Assembly: GCA_022562055.1 (NCBI GenBank)
Contig: JADFQA010000019.1
Location: forward strand, 1-61,302
DNA: 61,302 nucleotides
Direction: 5' to 3'
Source of the DNA: Acidobacteriota bacterium
Lineage (GTDB): Bacteria > Actinomycetota > Acidimicrobiia > Spongiisociales > UBA5794
A model generated the notes under the pieces. That model ran no database searches. It had not been told where the DNA came from and saw only the letters and a list, made by a program, of their open reading frames with translations. The first letter of the stretch is position 1, and each line of letters begins with the position of its first letter. Both the position numbers and the translations under genes were made by a program. Positions 1 through 61,302 of the stretch are shown here, one piece after another.

Positions 1-445
1 AACGAGGCAACTCCGTGTCGACTTGAAGGTGCGGACCTTTCTCGTTCCCCAACAGCGTGAACGACACGATCCTTCGCATGGGTGGGAGGCTCAGCATGAT
101 GCAGGCTTCGGGCGACTACTTCTTTTGGTGTCAGATATTGTCGGAACCTACCGCGATCGCACCTAGATCTGGCCGGAGTTCACCCGACGACAGCCGTGAC
201 GCCTTGTGTTTGACATACCGAGGTTTGCGTGAGCGACAAGCCCCTTGCGCCCCTTGGGTTCCTTGACGGTAGTCAAGTCATCTGTCAAGAGCGGTTCTCG
301 TGATCCGGCGCTCTGTCTGCCCTCCCCCCTTTTCTGCCTTGCGTGGTGTCAAGAGCGCCCCGTACGGTGTCTATGGTGTCTGAGAGACGGGTTCTCGTGA
401 CCAGCCACCGCGATTCCTCTCCCTGATACCTGACTACCGCTCTCC
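1..445. other. No recognisable gene
   Basis: I see no convincing coding sequence or RNA gene here. Short open frames exist on both strands but lack a ribosome-binding site, a domain or coherent composition. An 11-base string (TGTCAAGAGCG) occurs twice, near 283 and 347, without an obvious role. The segment may hold the promoter of the small-membrane-protein/HEPN-Toprim unit downstream. Confidence 0.4.
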
Positions 446-658
446 ATGAGTGGGACACATGCACATCTGAAGTATGTCTTCTCCGTCAACGCCTTGGAGG
501 CGTGTTCGCCCGTGAAGCTGTCCCCCGTATTGTCAATGGTTCGTCTGTATGACCGCCGTGATGAGCTTCGTGATCATTTCCATTTGAAAAGTCGTCATCT
601 CGTGAACCGCTACTTGTTGATTGCTTCCCGATATGTGCGCAACGATTTGGGGAGCTGA
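446..658 (+). CDS. Possible 70-aa hypothetical protein
   Basis: This open frame ends two bases before the ATG of the next small gene, which would fit an operon. The product is basic with no domain I recognise, and no clear Shine-Dalgarno precedes its ATG. It could equally be untranslated leader for the small membrane protein. I keep it only because of its tight spacing to that gene. Confidence 0.22.
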   Translation: MSGTHAHLKYVFSVNALEACSPVKLSPVLSMVRLYDRRDELRDHFHLKSRHLVNRYLLIASRYVRNDLGS

Positions 659-660
659 CG

Positions 661-837
661 ATGCACCTTCTTTACATCGCTCTTGACCTCCTCAGCGTCG
701 TTCTCCTGATCCTGGAGGTCTCTCACCGCCGCATTCGCGACCATGTTCATGTACACCACGCTCATCAAGAGACGGAACGCCGGTTTCCTACACCGTCGAT
801 GAGCCCCAACGAGTTCTTTGCCCTAGCCTCTCCCTGA
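661..837 (+). CDS. Small membrane protein (58 aa) upstream of HEPN/Toprim gene
   Basis: A short frame starting at ATG 661, with a GGGGAG ribosome-binding site just upstream. Residues about 2-19 are strongly hydrophobic (LLYIALDLLSVVLLILEV) and would form one membrane helix. The rest is charged and histidine-rich. The stop lies about 20 bases before the start of the HEPN/Toprim gene, so the two are probably co-transcribed. The family is unknown to me. By position it could be a membrane-acting or regulatory partner of the HEPN/Toprim protein, but that is inference. Confidence 0.5.
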   Translation: MHLLYIALDLLSVVLLILEVSHRRIRDHVHVHHAHQETERRFPTPSMSPNEFFALASP

Positions 838-860
838 CAGACATCGACAGGACTGTGGGA

Positions 861-2144
861 ATGAGCAGCTACGCGACCGCCTATCTGAGCGACGGACGTC
901 CCGTCTGCTCGTTCGGGGATGGCGTTGACGGGCTTTTCTTCATCATCTTCACGAGAGATGACTGGATCGAACTCGAGGGCGACGCGGCGTACGACCTCAC
1001 GCGACACAACGACCCCGACGGATCGCCAGACGAGGCCTTGGTTACAGGATTTCGGGCCAGTGCCGGAGTTCTGCGCGACCGCTTGGATGTTACGGGCGTT
1101 GACACCGACACCGTCGCACGCGAGCTGGAGCGATTAGCCGCGGACCGCATCGAATTGCTTGACAGATTTGCAGCGCGATTCGTAGACGACTCGGGGGAAA
1201 CCGAAGCGGCGAGGCAACGCGAACTCGTCGCGCTGAAGGCACTCGACTGGCCGACCTGGGTTGCACAACTTCGCTCTGGTTTGCAGGCCGGCCAAGTCGC
1301 AGCCCGATTCATCAGTGCCCGGGACGAGCCTGGTTCAGCAAGCTGGCTGATGTCCCTATGGGATGGCCACGACCCCCGGTACCGACTCCGAGCCCTCCTC
1401 GAGGCGCTTCCCGGCGACGAACAGATCACGCTCGACCTGGACGACTTGATCGAAGGCGGTTGGCTCGATCCCTCAGTCGACCCTCGGTCCGTCGCCAACG
1501 ACTTCGTCGCCTACGCAAGCCGAGGTGGTCTTCTTCCGATCGTCCTCGCCGAAGGATCGTTCGACGTCGAAGTTCTGACGTCCGCCCTGAGAGTCCGGCG
1601 ACCGCACCTTGCCGACTTCATCCGCTTCCCCGACTTCGGCTTTCGACCCGAGGGCGGTGCAGCGGCCCTTCGACAGACAGTTCGGGCCTTTGCCTCTGCA
1701 GGGATTCCGAATCGTGTTGTCGCTCTTTTTGACAACGACTCTGCTGCTCGCGATGTTGTTCGTTCCCTTGACGTGGAGTCTCTGCCGCCAAATCTCGTGG
1801 TTCGCCACCTTCCGTTCCTCCCGCTTGCAGCGGACTACCCCACGCTGGGGCCACAGGGGGAGCACCATATGGATGTAAATGGGCTCGCGGCGTCGATCGA
1901 ACTCTTCCTTGGCACCGACGTTCTGATCAAGAACGGCGCACTTCGGCCGATCGAGTGGCGCGGCTACTTGCGGGGCGTGGGGGCGTATCAGGGTGAGGTG
2001 GCCGAGAAATCTGCCATCCAAGACGCGTTTCGCGCGAAAGTGAAACTCGCCGAGAGGAACGCGGGAGCAGTCGGTGGGCAGGATTGGTCCGGAATCGACC
2101 TCGTTCTCGACCTTATCGTGGAATCGATACGGACCGCCGTCTGA
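861..2144 (+). CDS. HEPN/Toprim-associated domain protein (putative defence nuclease)
   Basis: A 427-aa protein from ATG 861; a GTG six bases upstream is an alternative start. The N-terminus (SSYATAYLSDGRPV and following) resembles the domain found at the front of HEPN/Toprim proteins. The C-terminal half carries Toprim hallmarks: an acidic residue in AEGSFDVEVL (Glu231) and a DND motif (Asp291, Asp293) after a hydrophobic strand. Toprim folds cut or bind nucleic acid with Mg2+, and HEPN domains are often RNases in toxin and phage-defence systems. The canonical HEPN R-x4-6-H motif is not obvious to me. The gene follows a small membrane-protein gene and ends at a strong terminator hairpin. Family assignment is fairly firm; defence function is inferred. 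Confidence 0.68.
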   Translation: MSSYATAYLSDGRPVCSFGDGVDGLFFIIFTRDDWIELEGDAAYDLTRHNDPDGSPDEALVTGFRASAGVLRDRLDVTGVDTDTVARELERLAADRIELLDRFAARFVDDSGETEAARQRELVALKALDWPTWVAQLRSGLQAGQVAARFISARDEPGSASWLMSLWDGHDPRYRLRALLEALPGDEQITLDLDDLIEGGWLDPSVDPRSVANDFVAYASRGGLLPIVLAEGSFDVEVLTSALRVRRPHLADFIRFPDFGFRPEGGAAALRQTVRAFASAGIPNRVVALFDNDSAARDVVRSLDVESLPPNLVVRHLPFLPLAADYPTLGPQGEHHMDVNGLAASIELFLGTDVLIKNGALRPIEWRGYLRGVGAYQGEVAEKSAIQDAFRAKVKLAERNAGAVGGQDWSGIDLVLDLIVESIRTAV

Positions 2145-2351
2145 TTGAGCGTCCGACTGAACCACCATCGCCGACAACAATATCAATGACGCAGAAGACG
2201 GATCTCAGGTCAGCAGCCACTCTGGACCAATGCGCATGCTGGAGGTCGACTCGTCGACGCGTGGGAGGATCAAAAGGAACTTGACATATGTACCCCTGGC
2301 GTGAGTTGCTATTGATGTAGATCAGCACAGGACGTATGGGCCTGTCTAACC

Positions 2352-2379
2352 CTGAAGGCGGCTCTTTGGCCGCCTTCAG
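2352..2379. terminator. Terminator hairpin between convergent genes
   Basis: A perfect 11-bp stem (CTGAAGGCGGC paired with its complement) around a 6-base loop. It lies between the HEPN/Toprim gene and the minus-strand membrane-protein locus. A short T-containing stretch follows on the plus strand. It probably terminates from one or both sides. Confidence 0.7.
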
Positions 2380-2385
2380 TAGTTT

Positions 2386-2640
2386 CTAGGAACCGGGCAG
2401 TCGAGTTGATGCGAGGTGCGCTACGAACGCCGAGTCGGGATCCCGGCCGGCACCAGCAAGGGAGACGAGGTAGCGACCGTCGACCACTGTCGTCGAAGCC
2501 CCGCGTGGGATGAACACCTCAATGCGGGCGTCGACACTTGTTCCGTAGGCATGCCCCTTCCCATGCCTCCGAACCTCAACGAGGACAGACACCGCTTCTC
2601 TCTCAACGCCGCCCGATCCGATCAATGGAGGAGGGTCGCC
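2386..2640 (-). other. Possible frameshifted C-terminal extension of the membrane protein
   Basis: In a frame offset from the upstream membrane-protein gene, the minus strand stays open to TAG at 2386-2388. It reads like real protein (VSVLVEVRRHGKGHAYGTSV, then further hydrophobic/charged alternation) with GC-rich third positions. The upstream frame ends in low-information basic residues and a stop near 2603. A single-base shift near 2630-2650 would join the two into a protein of about 270 aa. It may be a real frameshift, a sequencing error, or an independent overlapping gene. Confidence 0.35.
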
Positions 2641-3193
2641 TAGGGTTCCGAACCTCCTCCCACCCCAAGACTCGCACCATCTCCAGAGCAGCCTTCGACT
2701 CATGTACCGCACGATCCGCTTCCGAGTCCATCGACTGCATTCCAGCGTCTGCCCAGCGCTTGATGCTGCGGAAGTCGGATTTCTGCTTGACCTCTGCCGC
2801 AAGCGTGTAGGCCCTCACCGCAGCATCGAGGCCCTCTCTCCGGCGATCCTCCGCCAGATCTACCTGCTGCATCCGCTCCTCGTGATCAAGTCGATTCCTG
2901 CCAAGCCATGCATTTGCTGCCACCGTGAACACAGCACCTACACCTGTCACCAGCACTGCAGTCAGAGCAATGACTTCAGAAGCCTCCGCTGCTTCCTGCC
3001 GGTTAGCTAAAGCCTTGATCCCCCATCCGATCAACACTAAGACGATGACCACAAGCACGACCCTCACCACCTGCAACGACCACCACACCCGCGGCTTCCA
3101 CCGAGACCTTGCCAACGCCTCAGTCCACGGGAACTCGTGATCCTCCCTCAGCAGGAATCGCTCTAGTGCTGTTTGCTCGTGACCATCGCCCAT
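2603..3193 (-). CDS. Hypothetical two-TM membrane protein
   Basis: A 196-aa product with a charged N-terminus, then two hydrophobic segments at roughly residues 38-61 (VVRVVLVVIVLVLIGWGIKAL) and 75-97. A long charged, probably helical cytoplasmic tail rich in Glu/Arg follows. No enzyme motif is visible. The reading frame may be interrupted near its 3' end, where a neighbouring frame continues in coding style to 2386. I do not recognise the family. Confidence 0.5.
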   Translation of the reverse strand: MGDGHEQTALERFLLREDHEFPWTEALARSRWKPRVWWSLQVVRVVLVVIVLVLIGWGIKALANRQEAAEASEVIALTAVLVTGVGAVFTVAANAWLGRNRLDHEERMQQVDLAEDRRREGLDAAVRAYTLAAEVKQKSDFRSIKRWADAGMQSMDSEADRAVHESKAALEMVRVLGWEEVRNPRRPSSIDRIGRR

Positions 3194-3338
3194 CTCAACC
3201 TCCGTGACCCGATCCTACGTGATCATCGTCTTTTGCCCTGATCTCAGAAGCGACCCCTCGTGAAACGGAGCATCATCAACTGAGAGCGGCGCTCAGGCTG
3301 GAGGTGCGTTCATCCAACCGCAATTGCACCAGCCACGC

Positions 3339-3716
3339 TCACACCCCTCCGGCGATAGCCGCATCGCAGCAAGCGTTGCCCATGACCTCAGCCCGCCACT
3401 CCGATGCATACCGCCCCTCAATGCTCTCGATCTTCGCCCATTCATACGTCAGTCGCGCTTGGTGTGCTCGCCGCAGTAAGTCATCGTGCGACCTGTCTTC
3501 TTCGTGGAGCTGCTGAGCCATCGGCCGGTAGACCTGCTCGATCTCGTAGCCACTGGATCGCGGATCACCAAGCTGAATCCCGCGCTCATTGGCAAGCGAC
3601 CAGCAAACATCGTTCGCGGTTGGTGGCGCTCCGAACCTAACTGCCAACTCACAGGCCATGCGGTCGTAGTCAGCCTCAGCAAGCCCCATCGAACTTCTTC
3701 GTATCAGATTGGGCAC
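3339..3716 (-). CDS. Hypothetical protein (up to 125 aa)
   Basis: A soluble acidic/basic mixed protein with no signal peptide or membrane segment. The start is either GTG 3716 or ATG 3689, the latter beginning MGLAEADYDRM with a GAAGAAG stretch upstream. Regular alternation of charged and hydrophobic residues suggests a helical protein. I recognise no domain. It lies between the minus-strand membrane protein and a plus-strand tRNA-Ala. Confidence 0.45.
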   Translation of the reverse strand: MPNLIRRSSMGLAEADYDRMACELAVRFGAPPTANDVCWSLANERGIQLGDPRSSGYEIEQVYRPMAQQLHEEDRSHDDLLRRAHQARLTYEWAKIESIEGRYASEWRAEVMGNACCDAAIAGGV

Positions 3717-3758
3717 TCATTGAACTCCCGGATCGGCGTGATAGTGTCGCATGTGAGA

Positions 3759-3832
3759 ACTGCTGTAGCTCAGGCCGGCAGAGCACTTGCATGGCATGCA
3801 AGGGGTCAGGGGTTCAAATCCCCTCAGCTCCA
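3759..3832 (+). tRNA. tRNA-Ala (GGC), acceptor stem degenerate
   Basis: D-arm (GCTC...GAGC), anticodon arm (CTTGC / GCAAG with loop ATGGCAT, anticodon GGC) and T-arm (AGGGG TTCAAAT CCCCT) are intact. The 3' acceptor strand CAGCTCC needs a 5' partner GGAGCTG, but the sequence shows ACTGCTG, so the three outermost pairs are mismatched. CCA is not encoded. It may be a decayed copy, or its 5' end may have been replaced by a rearrangement. Functionality is doubtful. Confidence 0.7.
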
Positions 3833-3837
3833 CAAAA

Positions 3838-3859
3838 TTCGAATAGCGTCCCGTCAGGT
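3838..3859. repeat. 22-bp dispersed repeat, copy 1
   Basis: The sequence ending GTCCCGTCAGGT is matched at 9961-9982 with two differences in 22 bases. It starts six bases after the damaged tRNA-Ala. The second copy overlaps the end of a coiled-coil gene remnant. It may mark an old recombination or insertion boundary. Confidence 0.45.
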
Positions 3860-3889
3860 GGTCTTGACGGTTCTTACTAGAACAACCGA

Positions 3890-3922
3890 AATAGTCCTTC
3901 GGCCTGAGGCCGAAGGACTATT
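3890..3922. terminator. Bidirectional terminator hairpin
   Basis: A perfect 15-bp stem (AATAGTCCTTCGGCC with its complement) with a 3-base TGA loop. It sits between the plus-strand tRNA-Ala and the 3' end of the minus-strand PBP gene. A-rich and T-rich flanks suit rho-independent termination in both directions. Confidence 0.85.
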
Positions 3923-3982
3923 GGCAGAGCTTCGATGATGCTGGGATCAGACAATCCGCCTGAGCTGCTGATTGGGTCGTTG

Positions 3983-6900
3983 TCATCGTCTGTCGCCAAT
4001 GGCGTAGATCTGGTGGGAGGTGGATGCGACGATGAGGGTGCCATTGGGGGCGACTGCTATGGATGCGTGTAGCTCGAAGGCGTCGTGGATCTGTTTTCCG
4101 TTGCCGGTACAGTTGGCTTTCGGTGCGATCTCGCTTGATCCTGCCGGGACGATTCGCCACCTGGTTTGGCCGTTGATGGCATCGAAGGCTTGTACGGATC
4201 CGTCTGGGCGGGGGAGTATGACGAGGTCACCCACGACGATGGCTGATGCCCATTGTTTCTCGCATGAGACTCCGGTCTGAGTTGCCCAGGTTGCCCTACC
4301 GGTGGTCGTGTTGATTCCTTGGACGCCGTGTGAGAGCGAGCTCGCGATGATGAGTGTGTCTCTGTATCTGGCGGGTGAATTTCGCAGGTTGGCGAAGTCA
4401 CTTGGTTGGTTGGAATCCGAGCCCCACCAGTCGATCGTGCCGACGTATCGATCGAGTGCGATGAGCGATGGATTCCCTGAGCCTCCGTCGATGGCGTATG
4501 AAACGATCAGTTTGTCATCTGCAACGGTGGGTGTCGCGTACACGGTGACGGGATCCGTGATGTCGCCTTCGGGGCGGGTCGGATCTCTGCGTGTGAGTTC
4601 GATCTGTGTTCGCCACATCGGGAACCCGTCAAGAGTGAAGGCAGCGGCGTCGCCATGGTCACTGACCGCGTACACCATCGTCCCGTCCGATGCGGCACCG
4701 CCTCTTATCGCTCCATCGAATTGTGCATGCCATCGTTCCGTCCCGTCGACGTTGAGACCCCACAGGACACCGGATCCGTCTCCGACGATCACAAGGTTCT
4801 CGACGATGAGTGGGTTTGTGAATACCGGCGAACCGACGCGGAAGCTCCAGATCTGTCGGCCGGTTGTGAGATCGATACCCCACACGGTCCCTTCGTCACC
4901 TGTCGCAACGATCAAGTCACCGCTCGCGGCGACACCATTCACATCGTTGGAAGCACCAAAGTGCCACCGTACTTGGCCGGTTCTCAGATCTAGCGCGTAC
5001 ACGCCATCTGCGGCATCACCAATACCGCGCCGGTCACCTGCGCTTCCGACGACGACGAGACCGTTTGTGATGATCGGACTGTTCAACCATCCCGATATGC
5101 CGACATTGGCTCGCCACAATATGGTTGGCGTGAGGATCGGATCAGCTCGTGAACATCCAGATCGGGTCATATCACCTTGAAACGTGGTCCAGTCTGAGCC
5201 AGCAGCTACACATTCGGTAACCAGCGAACGATCGGGTTCGGTGAGGGCCGTGAGGAACGCGGCTGCGATGGGGCCCGACGTGGCGCCGCCGGAGGCGCCG
5301 CCTTCAACATTGATTGCGAACGCGAGATCGCCGGAGAACCCAACGAACCACGCCACCGTCCCCAGGCCATCCGCCGTCGCTATCTGTGCAGTTCCGGTCT
5401 TGCCTGCAACATCCAGCCCGCCAACCCTGGCGGCTTGACCGGTGCCGTGATCGACGACGGCTTTCATCATCATTCGCAAGCTTTCGACCACATCTGGGTC
5501 GAGAACCTCGGTGGGTTCGGTATCGGACCCCGAAACCAGTGTCGGTGGGTGCCGCACTCCGGACGCAGCGGTTGCCGCGACGATTGCAAGGTTGAGCGGA
5601 CTTGCGAGGACCTTTCCCTGTCCAATGGACGATGCCGCGTTCTCAACGGGGTCGGTGGAAACCTCGAAGAAGGAGTCTGCAGCCCGTATCCCTATTTCGA
5701 TGTGGTCGCCGAAGCCGAACTTGTAAGCCATCTGGGCGATGGCTTCGGGTCCGAGATCTGCCGCTAGTTGGATGAATGCGGTGTTGCATGACTGGGCGAA
5801 CGCATCTTCGAATGTCATCGACGACGGCAGCGATGCGGCGTTGCCGAATTCCTTTCCCGAGACGTTGACCGAACGTGGGCAGGAAACGAGCGTGTCAGGC
5901 TCCAGGCCGTCCTCGAGAAGGGCGGCTGCCACGATGATCTTGAACGTGGATGCCGGCGGGTATAGCCCGTTTGTTGTCCGCCTGAATCCGTCCGCGGGGG
6001 TACTCGCTGCTGCGCGGATCTCTCCTGTGTTGATGTCGATGGCAACGATCGATGCCGGAAGAGCGATGCCGTTAAGTGCTTTCTCAGCTGCCCGTTGTAC
6101 GTCAAACGACAACGTTGTTCTCACGTCGGACGCAGGTGTTCCTTGGAATGCCTTGATCGTTTCGATTGAACCGTCAGCGCCACGTCGAACGATCCGTCTC
6201 GTGGGTGTTCCAGCGAGTTCACGTTCGAAGGAGGATTCGAGACCAGATACGCCCACTACTGAACCTGGCGCATACGGGCTTCCAAGGGCGGCCAATGACT
6301 CAGCGGTAACTTCACCGGTCGTGCCGAGCAGTAGGGCAGCCCCTCCCGGCTGAACAGGTACCCGTGTCGGCTCCAGTCGGAATGTCACTCCCGGGACCGG
6401 AAACAGACCGGGCCGAACCTCTACATAGTCCTCACGGCCAATGGTGGTCACCGGCAGGAACCAGTCGGGTTGAACGCCGGGCCTGTCAAGGACACCGTCG
6501 ATGACATCGCCCGACACATCGAGCAGCTCCTCGAACGCGTTGACAACATCCTCTCGAGAAACGATCCGTTCCGGGACCAGCCCAATCGTGACCCGCGGAA
6601 TCGATCTGGTCAGTGGCCGACCATCGGTGTCAGTGATCAGGCCGCGCTGCGGCCATGTACTGATGAGATCGAGCCGATCTCCAGCGCCGAGGGCTGGGTG
6701 CATGACCTGCTCATCCCAGACAACGGCCCAGTCATTGTCGTCGCTCAAGGTAAGGCTGACCCTGGAGTCATACTCCCACGTGCCGACGTCTTCGATCTCG
6801 ACGACAGCGTGGAAGGGCACCTGGGCGTTTGCTCCGTTGATCTGAGGAGCACCAAGGGTGAAACGGACACCCATGACATGGAGCTCCTTCCACCATTCCC

Positions 6901-7156
6901 TAAGCGTGTCGTCAACCTGCGACTCTGAAGCCGATACGAGACCCGAGATCGTCGCCCAGTCAGAGCCTTCCCATGCCGTTAGGAAGCGTTCAGCGGTGAA
7001 TTCGGGACTCACGCTTGGAACATCGACAGTGGATGGCCCGGCTCGATCTGAGAGGACTAAGAGTGTGACGGCTACAGCGACCCCAACCGCGACGACGACT
7101 CCAGCCAGCTTGCTGGCTGGCTGCAATTTGCCAACTAGAGAGTCGCCCTTGGTCAT
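3983..7156 (-). CDS. Class B penicillin-binding protein fused to a PQQ-type beta-propeller
   Basis: A 1057-aa protein from ATG 7156, with a GGAGAGG some 13 bases upstream. An in-frame GTG at 7234 is an alternative start. Order: one N-terminal membrane helix (about residues 16-36), an NTF2-like/MecA-N-type domain, a PBP dimerisation region, a transpeptidase domain, then from about residue 640 a propeller of PQQ-like repeats (W-x-F...G-x-V-Y-A-L-D blades). Transpeptidase motifs are complete: S403-T-F-K406, S456-C-N and K586-T-G-T. It should cross-link peptidoglycan outside the membrane. The fused propeller, ending in VASTSHQIYAIGDRR, is unusual and may bind a ligand or protein. It is the last gene of an operon with an anti-sigma-like protein and an ECF-type sigma factor, which points to an envelope-stress role. 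Confidence 0.9.
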   Translation of the reverse strand: MTKGDSLVGKLQPASKLAGVVVAVGVAVAVTLLVLSDRAGPSTVDVPSVSPEFTAERFLTAWEGSDWATISGLVSASESQVDDTLREWWKELHVMGVRFTLGAPQINGANAQVPFHAVVEIEDVGTWEYDSRVSLTLSDDNDWAVVWDEQVMHPALGAGDRLDLISTWPQRGLITDTDGRPLTRSIPRVTIGLVPERIVSREDVVNAFEELLDVSGDVIDGVLDRPGVQPDWFLPVTTIGREDYVEVRPGLFPVPGVTFRLEPTRVPVQPGGAALLLGTTGEVTAESLAALGSPYAPGSVVGVSGLESSFERELAGTPTRRIVRRGADGSIETIKAFQGTPASDVRTTLSFDVQRAAEKALNGIALPASIVAIDINTGEIRAAASTPADGFRRTTNGLYPPASTFKIIVAAALLEDGLEPDTLVSCPRSVNVSGKEFGNAASLPSSMTFEDAFAQSCNTAFIQLAADLGPEAIAQMAYKFGFGDHIEIGIRAADSFFEVSTDPVENAASSIGQGKVLASPLNLAIVAATAASGVRHPPTLVSGSDTEPTEVLDPDVVESLRMMMKAVVDHGTGQAARVGGLDVAGKTGTAQIATADGLGTVAWFVGFSGDLAFAINVEGGASGGATSGPIAAAFLTALTEPDRSLVTECVAAGSDWTTFQGDMTRSGCSRADPILTPTILWRANVGISGWLNSPIITNGLVVVGSAGDRRGIGDAADGVYALDLRTGQVRWHFGASNDVNGVAASGDLIVATGDEGTVWGIDLTTGRQIWSFRVGSPVFTNPLIVENLVIVGDGSGVLWGLNVDGTERWHAQFDGAIRGGAASDGTMVYAVSDHGDAAAFTLDGFPMWRTQIELTRRDPTRPEGDITDPVTVYATPTVADDKLIVSYAIDGGSGNPSLIALDRYVGTIDWWGSDSNQPSDFANLRNSPARYRDTLIIASSLSHGVQGINTTTGRATWATQTGVSCEKQWASAIVVGDLVILPRPDGSVQAFDAINGQTRWRIVPAGSSEIAPKANCTGNGKQIHDAFELHASIAVAPNGTLIVASTSHQIYAIGDRR

Positions 7157-7237
7157 CTCATCACCGGAACCTCTCCCGAAGGCGCTCCACGACGCGTGAC
7201 AGTCGGGACCTGATCGTCGACGATCGCGTCGCACGGA

Positions 7238-9169
7238 TCACGGAGGAGCCAATCCCTCAACGAACCGGAGGTCTTCAACGAGACTGATAAGGTGATCGAG
7301 GCCCAGCCAGGACCACACTCGGTAGCTGCAGTCGTTGTTGAGCCACACCTGAGCGGTGGATTGTGGCAGAGTGCTTTCGCCTGTCTCTGGGTCGATGTCG
7401 TTGTACGGGCCGGTGGTCGAGGGTCTGGGGATGATCGCAAAGCTCCCGTCATCCCAGTCGAATCGGTATGCAGGCCATTGTGCCCAGTCAGGGAAGCCCT
7501 GGTCGATCGAGAATATGCTTCCGAGCGGGACGCCGTACGCCGAACGCCCGCAGTCCGTGCAGGGACTGCTGTCGCCTCGGGACCCTGGGCCGTCCGGGTT
7601 GTCATATGACACGGTGCTTCCGAATCCGCCGAGGCGCGGCACCGCGTCATCGTCTTGATCGACAAGTCCTAGGGCAGGACACACCTGGTGTTCGGGATCA
7701 GACCAGCCGAGAACCAGTTCTCTGGGAACCAGGCCCTTGTCGAGCGGCGGATTGGACCACGGTGCCGCTCCTGAACTGGCTATTTCGACGTGTGTCACGA
7801 CAACCTCTACGTGCTGTTCGAACGTCAACGGGTCTCCCGGTTTAGGATCGGTGGAGACGATCGTGCCCCCGTCACCCTGTGTCGCTGGTCGTTCGACGAA
7901 GTCGACCTGATATGAGCCGCGAAGGCGCCACACCGCCTCGATGGATCGCCATGGCTTGCCGATGAGGTCAGGCATCGTTTCGGTGAGGGTGTCAGGTCCA
8001 CCTACGATCCTTGCCCAGTCGCTGACCCCGTCGGATGATTCCCAGATGCCTGGTAGGCGATCCCCGTCTGTACCGACCGCTACGTATCGGTGTCCGTCGT
8101 ACGTGATGCCCGAGAGTTGGAGAGTCCCGAGAGTCACGGTCTCCTCCCATCCGTCAGGCGTCCACAGCAATATGGCGCCCTCCCTTGAGATGCCGGGGTC
8201 GATGCGGTCGACCGATTGTGTTCCCGTTGCGACCACCCCGTCAGGTCCCTCAGCAATGTCACGGAGGTCGAAGTCCCATCCAAGATCCTGCTCGATTCGA
8301 GCCCACTCGCCGTCGGTATCGAGCACCAGCGTGATGAGCGCGTTTCGGTTGTCCATACCTGTGAGACCGATCGCGCCATCAGAAGCGTCGAACGCGTATA
8401 GGAAGCGTTGACCGTCGCGAATTAGGTCGGGGGGAATCTCGATGGTCGACCACGTAACACCATCAGTGGATCGGTGGATCCGTGTGCTGGTCGGGATCCC
8501 GTGACCCTGCTGCGAGAAACCGATCAGGACGAGCTCACCGTCGACGGCAGCCATGACCTCCGATACCTCGACCACGTCGAAAGATATCGAATCCCAGTCC
8601 AGTCCATTCGAAGTCGTGAACACCATGACTGTGGGCTCCTCGGAATCTTCCTCACGGATCACACCGATTGCGAGTATCTGGCCATTCCAGCTCGTCATCG
8701 ACGAGATATTCCAAACGGTCCCTGTCTCAGCGGTGATAGCTGTTGGAACCCACAACGCGGCATCGGTAGAAAACCACGTCGATGCGCGGCCGGATTCTGG
8801 ATCAAACCCAACCGCCACATAGCCCCACGACGCGGCAACGATCTGAGTCAAATCGACACTCAACCCCGGAAGGGCACCAAACGCCGTGCCATCAGGTGGT
8901 GGCAGAACCCCGATCGTTGTCGAGACGATCGGTCCGACCGGCAACGTTGTCACCGTCGTCGGCTCATCCACCACCGGATCGTCAGCCACCCACCGCACCA
9001 GGAACGGTACGAACCCGATCGCGACAGCCACGAAGACGAGCGCCACCGCGAGAACTAGTGCTGCAGGATATGAACGACCATCGACCGCAACGGCAGGTCG
9101 AACGGTTGGATCGACACGCTCTACAACATCTTCGTAGTAGACACGAAGCTGTATACCGAGATCAGACAT
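7238..9169 (-). CDS. Membrane anti-sigma-like protein with beta-propeller and PASTA-like segment
   Basis: 643 aa from ATG 9169. A short cytoplasmic N-terminus (MSDLGIQLRVYYEDVVERVD) is followed by one membrane helix at about residues 36-60. A large extracellular region has repeated S-x-D-G-x-x-W motifs typical of sialidase/BNR-like beta-propellers. Around residues 398-460 a PASTA-like unit begins MPDLIGKPWRSIEAV and ends in VVVTHVE; PASTA units bind muropeptides or beta-lactams. Its start overlaps the sigma-factor stop by eight bases (ATGTCTGA), giving translational coupling. The paralogue at 12189-13946 has nearly the same first 20 residues. The anti-sigma role is inferred from this pairing; no zinc-binding ASD motif is visible. 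Confidence 0.75.
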   Translation of the reverse strand: MSDLGIQLRVYYEDVVERVDPTVRPAVAVDGRSYPAALVLAVALVFVAVAIGFVPFLVRWVADDPVVDEPTTVTTLPVGPIVSTTIGVLPPPDGTAFGALPGLSVDLTQIVAASWGYVAVGFDPESGRASTWFSTDAALWVPTAITAETGTVWNISSMTSWNGQILAIGVIREEDSEEPTVMVFTTSNGLDWDSISFDVVEVSEVMAAVDGELVLIGFSQQGHGIPTSTRIHRSTDGVTWSTIEIPPDLIRDGQRFLYAFDASDGAIGLTGMDNRNALITLVLDTDGEWARIEQDLGWDFDLRDIAEGPDGVVATGTQSVDRIDPGISREGAILLWTPDGWEETVTLGTLQLSGITYDGHRYVAVGTDGDRLPGIWESSDGVSDWARIVGGPDTLTETMPDLIGKPWRSIEAVWRLRGSYQVDFVERPATQGDGGTIVSTDPKPGDPLTFEQHVEVVVTHVEIASSGAAPWSNPPLDKGLVPRELVLGWSDPEHQVCPALGLVDQDDDAVPRLGGFGSTVSYDNPDGPGSRGDSSPCTDCGRSAYGVPLGSIFSIDQGFPDWAQWPAYRFDWDDGSFAIIPRPSTTGPYNDIDPETGESTLPQSTAQVWLNNDCSYRVWSWLGLDHLISLVEDLRFVEGLAPP

Positions 9170-9620
9170 CTGAGACCACCCCCAAACCATCACGCAGCTT
9201 TACGAGACCGCGCTGTACATGTTTCTGCACCGAAGAACGCGACACACCAGTCAATTCCGCAACCTCACTCTGGGTCCAGCCAAACCCTTCAACCAACACC
9301 ACAGCCACCCGTTGGTTCCGCGACAACGACGCCAATGCCGCCGGAAGTTTCGGCTCGACCCAGTGCTCGCTTGCTGTCGAGACCTCTGGAGCAATTGGAG
9401 GTCTTTGACGTCGATAGCGACGCACCTTCGATTGCCCAACACGAAACAGATATCCAACGGGGTTCGACATGTCAGAAATGCGTTCCCAATGTTCCCACGC
9501 ATACGCAACTGCTTCTGCAGTAGCTTCCCGACCAAGCTCTGGTCCGTATGCAGCAGCAAAGGCGAAAGACAGACGGCGCTCGGCGCCCACTACAAACGTC
9601 TCGAACTCGCTAACCGTCAT
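9162..9620 (-). CDS. ECF-type RNA polymerase sigma factor
   Basis: 152 aa from ATG 9620. Region 2 is seen in FAFAAAYGPELGREATAEAV and the WEHW...NPVGYLFRVGQSKVRR stretch. Region 4 helix-turn-helix is seen in LVEGFGWTQSEVAELTGVS followed by SSVQKHVQRGLVKLR. A promoter-like motif shared with the paralogous sigma gene lies 25 bases upstream, suggesting autoregulation. Aligning the paralogue at 14397 places its TTG start exactly at this ATG. The stop is embedded in the start of the anti-sigma-like gene. It likely drives the downstream PBP-propeller gene. Confidence 0.85.
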   Translation of the reverse strand: MTVSEFETFVVGAERRLSFAFAAAYGPELGREATAEAVAYAWEHWERISDMSNPVGYLFRVGQSKVRRYRRQRPPIAPEVSTASEHWVEPKLPAALASLSRNQRVAVVLVEGFGWTQSEVAELTGVSRSSVQKHVQRGLVKLRDGLGVVSDV

Positions 9621-9644
9621 ATACCACCCGGGTCTCACAACAAG

Positions 9645-9673
9645 TAAACCATCGAACACGCACGGATGATGAC
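9645..9673 (-). promoter_or_regulatory. Sigma-type promoter motif, copy 1
   Basis: On the minus strand: GTCATC, 17 bases, GGTTTA. The same two boxes at the same spacing occur at 14423-14451, 14527-14555 and 14580-14608. Downstream bases ACTTGTTGTGAGA are identical between this copy and the 14423 copy. It lies just upstream of the sigma gene, consistent with recognition by its own product. Confidence 0.6.
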
Positions 9674-9880
9674 AACGCTCAAATCTAGATGCTGATCTTA
9701 CGAATCGGGTGATCTGACGGGCCTTACTAGAACCAAGATTTCATGCAACGGCACGCTGTCATCGTGAGGGAGGCGGACTAGCCCATCAGCGTTGGTTTTG
9801 CGACCCTCGCCAGCTCGGGGGATTGGGTCGAGTGGGTGATCGGAAGGCCTTGCGCCACAGGCCCGACTGTGGCGTGATCT

Positions 9881-9967
9881 ACTCATGTTGTGCGACACAC
9901 AGCGCTTCGAGTTCGACCGTTTTCTCTTGTAGGTCAACGGTTCTTCGGTCGAGAATGGAGTTCAAAT
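9881..9967 (-). repeat. Coiled-coil coding fragment, copy 1 (87 bp)
   Basis: This aligns without gaps over 87 bases to 17072-17158. On the minus strand both copies encode a similar coiled coil: NSILDRRTVDLQEKTVELE here and NSILERRTVELEEKTGDLE in the other. Most differences are conservative, so it evolved as protein-coding sequence. This copy ends in a stop (VAQHE*) and has an in-frame stop 14 codons upstream. It is a gene remnant. Confidence 0.6.
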
Positions 9968-9982
9968 AGTGTCCCGTCAGGT
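9961..9982. repeat. 22-bp dispersed repeat, copy 2
   Basis: This matches 3838-3859 with two differences in 22 bases, sharing GTCCCGTCAGGT. It overlaps the boundary of the coiled-coil remnant. Confidence 0.45.
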
Positions 9983-10125
9983 CCACGAAGAGAGAGGCGA
10001 AGAAACCTCAGCAATAGCTGTGGTTTCGGTGTGTCAGGCTCTATCCGCCGAACAGACGCCATACCCGGTTTGAGTGGCGTTCTTGGTTGAGCATCGATTC
10101 TGTGCTCCGCGTCGGCGATTTCGGA

Positions 10126-10176
10126 GTCTGATTACGGATCAGAAGGTTGGGGGTTCGAGTCCCTCCGGGCGTGCCA
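10126..10176 (+). tRNA. 3' half of tRNA-Arg (ACG): likely attachment-site remnant
   Basis: The anticodon arm (TCTGA / TCAGA, loop TTACGGA, anticodon ACG), variable loop, T-arm (GGGGG TTCGAGT CCCTC), 3' acceptor strand CGGGCGT, G73 and encoded CCA are all present. Upstream there is no D-arm and no 5' acceptor strand ACGCCCG. Half-tRNAs of this type are left where integrative elements recombine in tRNA genes. It adjoins the left end of an IS1182-type remnant. It is not a functional tRNA. Confidence 0.75.
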
Positions 10177-10256
10177 CGGAAACCCTTGCACTCGGGGCTG
10201 TCGCATGAATGTGCGTGGTTCTCGCGTTTTGGTGTGCCGCGCGGGACCATGGTGTC

Positions 10257-10592
10257 ATGGTGAATTTACGTACTGTTGAGCGGGATCAGTTGTTGTTGAT
10301 GCCACCGTCGTTGTCTGACTGGTTGCCTTCGGATCATTTGGCGTGGTTCATTGTTGATGTGGTCGCCGAGTTGGATCTGTCGGGGTTCTATTGGTCGCTG
10401 CGGATCGACGGTCGGGGCGGTGCTTCGTACGACCCGGAAGTCATGCTTGGCATCTTGTTGTATGCGTACTGTGTGGGGGAACGATCGAGCCGCCGTATTG
10501 AGCAACGTCTCTGTGACGATGTCGCGTTCCGGGTGATTGCCGCGAACCAGCAGCCGGATCATGCCACGTTGGCCCGGTTCCGTCTTGGTCGC
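10257..10592 (+). mobile_element. IS1182-type transposase, 5' fragment
   Basis: The first about 112 residues of a DUF772/IS1182-like transposase, starting ATG 10257. It shows the family's LMPPSLSDWLPSDHLAWFIV block and the LLYAYCVGERSSRRIEQRL helix. Homology ends after DHATLARFR at about 10590. From there the sequence is that of an ECF sigma-factor gene in another frame, and the catalytic C-terminal part is absent. The element is dead. Confidence 0.85.
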
Positions 10593-11019
10593 CTGGCGTC
10601 GATTTGATGTGGTGTTGGCGGCAGATTATCCGACCGCATGGCTGTACTCGGTTGCGCGGCGCGTGTTGGCCAACAAGCGAAAACGGTCGAGGCGTAACGA
10701 GAACACCGCGGAACGTGCCGGTGCTCTTGCTCTGCCGATACGGCTCGACGGCCCGGCAGACGATGCCATACACGTGCTCGAGCTCGACAAGGTGTTTACG
10801 GCGATGACACAGTTTTCCGACGCTGACCAAGAACTGCTCGTCCTTGCCGCGCTCGATCAGCTATCGCACGCCGAGATCGCCGTCGTGCTCGATATCCCAG
10901 TCAAGACGACCAAATCCCGCGTGTACCGGGCAAGACAGCGGTTGCAGGATCGGCTCGTCCAGAAGGAGTCGCCGACGAGGTTGCGCACCGCCCCAGAAGG
11001 AGGTATCCCCAATGTCTGA
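10587..11019 (+). pseudogene. ECF sigma factor truncated at its 5' end
   Basis: The reading frame shows sigma region 2.3-2.4 (AWRRFDVVLAADYPTAWLYS then ARRVLANKRKRSRR) and an intact region 4 (LDQLSHAEIAVVLDIPVKTT followed by KSRVYRARQRLQDRL). Everything before AWRRFD is missing and replaced by the IS1182 remnant in a different frame, so core-binding region 2.1-2.2 is lost. GTG codons at about 10609 could give a short product. The stop overlaps the next gene's ATG by eight bases (ATGTCTGA), as in the other two sigma modules. Confidence 0.85.
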
Positions 11020-11683
11020 TCCCGATGTTTTCGATTTGTTGCGCGAACTCGATCCGGCTCTTGGCAGTGAGCCTCCTGGCTCGAGCAGTGCATCCGCGCG
11101 GAGAATTCGCCGTCGAATCGCCGCGGGAGCTGGCGAAGGGCGTGGGCGAAGACTGGTTCGTCTCGCTGTCATCGTGGGAGGCGCGCTCCTTGTATTGACT
11201 GGTATTGCGATCGCGACGGTGTCTTATCTAGACCGTTCGGTGATTCTTCAGTCCGAGGGCCGAGAGCTTGAGCAGGGTACCGAGAGCTTGGGACGTAGCA
11301 TCACAGTCGACGGTGCGACGTGGACCGTGATTGGATACGGAACGACCGACGGTTATAGCTGCGTCGACTTCGAACTGACGATTCGGGGAGTCTTCGAAGG
11401 CTCGATCGGTGATTGTGGCGAGCGTCCCGTGGGGCCGTTCTTCGGCGGGGGTTCCGGAGGGGTCCGAGATGGTGAAACAATGAGGGTTCTCTTGACGGGT
11501 AGCTCTGATCCGACGATCACTCGAGTCACCGCGACCGACGTTTTCGGGCATACCCTCACGGATCAACCCGTCGACGGGATATGGTTGATCGTTCCGCGAC
11601 CAGACACATCTTCGTGGGTCGTAGAAGCGTTTGACGCAAACGGCGACAGAGTCGCCCGCATCGACATCGAGCACAGGTCGTAG
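11012..11683 (+). CDS. Membrane anti-sigma-like protein of the broken sigma pair
   Basis: 223 aa from ATG 11012, with a strong AGAAGGAGG site at 10996-11003 inside the sigma gene. The cytoplasmic N-terminus (MSDPDVFDLLRELDPAL) carries a basic stretch, then one membrane helix at about residues 50-71 (LAVIVGGALLVLTGIAIATV) and an extracellular beta-rich domain of about 150 residues. No zinc-binding ASD motif is seen, so the anti-sigma role is inferred from coupling. Its partner sigma factor is truncated, so this protein is probably orphaned. Confidence 0.65.
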   Translation: MSDPDVFDLLRELDPALGSEPPGSSSASARRIRRRIAAGAGEGRGRRLVRLAVIVGGALLVLTGIAIATVSYLDRSVILQSEGRELEQGTESLGRSITVDGATWTVIGYGTTDGYSCVDFELTIRGVFEGSIGDCGERPVGPFFGGGSGGVRDGETMRVLLTGSSDPTITRVTATDVFGHTLTDQPVDGIWLIVPRPDTSSWVVEAFDANGDRVARIDIEHRS

Positions 11684-11932
11684 GAGTGATCCGCCCTCAG
11701 CCTCGGGGTAGGCAAAGGCGGGCCACACTTGCGACCCAGCAGCCGCGGAACGTATTCTGCGCTGCCGCCAAGGGTTTTCTGCCTTGAGGGAATCGCCGAG
11801 TCGCTGCTGGGTCTCCACATCTCCGCCAGCCTGTCTCCCCGTCCCGTCCGATTGTGGACAAAGGAGTCCGCCCTGACGACGAAAACGTCGGGCGACGCTT
11901 GCCTAGGTCGATCTCTTGACCATACTTTCTGG

Positions 11933-12136
11933 ATGGACGACACAATTCCATTCTCCGAAGTTGAGGCGCATCTATCGGAATTTGCAGACCGGGTGGAGCG
12001 ACAGCACGAACGGATCTTGGTAACTCGCAACGGGCGTCCTGCGTTTGTTCTTGTGAGTCCCGACGATCTTGAATCTCTGGAAGAGACGCTCACCATTGTC
12101 GAGGACGACGACCCCATGGCATCGCTGCGGCGCTAG
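11933..12136 (+). CDS. Phd/YefM-type antitoxin, apparently orphan
   Basis: 67 aa from ATG 11933. The sequence (PFSEVEAHLSEFADRVERQH, ILVTRNGRPAFVLVSPDDLE, SLEETL) has the typical Phd/YefM arrangement: N-terminal DNA-binding fold, then a helical toxin-neutralising tail ending DDPMASLRR. These proteins repress their own operon and bind RelE/Doc toxins. No toxin gene follows. The downstream gene is on the opposite strand, and the upstream 250 bases hold nothing recognisable. It may be a solitary regulator or a remnant. Confidence 0.75.
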   Translation: MDDTIPFSEVEAHLSEFADRVERQHERILVTRNGRPAFVLVSPDDLESLEETLTIVEDDDPMASLRR

Positions 12137-12188
12137 CTCTTGCAGACGTTGCACATCCAGGCGCAATCACGGCCGTCGTTGATCGTAT

Positions 12189-13946
12189 CTAGCAGTTCGC
12201 GATCCGGATGAATCGGGCGGCGAGTTCTCTGACGGGGTCGTGGTCGAACTGTGGCAGTGGTGCCTGAGTGTTCGAACGGTCGCCTTGGATGTTCATAGTG
12301 ATGCTGATTCCGCCGCAGTTGGCTGTTGCCAGCATCGCCCATCCGTCTGGTCCGATTCCATAACTCAACGTGACGCCGTCGACTTCGACTGAGTCGTGGT
12401 CGAGTCCAGAGCCGACGGTTGCGAAGACGGGGCTAGGACTGTCGCCCTCATAAACCCATGCGTAGATGGTTCCGTGCCACGGTTCCATACTTTCGTGGTC
12501 AAACGTGACATCGATTGGTGGAGGCCCTGAATCCTGCGTGCTCGAAGGTGAACGACGCTGAGGTTCCTCGACAATGTTCGTGGCTCCGATCGCTTCGAGG
12601 ATATTCGTGATCCATTCGACGCTGTACACGTCGCGCAGCTCGTTGTTGCCATCTGCGGGGCTAACGAGAGTCGGGTCGAGCCAGGGAGAGGATGCCAGCA
12701 GGGCCGTGACATCATCGAGCGTCATGTTCGGTGCCGCTTCTATGAGCATCCATAAGGCAATGTACGGAACCTCAACGGCGGCATACCAACGTGTCACTCC
12801 GCGGTCGGAATCTCCCCATGCACGGTAGGTCAAGCCGCCACCGAGCGACACGTCTTGGCCTGCTGGCAGTACAGGTGGCATGTCAGGGGGCATGACTTCT
12901 GGCGGCGGTTCGGGATGGTCGTCCTGTGTGTTCCAGCCGACGATCCTGAAGGTGTCTCCTTCGAGGTTGCAGAAGGTCGCAGCGGAACCGCGAACCGGCT
13001 GCTCGAGGGCATCGAAGCCTGGAACAACGGCCACAGCAAGAGACACGACACATTGAACGAATCCCTCGGGGATCGTCATCCCAAGGTAGATCGCACCGGC
13101 ACGGGTCTCTATGCGGTTCACGGTCAGTTTTTGGAGCATGGGTGCGGCAGCCTGCAGGTATTGCGGGTCAGGCGCGGGGAGTTCATACCCGGGCAGTTCC
13201 ATGATGAAGTGGCGGCGCCGTCCGCCGGTTCTCACGCTCGCTTCGATCCCTCCATCGATCACCCAGCCTGTGAGGTTCTGACCTGAACCGATCGTGTCCT
13301 GGTGATATTCGCCACCGGATGCTTGGAGGGCGTCGTAGTCCACGTAGTCTAGAATGCCGCCGTCTGCGTTGCGGGTAACGGCCCTGGCGACGAGATTCCC
13401 CGTAGCGTTGAGGCCCGCCCATGCCATCGCTCCGCTCGGGAACTGAACCGCATCGAGACATGCAATCGCGTCGTCGCGGTAGACCGGGATCACCAACGCG
13501 ACATCTTCGACCGTCACCGAAGTCCACGCCCCGAGGTCGGCGAACGCGCTCATCCGCGCGACCGCCCATTCTGCAAGGAGATCGTGGGCACCACACGCGG
13601 GCAGTTCAAAGAACGGAACCAGCAGCGGATTCTTGAACACAGCGCGCGGCACATCCTCGACCACCACCGTGGTCGCGGGAGAGATTTCTTCAGCCGCGAT
13701 CGTCGTCGATGGTGGCGCGATCGTTGTTGTTGTTGTTGTTTTTTCCACGGCAGGCTCTATTCCTACCCACCGAGCGAGGAACGGTGCCAGGCCGATTCCA
13801 ACCAGAACGAAGAGCGCGGTAGCGGCAAGAACCAACAGTGGACGATACGTCGGCTCCGATACGGACGGACTTGGTGGCGTCATTGGATCGACGCGCTCGA
13901 CCACGTCCTCGTAGTAGCTGCGGATCTGGAATCCAAGATCAGACAT
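12189..13946 (-). CDS. Membrane anti-sigma-like protein, second module
   Basis: 585 aa. The N-terminus MSDLGFQIRSYYEDVVERVD is nearly identical to that of the 7238-9169 paralogue. It is followed by one membrane helix at about 36-57 (LLVLAATALFVLVGIGLAPF), a Thr-rich linker (KTTTTTTIAPPSTT) and a long extracellular region unlike that of the paralogue. This region has no clear propeller or PASTA unit, and several cysteines that could form disulphides. Its start overlaps the sigma stop by ATGTCTGA. It probably holds the sigma factor at the membrane; the shared N-terminus is the likely sigma-binding part. Confidence 0.7.
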   Translation of the reverse strand: MSDLGFQIRSYYEDVVERVDPMTPPSPSVSEPTYRPLLVLAATALFVLVGIGLAPFLARWVGIEPAVEKTTTTTTIAPPSTTIAAEEISPATTVVVEDVPRAVFKNPLLVPFFELPACGAHDLLAEWAVARMSAFADLGAWTSVTVEDVALVIPVYRDDAIACLDAVQFPSGAMAWAGLNATGNLVARAVTRNADGGILDYVDYDALQASGGEYHQDTIGSGQNLTGWVIDGGIEASVRTGGRRRHFIMELPGYELPAPDPQYLQAAAPMLQKLTVNRIETRAGAIYLGMTIPEGFVQCVVSLAVAVVPGFDALEQPVRGSAATFCNLEGDTFRIVGWNTQDDHPEPPPEVMPPDMPPVLPAGQDVSLGGGLTYRAWGDSDRGVTRWYAAVEVPYIALWMLIEAAPNMTLDDVTALLASSPWLDPTLVSPADGNNELRDVYSVEWITNILEAIGATNIVEEPQRRSPSSTQDSGPPPIDVTFDHESMEPWHGTIYAWVYEGDSPSPVFATVGSGLDHDSVEVDGVTLSYGIGPDGWAMLATANCGGISITMNIQGDRSNTQAPLPQFDHDPVRELAARFIRIANC

Positions 13947-14397
13947 CAGACTCGACTCCCAACTCTTGTCGTAAACTCGCCAGTCCCCGACTGAGATGCT
14001 TCTGAATCGACGACCGTGAAATCCCGGTCAACTGCGCGACTTCGTCTTGCGTCCATTCGAAACCCTCAACCAGCACGACCGCCAACCGCTGACGCTGCGA
14101 CAAGGCTGCCAAGGCGGCGGGGAGCCCGGGCTCGACCCACGGTTCCCGGTCGATTGGTGCGTCCGGGGCGACCCGGGTTCTATGTCGGCGATGCAGACGC
14201 ACCCGAGACTGACCGACCCGATAGAGGTATCCCACAGGATTCGACATAGCGGACAACCGATCCCAGTGCTCCCACGCGTACGCGACGGACTCGGCTGTTG
14301 CTTCCCGACCGAGCTCCGGTCCATACGCGGCAGCGAAGGCGAAAGACAGCCGTTGCTCCGCATCGCGCACGAACACCTCAAACTCCGAAGCGGCCAA
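13939..14397 (-). CDS. ECF-type sigma factor, second module
   Basis: 152 aa from TTG 14397, chosen because it aligns with the ATG of the paralogue at 9620. It is closely related to that paralogue over its full length: FAFAAAYGPELGREATAESV in region 2, and EGFEWTQDEVAQLTGISRSS then IQKHLSRGLASLR in region 4. Two promoter motifs of the shared type lie upstream (14423-14451 and 14527-14555), suggesting autoregulation. The stop is embedded in the start of the anti-sigma-like gene. Confidence 0.85.
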   Translation of the reverse strand: MAASEFEVFVRDAEQRLSFAFAAAYGPELGREATAESVAYAWEHWDRLSAMSNPVGYLYRVGQSRVRLHRRHRTRVAPDAPIDREPWVEPGLPAALAALSQRQRLAVVLVEGFEWTQDEVAQLTGISRSSIQKHLSRGLASLRQELGVESDV

Positions 14398-14422
14398 AGC
14401 CCACCCGATCTCTCACAACAAG

Positions 14423-14451
14423 TAAACCAAATAGAACGCCTGGGTGATGAC
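14423..14451 (-). promoter_or_regulatory. Sigma-type promoter motif, copy 2
   Basis: GTCATC, 17 bases, GGTTTA on the minus strand, 26 bases upstream of the second sigma gene. The 13 bases after the -10 box match those of copy 1. This is the expected position for an autoregulated sigma promoter. Confidence 0.6.
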
Positions 14452-14526
14452 ACGAATCAAACCCCAATATCGCGTTTCGGTCACGCACCGAGCCAGCCAT
14501 GTCGTCGAACCTCCTCGTCACCCAAT

Positions 14527-14555
14527 GAAACCGCCTGAGACGGCATTATGATGAC
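14527..14555 (-). promoter_or_regulatory. Sigma-type promoter motif, copy 3
   Basis: GTCATC, 17 bases, GGTTTC on the minus strand. It is about 100 bases upstream of copy 2 and back-to-back with copy 4 on the other strand. It may be a second promoter for the sigma gene or drive a short RNA. Confidence 0.45.
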
Positions 14556-14579
14556 CTAATCGCAAACATGACATCGGTT

Positions 14580-14608
14580 GTCATCATAAATCCGCTGACG
14601 AGGGTTTA
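14580..14608 (+). promoter_or_regulatory. Sigma-type promoter motif, copy 4
   Basis: GTCATC, 17 bases, GGTTTA on the plus strand, about 35 bases upstream of the TTG start of the secreted beta-propeller gene at 14643. This would place that gene in the sigma regulon. Confidence 0.55.
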
Positions 14609-14642
14609 GAGATACAAGAGACCGAGACGGGAGGACATCGCT

Positions 14643-15137
14643 TTGCGGAGACAGTCCGCGGTACGCGATGGAGGGATTCTCCTTTCTGTAGTGGTGGTCT
14701 TGCTGGCTGCAAACACTCCCGTGACTACTGTGATCGTCCAAGAGTTACCTCAATTGGCATGGGCGGCCCGCACGGGTGGTTCCAACGTTGACGAGGGAGC
14801 GGGAGTGGCGGTTGATACTTCTGGAAACGTCTACACGACTGGCCGGTCTTCCCAGACTGCAGATTTCGACCCTAGCCCGGCCACCTTCGACTTGACCGGC
14901 ACGATCGGCTCACTGTCCGTCCAGGCTTCCTTCCCGGGTTCGAATGGGCCAATCGCGGTTTCTGTCCAAATTGGGGCGCAGTATTACTTGGATCTCGTAA
15001 GTTCCGATGGTGCGAATCGGCGACGGCTAAATCCGACGGATCCGTGGTACAACCAATCACGGCGAGCATGTCATCGGACGGGCTTCGGATCGCTCTTAAT
15101 GGTTGCAGCAGCTTGTCCACTTGCGACTTATGGGTGA
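14643..15137 (+). pseudogene. Chimeric secreted protein: SBBP-type start fused to TolB-like propeller, frameshifted
   Basis: From TTG 14643 there is a signal peptide (ILLSVVVVLLAANTPVTTVI), then a beta-propeller repeat of SBBP type (LAWAARTGGSNVDEGAGVAV, then NVYTTGR...DFDPSPATF). At about 14905 the sequence changes to what looks like the end of another signal peptide and the start of a TolB/WD40-like protein (VQASFPGSNGPIAVS, later LDLVSSDGANRRRLN). Near 15040 the coding frame jumps to that of 15044-15712, leaving about 30 nonsense residues before a stop. It appears to be a deletion fusion of two secreted propeller genes followed by a frameshift. Confidence 0.65.
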
Positions 15138-15712
15138 TGGACGTAGACGGGTCAAATGGGCGTTACCTGACGACTGGTAGTTTCGGGGGTTGGTTTCCGC
15201 AATGGTCGCCCGATGGGTCCAGCATTGCGATCTTTAGCAATGACTTCGATATTTGGCTGGTGGGGACGGACGGTTCCAATTTGCGGGAAATCCACGACGC
15301 TCCTCGGAGAGCGAGATACCTCTCCTGGTCTCCTGATGGCTTGAGCATTATCTACTCGACTTCGTTCAATCAGTTTGGCGATATATTCTTGCTTGACGTT
15401 CAGAGTGGATCAGCGATTCAACTGACAGATGATCCCGCCCTGGAGGTTCAGCCTGATTGGTCACCTAACGGTTCGAGGATCGTGTACATGAGCCGTGCGG
15501 ATGATTCAGCCGGATCATTATTCACAATGAATCCGGATGGAACCGATAAGAGAGCGCCCCTGACGAACGACACTGGTTCAGATTTCCAGTTTCCTTCGTG
15601 GTCTCCCGACGGGGCAGAGATCGCACATTGGCGAGGCGGTGAGCTCTGGGCGTACGAGATCTCTTCGCGGGCCTCGCGGCGTGTGGTTGGCGCTGATGCA
15701 GGCAGAATCTAA
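15044..15712 (+). pseudogene. TolB/PD40-type beta-propeller segment
   Basis: About five PD40 repeats with the pattern P-x-W-S-P-D-G-x-x-I and D-G-S-N (for example WFPQWSPDGSSIAIF, LSWSPDGLSIIYS, QPDWSPNGSRIVYMS). This continues the propeller begun in the previous frame. It ends at TAA 15710-15712, after which the same frame resumes with calcium-binding and beta-sandwich domains to 16855. It is probably the middle of one large extracellular protein cut by a frameshift upstream and a nonsense codon downstream. It could also be expressed alone from GTG 15044. Confidence 0.6.
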
Positions 15713-16855
15713 TTTTTCGAATGGTTCCCCGCCGTCTCGACTGCAGATAGCGACGCCGACGGCGTTTCGGATACGGCCGATGATTGTCCGGGCACGGGTG
15801 TCGGGCTACCGGTGGACGACGCGGGTTGCTTCCAGGATCTCGCCGTCGAGTTCGACAGGAGCATTGCTCCAGATTCACTTTTTGAAACTGAGTCGGCAGA
15901 CTTCGCAGTTGACGTCACGAATGTGGGCCAAGGTAGCCTCGTCACGGCGCGCCTCCTCGTTCTAGTGCCTGCGGCGTTCGAGATCACTAATCAGCCGTCA
16001 GCCACGCAGGGCAGCTGCTCGGTGATCGGCAATCTTGTTGACTGCCTGCTCGGGGAAATTGTCGAAGGTGCTTTTGTTGGGGCAGCATTTGGGATTACCT
16101 TGCCTTGCTTCGATTCGAACACGCGGTTCAACTTTGGGGCTTCTGTAGTGGCGGCTGATGATCTGAACAGCGCCAACAATGTCGACGTTTTGTCAATAGA
16201 CGTCGAGGGGCCTTGCACTCGTTTCGAAGTGAAAGCTTTTTCAAGTGGGCCTCTTCTCGATGACGATCCGGCATCAGAGGCCTTTGTGAACGTCGTTGTG
16301 ACGGTTAGCGGCAACCCGGAGAGCGTTGCGGGCGTGCCAGTTGTGATGACTGGCGAATACCTCGAAGGACCCATCTTTCTTGGCAACACCGATCCGTTCG
16401 GGCACTTTGAAACGAAGCTTCCGGTCCTCATTCCGGCCGGGGTGGTTGAGGCAACTTTCGATGCGACAGGCGACGGTGGTACGGGAACCACAACCACTGA
16501 GTTGTACGCCGGAAACCTCATGTTGGTTTGCAATACGGCACCGGCGACGATAAGCGAGTTTCTTTCCCTGACCGTGTCGCATGCAGGGTCATGGTTCGCC
16601 ACAGCTAAAGCTTTGGTTGATGTTGCTTCTACCTATTTCGATCTGGAGTTGGTCCAAGAGTCGCTCGCCGTTGAGATTTGGCAATACACAGGAGCTAGCG
16701 GTCGAGGAGTCTATGCGACACGGATGCTCGCACTGCAGCGTGGAATTGTTACTGAGGATGTGGTCTTCTGGAATTGGCAGCGGAATGGAGACACTGCTCG
16801 GTACGTGCAGAAGCTTCACCGCTTGAACCCATTTGCTTGCGGTTCGCCCGCTTGA
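15713..16855 (+). pseudogene. TSP3-type repeat plus beta-sandwich region, downstream of nonsense codon
   Basis: In the same frame as the TolB-like segment, directly after its TAA: a thrombospondin type-3-like calcium-binding motif (DSDADGVSDTADDCPGT, about 15764-15814) and a DUF11/CARDB-like domain (ADFAVDVTNVGQGSLVTARL). An Ig-like domain follows (VAGVPVVMTGEYLEGPIFLG), then a tail of unknown type ending FACGSPA. A GTG at 15812 could start a 347-aa protein but has no signal peptide, so an extracellular domain string would be stranded in the cytoplasm. A pseudogene fragment is more likely. Confidence 0.6.
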
Positions 16856-16884
16856 CTACCTCCCACTCTTCCTCGACTACTCCT

Positions 16885-17040
16885 ATGAAGAAGTCCAACA
16901 AGCAAAGACTGACATTCGCGACGCTTTGGGCCGTCGGCACTCTGGCTCCGTGGCTATTCCGGAGTATGTTCCGTAAGTGGTTCGTTGTTGCAGACGATGA
17001 CATCCACCAACAGGATGATCCCCATTCCATCACCTTCTGA
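16885..17040 (+). CDS. Possible 51-aa membrane peptide
   Basis: A frame starting ATG 16885 with a lysine-rich N-terminus (MKKSNKQRLTF), a hydrophobic stretch (ATLWAVGTLAPWLF) and an acidic C-terminus. No clear ribosome-binding site is seen, and the region is otherwise degenerate, so it may be chance. Confidence 0.28.
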   Translation: MKKSNKQRLTFATLWAVGTLAPWLFRSMFRKWFVVADDDIHQQDDPHSITF

Positions 17041-17205
17041 GGCTTCCAAGCGTGGTTGAAGAATCGAATCCACTCATATTGTGCGACCAATGGCTTTTCT
17101 AGGTCGCCTGTTTTCTCTTCTAGCTCAACGGTTCTGCGCTCCAGAATGGAGTTCAAATAACGAAATGGCGGCCACCGTCAGAAACGCTGCAATCCACCGA
17201 GCCAT
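17041..17205 (-). pseudogene. Frameshifted small TM plus coiled-coil protein
   Basis: ATG 17205 opens MARWIAAFLTVAAISLF, a membrane helix, with a GAGG just upstream. After a one-base shift near 17155-17160 the coiled coil NSILERRTVELEEKTGDLE follows. That segment is the better-preserved homologue of the fragment at 9881-9967. The original was probably a short inner-membrane protein with a coiled-coil tail. I do not recognise the family. Confidence 0.5.
17072..17158 (-). repeat. Coiled-coil coding fragment, copy 2 (87 bp)
   Basis: Gapless match to 9881-9967 with mostly conservative protein changes on the minus strand. See the pseudogene at 17041-17205. Confidence 0.6.
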
Positions 17206-18063
17206 GCCTCGAGGCCACAAGCCGCACGCGGGTGCGCACATTTTCCACCCCAATATCAACCTGTTTTGGACCCTCGTGATGTGCAGCTGATCGAACGCCT
17301 CGAACACCGGCACGTTGCCATCCGAGAACCTGTGATGCGGCCCTGCCTCACGCACGCCCGGCGCGAGCACAGCGCAGAACTTGGTACAACTCGTTCGCGG
17401 CGTTCATCGAGTTGCGGGTGTCGGAGCGTGGCTCGGGATGGAACCGCTTGTCCAGCGGACAGAAAGTACTTCTTGGGAAGAACTTTGTTGTGGTCGCGTG
17501 GACACTAAGCGGATGGGCGCGACCTCTTGTGATCCCGGTGCGCATATATCCAAGAGAGCCCAGCTACCAGTGACGGGGACAGCAATCATCAAGACCGCCA
17601 GAGTCGCAAAGGTCCTTGTCGTGTATGCCATTGCGAGGATTGTTGGTGCGGGCTTCGCGGCCGTTCCCCTGAGCGGTTTTCAGGCAATTATTAGGACTCT
17701 GAAACGGCGGATACCTCGAAGGTCGGGCGATGTACCGCATGACGCGTCGGACAGTTCGGATAGACACGAAGAGAGTCCGGAAGCTTAGAGCGAAAGGTGA
17801 GAAACGACGCGGCTTTGGTGAATCGTACGGCGCGTCGTTCTCTCATCCGTATCTACTGTTGCCGACATACGCGAATGCGTGAGGATACGGGGGACGCCGT
17901 CGACGGTTCCATAGACGAGCAATGGCGAATCGCAGCGAGCGTCACGTCCAACAAACGGCCAGGCAGAGTTCCCGGGATCCGTAAATCACCACCAGGCACG
18001 GTACCTTGTGCCTCCCTTGCCTCTCTCGACTGCCCGCGAAGGGTCTGGATGCGCGTCCGAACT
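17206..18063. other. Degenerate region without intact genes
   Basis: No frame on either strand shows a recognisable domain. A minus-strand frame at 17404-17631 begins like a signal peptide or membrane anchor (MAYTTRTFATLAVLMIAVPV) but then loses coherence. It may be another broken membrane-protein gene. From 17790 to 18063 I see nothing. Confidence 0.45.
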
Positions 18064-18560
18064 TCAGTCTGGGTTGATGAGAATGCAAGTTGCTACAGCA
18101 TGAGCCATTACGCGTCCCGAATCGTCAACAATGTCGGCCTCGGATACCGCGACACGTCTCCCAACCGAGACGATCTTTCCGATACAACGAACCGCGCCAG
18201 TTGTAATCGTCAGCGGTCGTATGTAGTTGATTGCGAGACTCAGCGTTGCGTATCCCGTCCCCGCAGGCAGTGTCGATTGGACGGCGCAACCGGTCGCTGT
18301 ATCCAGTAGGTCGCTGCTAACCCGCCGTGCACCGTCCCATAGGGATTGTAGTGAAACTCTTCCGGCGTCAAGCTGATCTCGACATGTCCTTCCCCGAAGT
18401 CTTGAAGAGTGAAACCGAGCGTCGCCGCTATGGGTGGTACCAGTTCACCGTTGGACCACGCTTTCAGGTACTCCTGGCCTGACAGCAATCTCGTCCGATC
18501 AGCGAGTCCTGTGGGTTCGAGCCACTCATGGGATCGGGTCCGCATGTTTTTCGTAGTCAC
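18064..18560 (-). pseudogene. PaaI-family hotdog thioesterase, frameshifted
   Basis: The N-terminal half reads from GTG 18560 through HYNPYGTVHGGLAAT, the hotdog HGG active-site block. One base out, the rest continues as LLDTATGCAVQSTLPAGTGY, then LSLAINYIRPLTITTGAVRC and SVSEAD-like residues to TGA 18064-18066. Together they make about 165 residues, the normal length for a PaaI-like acyl-CoA thioesterase. A single indel near 18303-18310 separates them. Everything else looks intact, so the lesion is recent or a sequencing error. Confidence 0.8.
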
Positions 18561-18928
18561 CGCTCATTCTCGCGTCGTGGCAGCTCAGCCTTTCGCGCGC
18601 TCCGCCAGCGAAGAAGAAGTGTCGACAGTGATGGCTACGAATGAGGTACGTTGCCCTAACGCATTGCTGGAATGGTACGCTGGTAGCCGTATATCGTCAA
18701 CCAGTGCATCATCGGGCTGACGACATCCGAACTCGGCGGGCTATCTCGTCTCGCGACCCTTCCGTCGGGCCGGGTGATCAGGTGGTTCTAACTGTCTGCC
18801 TTGGCATACTGTTTTCCGCTCTTATTACTGTCGTCATTTCCGCGCCCTGCCTTTCAGTCATTGCTATCTTCGGTAGGCGAATTCGGCGGTCGTAACCGAC
18901 ACTGCTATGGGACGTTCGGGCCGCTGTG
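18561..18928. other. No recognisable gene
   Basis: Only weak open frames occur. One plus-strand frame ending at 18895 contains a hydrophobic run (VVLTVCLGILFSALITVVIS) but has no credible start or ribosome-binding site. Confidence 0.4.
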
Positions 18929-19594
18929 TCATCCGGCTCGGCTTGCATCCAATCGGGCCGCGAGTCCGTCGATGATGATGTCTAACCCGAATGCATATTC
19001 GGTGTTGAAGTCGCATTCTGCCAGGTACGGTGCCATGCGAGTCACATTCGGGAATTCGTCGCCTAGTTGAGCCAACATAGATTCAACATCTACTTCCTGT
19101 GTTTCTGACGTCTCTAGAGAAGAAGCTTGCTGGAAGGCGTATCCCGAAGCGTGCGACCCGAGCATCTGTAGCGCGTGATGAGCGTCTTCGTCGTTGAAAC
19201 CGGCGTCGTCGAGAATCGTCAGCAATCGTTCGAGAAAAACCAACATCCCGGGCCCCATGTGGGTGTGGGCGGACTTGAGTGAAAGCATCCAAGAGTGCGC
19301 CGTAAAACAATCCATCAATGACGTGGCCAACTGGCGAAGCTCCTCTTTCCATTCGAGGTCGCCCACCGGTAGAGAGATCGATCGAAAAACGTAGTCAACC
19401 ATGCCATTGAGAATGTCCTCCTTGTTCTCAATGTGGTTGTAGAGGGACATTGCCTCCACGCCGAGTTCGGCACCGAGTTTGCGCATTGAGAGCACTTCAA
19501 GACCGCTGGTGTCGGCAAAGGACACGGCCGCGTCGATGATGAGTTGACGCGATAGGGGGGCGCGTCCAGCGTCTATATCTTCATCATGTTTCAT
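18929..19594 (-). CDS. TetR-family transcriptional regulator
   Basis: 221 aa. The N-terminal helix-turn-helix is clear: LIIDAAVSFADTSGLEVLSM followed by RKLGAELGVEAMSLYNHIEN. The C-terminal part resembles TetR_C ligand-binding domains. It is divergent from an MMPL transporter, and a palindrome overlaps the transporter promoter in the 108-base gap. It most likely represses the transporter, and perhaps itself, until an effector binds. Start ATG 19594. Confidence 0.9.
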   Translation of the reverse strand: MKHDEDIDAGRAPLSRQLIIDAAVSFADTSGLEVLSMRKLGAELGVEAMSLYNHIENKEDILNGMVDYVFRSISLPVGDLEWKEELRQLATSLMDCFTAHSWMLSLKSAHTHMGPGMLVFLERLLTILDDAGFNDEDAHHALQMLGSHASGYAFQQASSLETSETQEVDVESMLAQLGDEFPNVTRMAPYLAECDFNTEYAFGLDIIIDGLAARLDASRAG

Positions 19595-19614
19595 GAAAAA
19601 CCTTGATCAGGGGC

Positions 19615-19653
19615 TTGACAAGACTTACGGTGTACGTGTTAACATACACCGTA
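19615..19653 (+). promoter_or_regulatory. Promoter with TetR-type palindromic operator
   Basis: TTGACA at 19615-19620 with a plausible TAACAT -10 at 19640-19645. The spacer and -10 sit inside the inverted repeat TACGGTGTA-N10-TACACCGTA (19626-19653). More GTACAC/GTGTAC half-sites follow to about 19680. Occupancy by the divergent TetR protein would block polymerase. Confidence 0.75.
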
Positions 19654-19702
19654 CACTTACATCGTACACGTACGGGTGTATTTTTTCAAGGAGAAAAACC
19701 GC

Positions 19703-21916
19703 ATGGCATTGGGACCCGAAAAACTCGCAAGAGCGAGTGCACTCAAACCGTGGAAGACAGTGGGAATCTGGATAGGCATGCTGCTGCTCGCCGGGTTCCT
19801 TTCCTCGCAGCTTCTCGCTGACGCGTTGACAACAGACTTCAGACTCACCGACAACCCCGAGTCTGAGCAGGCGAAAGACTTGGTAGAGGAACTGCGGGGA
19901 GAGTCCGCTTTTGTCGAGTTCATTGTTATCACCAGCGACACCGCCTCAGCGGGTGACCCCGACTACGTTGCCCACGTGACCACGGTGCAGAATGCAGTGA
20001 TCGCACTGGGTCCCGAAGTGGTTAGCGGGGTCGGCTCGTTCGTCACCGAAGATGGACCCGTTTCGGAGTCGGGCCGCACGGCCCTGCTGCCAGTCTTCGT
20101 TGCAGGTGACGGGCGCGCAGAAGCCGGTGAGAGTGCCGAGTTCGTTAAAGATGTTGTCGCGGAAATCGCCAACCCCGCCGGATTCACGACGCTCATGGCC
20201 GGGCAGTTGACTCTCGACAATGACTTCACCACGATGGCTGAAGAGGATCTCGCGAAGGGTGAATCGATCGGCATCGGGGTTGCGTTGGTCGTCCTCGTAA
20301 TCGTATTTGGTACCGTTGTCTCTGGGGTTATCCCTCTGATTCTTGGCATCGTTGCGATTGCGATCGCCGTCGGCCTTTCCGCCCTGCTCGGTCAGTTTCT
20401 CGAGCTGAGTTTCTTTATCGTGAACATCATCACGATGATCGGTCTCGCAGTCGGCATCGACTACTCGCTGTTTATCGTCTCGCGTTACCGGGAGGAGCGG
20501 GCGAGGGGACTCGCAAAAGTCGATGCAATCGCGCGGGCCGGTGGGACAGCAACACGAGCGGTGTTCTTCTCCGGTCTCACGGTGGTGCTCGCCCTGTTTG
20601 GCATGGTGCTGCTGCCAAACTCGGTGTTCCGTTCGATTGGGCTCGGTGCGATCCTTGTCGTACTCGTTGCTGTTGGCGCTTCAATGACGTTGCTGCCGGC
20701 CGTGCTTTCGCTTTTGGGTGACCGCATCAACTTGCTGCGCGTTCGTCGTTTTGTCGGTGCCGATGAGGGCAGGTTCTGGAATCGGATTACCCGCTTCGTC
20801 ATGGGCCGGCCGATCGTTGCACTCGTCAGCTCCGTGGGCATCTTGTTGATCGCTGGAGCGGCGTTTTTCTCCATGGACACCGGGTTCTCAGGTGTGAGCA
20901 CCATGCCAGACGATATCCCCTCTAAGCAGGCGTTTGAGATTCTCGACCGCGAATTCAGTGCGGGTCTCACGTCTCCAGTTGAGATCGTTGTCCGCGGCTC
21001 GGGAGTTGACGCGACCATCGCGGCTATTCAGGCGGACCTCTCGGCTGACGGTCGATTTGGTCCTTCGTTCATCGATCCGGCTGCAACGGACAATCTATCC
21101 ATTCTGTCGGTGCCGCTGCTTGGCGATATCAACTCAAACGCTTCGCTCGACCTGGTTCGCGAAATTCGTAGCGATGTCGTACCCGCAGCTCTGGCGTCCG
21201 GTACCGAGGTGTTTGTCGGCGGACGGACCGCGTTCTCTGTCGACTTCTTGATTCAGACCGCGACCTACACGCCGATCGTGTTTGTCTTCGTGTTGGGATT
21301 GAGTTTCATACTGTTGACGGTGGCCTTCCGGTCGCTCGTCATCCCCGCAAAGGCCATCGTGATGAACCTGCTGAGTGTGGGTGCCGCCTACGGCATGGTG
21401 GTGTTGTTCTTCCAGGCTGGGGTTGGCCCAGCGTGGATCAAGAGCATTTCGTCATCGTTTGGGTTCCAACAAGTTGAGGTCATCGAGGCGTTCATACCGC
21501 TGTTCATGTTCTCGATTCTGTTCGGTCTGTCGATGGATTACCACGTGTTCTTGCTATCTCGGATCAAGGAGCACTTCGACGTTACCGGTGACAACGCTGA
21601 ATCAGTTGCCTACGGGTTAAGAACGACAGGTTCGCTGATTACCGGCGCAGCGTTGATCATGCTTGGCGTGTTCGGTGGCTTCGCTGCCGGTCGTCTTGCA
21701 GGCCTCCAGCAGATGGGCTTCGGCCTAGCTGTCGCGGTTCTCATGGACGCCACGGTGGTGAGGACGATTCTCGTACCGGCGGCGATGAGGCTCCTCGGTG
21801 ACAAGAACTGGTACCTCCCGTCGTGGTTGGAGTGGATTCCGAACGTCGCCATCGAGGGCACACCCGATCCGCTCCCAACCGAGGTCGAGTCGGAGTCTGA
21901 GCTGGTCTCTGTCTAG
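19703..21916 (+). CDS. MMPL-family RND transporter
   Basis: 737 aa from ATG 19703, with AAGGAG ten bases upstream. It has about twelve membrane helices in two MMPL halves. The first extracytoplasmic loop follows helix 1, and the transport motifs GIDYSLFIVSRYREE and GLSMDYHVFLLSRIKEH are at equivalent positions in the two halves. Actinobacterial relatives export lipids or hydrophobic drugs using proton motive force. It is paired with a divergent TetR repressor, a typical efflux cassette. Substrate unknown. Confidence 0.92.
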   Translation: MALGPEKLARASALKPWKTVGIWIGMLLLAGFLSSQLLADALTTDFRLTDNPESEQAKDLVEELRGESAFVEFIVITSDTASAGDPDYVAHVTTVQNAVIALGPEVVSGVGSFVTEDGPVSESGRTALLPVFVAGDGRAEAGESAEFVKDVVAEIANPAGFTTLMAGQLTLDNDFTTMAEEDLAKGESIGIGVALVVLVIVFGTVVSGVIPLILGIVAIAIAVGLSALLGQFLELSFFIVNIITMIGLAVGIDYSLFIVSRYREERARGLAKVDAIARAGGTATRAVFFSGLTVVLALFGMVLLPNSVFRSIGLGAILVVLVAVGASMTLLPAVLSLLGDRINLLRVRRFVGADEGRFWNRITRFVMGRPIVALVSSVGILLIAGAAFFSMDTGFSGVSTMPDDIPSKQAFEILDREFSAGLTSPVEIVVRGSGVDATIAAIQADLSADGRFGPSFIDPAATDNLSILSVPLLGDINSNASLDLVREIRSDVVPAALASGTEVFVGGRTAFSVDFLIQTATYTPIVFVFVLGLSFILLTVAFRSLVIPAKAIVMNLLSVGAAYGMVVLFFQAGVGPAWIKSISSSFGFQQVEVIEAFIPLFMFSILFGLSMDYHVFLLSRIKEHFDVTGDNAESVAYGLRTTGSLITGAALIMLGVFGGFAAGRLAGLQQMGFGLAVAVLMDATVVRTILVPAAMRLLGDKNWYLPSWLEWIPNVAIEGTPDPLPTEVESESELVSV

Positions 21917-21937
21917 ACCGTTAACTATCTAAATCGA

Positions 21938-21971
21938 GGGGGCCAGACGCACCCGTTGCGGCCTGGCCTCC
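21938..21971 (+). terminator. Terminator-like hairpin after transporter gene
   Basis: The inverted repeat GGCCAG / CTGGCC can be extended by G-C and G-T pairs and lies 20 bases past the transporter stop. There is no strong T-tract, so termination is uncertain. Confidence 0.4.
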
Positions 21972-21978
21972 TCGGTAG

Positions 21979-22155
21979 ACGTTGATCCAACCTCACCCAG
22001 CGACACGGCGCCCGCCGCACGGATGGCGCACTCGCGTTCAGCTTGCCGCCAGTTTCAAGGTTCAAAATGGCGAGCTCGTTGCAGCACACGCCTATTTCGA
22101 TCGACTCGACGTCATGACGCAGGCCGGTTTCATCCTCGTCCCGCCGGCCGGCTAA
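21979..22155 (+). pseudogene. C-terminal fragment of a SnoaL/NTF2-like protein
   Basis: An open frame of 58 residues between TAG 21976 and TAA 22153. It reads LAASFKVQNGELVAAHAYFD then QAGFILVPPAG, the usual ending of SnoaL-like polyketide-cyclase/ester-cyclase proteins. There is no start codon and the N-terminal two thirds are absent. It is a remnant between the transporter and the oxidoreductase. Confidence 0.45.
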
Positions 22156-22248
22156 CCGACGATGCGCGAGCGACAGCCGCTGTTGGCTTAGTACTAGGTG
22201 GTTCGTGTCCCGACGCGTCGGTGATCCGGCGAGGGCGAGGCGTCGGCA

Positions 22249-25200
22249 TCACGCGAGGTCGACGAGTGCTTTTTCTACGCGGTCGCGGATTTCTTCGAAG
22301 CGGTTCTCCATTGCGACATCGTCTTCTTCGAATGATGCCAGCGCTTGCTTTTGGGCCAGATAGTCGATGTTGGTGACGCCGGCCTTTGACTGGAGCATCC
22401 TCCACGACTTGCGGCGTTCAACCGCAAACAGCACAAGCTGACGTGAAATCGCGAGCGTCTTGACGTTCCCCGCGGTGTCCTCTGTCTCGATGTAGACACC
22501 GAAGTCTGGCACGTACGAGCGATGTGTCGGGTCGAACACACTGCGCTGGACGACATCGTTCTGACGGATCAAAAGCAGCATGTCGTCGATGTGTACAAGG
22601 CCCTCGACGTCTTTCACGGGTCGCAGATGACGACGGAACCGAGCCTCGGTCGCAGCGAAATGCGCCACCGTGTATTTGAAGGTACGTTTCGTCTGCTTTG
22701 AGGTGATCTCGGCCCAATCGCGGTCTCGATTCGGGTTGCCGGAGATGTTGAGCGTTTCCTGGTAGGTTTCGCCAAGCTGAGGATTCAACACGAATTGAGG
22801 CATCGAGCGGGCGTCACGGACAAGGCCGGCCTGGAACGTTGAGACGTCGTCGGCGACACCGTGCTCGGGCTGACACGAGGTGTATGACTGGATGAATGCG
22901 GTTCCCCGATAGTCGAGGGCCTCGATCAGCGCCTTGTAGAACTGTGCCGTGTTAGCGAGAGAGATCTGCGCAACGTACGCCGACCCATGGCCAGAAATGA
23001 AAGACTCGGCAACACCCTTCTTCTCGGTCAGCTTGCCCTCGGTGGCAGCCCCAAACGAGTTCATGTCACCACCACCGGGCATCGGTGACGAGTCAGAGTT
23101 TTGACCGCCGGTGTTCGAATACACTTGGGTGTCGAGGAGGAGCATCTTGACGTTTGGCCGGTTCTGGAGGACCACCTTGGAGACGTTCTGGTATCCAATG
23201 TCGCCCATGCCGCCATCTCCGCCGATCGCCCACGCCTTCGGTAGCTCGCGCACCTCTCGGTCGGTCATCAAGGTGTCGGTCATGTGGGTCATGACGAAGA
23301 ACTCTCCCTCTGTGACACCCTTGCAGCTGCTGATGAGGTCCGCGATGCGTTCGGGGACTACAGACCTTCGTGCGTGGTCGGCAATGAAGCTCTCGCCGAG
23401 CAACCAGGTCACGGTGGCGCCGTCCTGGAACAGCGAGTTCATCCACGGGTAGGGGTGGGGGTTGTTCGGAGGGGTCGAGCCGTACACGGTGTTGCATCCG
23501 GTGTGAGCTCCCATCGCCATCACCGACATGCCGTTGGGAATGGTTCCGTCGAGCGCCTGGAGGTCGCGATGGTTGAATGCATCCTGGCGCATTGCGGTTG
23601 TCAGCGCATCGAGGACCTCCTCGTCCGTGAGCGGGCCCCGATCCGAGAGCCGCTGGTCGGTGTCCTCCTCGGTCTCGCCACCAAGTCCCATCAACGAGTG
23701 TGCGATCAGTCGTTTAAGTCTGAGATAGTTGGGTTCGTCTGCTGTCCGGATGGCATCGAGCATCGTCCTTCCGTCGCTCGTGAGTTCGTCAGCCTTCGCG
23801 TCTAGCCTGTCGGCCTTGGCGTGATACAACGGACGCATGTATGCCTCGGTGAGCGATGCTATTGCACGCAGCACGCTTTTCTCGCCACATCCCGCGCAGG
23901 CTCCGTCGCCTGACACCAACGCCTCGTAGTTTGTGCGCACCATGAGGTGATTCTTGAGATGCGCCGCGCTGGAGGCTGCGGCGTCATTCGGATCGAACCG
24001 GCCAAGATATTTCTTTGGCGTATCGGGCAGCAGATCGAGGAAGTTCGTTCCCGAGACATGGTCGGCGTTGAGGCGCGGGGTTTCGGCGGCCATCTCGAGA
24101 GCCTCCCAAGGGCATTCGAACACACACTCGCCGCAGCCCTTGCACAGGTCCGACACCATGATTGAAAACAATCCGCCGGAGCCCGGCTCGGACCGTTCCT
24201 TTGATCGAAATAAGTGGGACGTCTTTGTGTATGCGAACGGAACCCGCTCGAACAACTCCATGAATTCGGACCGGGATGTCTCTGAGACCGTGTCGATCTG
24301 TGCGACCTCGTCGCGCATGATGTCGACGAAGGGGACTTTCCCTTTTTCGAGCACGATTTCCTTCATTGCACCGCGAACACGATCTTCAAGGTCAGGGAGC
24401 GCAGCAACCATCTTGGCCCGCTCACCTCTGTCGAGGATGTACCCGTTGGCGGCGCGCTCAAAGACCACATCGAAATCTTGCGCGACGTTGGGAAGCGCCG
24501 TGTCGGGGCAAGCAACGATGCAATCCATGCAGGCTGTGCAATTCTCCGCGATCCACACCGGGGTCTCGCGTCTAGCAACGTACTTAGAGGCGGTGCGGCC
24601 AGAACCGGCTGCCATCATTGATACGGACGACAGTGGCGTTGCAGGCTGGTCGTAGCCGAGCCCGGCCTTGAACTCTTTGTCGAACGTCGACAGCCTCAAG
24701 AGGGGGATACGTACCTCTTGGCCCGCCGCGGGTTGCGCAAGGGGGACATCCACCGTGCAGGATCCACAAGTCTCGAGCGCACCCAAGCGCATGCTTGAAC
24801 CGTCGGGAGCGTCGACCGGTCCGTACGGAATCTCGGTGATGAGTTCGCCCCCCCTTGTCATAACCTCCATGTTCGATTCGACGACGGCATCGCCGAAACG
24901 CCCAAACTTCTTAACGTACTGGGCCCGTACGATCTCTCGGTAACGCTCTCGTGTCACACCGTAGGTTTCGAGCATCCCTGACACCGCAAAGAACGCGCCA
25001 AGGAACGCGTTGCCCTGCATCCGCAGCTGGAGTTCGGGGCGGTCCGTCGCCTCGCGGGCAATCTTGAACCCGGGCAGGGTGACGATGCGGACTTTCTTGT
25101 CGATGATCTCTTGTCGGTATTTGGCGGGGATTCGCTGCCAGACGATTTCTGGATCCTCGTCGGACTCCCACACGAAGGTACCGCCGGGCTTGATACCGAG

Positions 25201-26901
25201 CAGTGGATTGGTGTGGGTGAAGATCTTCGGATCGGGGCACAGCACCACGTCAACGTGGTGAAGGTCGCAGTTGACTCGGACGCGCTCAGGCGCCGCGACG
25301 AGGAAGTACGAAGTCGGTGCACCCTTTTTCTCAGACCCGTATTTTGGATTAGCCGATACGTGGATGACTTCCTTGGGTCGCCCAAATTCGTCGGTTTCGG
25401 TGTGCTTCGCGATCAGGTCTTCGCCGATCGCACCGATCACCTCGGAAAGGTTTTTGCCGGTGGTGATCATTCCCCATCCACCGATTGAGTGGAACCGAAC
25501 CGCAACCGAGCCCTCGGGTAGTAGCGATGGCTTCCTGTCAGCGACGACGGCGTAGGGGTGATCTATACCAAGCGTGAAATACAGCGCTCCTTCGGCGGCG
25601 GTTTTGCCGTCCTGGCGTGAGATAGACCCGGTGGCGTACTCGTACGCTCCGATGATCGCTTCGGGTCGAAAATCTCGTGACCCCAGGCCGTAGGAACCGG
25701 ACAGCACGACTGGCATGTCGCTTGAAGCGATTCCAGCAATGTCAGATTCGTACCCTGCGGTGTGTACTTCGTGCGCTTTGGAGAGAACTGCGCGGATCTC
25801 CCTGGTTAGCTGGTTGTCGCCCGAGAGGGCGTCGTCGGCCCGTTCGAGGATGATCACGTGCTTCTTACCCGCAAGGGCAGCCGCGATCGCCGCCTCGGGG
25901 AATGGCCGCAGCACATTGAGGTGCACCGACCCGACCTTGGCGTTGTCGTTGTCGCGTAGGTAGTCGATCGCCGCTTCTATGTTTTCCGCGGCCGAACCCA
26001 GAGAGACGAACACGACATCGGCGTCGTCGGTTTTGTACTTGCTCACTAATCCATAACTGCGCCCGGTCAGTGTCTCGAACTCGTCGTACGCAGCTTCAAG
26101 CATCGGGAGGATGTCCTCGGAGAAGTTGTTCCGCCGCGCAACGACCCCATTCATGTAGTGCTCCTGGTTCTGCACCGGTCCGAGAAGCATCGGATTTGTC
26201 AGGTCCATCATCAGCGGAACCCGCCGTCGAGTCGGTCCGAACAGCTCGCGTTGAGCAGCGGTCGGGGTCTCAATGATGTCGTCATGTGCGCCGAGGAACT
26301 CGCGGATCAGGTCGGCCTCGTGTTTGTAAAACGTGCGTTCGAGATGCGACGTGAGGAAGCCATCCTGGATGTTGATGCCTGGGTTCAGCGACAATTCGGT
26401 GACCTTGCGGATGATGAGCGCCTGGTCTGCGGCCTGCTGGCTGTCCTTTGCGAACAGCATGATCCAACCGGTATCGAGGGCGGCGTAGATGTCATCGTGG
26501 CCGCAGTGGACGTTGAGGGCATGCTTTGTCAATGCTCTCGCGGCGACCTCAAGCACCATTGTGGATAGCTTGCCAGGAGCGTGGTAGTACTGCTCGAGGC
26601 CGTACACGATGCCCTGCCCCGAGGTGAAGTTGACGGTGCGGTGGCCTGTCATCGAGTATGCAATCGCTCCACCTTGGGCCGCATGTTCGCCCTCTGTTTC
26701 GATCGCGATCTTGGCATTTCCGAAAACGTCGAGCACACCCTCGGCATACGCAAGCTGGTAGTTTTCGCCCATCTCCGTCGAAGGCGTGATCGGATAGAAC
26801 ACACCCCCCTGAGTGATGCGGGCCTCGGTGTGGTAGGCGACCAGTTGGTTGCCGTTCGTTGTGATCCGAATACCCGGATACTTTGGGATAACTTCTGTCA
26901 C
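22249..26901 (-). CDS. Pyruvate:ferredoxin (flavodoxin)-type 2-oxoacid oxidoreductase, very long form
   Basis: 1550 aa, against about 1170-1200 for typical NifJ. Order: pyrimidine-binding domain from the N-terminus (ITQGGVFYPITPSTEMGE), transketolase-C-like domain, and gamma/EKR domain (GGWGMITTGKNLSEVIGA at about 470). Ferredoxin-like CxxCxxCxxxC clusters lie near residue 785 (CTACMDCIVACP) and 917 (CKGCGECVFECP), followed by a TPP-binding domain with CAGCGEK near 1003 and GDGGMGDIGYQN near 1225. A C-terminal extension of roughly 200 residues has no motif I know. It converts pyruvate or another 2-oxoacid plus CoA to acyl-CoA, CO2 and reduced ferredoxin. The spacing between the two iron-sulphur motifs (about 130 residues) is longer than usual. 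Substrate is not certain. Confidence 0.88.
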   Translation of the reverse strand: MTEVIPKYPGIRITTNGNQLVAYHTEARITQGGVFYPITPSTEMGENYQLAYAEGVLDVFGNAKIAIETEGEHAAQGGAIAYSMTGHRTVNFTSGQGIVYGLEQYYHAPGKLSTMVLEVAARALTKHALNVHCGHDDIYAALDTGWIMLFAKDSQQAADQALIIRKVTELSLNPGINIQDGFLTSHLERTFYKHEADLIREFLGAHDDIIETPTAAQRELFGPTRRRVPLMMDLTNPMLLGPVQNQEHYMNGVVARRNNFSEDILPMLEAAYDEFETLTGRSYGLVSKYKTDDADVVFVSLGSAAENIEAAIDYLRDNDNAKVGSVHLNVLRPFPEAAIAAALAGKKHVIILERADDALSGDNQLTREIRAVLSKAHEVHTAGYESDIAGIASSDMPVVLSGSYGLGSRDFRPEAIIGAYEYATGSISRQDGKTAAEGALYFTLGIDHPYAVVADRKPSLLPEGSVAVRFHSIGGWGMITTGKNLSEVIGAIGEDLIAKHTETDEFGRPKEVIHVSANPKYGSEKKGAPTSYFLVAAPERVRVNCDLHHVDVVLCPDPKIFTHTNPLLGIKPGGTFVWESDEDPEIVWQRIPAKYRQEIIDKKVRIVTLPGFKIAREATDRPELQLRMQGNAFLGAFFAVSGMLETYGVTRERYREIVRAQYVKKFGRFGDAVVESNMEVMTRGGELITEIPYGPVDAPDGSSMRLGALETCGSCTVDVPLAQPAAGQEVRIPLLRLSTFDKEFKAGLGYDQPATPLSSVSMMAAGSGRTASKYVARRETPVWIAENCTACMDCIVACPDTALPNVAQDFDVVFERAANGYILDRGERAKMVAALPDLEDRVRGAMKEIVLEKGKVPFVDIMRDEVAQIDTVSETSRSEFMELFERVPFAYTKTSHLFRSKERSEPGSGGLFSIMVSDLCKGCGECVFECPWEALEMAAETPRLNADHVSGTNFLDLLPDTPKKYLGRFDPNDAAASSAAHLKNHLMVRTNYEALVSGDGACAGCGEKSVLRAIASLTEAYMRPLYHAKADRLDAKADELTSDGRTMLDAIRTADEPNYLRLKRLIAHSLMGLGGETEEDTDQRLSDRGPLTDEEVLDALTTAMRQDAFNHRDLQALDGTIPNGMSVMAMGAHTGCNTVYGSTPPNNPHPYPWMNSLFQDGATVTWLLGESFIADHARRSVVPERIADLISSCKGVTEGEFFVMTHMTDTLMTDREVRELPKAWAIGGDGGMGDIGYQNVSKVVLQNRPNVKMLLLDTQVYSNTGGQNSDSSPMPGGGDMNSFGAATEGKLTEKKGVAESFISGHGSAYVAQISLANTAQFYKALIEALDYRGTAFIQSYTSCQPEHGVADDVSTFQAGLVRDARSMPQFVLNPQLGETYQETLNISGNPNRDRDWAEITSKQTKRTFKYTVAHFAATEARFRRHLRPVKDVEGLVHIDDMLLLIRQNDVVQRSVFDPTHRSYVPDFGVYIETEDTAGNVKTLAISRQLVLFAVERRKSWRMLQSKAGVTNIDYLAQKQALASFEEDDVAMENRFEEIRDRVEKALVDLA

Positions 26902-27071
26902 AACGCACCTCCTGCATAAGACAGACGATTCTTTTTGAGTTTAGTCCTTGACAGGGGTCTATGAATGGGGGCACGTATTCCAAGTTGCGTCTTTGCGCCG
27001 CCAGCGTCATTGTCCCAGCCCGGTTTCGGCTAGCGTCGGTCTGGAAATCGAGTTACCACCTAGAGGATGAC

Positions 27072-27389
27072 ATGTATCTGGTTCGTCGCGTTTACACAAT
27101 CAAACCTGGACAGGCTCGCAAAGCTGCTTCGCTGGTTCATGAGATGGGGAAGGCATATCAAAAGGCAGGGACCCGTTCTGAGAGCCGAGTGTATTTCAAC
27201 AGTGGGACCACCCCTGGTGAGCGCAACACGGTCGTAATGGAGTGGACCGACGAAACGTTGCGCACGCCGTATCGAGACGGCAGAGCGCCGGTTGAAGGTC
27301 TTGACGACGTGCGATCGGAGTTCCGAGAGATCGCCAGCGAGTCACACATCGAGTTTTGGGAGCTCATGACGGACGACAAGCAGATCTAA
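27072..27389 (+). CDS. Hypothetical small protein, possible dimeric alpha/beta-barrel
   Basis: 105 aa from ATG 27072, preceded by GAGGA. The pattern MYLVRRVYTIKPGQARKAAS, a helix, then VYFNSGTTPGERNTVVMEW and IEFWELM resembles NIPSNAP/antibiotic-monooxygenase-like ferredoxin folds that act as dimers. No catalytic residue is evident. It is divergent from the oxidoreductase and followed by a sugar-dehydrogenase-like gene. Confidence 0.6.
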   Translation: MYLVRRVYTIKPGQARKAASLVHEMGKAYQKAGTRSESRVYFNSGTTPGERNTVVMEWTDETLRTPYRDGRAPVEGLDDVRSEFREIASESHIEFWELMTDDKQI

Positions 27390-27511
27390 GCCCGGCTGCA
27401 AAGGACGCGCATCACGGCGTTGGTTACAATCAGCAGGGTACGCGAGACGACGCATCGCTGAAGACGTAGGCGGTGCGTTTCTCAGTGCTGACATCAACGG
27501 AGGGCATAATT

Positions 27512-28789
27512 GTGACGGCAAAGAGATGGCGGGTTGGCGTTGTACTGATGATTTTGGTTGCGTCAGCGTGTTCATCGACGGGTGGGGCCGTGACGACAAC
27601 GACGACGAGCGACTCCGGTGATGCAACAGGCACCACCTCGTCTGATGTTCCGGAGGAAACAAGCGCCCCGGCTCCGGATGTCGTCCCGCCGGCGCCCCCG
27701 AGCAGCGAAGGATTCGACCCCTTGTTGGGCATCAGGCCCGAATTTGTCAACGATGACATCCCGCTTCCGTCGATGATCCTTTCAGCTCCGGGCGACGACT
27801 ACCTCTATATGGTCGACAAACGCGGCACAATCAGGGTGTTCGACGCAGACCTCAACAAGCTTCCCGACCGCATGATCAACATTCGCGACCAGGTGGCGTC
27901 GGGCGGGATCGAGCAAGGGCTCCTCGGGATGGCATTTCATCCCAACTACGCACAAAACGGGCGTTTCTACTTGTACTACGTCGATTCAGGCGGTTCCCGC
28001 ACCCTCTCAGAGTTCACTGTTGAGAGCCATAATCCACCGATTACGGACCCGTCTAGCGAAAAGGTGATGTTCAAGCGGCAGCAGGCCGAGGGGGTGGAGC
28101 CTCGTCACTACGGTGGTTTCCTCGAGTTCGGTCCGGACGGCTATCTGTACGTTTCTATCGGCGATGGCGCCAAGTCGCGAGACAACGGTCAAAACCCGAA
28201 CACTATCTTCGGGACGATTCTCCGTCTCGACGTCGACGGCGGCGACCCGTACGGTATTCCGCCGGACAACCCCTTTGTCGACGGCGGAGGAGCGCCCGAG
28301 GTTTGGGCGTACGGCCTACGCAACCCATGGCGATTTGATATCGATCCCGTGGACAACCTCATATACATAGCCGACGTTGGGCAATCCGCAATGGAAGAGG
28401 TCAATGTCGTGTCTCTTGACGGTGGTGGCTACAACTTTGGCTGGGATGAGGTCGAAGGGACGAAGTGTTTCAGGAAACAGGGATGTGATCAGTCGTCCTA
28501 CGTTGCGCCTCTGGTCACCTACGGCCACGAGGAGGGTTGCTCGATCACAGGAGGCGTCCTATACCGTGGTTCGGCGATCCCCGAGTTGTTCGGTCACTAT
28601 CTCTACGCGGATTGGTGCACTGGATTGGTGCGGAGCTTCAGAGTTGTCGACGGTGTTGCTGTTGACGAGCAGGATTGGAGCTCGGCGTTCCAGGGCCTCC
28701 AAATCAACACATGGGGCACTGATCCTGACGGCGAAATGTGGATCGGCACTTTCGATGGCTCGGTCTACAAGATCGTCCCCGAACGATAA
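27512..28789 (+). CDS. PQQ-dependent glucose/sorbosone dehydrogenase-like lipoprotein
   Basis: 425 aa from GTG 27512, with GGAGGG upstream. A lipoprotein signal (VGVVLMILVASAC) is followed by a Thr/Ser-rich linker and a GSDH six-bladed propeller: GLLGMAFHPNYAQNGRFYLY, LEFGPDGYLYVSIGDGA, AYGLRNPWRFDIDP. Homologues oxidise sugars with PQQ or act as extracellular aldose dehydrogenases. It is anchored to the outer face of the membrane. Substrate unknown. Confidence 0.88.
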   Translation: MTAKRWRVGVVLMILVASACSSTGGAVTTTTTSDSGDATGTTSSDVPEETSAPAPDVVPPAPPSSEGFDPLLGIRPEFVNDDIPLPSMILSAPGDDYLYMVDKRGTIRVFDADLNKLPDRMINIRDQVASGGIEQGLLGMAFHPNYAQNGRFYLYYVDSGGSRTLSEFTVESHNPPITDPSSEKVMFKRQQAEGVEPRHYGGFLEFGPDGYLYVSIGDGAKSRDNGQNPNTIFGTILRLDVDGGDPYGIPPDNPFVDGGGAPEVWAYGLRNPWRFDIDPVDNLIYIADVGQSAMEEVNVVSLDGGGYNFGWDEVEGTKCFRKQGCDQSSYVAPLVTYGHEEGCSITGGVLYRGSAIPELFGHYLYADWCTGLVRSFRVVDGVAVDEQDWSSAFQGLQINTWGTDPDGEMWIGTFDGSVYKIVPER

Positions 28790-28793
28790 TCGC

Positions 28794-29066
28794 CTATCGG
28801 CTCAGCGCTTCAGCGTGTGCCGCCGCGAGCGTGTCGGCCCACACGATCGGATCGTCGCCGACGATCGAGACCCACACCTCAAAAACTCTGCCTCCCTTAG
28901 AGAACGGTTCGCCGATACCTTCTTCAATGAGGCCGGTCACATGGCTCTTTGTCGTCTTGATGATCAGCTTGCCTTCTCGGTTGACGAGGGCAAAGAATTC
29001 GCCTCTGACGCGCAAACAGGCGTGGCCCATCATCGTTCCCAATTCGGTGTGGTGGTCGGCGAGCAA
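28794..29066 (-). CDS. TfoX N-terminal-domain protein
   Basis: 90 aa. It matches the compact TfoX-N fold: MMGHACLRVRGEFFALVNRE, then KLIIKTTKSHVTGLIEEGIG and a GEPF...VWVSI block. The family name derives from a competence regulator, but stand-alone versions in Actinobacteria are uncharacterised. It is convergent with the sugar-dehydrogenase-like gene, with a four-base gap. Confidence 0.7.
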   Translation of the reverse strand: MLADHHTELGTMMGHACLRVRGEFFALVNREGKLIIKTTKSHVTGLIEEGIGEPFSKGGRVFEVWVSIVGDDPIVWADTLAAAHAEALSR

Positions 29067-29112
29067 CGGTTCTGCCAGTCCCTAGAATTGGTCAATCATC
29101 GGACTCGGCATA

Positions 29113-29766
29113 TCAGAGTGCTCCGAGCCACAGATGCACCGCAAAAGCGACGGACAACTCGGCCGCCGCCTGTTCGACGAGTCCGTCCGCCGCGATGTCG
29201 ATACCGGTAGCAAGCCAACGTACTTGGAACATCTTGTGCCGCAGTAGCGCTGCATGACGATGATCGTCTGCGTACGGTGCGGGGGTTCGTTTGAGAGATT
29301 CTCCGACGACTTCGGCGGATCGATTCGTGCGGAGCGACGCAATCGCTAGTACCAGGCCGTCGCCATCGGCGGCAATTCTTGTACGCCACCTGGCGACGTC
29401 GGCGAACACGACTCCGGATGCGAATCCTGCTGATTCGGGCGCAATCCGTACAAACAGCGTGGGTGCCGTTTTCTTATCCGGTCCCTCCCAAAACCGAAAC
29501 AACAGGTGATCCTTGTATGGTGGTTTGTCAGGCGAGAAGCGTCGGTCGTTGTTGATCGGTGCAATCGAGCCGTTTGTCCTCGGAATCCCTTCAATACCCG
29601 GAGAAATGGCCTCCGGGAGAAGCGGTACGATCGCGGATATAAACGCCTTCGCCGGTTCCGCAATCAGGGTTAGATAGTCCTTCTTGTGCGCCTGAAAATC
29701 TGTCGTTGTCATCGACGACATCCGCCCCAGGAAATCTAGGCCTTCAGCGCCGAAACCGTTGAACAT
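29113..29766 (-). CDS. DUF2461-family protein
   Basis: 217 aa from ATG 29766; an in-frame ATG at 29799 would add 11 residues. It starts MFNGFGAEGLDFLGRM, the DUF2461 opening. It contains the family's INNDRRFSPDKPPYKDHLLF core and ends with a helical region. The function of this widespread family is unknown. It is divergent from the histidine kinase. Confidence 0.82.
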   Translation of the reverse strand: MFNGFGAEGLDFLGRMSSMTTTDFQAHKKDYLTLIAEPAKAFISAIVPLLPEAISPGIEGIPRTNGSIAPINNDRRFSPDKPPYKDHLLFRFWEGPDKKTAPTLFVRIAPESAGFASGVVFADVARWRTRIAADGDGLVLAIASLRTNRSAEVVGESLKRTPAPYADDHRHAALLRHKMFQVRWLATGIDIAADGLVEQAAAELSVAFAVHLWLGAL

Positions 29767-29940
29767 CAGACTCCAATCCTTGGTGGCTACCGGTCTCATG
29801 GCCTCCACGATTGACGGCGCGCCGATTCGACATCGTAACGTTGCGGTCGGCGTGGACGAGATCTCTTGACTCGGTTCCGTCGCGCTGCTCGAGTTGAGAA
29901 GTCTCTTAATATCCCAGGCCGTTGTGCCGACTTTCATTGT

Positions 29941-31383
29941 ATGTCCGAAGTTGCAGGCAAGAGTGTGGTAAAACACCGCGGGGCGACGGCTGTCTCGGTC
30001 GTGGCCGCGGTCGTGGCCGCTGTGTCCCTAGGCGCCCTCCTTGTTGTGACATCAGGAGCAAGGACGGTTGCGGTCACCTCACAGGCCCTTGAGTGGTCAA
30101 ACGCGGTGTCGGCGGCCTCGGCTGCGACACGCGCCGCAAACTCACAAGCGCTGGTGTTCGCAGTCGACTTCGACCTCGGTGTAGCCTCGCCGCAGGCTAG
30201 GAGCGTTGCCCTAACCGAGGCAAGGAGCAGCCTTGCTGCCCTGGAATCAGCCGCTGCCTCGCCTCCGGGCGGTGCACAGCAAGAATCGGTATTAATAGCG
30301 GTTCGAGATCTTCAGGTAGCCGCCGCAGACACGATCGAAGCCCTCGAACGCGCCAACCTTTTCGAGGCGGACCGGCTCCACAGTGAGGTCTTTGCACAGG
30401 CCTATCAGGATACATCCGCAGCCCTGTTCGTACAACAGGCTGCTTTCGCCACCGCGGTTCTGGATGCAGACGGGGTCGCTGCACGTTTTGAGTCGGTGAC
30501 GCAGTTGCTGATAACGTTGCTGATTCCTGTGGGTGCAGTGTTGGCATATCGAAGAGTTGTGGCACGACAGCAGCGAGAGCGAAAAATTATCTTCGAAGCG
30601 CGATTGTCCGCCGAAAAAAGGTACTCCAGGTCTAAGGACGAGTTCTTTGACGGCATATCGCACGAACTCAGAACGCCCCTTACTGCCATCTACGGGCTCT
30701 CTGAACATCTCGTTGAGCACGGACTGGGCGATATCGGTGAGGCCGAAGAGCTCATTGCGCTCATCCATCGCGATTCTGCAGAGTTGTTCAGGATGGTCGA
30801 GGATCTTCTGATGGCTGCCCGTCTTGACGATGGCCTGTTCAAGGTGGACCTCGCGTCCGTCGACGTCCGGGCGGTGTTCGACGGTGTTGCCGGTTCACTG
30901 AGGCGGTCGGGCGTCACTGTCAGTGTGGAAGGGACCGCGTCGGCTCATGCCGAACACCGCTTCCTCACCCATGTCGCACGCAACCTGTTGTCGAACGCCT
31001 CCACGTACGGCGGGGGAGAGGTCCTGGTGAAGATCAAGGAGCGCGCCTCGACTGTCCGCATCACGGTTGCTGACGACGGACCCGGTGTCGACCCCGCCAC
31101 CGTCGACACTTTGTTCGCCCCGTTAGTCCACGACGGGTCTGAGGTGCTGCTCGTCGGCAGTGTCGGACTTGGCCTTGCTGTCGCCCGCCTGCTTATCGAG
31201 GTTATGGGAGGCACGATCCAGTATTCCCGGATCGATGGGTGGACTGTTTTCACCGCGACACTTCAGGCCGACGGTTCGGACGCCGCTGTCAAGAGTATCG
31301 CAATGCCGAGTGATCCGTTTGCACCTGCTCCGTCGCCCGAAAGCGGAACGGCTCCTCCGGGACAAATCGCGATGGGCGCCTAG
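29941..31383 (+). CDS. Membrane sensor histidine kinase
   Basis: 480 aa from ATG 29941. Two membrane helices (about residues 15-37 and 180-202) flank an extracytoplasmic helical sensor rich in Ala/Glu. The HisKA domain has H241 in SHELRTPLTAIYGLSEH, and HATPase boxes are present: N in ARNLLSNAS, DDGPGVD, and a GLGLAVARLLIEVMGG G2 region. No response regulator lies nearby. It is followed six bases after its stop by a secreted Thr-rich surface protein, so the two are probably co-transcribed. Confidence 0.9.
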   Translation: MSEVAGKSVVKHRGATAVSVVAAVVAAVSLGALLVVTSGARTVAVTSQALEWSNAVSAASAATRAANSQALVFAVDFDLGVASPQARSVALTEARSSLAALESAAASPPGGAQQESVLIAVRDLQVAAADTIEALERANLFEADRLHSEVFAQAYQDTSAALFVQQAAFATAVLDADGVAARFESVTQLLITLLIPVGAVLAYRRVVARQQRERKIIFEARLSAEKRYSRSKDEFFDGISHELRTPLTAIYGLSEHLVEHGLGDIGEAEELIALIHRDSAELFRMVEDLLMAARLDDGLFKVDLASVDVRAVFDGVAGSLRRSGVTVSVEGTASAHAEHRFLTHVARNLLSNASTYGGGEVLVKIKERASTVRITVADDGPGVDPATVDTLFAPLVHDGSEVLLVGSVGLGLAVARLLIEVMGGTIQYSRIDGWTVFTATLQADGSDAAVKSIAMPSDPFAPAPSPESGTAPPGQIAMGA

Positions 31384-31389
31384 GGAACT

Positions 31390-32448
31390 ATGAAATCCAT
31401 ACGACTGATTGCGCTCTGGGTTCTCGGGGTAGCTCTGGTCGCAACGGCAGCCCGAGCCGAGCAGACGGTGACGGTCGCTGACAACTTTTCTTCTAGCGGT
31501 TACAACGGCTCAAGCGGTTCGGCGCCGTGGGCTACGCCTTGGATAGAGCAGGGGGACGACGGTTCTCCCTCGGGCGGGTATTTTCAAGTCCTCTCGCACG
31601 CTGCTTGCTCTGGACCGTGTCTCTGGGTGGACGGTGGGCCAGACCTGCAAAACAGGTCGGTGGTTCGGACCGCTGACCTTGAGGGAGCGACGAGTGCGAC
31701 CTTCACTTTTTCGTACCGGCGGGTCTCTTCATCCGCTCCGCAGGGCAACGGGAAGCTAGAGGTTGCAGTGTCGGCGCTTGGAGCTTCCTGGAAGCCCTTG
31801 CTGAACATCTTGCTCAAAGATGTTGATGCAAGCACCCAATGGGTCAACGTGTCGATCACGGGCTGGATATCGGCTGGCACATCCGTCCGATTCCTAGGGA
31901 GGGTCGGTGGTGACACAGTCGACCTCGTGATCGACAACGTCTCCATCGAGGCCGTCTACCCGGGCTCTCCAACAACAACCACCACATCCACGACCACGAC
32001 AACAACCACGATCCCCGGGTCATCGACGTCGACCACAACAACGTCGACGACCATTGCGCCCCCCATCGTCACTAGCACTACTACCACCGTGCCGGCATCG
32101 GTGCCGACCACGACGCTGCATCCAAGAACCCAAGACATCGAGGATGTAGATCCCGCGCCGATTCCCACGAGACCGCTAGGACCAACACCAGACCTTTCGG
32201 TTATTCCACGGTACGTTGAAAAAGATGGTCTCGTCACGATGTTCTCCGCCCCGACCCCACAACCCGTCGGCCTAGCACACGCCGACTACTCGCTCCGCCC
32301 CATGACTGACCTTGGGGCCACAATGCGATCAGCTGTACGCACGCTGCGTACGAACCTTGTTTCTAGTGGTGTTTTAGGTGCGTTTATCGCGTATATTGGG
32401 ATGCGGGGCGTTCGCGATGATGAAGAGGACGAGAGCGGACTAGCCTGA
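31390..32448 (+). CDS. Secreted surface protein with Thr-rich linker and C-terminal membrane helix
   Basis: 352 aa. Signal peptide (LIALWVLGVALVATAARA), then a beta-sandwich-like domain to about residue 190 resembling MAM/carbohydrate-binding modules (ATFTFSYRRVSS, VDLVIDNVSIEAVYPG). A long Thr/Ser linker, a Pro-rich stretch, a C-terminal helix (GVLGAFIAYIGMRGV) and an acidic tail follow. It is probably displayed on the cell and anchored by the C-terminus. It lies directly behind a histidine kinase gene. Confidence 0.75.
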   Translation: MKSIRLIALWVLGVALVATAARAEQTVTVADNFSSSGYNGSSGSAPWATPWIEQGDDGSPSGGYFQVLSHAACSGPCLWVDGGPDLQNRSVVRTADLEGATSATFTFSYRRVSSSAPQGNGKLEVAVSALGASWKPLLNILLKDVDASTQWVNVSITGWISAGTSVRFLGRVGGDTVDLVIDNVSIEAVYPGSPTTTTTSTTTTTTTIPGSSTSTTTTSTTIAPPIVTSTTTTVPASVPTTTLHPRTQDIEDVDPAPIPTRPLGPTPDLSVIPRYVEKDGLVTMFSAPTPQPVGLAHADYSLRPMTDLGATMRSAVRTLRTNLVSSGVLGAFIAYIGMRGVRDDEEDESGLA

Positions 32449-32451
32449 CTG

Positions 32452-33198
32452 TTACCGCCGTTCGTTCTTGACCCGGGTAAGCGGCAGGCGGTAGTGGCCA
32501 CCGAAGACACGGCCTGCGGCGTGTATCCCTATCTGTGCGTACACCGCTGCCGGAATCCCTATGTCGCCGAGGATAAGTTTTCCGGCGTCACTTGAGCACA
32601 GGCCGGATTTCGGCAACGCCAGCGTGAGTGTTGTGTCTGCTTCGATAGCGGCACCGGCCGCTGCACCAGTGGTTGCGTCGACACCTGAAGGAAGGTCGAC
32701 CGACAATACGGCACTGGCAGAATCATTGGCCCATTCGATCAGTTCGAGCGATCGACCCCTTAGAGCACCCGTGAGGCTGTATCCGATGAGGGCGTCGATG
32801 ATCAAACTCGGCTCTCCCGTTGGATCTTCGTGTACAGCACCGCCGCTATTTCGATAGACGTGTAGCTGTGCAGCAGGGATCTCCCCCATACCGTCGACCG
32901 AGGTGATGATCACCGTGACGTTGCCTCCGTGGTTTCTCAAGTGCCGGGCCGCGGTGATCCCACCACCGCCGTTGCCGCCGGTGCCGGCCAGCACAACGAT
33001 GGGCACATCCGGCCAGTCGCCACCCAACATGTCGATTGCCGTGAGGGCGACGTTCCTGCCAGCGTTTTCCATCATTTGGAACAGGTTGGGACCCGTCTCC
33101 TCGATCGCGATCCTGTCGATCTCGCGCATCTCGGCTTCACCGACGGACGGGACGGGGTTTCCGTGGTCGTCAGTGAACGTACAGCCGGGATTGCTCAT
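32452..33198 (-). CDS. nnrE: NAD(P)H-hydrate epimerase (YjeF N-domain)
   Basis: 248 aa from ATG 33198. It shows MREIDRIAIEETGPNLFQMM, the NAD(P)HX-binding GTGGNGGGG loop, and LSVDLPSGVDATTGA. It epimerises damaged R-NAD(P)HX to the S form for repair by a dehydratase. Only the epimerase domain is present; the ADP-dependent dehydratase often fused in other bacteria must be elsewhere. It is convergent with the surface-protein gene, with a three-base gap. Confidence 0.88.
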   Translation of the reverse strand: MSNPGCTFTDDHGNPVPSVGEAEMREIDRIAIEETGPNLFQMMENAGRNVALTAIDMLGGDWPDVPIVVLAGTGGNGGGGITAARHLRNHGGNVTVIITSVDGMGEIPAAQLHVYRNSGGAVHEDPTGEPSLIIDALIGYSLTGALRGRSLELIEWANDSASAVLSVDLPSGVDATTGAAAGAAIEADTTLTLALPKSGLCSSDAGKLILGDIGIPAAVYAQIGIHAAGRVFGGHYRLPLTRVKNERR

Positions 33199-33279
33199 AA
33201 ACCGCACAATAGACCGGTCCTGCTGCCGTTCGAATTGAAAATCCTTGCGGCGGGCGCGTCCGTACGCAACACTTAGCTG

Positions 33280-33948
33280 ATGCAAAACCCCGAGACGATC
33301 ATCTTCGATGTCAACGAAACTCTTCTCGATCTGGATGGTCTTCGTTCGGTGCTTATAGACGCGCTCGGCAGCTCTGAGAGCCTCGCGGAGTGGTTCTTCA
33401 GGCTGCTGCACGGCAGTCTCGTCGCCAACGAAACCGACCGGTTCCGTTCGTTTGAGACCATCGCCGTCGAAGCGTTGGCGGCCATCGGACTCCGCGCCGA
33501 CATAGACGTTTCTGCCGACACATCCGAGCTGATCGTTGCTGCGTTCAGGTCGCTGCCCGTCCACCCCGATGTGCCCGACGCCCTCGACCGGCTCCGTAGC
33601 GCCGGGTGCCGGATCGTTGCCCTATCCAACGGGTCGAGCGAGGGCATCCCACAGCAGCTAGAAAGCGCTGGCATCCTTGACAGGTTCGACCATGTCCTTT
33701 CTGTCGACGAAGTCCAAAGATTCAAACCACACCGAGCGGTGTACGAGGCAGCGCTGTCCAGACTGGGGATTGTTGGATCACAGGCGCTGATGGTCGCAGC
33801 GCACGACTGGGACATCGTTGGGGCGCGCAACGTCGGTATCGGCGGAGCGTTCGTGACACGTCCCGGTGTGGTGTGGACTCTGCCCGACCGACAGCCCGAC
33901 ATTGTCGTGGCATCTATCGCTGGGGTGGCCGACGCCCTCGGCGCGTAG
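33280..33948 (+). CDS. HAD hydrolase, haloacid-dehalogenase type II-like
   Basis: 222 aa. Motif I is FDVNETLLDLDG with the nucleophilic Asp, motif II ALSNGS, motif III Lys in QRFKPHRAVYEAAL, and motif IV VAAHDWDIVGARN. This set is typical of L-2-haloacid dehalogenase-like HADs. Real substrates may be other small phosphoesters or halo-acids. It is divergent from nnrE with an 81-base gap. Confidence 0.85.
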   Translation: MQNPETIIFDVNETLLDLDGLRSVLIDALGSSESLAEWFFRLLHGSLVANETDRFRSFETIAVEALAAIGLRADIDVSADTSELIVAAFRSLPVHPDVPDALDRLRSAGCRIVALSNGSSEGIPQQLESAGILDRFDHVLSVDEVQRFKPHRAVYEAALSRLGIVGSQALMVAAHDWDIVGARNVGIGGAFVTRPGVVWTLPDRQPDIVVASIAGVADALGA

Positions 33949-34010
33949 CTATGACCTGCGGGCAGACCGAAACACCCCACGTACGACCGTGGCATCGTTA
34001 ACCTGCGGGT

Positions 34011-35363
34011 GTGAAAATTGAAAAACTGCTTCTCCTATCGGTATCAATCGCGCTTGTTGCTGCATCCTGCACGTCCTCGACACAGGTCACAACTACGGAT
34101 CCGGTACCCGGCCCCACTACGACCCAAGCGGCGTCAACGACGACAACGCAGGTCGCTGACACCACCGTTCCAGGCGACGACGGCCCCGATCCTGCCGTGG
34201 TCGCCGCCCTCAAGGCCCAAATCGAAGAGCTCATCGACATCACCGAAGACCTCCGGGGTCTCGAGTTCATCCGGCGGCCCGAGGTCGTGGTACTAACGGT
34301 TGAGCAAACAGCAGCGCGGGTCCGTGAAGACATCGAGGAAGAGCTCGACCCGGTGAGTCTCGCTGTCGACGATCGCATGTTTCGCTTGCTCGGCATGATG
34401 GGACCCGACGATGCGCTTGCTGAGATTTATCCAGAACTGTATGCCGAGCAGGTTGCCGGCTTCTACGATGGCGACACCCAAGAACTCGTCATTGCCGGCG
34501 ACAGTGACGAACTCAGCCCGCTGACGAAAAGCGTGGTAGTCCACGAACTCATACATGCGCTCACCGACCAGTATTTCGGCTTCCATGACCAGATGGTCGA
34601 ACTTTCCGATGCAGATGGCCGCAGCGAGGACGTCGCCGCACTACAGGCGCTCGTCGAAGGCGATGCCACCTACTTCCAGTTCCTCTATCTGCAACAACTG
34701 TCCGTGCTTGAGCAGGTTGCGATGCTCGCCGAGGCCCAAGAAGTGCCGACAGACGTTCTCGACGCGGCACCCGAGTTTCTCTCTGAGAGCCTCGGGTTTC
34801 CATATACCACCGGCATGATCTTCGTCCAGAATCTCATCGACCTCGGCGGCTCTGTGGCCCTGGATACCGCGTATGGCGCAGTGCCGGCGACCACAGAACA
34901 GATTATCCATCCCGAACGCTATCGGACCGGCGAAGGTGCGAGCATTGTTGAAGACGCACAGGTCACCCTCGACGGATGGGAACTCCAAATCACTGACACG
35001 CTCGGTGAGTGGGGTCTGAATCTGCTGCTACTCGGTTCGATTTCGCGTGGCAACCGTGTCGTTGTCACAAACGGTTGGGGCGGCGACTCATACTCGGTGT
35101 ATTACACCGATGATCAGATCGCATTCGTGTTCAGCTACGTTGGTGATTCGGAGGACGACGCGTCCGAGGTCACCCAGGCTCTCATCGACCACACCCGCAA
35201 CACTCTCGCTCTCGGCGAAGGCGTCTCCGATGGCGGTGGGCAGTTGTGGGAAGTCGATGGTCGGTACGCGTTCATCGACCGTGCTGGAGACGGGCTCGTG
35301 TACATCCTGTCGACCGACATAGACGCAGGTCGATCGATCCGTTCACAGGTCTCGGCTCCGTAA
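34011..35363 (+). CDS. Lipoprotein zinc-metalloprotease-like protein
   Basis: 450 aa from GTG 34011. Lipobox in LLLLSVSIALVAASC, then a Thr-rich linker. The metalloprotease signature HELIHAL begins at about residue 178, and a downstream EGDAT could supply the third zinc ligand. The segment before it (AEQVAGFYDGDTQELVIAGD) is typical of DUF6782-like gluzincins found in Actinobacteria and Chloroflexi. It is attached outside the membrane. Substrate unknown. Confidence 0.8.
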   Translation: MKIEKLLLLSVSIALVAASCTSSTQVTTTDPVPGPTTTQAASTTTTQVADTTVPGDDGPDPAVVAALKAQIEELIDITEDLRGLEFIRRPEVVVLTVEQTAARVREDIEEELDPVSLAVDDRMFRLLGMMGPDDALAEIYPELYAEQVAGFYDGDTQELVIAGDSDELSPLTKSVVVHELIHALTDQYFGFHDQMVELSDADGRSEDVAALQALVEGDATYFQFLYLQQLSVLEQVAMLAEAQEVPTDVLDAAPEFLSESLGFPYTTGMIFVQNLIDLGGSVALDTAYGAVPATTEQIIHPERYRTGEGASIVEDAQVTLDGWELQITDTLGEWGLNLLLLGSISRGNRVVVTNGWGGDSYSVYYTDDQIAFVFSYVGDSEDDASEVTQALIDHTRNTLALGEGVSDGGGQLWEVDGRYAFIDRAGDGLVYILSTDIDAGRSIRSQVSAP

Positions 35364-35548
35364 CCGACCGCTTGTCGGTACGCCGTTAGGAAGGTCTTCC
35401 GCCGCCGCGGGACATGGCCTATGTTTAAGGAGCTGACTCGCGCTCGAAGAAGTTGCCCTGCGTTCGACGCGGCTGCTCACGGCGCGTTTGCGACCCTCGG
35501 TGGAGTGAGTGAGAGAGTGGAACACCAGCCAAGAATGCCGGTTTCGGG

Positions 35549-35632
35549 TTATCCGCGCCCGGCGTTGGGTCGTCGACCGTGGTTTGCTTTGCTGCGTCTT
35601 GCGCGCAGTTTGCGACGTTTTGCCTTAGCCAT
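35549..35632 (-). CDS. Ribosomal protein bL37 (actinobacterial)
   Basis: A 27-aa very basic protein from ATG 35632: MAKAKRRKLRARRSKANHGR then RPNAGRG. It matches the form of bL37, a tiny large-subunit protein seen in mycobacterial ribosome structures, including the KANHG+RPN core. It is easily missed because of its size. It lies head-to-head with the DUF192 gene. Confidence 0.75.
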   Translation of the reverse strand: MAKAKRRKLRARRSKANHGRRPNAGRG

Positions 35633-35659
35633 AGTGCCAATACGGTACCAGCAATTCTT

Positions 35660-36067
35660 ATGAACCCACGAATCCGCGTGCGAGTGGTCGACGCTCTGGG
35701 CAGCGAGTGGACACCAATACTCGCCACCTCTCGGCGCACCCGACGCCGTGGGCTTCGACCCCACCCGACGGGGCGGTCCATGATCTTTTCAGGCCGTTCC
35801 GTCCACAGTGTCGGCATGCATGCGCGAATCGGGGTAATCGCGATCGACAGAACGGGCAGGGTCGTCGGGACAACGTGTCTGTATCCGAACCGTCTTGTGC
35901 TGTTCGCAAAGGCATCTCTGATACTCGAGGTCCCGTGGTGCTCTCGCCTCCCCAAACTCGGGGCTCAGCTCGTTGCCGAAACCAAACGGGTCGACAGAAC
36001 GGACATCGAGGCGAACAAGGTCTGCAAAGGCCACGATGGCGAAGGCCGCACCGCAGGCCGCTGCTGA
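35660..36067 (+). CDS. DUF192-family protein
   Basis: 135 aa from ATG 35660. The core GRSVHSVGMHARIGVIAIDR then GRVV matches DUF192 (residues in TRSVHTFGM and a following Asp-x-x-G). The fold is compact, all-beta, of unknown function and often exported. No signal peptide is seen here. It is immediately upstream of rsmI and probably in the same transcript. Confidence 0.7.
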   Translation: MNPRIRVRVVDALGSEWTPILATSRRTRRRGLRPHPTGRSMIFSGRSVHSVGMHARIGVIAIDRTGRVVGTTCLYPNRLVLFAKASLILEVPWCSRLPKLGAQLVAETKRVDRTDIEANKVCKGHDGEGRTAGRC

Positions 36068-36087
36068 AATCTCGTATCCTTGCTCTT

Positions 36088-36918
36088 ATGCAGGGAACCC
36101 TCGCACTATGTGGCACGCCGATCGGAAACTTAGGCGACGTCTCGAAACGGCTCGCCGACACGTTGCGCACGGCCGACATCGTGTATGCCGAGGACACCAG
36201 GCGTACCAGCATCTTGCTTGGGCATCTCGGGATCTCAACGCCGCTTCGTTCCATGTTCGTTGGGAATGAAAAGCTAAGGGCGGAAGAGATTCGTAAACGA
36301 CTGTCTCTTGGAGAATTCGTTGTAGTCGTGACGGATGCCGGGATGCCTGTTGTATCCGATCCAGGCGCGTCGGCAGTTGTAGCGGCCGAGGCTGCGGGAG
36401 CCATCGTCACGGTGATACCAGGGCCCAGTGCCGTGAGTGCCGCGCTCGCTGCCAGCGGATTCACGGGCGATCGGTTCGTGTTCGAAGGGTTCCTCCCACG
36501 CAAGGGGCGCGAAAGAACCACACGCATTGCAGGCATTGCCACCGACGAACGAACAGTTGTGCTATTCGCCTCCCCGAAGCGGCTTGCAAAGGATCTCGGC
36601 GATCTAGCTGCGGTGCTCGGTGACGACCGCCGTGTCGTGATCGCTCGCGAAATCACCAAGATCTACGAGGAATTTTGGCGAGGAGACCTGGGCAGCGCCC
36701 GCGATCACTGGTTGGCAGCCAACGTCAAGGGCGAATGCACGATTGTCATCGAGGGTCGGCCACCACAGCCACCGTCTCTTGACGAGGCGCTCGACGTGGT
36801 AGCGACCATGATGGACGGTGGGGTACGGTTCGCCGAAGCCGTTCGCGAGGCGTCCGCGGTCACCGGTGTACGCCGCAACGACGTTTACGACGCTGCGATT
36901 GATCGTCGCGACCGTTGA
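36088..36918 (+). CDS. rsmI: 16S rRNA (cytidine-2'-O)-methyltransferase RsmI
   Basis: 276 aa from ATG 36088. Tetrapyrrole-methylase-fold motifs are clear: GTLALCGTPIGNLGD, YAEDTRRTSILLGHLGI, VVTDAGMPVVSDPG, VIPGPSAVSAALAASGF. It methylates the ribose of C1402 in 16S rRNA using SAM. It is convergent with the AbrB-like gene, with a three-base gap. Confidence 0.95.
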   Translation: MQGTLALCGTPIGNLGDVSKRLADTLRTADIVYAEDTRRTSILLGHLGISTPLRSMFVGNEKLRAEEIRKRLSLGEFVVVVTDAGMPVVSDPGASAVVAAEAAGAIVTVIPGPSAVSAALAASGFTGDRFVFEGFLPRKGRERTTRIAGIATDERTVVLFASPKRLAKDLGDLAAVLGDDRRVVIAREITKIYEEFWRGDLGSARDHWLAANVKGECTIVIEGRPPQPPSLDEALDVVATMMDGGVRFAEAVREASAVTGVRRNDVYDAAIDRRDR

Positions 36919-36921
36919 ACG

Positions 36922-37161
36922 TTAGTCTGAAGCGAGCTCGGTCCTGCAGCGAGCGCAGATACCGCGTTCCTTAAACGCCGACACCTTCTCCATCGATCCG
37001 CAAAACAGGCAGGTCGCCGTGAGTTTGCGGATCACAATGGCGTTGTTCTCGACCGAGAAAGCGAGTTCATCGCCTTCGCGAATCTTGAACAAGCGACGGG
37101 TTTCGGCGGGTATGACGACTCGTCCCAAGTCGTCAATCTTACGGACCATACCGGTGTCCAA
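36922..37161 (-). CDS. AbrB/SpoVT-domain regulator with zinc-ribbon tail
   Basis: 79 aa. The TTG start at 37161 is supported by GGAGG seven bases upstream; an ATG 12 bases further in lacks one. An N-terminal swapped-hairpin DNA-binding domain (MVRKIDDLGRVVIPAETRRL) is followed by a C-terminal ribbon with two CxxC pairs (CLFCG, CARC). It resembles AbrB-family transition-state regulators. It is divergent from metG, so it may control metG, itself or other genes. Confidence 0.85.
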   Translation of the reverse strand: MDTGMVRKIDDLGRVVIPAETRRLFKIREGDELAFSVENNAIVIRKLTATCLFCGSMEKVSAFKERGICARCRTELASD

Positions 37162-37319
37162 CGGAGTACCTCCAGGTTGCTTTGGGCGATTTCTGCCGAC
37201 TGTGCGTCCCCGGTATCCCCGTACAGGGCCGACTCGAGCGAAGTGTAACCCGCAAATCGGAATCCGCGTGCAACGACCTATCTCTGTTTGGTCTACGGCT
37301 CAGGTGGTACGATCCCTCG

Positions 37320-38981
37320 ATGGAAACGTCATCAGATTCTGTCGCCAAGAAGGTTCTTGTTGCCGTTGCATGGCCCTATGCCCAAGGCTCGTTGCACCTC
37401 GGTCACATCGGCGGCGCATATCTGCCGAGCGATATCTTTGCACGCTTCCAGCGCTCGATCGGCAACGACGTGCTGATGGTCTCAGGGTCGGACACGCACG
37501 GCACACCAGTCACCGTGCGCGCCGAGCAAGAGGGTGTCACGTCGCAAGAGATCGTGGCGAGATACCATCCGGAGTTTCTTGGATACTGGCGTGATCTTGG
37601 GATCTCGTTCGACCTGTTTACAAAGACTGATACGCAGAACCATCAGGAGGTCGCTCAGGATTTCTTCTTGAAGCTGCTTGAAAATGGGTACCTGTATCTC
37701 AAGACATCCGAGCAGTTTTTCGATGCCGAAGCAAAGCGGTTTCTACCCGACCGGTATGTCGAAGGCACCTGTCCGCACTGTGGGTTTGTGGATGCCCGAG
37801 GCGACCAGTGTGACAACTGCGGACGCCCGCTAGATCCGACAGATCTCATCGATCCGCGGAGCAAGTTCACTGGTGGCACTCCCGTGATGCGATCGACCGA
37901 GCACTATTACCTGAAATTTTCGGCGCTGCAAGATCAAATGAGCGAGTGGTTGGCATCTCGTGAGGGTTGGCGACCCCATGTCAAGAACTTCTCCGTTGGC
38001 TTCGTTCAAGAGGGTCTCAAGGACCGAGCGTTCACCCGCGACATGGATTGGGGCATCCCGGTTCCGGTCGACGATTTTGGCAAAGGCAAAGTCATTTACG
38101 TGTGGTGGGAAGCGGTGATGGGGTACTTGTCGGCCACCAAAGAGTGGGCGTCCTCCAAGGGTGATCCCGAGGCGTGGCGGTCGTGGTGGGAGAATCCTGA
38201 GGCTGAGACGTACTACTTTATCGGGAAGGACAACATTGCGTTCCATGCCATCTTCTGGCCCGCAATGCTGATGGGTCACGGCGGGCTGAACCTTCCAACG
38301 GATGTCCCGGCAAACCAAAACATCACCTTCGACGGCGAAAAAGCATCGAAGAGCCGCGGAGTCGGCAAACCGCTTCGCTGGTACCTTGACAGACTTGAAC
38401 CCGATGCGCTGCGATACACGTTGGCAGCCAACCTGCCCGAGAACTCTGACTCAGACCTCTCCGAATCCGACATGTGGCGTCGAATCAACGACGAATTGGT
38501 GGCAACCTGGGGGAACCTTGTTCACCGCGTCGTGTCCATGACACACCGGTATTTTGATGGAGTGGTTCCCGAACCGGCGAACGATGAGCGCGACGAACAA
38601 TTGCTTGCGCGCGTCGACGAGCTGATCCAGGCCGCACACGACGATCTCGCCAGGGTTCGATTGCGGTCTGGATTGTCACAAGTGATGGCCGCGGCTCAAG
38701 AGACCAACGGATATCTGAGCCACCGTGAGCCCTGGAAGACCGCAAAAACCGACACTATGAGAACCGGTACGACACTCAACGTCGCACTCCAGGCTATTGC
38801 AGGCATCGCGGTCGCTCTCTCGCCATATCTGCCTTTCACCTCTCCAAAGGTCCTTGCAACGCTTGGCATCGAGACCCCCGACCGCGGACATCCGTGGGGC
38901 CGACCCCATGTTGTTGCGGGGACGACATTGTCCGATGCCGTGCCGCTATTTTCAAAGGTCGAACTCGAAGGCGAGGCCTAG
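37320..38981 (+). CDS. metG: Methionyl-tRNA synthetase
   Basis: 553 aa from ATG 37320. Class I signature SLHLGHIGGAYLPSD (HLGH), zinc knuckle CPHCG...CDNCG at about 155-172, and a KMSKS variant KASKS at about 340. The anticodon-binding helical domain follows, without a C-terminal tRNA-binding extension. It charges tRNA-Met. It heads the metG-tatD-rsmA-ispE run, with tatD starting five bases after its stop. Confidence 0.97.
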   Translation: METSSDSVAKKVLVAVAWPYAQGSLHLGHIGGAYLPSDIFARFQRSIGNDVLMVSGSDTHGTPVTVRAEQEGVTSQEIVARYHPEFLGYWRDLGISFDLFTKTDTQNHQEVAQDFFLKLLENGYLYLKTSEQFFDAEAKRFLPDRYVEGTCPHCGFVDARGDQCDNCGRPLDPTDLIDPRSKFTGGTPVMRSTEHYYLKFSALQDQMSEWLASREGWRPHVKNFSVGFVQEGLKDRAFTRDMDWGIPVPVDDFGKGKVIYVWWEAVMGYLSATKEWASSKGDPEAWRSWWENPEAETYYFIGKDNIAFHAIFWPAMLMGHGGLNLPTDVPANQNITFDGEKASKSRGVGKPLRWYLDRLEPDALRYTLAANLPENSDSDLSESDMWRRINDELVATWGNLVHRVVSMTHRYFDGVVPEPANDERDEQLLARVDELIQAAHDDLARVRLRSGLSQVMAAAQETNGYLSHREPWKTAKTDTMRTGTTLNVALQAIAGIAVALSPYLPFTSPKVLATLGIETPDRGHPWGRPHVVAGTTLSDAVPLFSKVELEGEA

Positions 38982-38986
38982 GCCAA

Positions 38987-39745
38987 ATGTGGGTTGACAC
39001 TCACTGCCACCTCTATATGAGCGCGGACGAACCCGAAGCGCTGCTCGCCCGTGCCACCGACGTGGGTGTTGCCTGGGTGATGTGCCCGGGTGTAGACCTC
39101 GAGACGTCGCTCAAAGCATCCGCGCTGGCAGCGAAACATCCCGATCGTGTTCTATGGTCCGTCGGACTCCATCCGCATGAAGCCGAACGTTGGCCGGAAC
39201 AAGCTGCCAGGATCGAATCCTTGGTGTCAGACGCCGATGCCGTGGGGGAGTGCGGTCTCGACTTCTATAGAAATCTCGCACCCCGCAATGCCCAGCTTGA
39301 TGCGTTCCGTGCACAGCTCGATCTGGCTAAGGGCGCCGACAAACCAATCATCATTCACACGCGAGACGCTTTCGCCGACGTCTACGAACTCATTTCGGCT
39401 GCTGACCTTGGGGCGAACGCCGTGTTGCATTGCTGGACCGGCGGCCCGAAGTGGACGAAGCGCTTTCGAGAACTTGGCCCTACGTTTTCCTTTGCCGGAC
39501 CCGTTACGTACGAGAAGGCTGAGACCGTTCGGCTCGGTGCTGCGGAGGCGCCGCCGGAGTCAACGATTGTTGAAACGGACACGCCCTATCTGACACCACC
39601 GCCGACGCGCAGCGACCCCAACGAACCCGCGAACGTACCGCGCATCGGCGAGGCGCTTGCATCGGTGTGGGGAATGTCGGTGGACGCTGTCGCCGATCTG
39701 ACATCGGCGACAGCCGCGCGGATTTTCGGAACGCCTGGTCTATGA
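38987..39745 (+). CDS. tatD: TatD-family metal-dependent hydrolase
   Basis: 252 aa from ATG 38987. Metal ligands are visible in DTHCHLY, GLHPHEAE, GECGLDFYRN, IIHTRDA, VLHCWTG and ETDTPYLTPPP. TatD enzymes are Mg-dependent nucleases implicated in DNA repair and quality control. Downstream of metG and coupled to rsmA by an ATGA overlap. Confidence 0.93.
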   Translation: MWVDTHCHLYMSADEPEALLARATDVGVAWVMCPGVDLETSLKASALAAKHPDRVLWSVGLHPHEAERWPEQAARIESLVSDADAVGECGLDFYRNLAPRNAQLDAFRAQLDLAKGADKPIIIHTRDAFADVYELISAADLGANAVLHCWTGGPKWTKRFRELGPTFSFAGPVTYEKAETVRLGAAEAPPESTIVETDTPYLTPPPTRSDPNEPANVPRIGEALASVWGMSVDAVADLTSATAARIFGTPGL

Positions 39746-40560
39746 CTAGCCAAGGCCGTGGTGTCATACAGCGGCTGCTCGCCGATCGAGGTCTTCGGCC
39801 CCAAAAGCGCTTCGGGCAGAATTTTCTTGCAGACCCGAACCTCGTCGACCGGATCATCCGTTTTGCCGGCGTCGGCGCTGACAGCAAGGTGATCGAAGTG
39901 GGGGCCGGGACCGGTGCACTCACCATCGGCCTTGCCGGGATCGCGGAAACGGTCGTGGCATACGAGATCGACCTCGGTCTGGGTCCGGTGTTAGAAGAGA
40001 CAGTCGGGTCACTCAGCAACGTCGATGTCCGTTTCGCCGACGTTCAACGGGTGGATCTCAACGCCGATCTCGAGGGGGACGACTGGACGTTTGTAGCCAA
40101 CTTGCCGTACAACGTCGGTACTCCGATCTTGCTCGATGCGTTGCGTACTGTGCCAAAGATCGTGTCGTTCACGGTGATGGTGCAGCGTGAGGTCGCTGAT
40201 CGAATCGTCGCAACTCCGGGTTCGCGCGTGTACGGTCTGCCGTCGGTTGTCGCGGCCTTGTGGGGTGATCCGGTGTTCGGCTTTGAGGTCCCGGCATCGG
40301 TGTTCGTTCCCGCACCGGATGTTGAATCAGCGGTCGTTCGTGTGGATAGGATCAATGCAAGCCCCTTCGCACATCGAGCCTCACAGCTTGCGAGAAGCGC
40401 CTTCGGTCAGCGAAGGAAGATGATCCGTAAATCGCTAGGATCGGCCGTGGCGGACCCGGACGTTCTTCTTGATGTTGCCGGTATCGACGGGACCCGTCGC
40501 GCCGAGACCTTGGGCGCAGCCGAATACCTATTGCTCGCCGAGGCGGAAGCCTCGTTGTGA
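39742..40560 (+). CDS. rsmA: 16S rRNA adenine dimethyltransferase RsmA (KsgA)
   Basis: 272 aa. RFGQNFLADPNLVDRII and SAM-binding GAGTGALTIGLA are followed by the catalytic NLPYNVGTPILLDAL and a C-terminal helical domain. It dimethylates A1518 and A1519 of 16S rRNA late in small-subunit assembly. Its ATG overlaps the tatD stop by four bases, and its end overlaps the ispE GTG. Confidence 0.95.
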   Translation: MTSQGRGVIQRLLADRGLRPQKRFGQNFLADPNLVDRIIRFAGVGADSKVIEVGAGTGALTIGLAGIAETVVAYEIDLGLGPVLEETVGSLSNVDVRFADVQRVDLNADLEGDDWTFVANLPYNVGTPILLDALRTVPKIVSFTVMVQREVADRIVATPGSRVYGLPSVVAALWGDPVFGFEVPASVFVPAPDVESAVVRVDRINASPFAHRASQLARSAFGQRRKMIRKSLGSAVADPDVLLDVAGIDGTRRAETLGAAEYLLLAEAEASL

Positions 40561-41411
40561 TTCGAATCCAGGCACACGCCAAACTCAATTTTGAACTCCG
40601 AGTCGGCTCGCGCCGAGACGATGGCTTTCATTCGATCAGCGGGAGGTTCCAATCGATCGCGGTTTCGGACGAGATCTCCGTGCAGTTTTCCGATGACGAT
40701 GTTCTGGGTTCGATGCGTGGTGGTCCCGTCCCTGACCCTGACCACAACCTTGCATGGCGCGCAGTCGAGGCAGTTCGACGAGCTGTCGAGACAAGCCAAG
40801 CACTGGAAGTGTTGCTCGATAAGGTTATTCCCGTTGCTGCGGGCCTGGGTGGTGGCAGCGCAGACTGTGCCGCCGCACTCATTGCTTCACAGCGACTTCT
40901 GGGAGCTTCAGACGAAACGATCGCCGCCCTTGCCCCGACTCTGGGGTCCGATGTTCCGTTCTGTCTTACGGGCGGCTACGCACATGTATCAGGACGAGGT
41001 GACCAGGTCGAGCAGCTACCAGCGGAACTGGGTTACGCCCTCGCTGTCGTCGTCCCGCCTGTCGACTTGTCGACACCCGCGGTGTACAAAAAGTGGGATG
41101 AGTTGGGCGAACCTCTCGGACCCGCGATCAATGTTCGTTCGGTGCCGACCGCGATGCGCGATGAGACATTTCGCAACGACCTTGTGCCTGCCGCGGTAGC
41201 GCTGAGTCCTGCCGTGGGGCAATGGCAAGCAGAGCTGCGGGCGCGGTGGGGGAGGGAGGTATTGATGTCTGGCTCGGGTCCCTCGCTGTTTGCTTTTTGT
41301 CTCGATATGGAGGAGGCCCGAGACATGGTCGACGCAATTCCGGTCGGGGCCCGATTCGCCGAAGCTACACAACCGGTGGCAATCGGCTGGTTGATTCTCG
41401 ACGACGCATGA
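40557..41411 (+). CDS. ispE: 4-diphosphocytidyl-2-C-methyl-D-erythritol kinase
   Basis: 284 aa from GTG 40557 (GTGA overlap with rsmA). GHMP-kinase features: AKLNFELRVGSRRDDGFHSI at the N-terminus, ATP loop PVAAGLGGGSADCAAAL, and C-terminal MSGSGPSLFAF. It phosphorylates CDP-ME in the non-mevalonate isoprenoid pathway. It is last in the metG-tatD-rsmA-ispE run. Confidence 0.94.
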   Translation: MIRIQAHAKLNFELRVGSRRDDGFHSISGRFQSIAVSDEISVQFSDDDVLGSMRGGPVPDPDHNLAWRAVEAVRRAVETSQALEVLLDKVIPVAAGLGGGSADCAAALIASQRLLGASDETIAALAPTLGSDVPFCLTGGYAHVSGRGDQVEQLPAELGYALAVVVPPVDLSTPAVYKKWDELGEPLGPAINVRSVPTAMRDETFRNDLVPAAVALSPAVGQWQAELRARWGREVLMSGSGPSLFAFCLDMEEARDMVDAIPVGARFAEATQPVAIGWLILDDA

Positions 41412-41456
41412 TGTTGTCGAATCCATAGAACACCCGTACACTTCCACCGCCCCTTT

Positions 41457-41528
41457 TGGGGGGTGGTGTAATTGGTAACACAGCTGGTTTTGGTCCAGCC
41501 ATTACGGGTTCGATCCCTGTCCCCCCAG
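41457..41528 (+). tRNA. tRNA-Gln (TTG)
   Basis: 72 nt with acceptor TGGGGGG / CCCCCCA, anticodon stem GCTGG / CCAGC, loop TTTTGGT (anticodon TTG), T-arm ACGGG TTCGATC CCTGT and discriminator G, as expected for Gln. It lies between ispE and glmU. Confidence 0.93.
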
Positions 41529-41644
41529 CAACTAAGCCCCAGCAACCGAGCCCCGGCAAAACTCAGCCCTGAGCTGAAGCCAAGTCCCATTAGGTACCAA
41601 ACCCCTCTGGGAAACTCGTTGGGTCCACCCACCGGAACGGAATC

Positions 41645-42385
41645 ATGCCAACAGTCGCGATTGTGCTTGCCGCAGGCAAAGGCAGCCGCATGAATTCAGA
41701 TCTTGCAAAAGTTCTTCATCTTGCCGCGGGCAGACCGCTGATTCTCTGGATGCTCAATACCCTGGCTGACGCTGAGATTCACGATGTGGCCGTCGTGGTC
41801 GGCCACCAAGCGGACCAGGTCCGTGCTGTGCTCCCCGATGATGTAAAGACGCCGCTGCAGCGAGATCAAAACGGCACCGGACACGCTACGTCCGTCGGTC
41901 TGACGGCTTTCGATGCAGTTCCGGAGACAGTCCTTGTGCTGCCTGGCGATATGCCCCTCATCCGACCAGCGACTCTGCGATCCCTACTCGACGCCCATCG
42001 CACGTCCGGTGCTGCAGCCACGGTGCTGTCCGTTCTTGCTGAAAATCCCACCGGCTACGGTCGCCTTATCCACTCAAACGGCGAGTTGGTGGCGATCGTC
42101 GAAGAGGGAGACGCCACTCAAGATCAGCGAACCATCAAAGAGGTCAATACCTCGGTGATCGTTTTTCATGGCGAAACGCTGCTCAAGGCCCTCGAAGGGC
42201 TCGATACCGAGAACAGCCAGGGCGAGCTCTACCTCACTGACGTGATTGCTGTTTTGCACGAGGCGGGTCACACCCTGCGGTCGTACATTACGGATGCCGA
42301 AGAGGGATTTGGGGTGAACTCGGTTCGACAACTGGAAGTCGCGACCTCGATTCTGAGTCGACGCCGCCAGTCCAACACCGATTAA
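41645..42385 (+). CDS. glmU: UDP-N-acetylglucosamine pyrophosphorylase, single-domain GlmU
   Basis: 246 aa from ATG 41645. It has the nucleotidyltransferase signature LAAGKGSRMNSDLAKVLH, then QRDQNGTGHATSVGL, LVLPGDMPLIRP and a GVNSV motif. Standard GlmU is about 450 aa with a C-terminal left-handed beta-helix acetyltransferase, and that half is completely absent here. The protein can make UDP-GlcNAc from GlcNAc-1-P and UTP, but glucosamine-1-P acetylation must come from another protein. It is followed by prs, the usual glmU neighbour. Confidence 0.88.
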   Translation: MPTVAIVLAAGKGSRMNSDLAKVLHLAAGRPLILWMLNTLADAEIHDVAVVVGHQADQVRAVLPDDVKTPLQRDQNGTGHATSVGLTAFDAVPETVLVLPGDMPLIRPATLRSLLDAHRTSGAAATVLSVLAENPTGYGRLIHSNGELVAIVEEGDATQDQRTIKEVNTSVIVFHGETLLKALEGLDTENSQGELYLTDVIAVLHEAGHTLRSYITDAEEGFGVNSVRQLEVATSILSRRRQSNTD

Positions 42386-42493
42386 GGAAGGCCTCCGAGA
42401 CGCCGACTGGATAACAAGGTGGCCCGATCCGTCGGTCTGCCGGTCGCTTTGTTACGCTTGCACCGACAAGTTACGCATAGGGAGAGCCGAAAC

Positions 42494-43465
42494 ATGGAAA
42501 TCTCGAGCCGCAAGCGGCTCATGGTCTTCTCGGGTTCTGGGAATCCAGAGTTAGCAGAGGAACTAGCAAAGCTCCTTGGGACCAGTCTTGGAGGCATCGA
42601 ACGATCGGTGTTCGCCAACGGTGAGATCTACATCCACTACACCCAGAGCGTCCGTGGTGCCGATTGTTTTGTGATTCAAAGCCACTGCCCGCCGGTCAAC
42701 TTTCACATCATGGAACAGCTCATCATGATCGACGCGCTGAAACGTGCTTCTGCGAGGCGGATCACCGCGGTGGTGCCTTTCTATGGATATGCGCGTCAAG
42801 ACAAAAAAGGGCGTCCGCGAGAACCAATCTCGGCGCGGCTCATGGGTGACCTGTTTCTTGCGGCAGGGGCCGATCGGATCGTCTCTGTTGATCTGCATAC
42901 CGGCCAAATCCAAGGATTCGTCGACGTGCCGTTCGACCACCTCACTGCCCTCCCGGTGCTCGTCGATCACATCAGGGGAGTTGTTGAAGGCCCGACGACG
43001 ATTGTTTCACCCGACACGGGGCGCGTGAAATTTGCCGCGAAGTTTGCCAGGCGTCTCGACGCCTCGGTTGCGTTCGTTCACAAACGTCGCGAGACGGACG
43101 TGCGCAACGAAGTTGCTGCCCTAGAGGTCGTCGGCGACGTCGATGGTCGTCACTGTGTGATAGTGGACGACATGATCGACACCGCGGGCACGGCTGTCGG
43201 AGCTGCAGAGCTGGTCATCGAGCGTGGAGCTCTTTCGGTGCGCCTCGTCGCAACACACGGTGTTCTCTCCGACCCTGCAATCGAGCGTCTTGAGGCTTCA
43301 TCGATTATCGAGGTCGTCCTCACGAACACTCTTCCCGTCGAACGATACATCGGGAACGTTGACAAGATCACAGTGCTGTCCATTGGCCCGTTGTTGGCAG
43401 GTGCTATCGACGCCATCTTCACCGACGCGTCGGTCAGCGAAATCTTCCAGGGCGAGAATATGTAA
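42494..43465 (+). CDS. prs: Ribose-phosphate pyrophosphokinase
   Basis: 323 aa from ATG 42494, with GGGAGAG upstream. It has the catalytic flexible loop VPFYGYARQDKKGRPREPIS and the PRPP-binding loop CVIVDDMIDTAGTAV. It makes PRPP from ribose-5-P and ATP for nucleotide, His and Trp synthesis. It is followed two bases later by aceK. Confidence 0.96.
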   Translation: MEISSRKRLMVFSGSGNPELAEELAKLLGTSLGGIERSVFANGEIYIHYTQSVRGADCFVIQSHCPPVNFHIMEQLIMIDALKRASARRITAVVPFYGYARQDKKGRPREPISARLMGDLFLAAGADRIVSVDLHTGQIQGFVDVPFDHLTALPVLVDHIRGVVEGPTTIVSPDTGRVKFAAKFARRLDASVAFVHKRRETDVRNEVAALEVVGDVDGRHCVIVDDMIDTAGTAVGAAELVIERGALSVRLVATHGVLSDPAIERLEASSIIEVVLTNTLPVERYIGNVDKITVLSIGPLLAGAIDAIFTDASVSEIFQGENM

Positions 43466-43467
43466 TC

Positions 43468-45210
43468 GTGGCTCCGAGCGGCTACCACTCCAGGCAAACC
43501 TTGGCCTCAACAGATATAGCTAGTGCAATTTGGCGCGGATTCGGCGAGTATTCTGCGGAATTTGCCTCGCTTACAGACGGCGGTATTGCCTGTTTCCAGA
43601 AACGGAAGTGGGCCGAACTCCACGCCCTCACCGTGGATCGGCTTGACCTATACGAGCGCCATGTTTCCTCGCTCGTTGAACAGCTCCAGTCATCCGCGTC
43701 TGCCACACGATGGACTTCGGCGAAAGCAAACTTCGCTGAGGCTCACACCGATGCCCCGCTGGATATCGCGACGACATTCTTCAATTCAGTCACTCGTCGT
43801 ATCTTTCAGACCGTTGGTGTCGACGACACAATCGAGTTTGCAGAACCCAACAACAGTGCAGTGGATACGAGTGTCCCGATTGCTGAATACGACATATCTG
43901 TGGATTTCGAGGCGTCGTTGCGCGCCATGCTTGTTGATCGCGACCTTGGGCCGAAGTGGCGTCACCTAAAGCGGGATGTGACCCTTGCAGCACAAGAAAT
44001 TCGCACGCGAGCGGACTATCTCGATCTCGGCGACTTGCTCACCCTGGTTGTTGCAGCGCCCGTTTTCTACCGCGGCCGGTCAGCGTACATAGTCGGCTCG
44101 ATGCAAACGACACGCGGTAGCGTCCCGGTAGCGTTTGCAATCCATCACACCGTTCCCGGTCTCGCCATCGGTGCGGTCCTCCTCGAATCAAGCCAATTAT
44201 CCGCGCTCTTCTCCTATACCCGGGCGGCGTTTTTTGTTCGCGTAACGAAGCCGGGTGCCATGGTTTCATGGCTCAGAGAACTGCTTCCCCATCGAGACCT
44301 GCACGAGCTGTACTCGGCGATTGGGTACCGCAAACACGGCAAAACAGAACTCTTTCAGGACATCATGCGTTGTGTCGACTCAACCGAGCACCGCTTCACA
44401 CAGTCGCGCGGTGTTCGAGGCTTGGTGATGATTGTGTTCGACCTCGAGGGGCTCGGCGTGGTGTTCAAGGTGATACGCGATCGATTCCCCTACCCGAAGC
44501 GGACGACGAGACGTGCCATCGAAGCGAAATATCGTCAGGTGCATCGCCACGACCGAGCCGGGAGGATGATCGACGCCTACAACTTTTCGAATCTGCGGCT
44601 ACCGGTTGGTGTGTTCTCAGATCAACTTCTTGAGGAGCTGCGGACCGATGCGACGCGCTGTGTCGTCATTGACGATGACTTCGTCACGCTGCAACGTGTC
44701 TACGTCGAGCGCAAGGTCGTACCCCTCGATATCTATGTCCGCGAAGCTAACCCCATCAAGGCCGAAGCCGCGATCATCGACTACGGCCGGGCTATCAAGA
44801 ACCTGGCATCGGCCAATATTTTTCCCGGCGATATGCTGCTCAAGAACTTTGGCGTCACGCACACGGGTCGCGTGGTGCTCTATGACTACGACGAACTCTG
44901 CAAGGTCACGGACTGCCGGTTTCGTGAGATACCCGCGTCGACAAACGCTGACGACGACATGTCGGCGGATCCGTGGTTCTCGGTCGGTGACAACGACGTG
45001 TTTCCTGAGGAGTTTGAGAGATTCCTTGGTGTCCGCGGCGAGCTGAGGCAAGTCTTCGAGTTCCACCACGGCGACCTCTGGGACCCCCGTTTCTGGAGGC
45101 GAGCGCAGGAGCGAGCAACGACCGGGGAGTCCATTGAGGTGTTCCCCTATGAGAAGTCGGCGCGCCTCGGTGCGAGCACTCGGGCCACCGCTCTTCGTAG
45201 GATGGCGTGA
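43468..45210 (+). CDS. aceK: Isocitrate dehydrogenase kinase/phosphatase AceK
   Basis: 580 aa from GTG 43468, the normal AceK length. C-terminal kinase core motifs include VFKVIRDRFPYPKRTTRR, YNFSNLRLPVGVF and ANIFPGDMLLKNFGVTHTGR then VVLYDYDEL. The N-terminal regulatory half (QTLASTDIASAIWRGFGEYS) also matches. AceK phosphorylates and dephosphorylates isocitrate dehydrogenase to divert carbon into the glyoxylate shunt. It is best known from Proteobacteria, so its presence here suggests transfer. No icd, aceA or aceB is in the window. The stop overlaps the yjbQ start (TGATG). Confidence 0.93.
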   Translation: MAPSGYHSRQTLASTDIASAIWRGFGEYSAEFASLTDGGIACFQKRKWAELHALTVDRLDLYERHVSSLVEQLQSSASATRWTSAKANFAEAHTDAPLDIATTFFNSVTRRIFQTVGVDDTIEFAEPNNSAVDTSVPIAEYDISVDFEASLRAMLVDRDLGPKWRHLKRDVTLAAQEIRTRADYLDLGDLLTLVVAAPVFYRGRSAYIVGSMQTTRGSVPVAFAIHHTVPGLAIGAVLLESSQLSALFSYTRAAFFVRVTKPGAMVSWLRELLPHRDLHELYSAIGYRKHGKTELFQDIMRCVDSTEHRFTQSRGVRGLVMIVFDLEGLGVVFKVIRDRFPYPKRTTRRAIEAKYRQVHRHDRAGRMIDAYNFSNLRLPVGVFSDQLLEELRTDATRCVVIDDDFVTLQRVYVERKVVPLDIYVREANPIKAEAAIIDYGRAIKNLASANIFPGDMLLKNFGVTHTGRVVLYDYDELCKVTDCRFREIPASTNADDDMSADPWFSVGDNDVFPEEFERFLGVRGELRQVFEFHHGDLWDPRFWRRAQERATTGESIEVFPYEKSARLGASTRATALRRMA

Positions 45211-45620
45211 TGAAAACCATTGTCCTGGACGTGTACACCGGTCACGCCGCGGGAACCTTCGATCTGACTCCACAGATTTCCGAGTTTGTTGCGGGGGAGG
45301 GTGACGGACTTGTGAACGTCTTCGTGCCCCATGCCACGGCCGGTATTGCGATCATTGAGAGCGGTGCCGGATCAGATCACGATCTCATCGACCGCATCGA
45401 CGGCGTGTTGCCGCGAACCGCTGGGCTGTACCGACACCAGCACGGCGCTCAGGGCCACGGCGCAGACCATGTGTTGCCGGCGTTCATTGCCCCGACCGCG
45501 TCGATTCCGGTCATTGGAGGTGAACTCGCCCTCGGCGTTTGGCAGTCGGTGTTGCTCGTCGATACGAACGTCGACAATCCGAACCGGCAGGTGCGACTGA
45601 GCTTTCTGTCGTCACCGTAA
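45210..45620 (+). CDS. yjbQ: YjbQ / UPF0047 family protein
   Basis: 136 aa from ATG 45210; GTG 45207 is also possible. Family signature HATAGIAIIESG, YRHQHGAQGHGADHVLPAFI and GVWQSVLLVDTN. Members form trimers with a His/Asp metal-like site and complement thiamine-phosphate synthase weakly; the true function is unsettled. It is translationally coupled to aceK. Confidence 0.92.
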   Translation: MKTIVLDVYTGHAAGTFDLTPQISEFVAGEGDGLVNVFVPHATAGIAIIESGAGSDHDLIDRIDGVLPRTAGLYRHQHGAQGHGADHVLPAFIAPTASIPVIGGELALGVWQSVLLVDTNVDNPNRQVRLSFLSSP

Positions 45621-45745
45621 CGCTGCAGACGAGTTTCGCCTTGCCCACATCGGCGAATTGGCGCATAATACGGGCCGCTGCGTGACGTACCGTTCGCTCC
45701 CATCCAAAGGCCATGGAGGCGGAGCGCCTACGCGTCGCCATAAAC

Positions 45746-45785
45746 CGCGAAGTTTGTACTTGTAACGCGAAGTTTGTACTTGTAA
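45746..45785 (+). repeat. Perfect 20-bp tandem duplication upstream of rplY
   Basis: The unit CGCGAAGTTTGTACTTGTAA occurs twice head-to-tail (45746-45765 and 45766-45785), ending next to the GGAGA ribosome-binding site of rplY. It may affect leader structure, duplicate a -10-like or ribosome-binding element, or be a slippage product. Confidence 0.85.
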
Positions 45786-45796
45786 GGAGAATCATC

Positions 45797-46435
45797 ATGG
45801 ATCTGATCACGCTGAACGCCATCAAGCGTGAGGAGAGCGGCAGTCGCCCTGCGCGCCGTCTGCGTCGCGAAGGCCTCGTGCCCGCGGTCGTGTACGGTGC
45901 CGGTGTCGAAGCACTTTCTGTCGCAGTCGAACGCCGGGAGTTGTACCGCACACTCCACACCGAGTCCGGCGGAAACGCTGTAATCAGTCTTGTCATTGAC
46001 GGTGGTGACACAATCACCGCGGTCGCCCGTGAAATCCAGCGCCACCCCTACCGCGGGACGATTTCTCACCTCGACTTCATCAAGGTCGATCTTGATCACG
46101 AGATCGATGCCGAAGTCCACGTCGAATACATCGGGACTCCGATCGGTGTCAAGGAGGACGGCTCGATCGTAGAGGTGATCATGGCAGCGGTCGGCGTTCG
46201 TGCGCTGCCCGGGAATGTCCCCACGGTTATCGAAGTCGACATTTCTCACCTCGTGACGGGTTCGTCCATCAAGGCTGGGGAACTGCCAGAGATCGATAGT
46301 GTCGAATACACGGACCCCGTCGACCACACCCTGGTCACCGTGCTGGCCAAACGTGGTGCCGAGGAATCCGAAGAGTCCGAGGTCGAGGGCGACGACGAAG
46401 AAGAATTCGCCGTCGAAGACGCGGCCGACGAGTAA
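45797..46435 (+). CDS. rplY: 50S ribosomal protein L25 (CTC form)
   Basis: 212 aa from ATG 45797, with AAGGAGA upstream. The L25 domain (KREESGSRPARRLRREGLVP AVVYG region) is followed by the CTC C-terminal beta domain and an acidic tail. It binds 5S rRNA. It is TAATG-coupled to pth, the usual partner. Confidence 0.95.
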   Translation: MDLITLNAIKREESGSRPARRLRREGLVPAVVYGAGVEALSVAVERRELYRTLHTESGGNAVISLVIDGGDTITAVAREIQRHPYRGTISHLDFIKVDLDHEIDAEVHVEYIGTPIGVKEDGSIVEVIMAAVGVRALPGNVPTVIEVDISHLVTGSSIKAGELPEIDSVEYTDPVDHTLVTVLAKRGAEESEESEVEGDDEEEFAVEDAADE

Positions 46436-47031
46436 TGGCGGACGCTGGCCGATGTCTCATCGTCGGTTTGCGCAATCCTGGAACACGGTACGAGAGGACA
46501 CGACATAACGTCGGCGCCACCGCCGTTGAGCAGCTTCTGTTCCAAAACGGACTGCACCTCAGGCGCGGCCGACGCAGTCTGCGTGCCGACACCGTCGAAA
46601 CTTCCATCGGTGGACATAGCGCCGTAATTGCTCTTCCAAACACCTTCGTCAACGAGTCGGGCAGTGCTATTGGTCCACTTGTTCGTTACTACAAGGTCGA
46701 GACGTTAAACGTTCTTGTTGTTTACGACGATATCGATCTACCGTTCGCAAAACTTCGCATCCGTTTCGGGGGCAGCGCAGGTGGCCAAAACGGCGTCAAG
46801 TCGATGATCGAAAGTCTCGGCACAAAGGAGTTCTGGCGTCTGAAGATCGGTGTCGGTCGACCTCGCCCGGGCGTGCGGCCCGCTGACCATGTCCTCGCCC
46901 GCTTCGCAAAGAAGGAGCGCGATGCAATCGCGGTCACGATCAAACACGCTGCCGACCTTGCCGAACTCTTCGTTACAAATGGCGGTGATGCCGCCCGCCA
47001 ACGTGCAGGAGAGTTAGGCCCCGACAAATAG
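46435..47031 (+). CDS. pth: Peptidyl-tRNA hydrolase
   Basis: 198 aa. Catalytic features: LIVGLRNPGTRYERTRHNVG (His), NTFVNESGSAIGPL, VVYDDIDLPFAKLRIR and GGSAGGQNGVKSMIESLGT. It recycles peptidyl-tRNAs released from stalled ribosomes. Its ATG overlaps the rplY stop. Confidence 0.95.
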   Translation: MADAGRCLIVGLRNPGTRYERTRHNVGATAVEQLLFQNGLHLRRGRRSLRADTVETSIGGHSAVIALPNTFVNESGSAIGPLVRYYKVETLNVLVVYDDIDLPFAKLRIRFGGSAGGQNGVKSMIESLGTKEFWRLKIGVGRPRPGVRPADHVLARFAKKERDAIAVTIKHAADLAELFVTNGGDAARQRAGELGPDK

Positions 47032-47095
47032 CGATCCTCCGAGCATCGCAGATCCACGTCGGCCGGGGACCACAGGGGCTCACTAGGATCAGTCG

Positions 47096-48583
47096 ATGGT
47101 GTATATCGCATCCATTGATCAAGGCACGACCAGCACTCGCTGTGTCATTGTTGACCATGCCGGTGCGATCGTTGCATCCTCTCAGGTCGAACACACTCAG
47201 CATCATCCACGGCCGGGATGGGTTGAGCACGATGCCGCTGAGATCTGGTCGAATACCGAGGCTGTTATTTCGGGAGCGCTTGCGGACGGAGGCTTTACCC
47301 GGGCAGACATCAAGGCGATCGGGATAACCAACCAGCGTGAGACCACAGTGCTGTGGGACAAATCAACCGGTGAGCCTGTTGCCCGCGCAATCGTGTGGCA
47401 GGACACGCGAACCGCGGGAATCTGTGCAGCACTGGCCGAGCATGCAGACATGTTCAAGACAGTCACCGGTTTGCCGCCGGCGACGTATTTCTCAGGCCCA
47501 AAGATCCAGTGGTTGCTCGACAACACGCCGGGTCTGCGGGTCCGAGCCGAAGCCGGTGAGATCGCGTTCGGCACGATGGACTGCTGGCTCTTGTTCAAAC
47601 TCACCGGCCGTCACGTGACCGACGTGACCAACGCATCACGCACCATGCTTGCCAGCCTCGAAACCGGCAACTGGGACGCCGCGTTGTGCTCGTTGCTTGA
47701 TGTGCCGATGTCGATGCTGCCTGAGGTAGTGCCATCGGTTGGCATCGTCGCAGATGCCCGTGGTGATCTCGAGGGAGTTCCCGTGGCGGGAATACTCGGT
47801 GATCAGCAGGCTGCTCTATTCGGACATGGAGGACTTGGCCAGGGCGATGCAAAGAATACCTACGGGACCGGCTGCTTCCTGCTCGTCAGCACCGGTTTGC
47901 GTCCGGTCCGGTCCCACGCGGGACTACTCACCACGGTTGCGTATCAAATCGGCGACGGCAAGCTCCATTACGCCCTTGAGGGGTCGGTTGCGGTCGCAGG
48001 ATCGGCCGTGCAGTGGATGCGTGACAACTTGAAGATGATCGAGTCGGCATCCGAAATCGAGAGCCTGGCAAACGAGGTCGAAGACAACGGCGGCGTCTAC
48101 TTCGTGCCTGCGTTCTCTGGTCTATTTGCGCCTCGGTGGCGGCCCGATGCGCGTGGTGTCATCGCGGGACTCACCCACTACGCCACCCGGGCGCACTTTG
48201 CTCGGGCCGTTCTTGAGGCGACCGCGTTCCAGACAGCCGACGTTCTCGATGCCGTTGAACAAGACACTGGTACGAAAATGACGGAGCTGCGTGTTGATGG
48301 GGGGATGGCAGCAAACAACCTCCTTATGCAGTTCCAAGCCGACCTCTTGGGCATTCCAGTGATTGTCCCTGCATCTCTTGAGACGACGGCCATGGGAGCC
48401 GCGTTTGCGGCCGGTCTTGCCGTTGGTTTTTGGGCCAATCCGGATGAGATTCGCGGACTGAGCGTGGAGGCCAAACGGTTCACGGAAAATATCTCCGCGA
48501 GCCGCCGAGCCGAGTTGCGTCAAGGGTGGGAGAAGGCGATCGCCCGATCACTGTCATGGGTCGACGATCTGGCCGACAGTTGA
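47096..48583 (+). CDS. glpK: Glycerol kinase
   Basis: 495 aa, family-typical length. IDQGTTSTRCVIVDHAGAIV and GITNQRETTVLWDKSTGEPV mark the N-terminal FGGY domain. ILGDQQAALFGHGG and VDGGMAANNLLMQFQADLLG lie in the C-terminal ATPase half. It makes glycerol-3-phosphate. No glpF or glpD is adjacent; pgsA, which uses glycerol-3-phosphate, follows after a 149-base gap. Confidence 0.96.
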   Translation: MVYIASIDQGTTSTRCVIVDHAGAIVASSQVEHTQHHPRPGWVEHDAAEIWSNTEAVISGALADGGFTRADIKAIGITNQRETTVLWDKSTGEPVARAIVWQDTRTAGICAALAEHADMFKTVTGLPPATYFSGPKIQWLLDNTPGLRVRAEAGEIAFGTMDCWLLFKLTGRHVTDVTNASRTMLASLETGNWDAALCSLLDVPMSMLPEVVPSVGIVADARGDLEGVPVAGILGDQQAALFGHGGLGQGDAKNTYGTGCFLLVSTGLRPVRSHAGLLTTVAYQIGDGKLHYALEGSVAVAGSAVQWMRDNLKMIESASEIESLANEVEDNGGVYFVPAFSGLFAPRWRPDARGVIAGLTHYATRAHFARAVLEATAFQTADVLDAVEQDTGTKMTELRVDGGMAANNLLMQFQADLLGIPVIVPASLETTAMGAAFAAGLAVGFWANPDEIRGLSVEAKRFTENISASRRAELRQGWEKAIARSLSWVDDLADS

Positions 48584-48732
48584 CGTCGCCCCCGTCATCA
48601 GTAGGTACCGGGACGCGTGAGCAGCGCGGATCGATCGGCAGGGGCCATGTAATTCAAGTCTGCTTCTTGCGGTGTTCGACAGAAGAGCCGGGGGCTGAGC
48701 GTCGGCGCGGTTCGCACTAGGCTCCGCTCTCG

Positions 48733-49275
48733 ATGAACGTCCCGAACCTTCTTGCCACTACACGAATCGGTCTGACACCAGTAGTCATGACGTTCGTGTT
48801 GCTCAGGTCCCGTCTCGACAATGCATACGGCATTGCAGCCACGATCTTCGTGATTGCTGCACTCACCGATTTCGTGGACGGCTACTTGGCGCGCCGCTGG
48901 CAAATCACGACGACGTTCGGGGCGTTCCTCGACACGGTCGCCGACAAGATCTTGATGACCGGCATCATGATTGTGCTTGTCGAAGTCGATCGGGCATGGT
49001 CGTGGGCGGCCTTCATCATGATTGCTCGTGAGTTCATGGTCATGGGATTGCGAGGAGTGGCTGCGATGAGCCAATCGAAAATGCCGCCAAGCGTTTGGGG
49101 CAAGCTGAAGACGAACCTTCAGTTTTGGGCTATTGGGCTTGCGTTGGTGCGCGGAAGCTCCGAGCTTGGAGCGCTCTTCCTCGATGAATGGGTGATGCTC
49201 GCCGCGGTTGCCGCAACACTGATCTCGGGTTGGGACTACCTCCGCAACACAGGTTCGGTTTTGAGAGCCGCGTAA
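48733..49275 (+). CDS. pgsA: CDP-diacylglycerol--glycerol-3-phosphate 3-phosphatidyltransferase
   Basis: 180 aa integral membrane protein with the CDP-alcohol phosphotransferase motif DG-x2-AR-x8-G-x3-D-x3-D, seen in DFVDGYLARRW...FGAFLDTVADK. It makes phosphatidylglycerol-phosphate. Its stop overlaps the next ATG (TAATG). Confidence 0.92.
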   Translation: MNVPNLLATTRIGLTPVVMTFVLLRSRLDNAYGIAATIFVIAALTDFVDGYLARRWQITTTFGAFLDTVADKILMTGIMIVLVEVDRAWSWAAFIMIAREFMVMGLRGVAAMSQSKMPPSVWGKLKTNLQFWAIGLALVRGSSELGALFLDEWVMLAAVAATLISGWDYLRNTGSVLRAA

Positions 49276-50267
49276 TGGATACAGGTTCGACCGTGTTTAT
49301 CACCGGTTCCACGGGATTCATAGGCGGAGCACTCATTAGTCGGCTCCTCGCCGACGGGCGCGAGGTCCGTGCGCTCGTCAGGACGGCCGCGGCCGCTGAG
49401 CGCGCAAGAAGCCGAGGCATCGACACCGTTATTGGCGACCTCGCAAATCTTGACGTTTTGTCGATCGGGGTCGAGGGTGTCGACACGGTGTTCCACGTGG
49501 CCGGCGTCAACGAAATGTGCGCCACGAATCCGGACGCAATGACGAGCGCAAACGTCACAGGCACTCTTGCAGTGTTCGAAGCTGCGGCCGCCGCCGGTGT
49601 GTCGTGCATGGTCTACACGTCGTCGGCGGTAACGATTGGGCATCGCGCCGACGGGAGTCCCGCCGATGAACGCGACGAACACGACAGGCAGTTTGTGTCT
49701 CACTATGAACGCACGAAGTACGAGGCGGAGGTCGCACTGTTTGCGGCCGCCAGTCAATCGTCGGTGCGTGTCGTTGCGGTGAACCCCGTTTCGGTTCAAG
49801 GACCTGGGCGTACCGGTGGAAGCGCCAAGCTGTTGCTGCAGATACTCAAAAGTCGGCGCTCCGTGTTGCCGGCTACCACCATCTCGCTGGTCGACGTAGC
49901 GGATTGCGTCGAAGGACACGTGCGAGCCGAGAGTCGCGGCCTCCATCTGGAGCGATACCTGTTGAGTGGCGCTGTTATTGACACGCGCGAAATCGCGACC
50001 CTGCTGGCGTCTGTTGTCGGGGAGAAGCGGCGAGCGATAGTGGTACCGACACCATTGGTGAAAGTCGCCGCGATGCCTTTAGCCTGGTTGGTGCACCGGC
50101 TTGGCAGCACATCGTTCTGCCCAGAGATGGTGAGGACTCTGCTAAAGGGACACGCCTACGATGGTGCGAAAGCCACTCGTGAACTCGGTCTCGAATACCG
50201 CGCCATCCGTGACACGATGACCGAGACCGTTGCGTGGTACCGGAGTGAGGGACTCCTCAAACGGTGA
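49275..50267 (+). CDS. NAD-dependent epimerase/dehydratase (extended SDR)
   Basis: 330 aa from ATG 49275. Rossmann motif VFITGSTGFIGGALISRLLA, then VFHVAGVNEM and the catalytic Tyr-Lys in SHYERTKYEAEV. It resembles HpnA/dihydroflavonol-reductase-like SDRs that act on sugars or hopanoid and lipid precursors. Exact substrate unknown. It is coupled to pgsA. Confidence 0.85.
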   Translation: MDTGSTVFITGSTGFIGGALISRLLADGREVRALVRTAAAAERARSRGIDTVIGDLANLDVLSIGVEGVDTVFHVAGVNEMCATNPDAMTSANVTGTLAVFEAAAAAGVSCMVYTSSAVTIGHRADGSPADERDEHDRQFVSHYERTKYEAEVALFAAASQSSVRVVAVNPVSVQGPGRTGGSAKLLLQILKSRRSVLPATTISLVDVADCVEGHVRAESRGLHLERYLLSGAVIDTREIATLLASVVGEKRRAIVVPTPLVKVAAMPLAWLVHRLGSTSFCPEMVRTLLKGHAYDGAKATRELGLEYRAIRDTMTETVAWYRSEGLLKR

Positions 50268-50326
50268 GTCGCATCGCGGCATGACTGGTGGTTTGGGACC
50301 GGGTCAGTGCAGTACGATGGTGCGCC

Positions 50327-53300
50327 GTGACGACCCCACTCGAATCTCTTCTTGCTAATCACCGCGGGATCTCGACCAATGACGCCCGCCGCATTGTCGT
50401 GCCGGCCGCGGTACGAGCGGTGTATCTCGCCATCGCCGCCAAGAAAGCGAACTCACCGTTGTTGGCTGTGCTGCCGGGCGAGCGCGAAGCGGAGAACCTT
50501 GTTGACGACGTCAGGTTGTTTACCTCTTCGGTGGTGCACCTTCCCGCGTGGGAGACGTTGCCGTTCGAGCATGTTTCTCCAAACGTCCTGACTATGGCGC
50601 AGCGGGCCGTTGCACGTCATGCGCTCGCTACGGCCTCTGGAGGAACCATCGTTGTCGGGTCGGTTCGGGCAGTAACTCAGCGCGTGAGTCCGTCCTTTGT
50701 CGCACCGCAGGTACTGCGCCCCGGCGATGAGATGGATTTCGAAGCTCTCGTTGGTGAGCTTGCCGCGATCGGCTACACCCGATCTGACCGTGTCGAGGGG
50801 CGCGGAGAGTTTGCGGTGCGCGGGGGCATTATCGATGTGTTTCCGGCTGAGGGTGACTATCCGGTGCGTGTCGAGTTTTTCGGTGATGACATTGAGAGTT
50901 TGAGGAGGTTCGCTGTCGGTTCGCAGCGCTCAACCGACGCGGTCGACGAGTTCCTCATCTACCCGGCTCGAGAGCTTCGCCCCGAGGGCACGGTCCTTGA
51001 CCGCGCGACTGAGCTACTTCGCACCGAGACGTGGGCTTCGGCAACGTGGGACAAAATCGCTGATGGGATCAGCTTTCAAGGGCTGGAGTCGTGGTTGCCG
51101 TGGCTCGCTGACGAGAGCGGAGTTCTCGACGACCTTATCGACACCGAGGTGGTCGTGTTCGATCCCTCAAAAGCTGCGGCTCGCTCGCTCGAGCTTGTTG
51201 CTGAGGAGGGCGATCTAGCGGCCGCGCTTGCAGCGACATGGGGAGTGGGGGCACCTCTCGCCGGTGAACACCCCCCGCTGTACCTGTCCCTTGAACGGGT
51301 TCTCTCACCGGTCGTTCCAACTATTGCTCCGCGCATCGCCTCGGGTCCGGCTGATGAAGAACTGGAACTTCGGGGACTCGATGGTGTACCCGGAGATGCC
51401 GAATCGATTGCGGCGGCGATACTGCGGTGGAACGAACGTGGTCTGCGGATTGTTGTGGCAATGGACGGCGAGGCTGCGGCTACCAGGGTGTCACGTCTCC
51501 TAGGAGAGGCCGGTCTCGACATCCCGTTGGTCGATGAGGTCGGTAGCGAGCGGGTGGTTGTGATCTCGACCGGCATCCATCGCGGGTTCGTTGCCCCCGG
51601 TCTCGGGTTTGGCGTTGTTGGCGAAATGGAGATAGCCGGACGGCGGCGGTCGCACCGGAAGGCGACTCAGCGTAAAGCTGTCGAGGACGGGGATGCGTAC
51701 CAGAACCTGCGACCTGGTGACTTCGTTGTCCACCATCACCATGGCATCGGTCGGTTCGAAGGTCTTGTGCACCGTGAGATTGCGGGCGTGGAAAGGGACT
51801 ATTTGTTCGTTGCGTTCCGCGGTGAGGATCGACTGTACGTGCCTACCGATCAGCTCGCCGCCATCCGGCGGTACACGGGGGGCGAGCATCCGAAGCTCTC
51901 GAAAATGGGTGGCTCTGACTGGGCGCAGACCCGCAAGAAGGTACGAACCGCCGTTGCGGTAGTCGCTGAGGAGGTGATCGATCTGCACCGAAAGCGTGAA
52001 GCCGCGGTCGGACACGCATTCGAGGCTGACACACCGTGGCAGGCCGAGTTCGAGGGCGCATTTCCGTATGAGGAAACCCCGGACCAGCTCCAAGCAATCC
52101 TCGACGTAAAAGCGGACATGGAAAGCGAGCGCCCCATGGACCGGCTCATTTTCGGAGATGTTGGCTTCGGGAAGACCGAGGTCGCGTTGCGTGCAGCGTT
52201 CAAGGCGGTGCAGGGTGGCAAACAGGTCGTCATCCTGGTCCCAACGACGCTTCTTGCGCAACAGCATTTCACCAACTGGGAGGAACGCCTGGCACCGTAC
52301 CCTGTCAGGGTCGAGATGCTGAGCCGTTTCCTTACGACGAAGCAGCAGTCAGCTGTGATTCGCGACCTCGCGAGCGGCGATGTCGACATTGTTGTTGCAA
52401 CACACCGGGTGTTGAGCCAGGACGTCGCGTTCAAGGATCTTGGCTTGGTGATTGTCGACGAGGAGCAACGGTTCGGCGTTGGCGCCAAGGACCGGTTGAA
52501 GGAGCTTCGGACATCCGTTGATGTGATGACCCTCACCGCGACTCCCATTCCTCGCACCCTCGAGATGGCACTCGTCGGTATACGTGACGTAAGCCACATT
52601 CGTACACCGCCCATTGATCGGCACCCGATCCTTACTTATGTCGGTCCGCTCGACGACCAGGCGATATCTGCGGCTATCCGCCGTGAGATGTTGCGCGAGG
52701 GCCAGGTGTTCTATGTTCACAATCGGGTGCAGTCGATCGACCACTGCGTAACTCGGCTCCGCAACCTCGTTCCCGATGCCCGCTACGCCGTTGCACACGG
52801 CCAGATGTCAGAGGGTCAGCTGGAGCAGGTGATGTTGGACTTTTGGAACGGCGACTACGACGTTCTCGTGGCGACGACCATCATCGAGGCCGGCCTCGAT
52901 CTACCCCAGGTAAATACGCTCATTGTCGAACGTGCCGATCGGCTCGGATTGGCCCAGCTCTATCAGCTTCGAGGTCGTGTCGGTCGCGGTAGTCAACGTG
53001 CCTACGCCTACCTCTTTCACCCCGAGGAGAAAATCATTTCCGAGGAGGCGTACCGCAGGCTCGAAGCGATTGGCGAGTTCTCGGATCTTGGCAGCGGATT
53101 TAGTTTGGCAATGAGGGATCTTGAGATCAGAGGGGCAGGATCGATCCTGTCACAGACCCAGACCGGCCACATCTCCGCAGTCGGACTCGACATGTACGTC
53201 GAGCTTGTGTCTCACGCTGTCAACAAGCTCAAAGGCACGGTCGTTGAGGAGGAGTCCCTCCCCGAGATACGGATCGACTTACCTGTTGACGCAAGCCTGC

Positions 53301-53698
53301 CACCGTCTTACGTTGTGGACACCGATGCCCGTCTCGAAGGGTATCGGCGGTTGGCGGCCGCGGTAACTGCCGAAGGGGTCAGCGATGTAATTGAGGAGTG
53401 GAGGGATCGTTTTGGCGATCTTCCACCTGCCGCACAGCGCCTCGTTGACCTGGCAGCATTGAGGGCCGATGCGATTCGGATAGGGCTAACCGAAATCGTC
53501 AAGGTGCGCGACGAAATTCGCATCGGACCGGTCAACCTCAAAGAGAGTCAACAGATCAGACTCCAGAGGATCGCTCCCGGGACCACGCAGCGAGGCGCGA
53601 ATCTATTCATGCCGGTGCCGCCAAAGCGCGACGATGTTCTTGATACGGTTGTCCAGTTTGTCCGTAGAATGTGGCCTACTTTGCCACCTACTGCATAG
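50327..53698 (+). CDS. mfd: Transcription-repair coupling factor Mfd
   Basis: 1123 aa from GTG 50327. UvrB-homology N-terminus, then an RNA polymerase-interaction domain at about 459 (LRPGDFVVHHHHGIGRFEGL). RecG-type translocase: Walker A FGDVGFGKTEVALRAAF near 609 and DEEQ in VIVDEEQRFGVGA near 710, followed by helicase motifs IV-VI (FYVHNRVQSI, TTIIEAGLDLP, QLRGRVGRG). It releases stalled RNA polymerase at lesions and recruits UvrA. Confidence 0.96.
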   Translation: MTTPLESLLANHRGISTNDARRIVVPAAVRAVYLAIAAKKANSPLLAVLPGEREAENLVDDVRLFTSSVVHLPAWETLPFEHVSPNVLTMAQRAVARHALATASGGTIVVGSVRAVTQRVSPSFVAPQVLRPGDEMDFEALVGELAAIGYTRSDRVEGRGEFAVRGGIIDVFPAEGDYPVRVEFFGDDIESLRRFAVGSQRSTDAVDEFLIYPARELRPEGTVLDRATELLRTETWASATWDKIADGISFQGLESWLPWLADESGVLDDLIDTEVVVFDPSKAAARSLELVAEEGDLAAALAATWGVGAPLAGEHPPLYLSLERVLSPVVPTIAPRIASGPADEELELRGLDGVPGDAESIAAAILRWNERGLRIVVAMDGEAAATRVSRLLGEAGLDIPLVDEVGSERVVVISTGIHRGFVAPGLGFGVVGEMEIAGRRRSHRKATQRKAVEDGDAYQNLRPGDFVVHHHHGIGRFEGLVHREIAGVERDYLFVAFRGEDRLYVPTDQLAAIRRYTGGEHPKLSKMGGSDWAQTRKKVRTAVAVVAEEVIDLHRKREAAVGHAFEADTPWQAEFEGAFPYEETPDQLQAILDVKADMESERPMDRLIFGDVGFGKTEVALRAAFKAVQGGKQVVILVPTTLLAQQHFTNWEERLAPYPVRVEMLSRFLTTKQQSAVIRDLASGDVDIVVATHRVLSQDVAFKDLGLVIVDEEQRFGVGAKDRLKELRTSVDVMTLTATPIPRTLEMALVGIRDVSHIRTPPIDRHPILTYVGPLDDQAISAAIRREMLREGQVFYVHNRVQSIDHCVTRLRNLVPDARYAVAHGQMSEGQLEQVMLDFWNGDYDVLVATTIIEAGLDLPQVNTLIVERADRLGLAQLYQLRGRVGRGSQRAYAYLFHPEEKIISEEAYRRLEAIGEFSDLGSGFSLAMRDLEIRGAGSILSQTQTGHISAVGLDMYVELVSHAVNKLKGTVVEEESLPEIRIDLPVDASLPPSYVVDTDARLEGYRRLAAAVTAEGVSDVIEEWRDRFGDLPPAAQRLVDLAALRADAIRIGLTEIVKVRDEIRIGPVNLKESQQIRLQRIAPGTTQRGANLFMPVPPKRDDVLDTVVQFVRRMWPTLPPTA

Positions 53699-53707
53699 GA
53701 CGTCACA

Positions 53708-54628
53708 ATGCTCCGACGATTGTTCATGCTTACCGCCGCGCTCTCCTTGGCTGCGGCGGCATGCAGCAGCAACAGCGTTGTCCTTGCAACAGTGAACGGC
53801 CTCGACGTCACCTACGACGATCTCGACGCGATGCTCGTCGGTCAGGAAACTACGGTTCTCAACTCAGAGCAGCTCCGTCAGGACCTTGCCACATTCATCA
53901 TTCAGTCTGTGATCATCACCGAGGCAGAGGCACTGTCGGGCACACCGATTGTGGACGACGAAGTTCGCGAATGGATAGACAACCCACCGCTCGCATACGC
54001 CGACACAATTGCAAACGTGCAGACCGATTCTCGATTCAGCGACGCCGCGGTACAGAGGCAGGTCAAGCTGCTCATCGCCCGCCAACGGGTTGCCGAATCT
54101 GAGATTGCGGGGGACCAGAGTTTCTTAGATGACATCTGGAACAACAACCGTGCCGTGTTGTACGTTGGCTGTGTTCGCCAGCTCCGTACTGAGACGCAAG
54201 ACGAGGCACTGGCTGCCTACGACCGAGTCGTTGCCGGAGAGGATTTCGTGTCGGTTGCCGAGGATGTCTCGATCGATGTGGATCTTGGTGGGCAGCCACT
54301 TCCCGACGACAACGGACGTTGCCCCCGAACTCTGTCTGGATTCCTTCCCGAGTTCACCGAATCGGCATTGAACGCTGAGGTTGGCGTAGTGACAGCGCCC
54401 TTTAGGACAGATGCTGGATGGCACGTGTTGCTTGTCGACAGCCGTTTCGGTCCGACCTCGTTTGATGAGTGGTCAGCCGACCCGTTGAGCTTTGTGACAC
54501 CCAGCCAAATCGGAGATGTGTTCGTCCCCTGGTACAACGGGAAAATTCGCGATGCCGACATCTCTATCAACGACGCAGTTGGGAATTGGTCCACTGCTGG
54601 CGTTGGCATCACGCCTCCAGAGTCGTAG
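53708..54628 (+). CDS. SurA/PrsA-like peptidyl-prolyl isomerase lipoprotein
   Basis: 306 aa. Lipobox in MLTAALSLAAAACSS. The N-terminal chaperone region opens LATVNGLDVTYDDLD; a parvulin-like domain follows (AAYDRVVAGEDFVSVAEDVS ... GWHVLLVDSR). It should fold exported proteins outside the membrane. It lies between mfd and mazG, as in several Gram-positive genomes. Confidence 0.82.
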   Translation: MLRRLFMLTAALSLAAAACSSNSVVLATVNGLDVTYDDLDAMLVGQETTVLNSEQLRQDLATFIIQSVIITEAEALSGTPIVDDEVREWIDNPPLAYADTIANVQTDSRFSDAAVQRQVKLLIARQRVAESEIAGDQSFLDDIWNNNRAVLYVGCVRQLRTETQDEALAAYDRVVAGEDFVSVAEDVSIDVDLGGQPLPDDNGRCPRTLSGFLPEFTESALNAEVGVVTAPFRTDAGWHVLLVDSRFGPTSFDEWSADPLSFVTPSQIGDVFVPWYNGKIRDADISINDAVGNWSTAGVGITPPES

Positions 54629-54631
54629 TAC

Positions 54632-56083
54632 ATGGCGACCGACCTCTACCTCGTTGGTCTCGGTCCCGGTCCGCTTGATCGGCTTGCGGCGGCTCCGCTC
54701 GCTGTCATCCGCTGCACTGCGAACACCGTGATTGTGAGGACAGGTCACCACCCCGGTGCTGCGGATCTGTCAGCCACTCGCGACGTTGTGGTCTGCGACG
54801 ACTTGTATGACGCTGCCGACGACTTCGATGATGTCTACCAGGCGATCGTTGCGCGGGTCATCGACTCCGCGAAACGTGGGCCGACCGTGTACGCGGTTCC
54901 AGGGTCGGTCGCTGTGGGCGAACGGGCGATTCCGATGATGCGGGCCGCTGCTGCCGAGGCAGGTCTTTCCGTGAAAGTCTTTTCGGGAGAGTCTTTCCTT
55001 GACCTTCTCTTTCTGACGGTTGGCTTAGACCCGATTGCCGATGGGCTACAGCTCCTCGATGGCCGGGCGCTGGAGACCACACCGGATCTCACGATTCCGA
55101 CTGTTATCACGCAGGTCGATCGACGCGAGGTTGCCGATCGTGTCGCGGGATTGTTGGCGAAGGTTCTGGAGGACGACTTTGAGATCACGATCGTCGATGC
55201 TCTCGGCAACGACGATGCAAGCATCGAAATAGTGACCCTCGGCGATCTTGCGACCATAACGACAACCCCCCTGACATCGGTGTATGTCCCCGCTTCAGCG
55301 GTGGGGCTACGAGGTCTTATCGCGATCAACGAGATTCTGCGTCGTCAATGCCCATGGGACAAAAAGCAGACTCACAGAAGTCTGCTCCGACACCTCATTG
55401 AAGAGACCTACGAAGTGGTCGAGGCGCTTGAGCAGCTCAGTGTTGAAGCGCCGGAAGGTGACCCGGACTGGGTTGCGTACAGCCATGTCGAGGAAGAGCT
55501 CGGAGACGTGTTACTCCAGGTCGTGTTTCACGCGACACTGGCTAGCGAGGCAGGCGCATTCACCATTGACCAGGTTGCAGAGGGCATCCGTCGCAAATTG
55601 GTGTACCGCCACCCCCACGTGTTCGGCGACGTCGCAGCCGACGATGCTGAGGCCGTCATTGCAAACTGGGAGGCTCTCAAGGCGAGCGAAAAAAGACGAG
55701 AGTCGTTGATGGATGACATTCCGCTCTCCCTGCCGAGTCTGGCGAGAGCTGACAAAACGCAGCGTCGTGCTCGCTCTGTCGGTTTCGACTTCGGCGACGC
55801 CGGTGCGGCGCTCGACGCCCTTCGCGGCGAGCTCAACGAGTTTGCTGAAGCTGGACCGTTGCAGCAGGAGTCCGAGTTAGGCGACGTCCTCTTTGCGGTG
55901 GCGAATATCGCCCGCCATGTGTCCGTGGACGCTGAGTCGGCGCTTCGTGGATCTATCACCAGGTTTGAGGCGCGCTTTCGATGGATGGAGTCTGCAGCCC
56001 AAGATGCCGGTGGTGGGTTGGAATCCATGTCGCTGGATGCGATGGACGAGCTCTGGCAGCAGGCGAAGGGCGCGGTGGGTTAG
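54632..56083 (+). CDS. mazG: Tetrapyrrole-methylase-fold plus MazG NTP pyrophosphohydrolase (YabN-like)
   Basis: 483 aa. The N-terminal domain (YLVGLGPGPLDRLAAAPLAV, VYAVPGSVAVGERA) has the SAM-dependent tetrapyrrole methylase fold. The C-terminal MazG units include LRRQCPWDKKQTHRSLLRHL then EETYEVVEAL, and ELGDVLLQVVFHA with EExxE/ExxD-type metal ligands. MazG removes non-canonical or excess NTPs; the methylase half has no proven role. The architecture matches Bacillus YabN. Confidence 0.9.
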   Translation: MATDLYLVGLGPGPLDRLAAAPLAVIRCTANTVIVRTGHHPGAADLSATRDVVVCDDLYDAADDFDDVYQAIVARVIDSAKRGPTVYAVPGSVAVGERAIPMMRAAAAEAGLSVKVFSGESFLDLLFLTVGLDPIADGLQLLDGRALETTPDLTIPTVITQVDRREVADRVAGLLAKVLEDDFEITIVDALGNDDASIEIVTLGDLATITTTPLTSVYVPASAVGLRGLIAINEILRRQCPWDKKQTHRSLLRHLIEETYEVVEALEQLSVEAPEGDPDWVAYSHVEEELGDVLLQVVFHATLASEAGAFTIDQVAEGIRRKLVYRHPHVFGDVAADDAEAVIANWEALKASEKRRESLMDDIPLSLPSLARADKTQRRARSVGFDFGDAGAALDALRGELNEFAEAGPLQQESELGDVLFAVANIARHVSVDAESALRGSITRFEARFRWMESAAQDAGGGLESMSLDAMDELWQQAKGAVG

Positions 56084-56130
56084 GTTTCGCCGCGTTTTTG
56101 GAATGCACCAGCACAACACACGACCTCTGA

Positions 56131-57476
<1,346 letters not shown>

Positions 57477-57477
<1 letters not shown>

Positions 57478-57926
57478 TGGAAGTTATCGACCTGACGCTC
57501 GTCGAGGACCATATGGAGGAGCCGGCTCCTGCACCGCGGCGTAGGTGGGCGCGTTCGCCGCTGCTTGCTTTTGGACTCGTCGTCGGCCTCGCCGGAACAC
57601 TGTCGGGAGTGATCCCGTTTCGCGACATCATCGCAAGGAATCGGCAAGTCGAGCATAACCAGACGCAGCTCGACGCGATACGATCCGAGAACGAGCTGAT
57701 CTCACAACAGATCGCGGCTCTCGAATCGACGGCCGGTGTTGAACGCCTTGCCCGTGAGCAGTTCGGTCTCGTGTACGAAGGGGAAGTGTCCTACATCGTC
57801 GAGGTGACTCCCGTTGATTCGGTGGCTGTCGATGCGCCGCTTGGGATACCTGACCGCAGACCCTGGTTCCAAAGGATGTGGGATTACCTGACCGGTAGAG
57901 ATCTTGTTCCCGATGAACAACCGTGA
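57477..57926 (+). CDS. FtsB/DivIC-like septum formation initiator
   Basis: 149 aa from ATG 57477. A short cytoplasmic N-terminus, one membrane helix (LLAFGLVVGLAGTLSGVIPF), then a coiled coil (QTQLDAIRSENELISQQIAA) and the conserved LAREQFGLVYEGEVSYIV block. It joins FtsL and FtsQ in the divisome. It is in the usual actinobacterial place between eno and DUF501. Confidence 0.88.
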
Positions 57927-58452
57927 CGTAGTCGAGATCCAGATTGGTCGGCCCCCTCGCAGCGACGTCGTTGTTGCACACGAGTGCCACTTCAATCTTC
58001 CCGTGGTCACGGTAGTGCCGCCCCACCTTGACGACGGTACGCCGTTTCCGACAACCTACTGGTTGACCTGCCCGCTGATGATGCGCCGAATAAGTCGTAT
58101 CGAGAGCGAGGGAGGAGTTCGTGCCTATGACGAACGCATCTCGACCGACATCGATTTCGCCGCCGAGTTCGCGGCGGCTGCGTCGCGCTACGCATCCGAC
58201 CGTGATGCCATGGTCGCCAATATCGACGCTGTCGCCCCAACCGGGGGAATCGGAGGGTCGCGCGGTGGAGTGAAATGCCTTCACTCGCATCTTGCCGATA
58301 CACTTGCCGGGAACGAGAATCCGATTGGTCGAGAGTTGGCGGGTCAGGTCATGCCGCTCGACTGTGCGTCCCCATGCGTGGTGGCGCAGGAAGGGACGCC
58401 TGTATGGAATCAAGCGTGGAAAGAACCGCACCGTGAGGGTCGCAGCGGTTGA
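57913..58452 (+). CDS. DUF501-family protein
   Basis: 179 aa from ATG 57913, overlapping the previous gene by 14 bases. QIGRPPRSDVVVAHECHFNL, PTTYWLTCPLMMRRISRIES, and a Cys/His block GGVKCLHSHLADTLAGNENP are characteristic. The function is unknown, but it is conserved next to eno/ftsB/ppx in Actinobacteria. It overlaps the ppx start by 20 bases. Confidence 0.9.
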   Translation: MNNRDVVEIQIGRPPRSDVVVAHECHFNLPVVTVVPPHLDDGTPFPTTYWLTCPLMMRRISRIESEGGVRAYDERISTDIDFAAEFAAAASRYASDRDAMVANIDAVAPTGGIGGSRGGVKCLHSHLADTLAGNENPIGRELAGQVMPLDCASPCVVAQEGTPVWNQAWKEPHREGRSG

Positions 58453-59353
58453 CATTGGTACCAACACCGTCCGGTTGCTGGTGGCTGACGTCGGAGCCGG
58501 CGAGACTGAATTCCTAAATGTTGTCGAGCGGCGAGTCGTTTTGGTGCGGCTTGGCCGCGGTGTCGACGCCACCAGAAAAATCAACCCGGACGTTCTTGGC
58601 CGTAGTGTTGCAGTTCTCGCTGGGTTCGGCGCGGTCATTGCACGGACCGGAGCGGAAGCAGTTCGAGCTGTTGCAACCTCGGCCGTCCGCGACGCGTCGA
58701 ACTCTGATGAGTTCTTGGATCGGGCCACTGAGACCCTTGGGGTTCGCCCCGACGTCATAGATGGTGACGAAGAGGCAGCGCTATCGTTCCGGGGAGCGAC
58801 GCTCGGTGTCGAGAGTGCCGGACCCGTGCTTGTGATTGATCCCGGCGGCGGCTCCACCGAGTTCGTACTGGGGACAACCGAGCCCGATTATTCGGTAAGC
58901 ATCGATGTCGGGTCGGTACGCATCACCGAACGTCACCTTCAGCAACGTCCGGTGCAGCCAGGACAGTTGGCAGTCGCCCGATCAGCGGCCGACGAACTGA
59001 TGTCAAGAGTTGCACTGCCGACGCAACCATCAACCGTCATCGGTGTCGGCGGCACATTCTCAACGCTTGCAGCCATGCACCTCGATCTCGCTCGTTTCGA
59101 CTCGCAGAAGGTACACGGAACGACTATGACACTCACCGCGATCGAAGGGCTAGTCGAGTTCTTGGCGCTGCGGTCCGTCCAAGAGACCCGCAACATCGCG
59201 TCTATGGATGAAGGTCGCGCAGATATCATTCTCGGTGGCTCGATTGTTGTGGAGAGGGCGCTGAAGGTTGTCGGTGTTACCGATGTCCGTATTTCTGAAA
59301 CCGGGATCCTTCATGGGCTGGCACTATCACTTGGCCAAGCTGGCGTCACATAG
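58433..59353 (+). CDS. ppx: Ppx/GppA-family exopolyphosphatase
   Basis: 306 aa from GTG 58433. Actin-like ATPase fold motifs: VAAVDIGTNTVRLLVADV, ATSAVRDASNSDEFL, VLVIDPGGGSTEFVLG and GVGGTFSTLAAMHLDL. It hydrolyses polyphosphate or pppGpp. It lacks the C-terminal HD domain of long forms, as is usual for actinobacterial paralogues. It ends just before tRNA-Leu. Confidence 0.92.
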   Translation: MRVAAVDIGTNTVRLLVADVGAGETEFLNVVERRVVLVRLGRGVDATRKINPDVLGRSVAVLAGFGAVIARTGAEAVRAVATSAVRDASNSDEFLDRATETLGVRPDVIDGDEEAALSFRGATLGVESAGPVLVIDPGGGSTEFVLGTTEPDYSVSIDVGSVRITERHLQQRPVQPGQLAVARSAADELMSRVALPTQPSTVIGVGGTFSTLAAMHLDLARFDSQKVHGTTMTLTAIEGLVEFLALRSVQETRNIASMDEGRADIILGGSIVVERALKVVGVTDVRISETGILHGLALSLGQAGVT

Positions 59354-59374
59354 CGCGATCTACACTCTCCCCAG

Positions 59375-59460
59375 GCCCGGGTGGCGAAATCGGCAGACGC
59401 GAAGGACTTAAAATCCTTTGTCCCTAACGGGACGTGCGGGTTCAATTCCCGCCCCGGGCA
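59375..59460 (+). tRNA. tRNA-Leu (TAA)
   Basis: 86 nt with acceptor GCCCGGG / CCCGGGC, anticodon stem AGGA / TCCT region with loop CTTAAAA (anticodon TAA), a long class II variable arm (TGTCCCTAACGGGACGT), T-arm and A73. CCA is encoded at 59461-59463. It marks the border between core genes and accessory sequence to the right. Confidence 0.95.
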
Positions 59461-59579
59461 CCAGCAAGAGCCTAGGTTTGCTGGGCTGAGCGCCCCTCAA
59501 CAAGGCGAACGACTGTTCGATGTAGCGTGGCGGGCAACGCCGCAGGCAACTGACAACACGGGCACACCTCGTCGCGACG

Positions 59580-59608
59580 AAGCCCCCCACCGTGATGGTG
59601 GGGGGCTT
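59580..59608 (+). terminator. Strong terminator hairpin
   Basis: A perfect 12-bp GC-rich stem (AAGCCCCCCACC and its complement) with a five-base loop, followed by CGCTTCG. It probably ends the transcript running through ppx and tRNA-Leu. Confidence 0.75.
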
Positions 59609-59763
59609 CGCTTCGTGAAAATCACCGCAGGGGTTGCGCTGCGGGAGGTGGTCCACGAAATCTGCTACACGTTTGGTGCTCGGGCGAGGAGATACGTTGA
59701 AACGCCGAGCTGTGGCGAACCACCGGGTCTCGTCAACGCAGCAAAGGCACCCTTCACAAGAGA

Positions 59764-60207
59764 CAGTGCTGCAGCGGTGCCGACGACGACAACAACGAGT
59801 GCAGCTATCGGCCTGTCGCGTACGGTGTCGGCGACGACCAATGGCAAGTCACAGGAACGCAAATCGCCTGGCTCGACTCGCTCGAGATCGGCACCGGCAG
59901 CGAATTCGAAGAACCCGACACCGGAACCATGTGGCTCATTATCAACGTCACCGTCGAGAACAAAGACCTCGACGCCTAGAACTCGAACATACTTGACTTC
60001 GAACTTCGCTCAACCGACGGAATCACCTACGGCCTCGCGATCTTCGCAAACACCGTCGGCGATATAGCCGGCACAATCCTCTTCGACAAAACCCTCAAAC
60101 GTGGCATCGCCTACGAAATCCCACAAGACGCCACAACCGTAGAGTTCCACTGGGCATCGAACCCGTTCACCTACGACCCTGTGTTCTGGACAATCGAGAT
60201 CCCATAG
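59764..60207 (+). pseudogene. Extracellular DUF4352-like domain gene with in-frame stop
   Basis: One frame reads CCSGADDDNNECSYRPVAYG, VGDDQWQVTGTQIAWLDSLE, TGTMWLIINVTVENKDLDA, then TAG at 59977-59979. It resumes as NSNILDFELRSTDGITYGLA ... TYDPVFWTIEIP to TAG 60205-60207. The pattern fits DUF4352-like Ig-fold domains of lipoproteins. No credible start codon or full signal peptide remains upstream, so the gene is truncated as well as interrupted. Codon style after the stop is still coding. Confidence 0.6.
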
Positions 60208-60209
60208 CG

Positions 60210-60320
60210 ATGTCAGATGAACGACCCTTCGCTCCTCCGACACCACACAACTCCATCGAAGCGGCAAAAAGAGCCGCAGAACGCGAAAACTTACCATGCC
60301 ACGGAGCAGGTTTTTGTTGA
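60210..60320 (+). CDS. Possible 36-aa ORF, probable gene remnant
   Basis: ATG 60210 starts two bases after the previous stop (TAGCGATG). It encodes MSDERPFAPPTPHNSIEAAK then RAAERENLPCHGAGFC. The charged start followed by an abrupt end suggests the N-terminus of a lost membrane protein in the same former operon. From 60321 to 60529 I see nothing but the probable end of the IS110 element. Confidence 0.3.
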   Translation: MSDERPFAPPTPHNSIEAAKRAAERENLPCHGAGFC

Positions 60321-60529
60321 ATGGCTGACGCATTCTCTGTGCGTAAACCGGCTGTGTCCGATGGCTGTAGTCAGCACCTAACGAAGCTGCCGATGCACCT
60401 GAGAACGCGAATATTGGCAGTCGGATGCCCTGCACGTAGTTACATTGTTGTACCTATGCTCACTCTTTCGACCTGGAGTCGCCCCGGACTTGACATCCGT
60501 AGGAACGTCCCAGGGTGCCTCTGTGTTTG

Positions 60530-61302
60530 TCAAGCAGCGTCGTTGAGGGACGCGCAGACGGCCTGACGGTGTTGTTCGTCGGCGAGCATGCGACGCCAGA
60601 CGTGGGCGGCGATCTTGCGTTTGAGGCAGCGCATAGCCTCGTTGCGGGTCTTGCCTTCATCGATCTTGCGGTCGAAGTATCGACGGCCGGCGCTCTTGGG
60701 CATGCGTACCTGGGTCACTGCGATCAGATGCACAGCGGAGTTCAGTTTGCGGTCGCCGCTGCGGGAAAGCCGATGGGTGACACGTTCACCGCTGGAGACC
60801 TCGATCGGGGCGACGCCGGCGTAACTCGCGAACGCGTCGGAGCTACGGAACCGCGATGGTCGTCCGGTGCGTCCGATGAGCCGGGCTGCGAGCACGGGTC
60901 CGATCCCGTCGACCTCGAGTAGCTGACTGCCGTAGTCGTCGAGCGCTTCGGTCATCTGGGCTGCGATCGAGTCCAGTTGCGAGTCAAGACTGCGGATTTC
61001 TCGCACCAAATCCCAGCCAAGCATCTTGCGGATACGCCCGGTTGGTGTTGTCGGCCTGATCTTGCGCAGAACCTCGGCTGCGGCGTTGGCCTTGAGCGAT
61101 GTGGGTGCTCCGCCAGGGATCAGGTCTCTCAACAACGCGTGGAGCTGGTTGACTGATCGGACCCGCTGAGCAGCAAGGTTCGCCCGCCGTTCCTCAAGCA
61201 GAGCGAACACGGTTGTTTCGTCCTCGGCCGCCACGACTGCGATGTCGCCCTGGAGCGCAGCGACGCTCGCAGCCGCCGACGCGTCGATCACATCGTTCTT
61301 GC
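60530..61302 (-). mobile_element. IS110-family transposase, partial at window edge
   Basis: About 257 C-terminal residues; the N-terminal DEDD catalytic part lies beyond the window. The reading frame enters from the edge as KNDVIDASAAASVAALQ, which follows the DEDD domain in this family. The transposase_20 domain with LLEVDGIGPVLAARLIGRTG, FASYAGVAPIEVSSGE and KRKIAAHVWRRMLAD is clear. IS110 elements use a catalytic Ser in the C-terminal domain, and some encode a bridge RNA in a flank. Nothing in the visible part is broken. Confidence 0.9.

Follow-up and report, generated by a model that had tools for sequence, protein, structure and literature searches.

The window, the whole 61,302-nucleotide stretch of DNA analysed here, carries on its minus strand at 3983-9673 an ECF sigma factor gene, followed by a membrane partner gene and a gene for a PBP fused to a propeller. 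On balance, the three genes appear to encode an autoregulated sigma/partner pair coupled to a dedicated PBP, the pair belonging to an Acidimicrobiia family in which the outside sensor can be swapped. The sigma factor would be held at the membrane by the cytoplasmic N-terminus of the partner (about 35 residues), and the cell wall would be monitored outside by a propeller, a PASTA-like unit and a Cys-rich domain, probably together with the PBP of the operon. The partner would be altered or cleaved when the wall is damaged, when peptidoglycan lies uncrosslinked or when the PBP has bound a beta-lactam, and the freed sigma factor would transcribe its own operon to supply more of the PBP2a-type transpeptidase. 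The steps that we infer are the binding of the partner to the sigma factor as an anti-sigma, the ligand, the proteolytic release and the induction of the PBP. If true, the circuit would link the sensing of the cell wall or beta-lactams to an inducible PBP2a-type enzyme, in an actinobacterial class that is large and for the most part uncultured.

Operon layout and promoter-like motif

An earlier note on this DNA had claimed a tightly linked operon of an ECF sigma factor, a membrane partner and a PBP, and both the layout, including place and strand, and the linkage were confirmed (Table 1). The sigma and partner genes overlap by 8 nt at the sigma stop (ATGTCTGA), and the partner and PBP genes overlap by GTGA in the homologous locus of a second genome, G128; the two overlaps support operonic coupling. 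Translation likely starts at ATG 9620 for the sigma factor (GTG at 9659 is a listed alternative) and likely at ATG 7156 for the PBP, with GTG 7234 as a possible start.

Table 1. Features of the two sigma/partner loci in the window
Feature	Position	Strand	Basis or remark
Class B3 (PBP2a/PBP5fm-like) PBP fused to BamB/PQQ propeller (P0001)	3983..7156	-	domain matches, intact motifs
PQQ_2/BamB propeller of PBP, about 365 residues	3995-5086	-	E 8.5e-29
Transpeptidase domain of PBP	5252-6052	-	E 5.9e-48
PBP_dimer (dimerisation) domain	6164-6652	-	E 2.8e-18
MecA_N of PBP	6680-7006	-	E 8.9e-9
Single-pass membrane partner, putative anti-sigma (P0002)	7238..9169	-	643 aa; 8-nt overlap with sigma gene
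Cys-rich C-terminal domain, residues 464-643 (GPG..G...C.DCGRG...)	7241..7780	-	conserved; without Pfam name
PASTA-like unit, residues 398-458	7796..7978	-	PF03793, just under cut-off
Extracellular beta-propeller, residues 106-389	8003..8854	-	structure model and solved-structure matches
Transmembrane helix, residues 36-62	8984..9064	-	helix 36-62 in structure model
Cytoplasmic N-terminal motif, residues 1-35 (MSDLGIQLRVYYEDVVERVDP...), putative anti-sigma domain	9065..9169	-	conserved in aligned partners
ECF sigma factor (P0003)	9162..9620	-	152 aa from ATG 9620; sigma2 and sigma4
Bipartite promoter-like motif GTCATCA-N15-TGGTTTACT	9643..9673	-	in front of sigma gene
Paralogous membrane partner (P0004)	12189..13946	-	N-terminus and transmembrane helix kept, outside part unrelated
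Paralogous sigma factor (P0005)	13939..14397	-	72% identical to P0003
Copy of GTCATCA-N15-TGGTTTACT before P0005	14421-14451	-	equal spacing

P0003 is composed of sigma2 and a DNA-binding sigma4 only, as is characteristic of ECF (group IV) sigma factors. Pfam recognised Sigma70_r4_2 (E 4.5e-13) and, weakly, region 2 (E 0.11), and the whole chain of the predicted model aligns to ECFs with Z 13.6 over 150 residues. The best NCBIfam model is the SigE-family TIGR02983, in which membership is ruled out by a score of 63 bits against a cut-off of 141.6, P0003 being related only.

Allowing up to 2 mismatches, the 2.93 Mb genome has only two sites of the bipartite promoter-like motif, each preceding one of the two sigma factors of the window, and a wider regulon search of this genome returned nothing beyond them. 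Because the motif sits only before the two sigma pairs of the window, the PBP is predicted to be co-induced with its own sigma factor. The claim that the sigma factor induces its own operon including the PBP therefore stands as a prediction, as does autoregulation of the operon, judged from the sequence. That cell-wall fragments or beta-lactams release the sigma factor, as the earlier note put forward, is likewise inferred. A related family motif, TGTCGCCCA...GATGGTCTA, precedes the sigma genes of many relatives.

The PBP and its place behind the pair

P0001 combines MecA_N, dimerisation and transpeptidase domains with the SxxK, SxN and KTG motifs (STFK at 5939-5950, SCN, and KTG at 5392-5400), all intact, which is the combination defining class B3 PBPs, and a low beta-lactam affinity would be expected of such an enzyme. 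E. faecium PBP5 and S. aureus PBP2a, which share the three domains and the intact motifs, are among the closest solved PBPs, favouring a link to the cell wall, whereas neither has the C-terminal BamB/PQQ propeller of the window PBP. Further support for this link comes from a sibling partner of the family, L169, which itself carries a PBP transpeptidase domain, and by PASTA matches in 5 of 73 family partners. BlaR1 and MecR1 are also membrane sensors with a penicillin-binding domain, like the L169 partner, and act via a metalloprotease and a repressor instead of a sigma factor. A BlaR-type sensor is ruled out here, no protease domain being present among the Pfam matches.

In gene layout, regulation and expected signal, the triad would work most like the sigmaP-RsiP-PbpP system of Bacillus. 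In Bacillus thuringiensis, the genetically linked PbpP is the beta-lactam sensor for sigmaP-RsiP (PMC8092216), and the earlier statement that no described system has these components is therefore too strong with respect to the principle; the window PBP, too, may serve as a sensor no less than as a product of the operon. Both systems place an ECF sigma factor, a membrane partner and a linked PBP in one region, with an autoregulated sigma operon (predicted for the window) and a signal expected to come from the cell wall or beta-lactams. The window differs in that the PBP gene comes third in the operon and encodes a PBP2a-like enzyme with a propeller tail, and in that the partner combines a propeller outside with an N-terminus of very short length.

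Following the PbpP precedent, the PBP could be mainly a sensor that passes a signal to the partner once beta-lactam or stem peptide is bound, its operon placement serving to match amounts, a reading that is possible though doubtful. The built-in transpeptidase domain of the L169 partner has the geometry of such a sensor, and the propellers of the PBP and the partner could conceivably contact each other; PbpP, however, is encoded outside the sigP-rsiP operon and is not induced by beta-lactams (PMC8092216, PMC8844934), in contrast to the operonic window PBP with its predicted induction.

The exact triad occurs in two genomes, that of the window and G128 from another family of the order, at 68-82% identity (sigma 81%, partner 68% over 643 of 643 residues, PBP-propeller 82%). 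The dN/dS values between the two, about 0.09 for the sigma factor, 0.20 for the partner and 0.19 for the PBP, point to purifying selection on all three genes, and the recurrence of the triad under such selection argues that it is more than a chance arrangement. The gene-neighbourhood check proposed in the earlier note thus found the triad again but not a widespread one, which is rejected as an interpretation: a PBP follows the family pair in the window and G128 only, among 83 loci with enough downstream sequence, and the propeller of the partner was found in 2 of 345 class genomes. In five further genomes, the PBP-propeller fusion stands without an adjacent sigma factor of the family, showing that this gene does not need the circuit, and in family f8 of the order the PBP and the propeller are encoded by separate genes. 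The five genomes, the 2 of 83 loci and the sub-threshold PASTA match described below all count against the proposed circuit.

The PBP might instead be a passenger, a free-standing PBP-propeller gene that landed behind the pair and is co-transcribed without functional link, the signal of the pair then being a different one, for example a propeller-bound glycan. Consistent with this are the five unlinked fusions, the diverse third genes behind other family pairs, several of them with signal or lipoprotein-like N-termini, and the sugar-binding lectins among the structural matches of the partner propeller. Silent-site divergence between the window and G128 is also lower in the PBP (0.58) than in the partner (1.1) and the sigma factor (1.5), suggesting that the history of the PBP may be partly separate. 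The passenger reading is nevertheless unlikely, as three genes in identical order with tight junctions are present in two families of the order, and PBP and PASTA domains recur in family partners.

The short N-terminal segment of the partner

Across 79 aligned partners, the N-terminus conserves the motif M.[DE][LVI]..Q[LI]R.Y.[DE]...[PR][VI], and a hydropathy peak follows it in the relatives' partners as well. A Pfam search of the P0002 N-terminus gave no match, and no known anti-sigma domain was recognised. For structure prediction, the sigma factor and the partner N-terminus were modelled as one joined chain via a four-letter reading word, a modelling device that implies no frameshifting; the N-termini of the partners were aligned to this chain using window-derived bridging rows. 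In this model, a check of the kind that the earlier note had proposed, the predicted sigma2/sigma4 arrangement resembles that of anti-sigma-bound ECFs (RpoE-NepR, 5uxx, Z 13.6, rmsd 3.2; SigW-RsiW, Z 10.8; CnrH-CnrY, Z 10.3) and is unlike that of RNA-polymerase-bound ECFs (rmsd about 27), though the closed form may be the AlphaFold default for a free ECF.

Class II anti-sigma domains are cytosolic helices of fewer than 50 aa wrapping the sigma factor, and the partner segment fits in length and helix; in the model, the sigma factor is closest to NepR-bound RpoE, with CnrY-bound CnrH near. The segment shares with class II (CnrY/NepR) and class III (RsbN) domains a very short cytoplasmic length without zinc motif, whereas no sequence relationship to either was recognised. 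Class I (ZAS/RskA type), defined by a multi-helix cytoplasmic domain of about 100 residues, often with HxxxCxxC, is ruled out by the ~35 residues before the transmembrane helix, which lack a Cys/His motif and any Pfam match. A PASTA kinase (PknB/PrkC) is likewise ruled out, as the kinase domain is absent and only about 35 residues are cytoplasmic.

The universal gene overlap of the family, the shared N-terminal motif, the closed sigma model and the unique promoter-like motif also favour the proposed circuit, and the segment is a candidate domain of about 35 residues for short anti-sigma contact. It is quite improbable that the partner is an activator or a plain co-transcribed sensor, with a positive role as in FecR, whose N-terminal 59 residues are essential for ECF activity (PMC7406223), or that the sigma factor is controlled mainly by transcription, since the unrecognised anti-sigma domain and the FecR example of a needed partner are set against the universal overlap with a conserved short N-terminus, the closed arrangement in the model and the fact that ECFs are most commonly controlled by anti-sigmas anchored in the membrane (PMC8103513).

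The family of pairs and its outside sensors

The window sigma factor is one of at least 97 relatives, almost all from Acidimicrobiia, and the family is an Acidimicrobiia-centred group of its own related to the SigE family; TIGR02983 was matched by 11 of the 11 members tested with scores below or near 141.6. All 97 sigma genes examined overlap the downstream ORF by 4, 8, 11 or 14 nt. These ORFs encode membrane proteins that have the short N-terminal motif in common and differ in their outside parts, many of which are propellers. Sigma and N-terminus distances correlate with r 0.31 (maximum 0.09 in 1000 permutations), a correlation confounded by shared descent.

The second pair of the window follows the same pattern, as P0002 and P0004 are 55% identical over 69 aa only (residues 1-69, including the transmembrane helix), and no PBP gene lies behind P0004. 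An N-terminus and transmembrane helix kept next to unrelated outside parts are as expected of a grip with a swappable sensor. Tentatively, the family may represent an undescribed class of ECF control in Acidimicrobiia, in which a sigma-overlapping gene encodes a very short N-terminal anti-sigma segment joined to an outside sensor that can be exchanged (propeller, PASTA, redoxin or PBP transpeptidase). Some members would detect peptidoglycan or beta-lactams by way of a PBP, made as its own operon product here and fused in L169, in a manner unlike BlaR1 or sigmaP. No description of such a family of propeller or PASTA anti-sigmas was found in the open-access papers searched, and most of these partners lack a family name in annotation today. 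With one short inner segment and many outside sensors, promoter, sigma and sensor specificity would be testable pair by pair.

Propellers had been claimed for both the PBP and the partner, and both were verified, the former by its PQQ_2/BamB match. Residues 106-389 of P0002 were not recognised by Pfam, but their AlphaFold2 model is strand-rich and has a propeller fold: the Foldseek list is filled with propeller proteins (best E 3e-7), and VIA-align gave Z 15-18.7 over 250-302 residues against solved propellers (top Z 18.7 over 302). Asp-box-like repeats (S.DG..W) are present in this region.

The PASTA-like unit claimed for the partner was recovered in part. PF03793 does match residues 398-458 (E 8.2e-5), its 22.9 bits falling just short of the gathering cut-off (23.2), but no PASTA was detected at E<=0.01 in P0006, the 68%-identical homologue of G128, and the structure model is unconfident over residues 390-463, which include this region. 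Comparison with the PASTA regions of sibling partners was weak, the profiles being shallow, and a search of solved structures matched no solved PASTA. The unit is thus probable rather than established as PASTA. In other family partners, PASTA scores above the cut-off (e.g., 36.5 and 31.6 bits).

A third outside domain of the partner, the Cys-rich domain at residues 464-643, had been overlooked in the earlier note. It is 28-36% identical to its homologues with a conserved CxDCGR motif, and its invariant residues are W471, C537, C540, G541, R542, D574, G575, S576 and H626. These homologues are arranged in tandem in membrane proteins from 7 relatives, and the one of the 7 that was read, L010, is the partner of another ECF sigma factor.

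Operon and predicted circuit

The three linked minus-strand genes proposed in the earlier note, encoding an ECF sigma factor, a membrane partner with a propeller and a transpeptidase (PBP) fused to a second propeller, are present as described. The active site of the PBP is intact (STFK, SCN and KTG), E. faecium PBP5 and S. aureus PBP2a are among its nearest solved structures, and its propeller tail matched both natural and designed propellers.

Features of the operon and its surroundings in the window
Feature	Position	Strand	Assignment
ECF sigma gene	9620 to 9162	minus	Pfam Sigma70_r4_2
Membrane partner gene	start within final sigma codons (ATGTCTGA), end 7238	minus	only Pfam match a sub-threshold PASTA
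PBP gene	ATG 7156 (or GTG 7234) to 3983	minus	Pfam MecA_N, PBP_dimer, Transpeptidase, PQQ_2
Direct repeats	3838-3883, 9715-9733, 9961-9982		22 nt 91%, 19 nt 89%
tRNA 3' half	10131-10190	plus	anticodon loop TTACGGA
IS remnant with sigma-like ORF and membrane partner	10209-11683	plus	apparently a broken third pair
Sigma-like ORF	10537-11019	plus	start of region 2 seems missing
429-aa protein	855-2144	plus	toprim-like stretch (LPIVLAEGSFDVEVL...ALFDNDSAA)

The best reading is a predicted autoregulated sigma/anti-sigma pair and a PBP from one operon, in which the sigma would drive its own operon and thereby production of the PBP. This proposed mode of action resembles that of sigmaP-RsiP-PbpP, where beta-lactams are sensed by the linked PBP (PMC8092216). 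The pairing of sigma and partner is well supported by sequence comparison, and a cell-wall signal for the circuit is moderately supported; the PBP may serve as sensor, product or both, or may be a passenger in the operon.

Both window sigmas, the second belonging to a paralogous pair (pair 2), have GTCATCA-N15-TGGTTTACT directly upstream, and GTCATCA and TGGTTTACT recur with identical spacing in G128, a second genome with the triad. No further site was found in the whole genome allowing up to two mismatches, which shows uniqueness of the motif sequence rather than a measured regulon, since the motif was derived from the two window sites themselves. Among 85 upstream regions, two related boxes that form a pair were enriched, TGTC[AG][CT]C in 20 (4.6 expected) and a TGGTCTA-like box in 26 (2.6 expected).

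Sigma family and modelled structures

Searches of the order and named genomes yielded 104 distinct sigmas of this family, mostly from Acidimicrobiia MAGs (L129 included) and one (L158) from Demequina pelophila; in a phylum sample at E<=1e-22, the sigma was found inside the class only. All 97 with enough downstream sequence overlapped the following ORF (the longest candidate, with the start nearest to the sigma stop) by 4 nt (29), 8 nt (51), 11 nt (10) or 14 nt (7). The ORF products share the conserved N-terminus M.[DE][LVI]..Q[LI]R.Y.[DE], and most have a hydrophobic stretch some 35-60 residues into the chain.

A single chain of the sigma followed by residues 1-66 of its partner was modelled from a 58-row alignment (mean pLDDT 80.7); in it the partner N-terminus forms a helix at 154-165 (pLDDT about 82). 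The modelled sigma domains best matched RpoE complexed with NepR (Z 13.6, rmsd 3.2, 150 residues), followed by SigW-RsiW and CnrH-CnrY, whereas comparison of the whole sigma with RNA-polymerase-bound ECFs gave an rmsd near 27. The modelled arrangement fits an inhibited sigma, the position of the N-terminus not being given by the model.

The whole-partner model (16-row alignment, mean pLDDT 65.8; propeller and C-terminal parts modelled best) placed a TM helix at residues 36-62, a strand-rich region at 106-389 and a distinct mixed domain at 464-643. Top matches of the strand region by Foldseek and VIA-align were propeller proteins (lowest E 3e-7; Z between 15 and 18.7 for alignments of 250-302 residues), in support of the propeller claimed for the partner. 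The claimed PASTA unit was seen by Pfam at sub-threshold level only. The C-terminal domain, missed in the earlier note, shows strong conservation of the motif GPG...C.DCGRG, and membrane proteins of seven relatives contain tandem copies of the domain. At one such locus (L010, 892-2975, minus strand) a different ECF sigma (193 aa) precedes a membrane protein with two CxDCGRG domains outside; the tandem domain is likewise present in L011-L016.

Exchange of the putative outside sensors

Pair 2 is 72% identical to the operon pair in the sigma and 55% over partner residues 1-69; the remainder of the partner is not kept. Pfam assigned PASTA to 5 of 73 partners, two-component-regulator propeller repeats, F5/8 type C and SnoaL_2 to 3 each, and redoxin, PD40 and PBP transpeptidase to single cases, and at least 3 Asp-box-like repeats were found in 28 of 97 (about 1 expected after shuffling). 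At locus L169 (863-3044, plus strand) the sigma overlaps a 580-residue single-pass partner with PF00905 (5.6e-29) and residues SAMK and KTGT, possibly a sigma-linked beta-lactam sensor in one piece. A single 795-aa chain at L214 (289-2676, plus strand) resembles an ECF sigma domain, TM helix and Asp-box propeller.

The N-terminus and TM of the G128 partner (QIRSYYEDVVERVDPMT...IGLAPFLARWV; L069:1272-1460) are as similar to the pair 2 partner as to the operon partner (window 8984-9169, minus strand), hinting at exchange between these paralogues.

Distribution and surroundings

All three genes occur in G128 (QIDW01000464.1, SZUA-217), from a different family of the window's order, with identities of 81% (sigma), 68% (partner, 643/643 residues, gap-free) and 82% (PBP), dN/dS of about 0.09, 0.20 and 0.19, respectively, and a partner/PBP overlap of GTGA. 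The PBP-propeller was not found at the search threshold in two genomes of the window's genus, so distribution is patchy and transfer likely. In five genomes (G013, G036, G028, G019, G021) the fusion is present and a nearby sigma of the window family was not found; in family f8, PBP and propeller are two separate genes.

Direct repeats flank the operon, the downstream copies lying immediately behind tRNA-Ala, and the operon is possibly a mobile unit. Between the two described pairs, an IS-transposase N-terminal remnant runs into the sigma-like ORF, followed by its own membrane partner. Adjoining this remnant is the tRNA 3' half, which has no recognisable 5' half, was not called as a tRNA by ARAGORN and has four similar stretches elsewhere in the genome (2 mismatches); it may mark an old integration boundary. 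The 429-aa protein is presumably similar to HEPN/Toprim defence-associated proteins.
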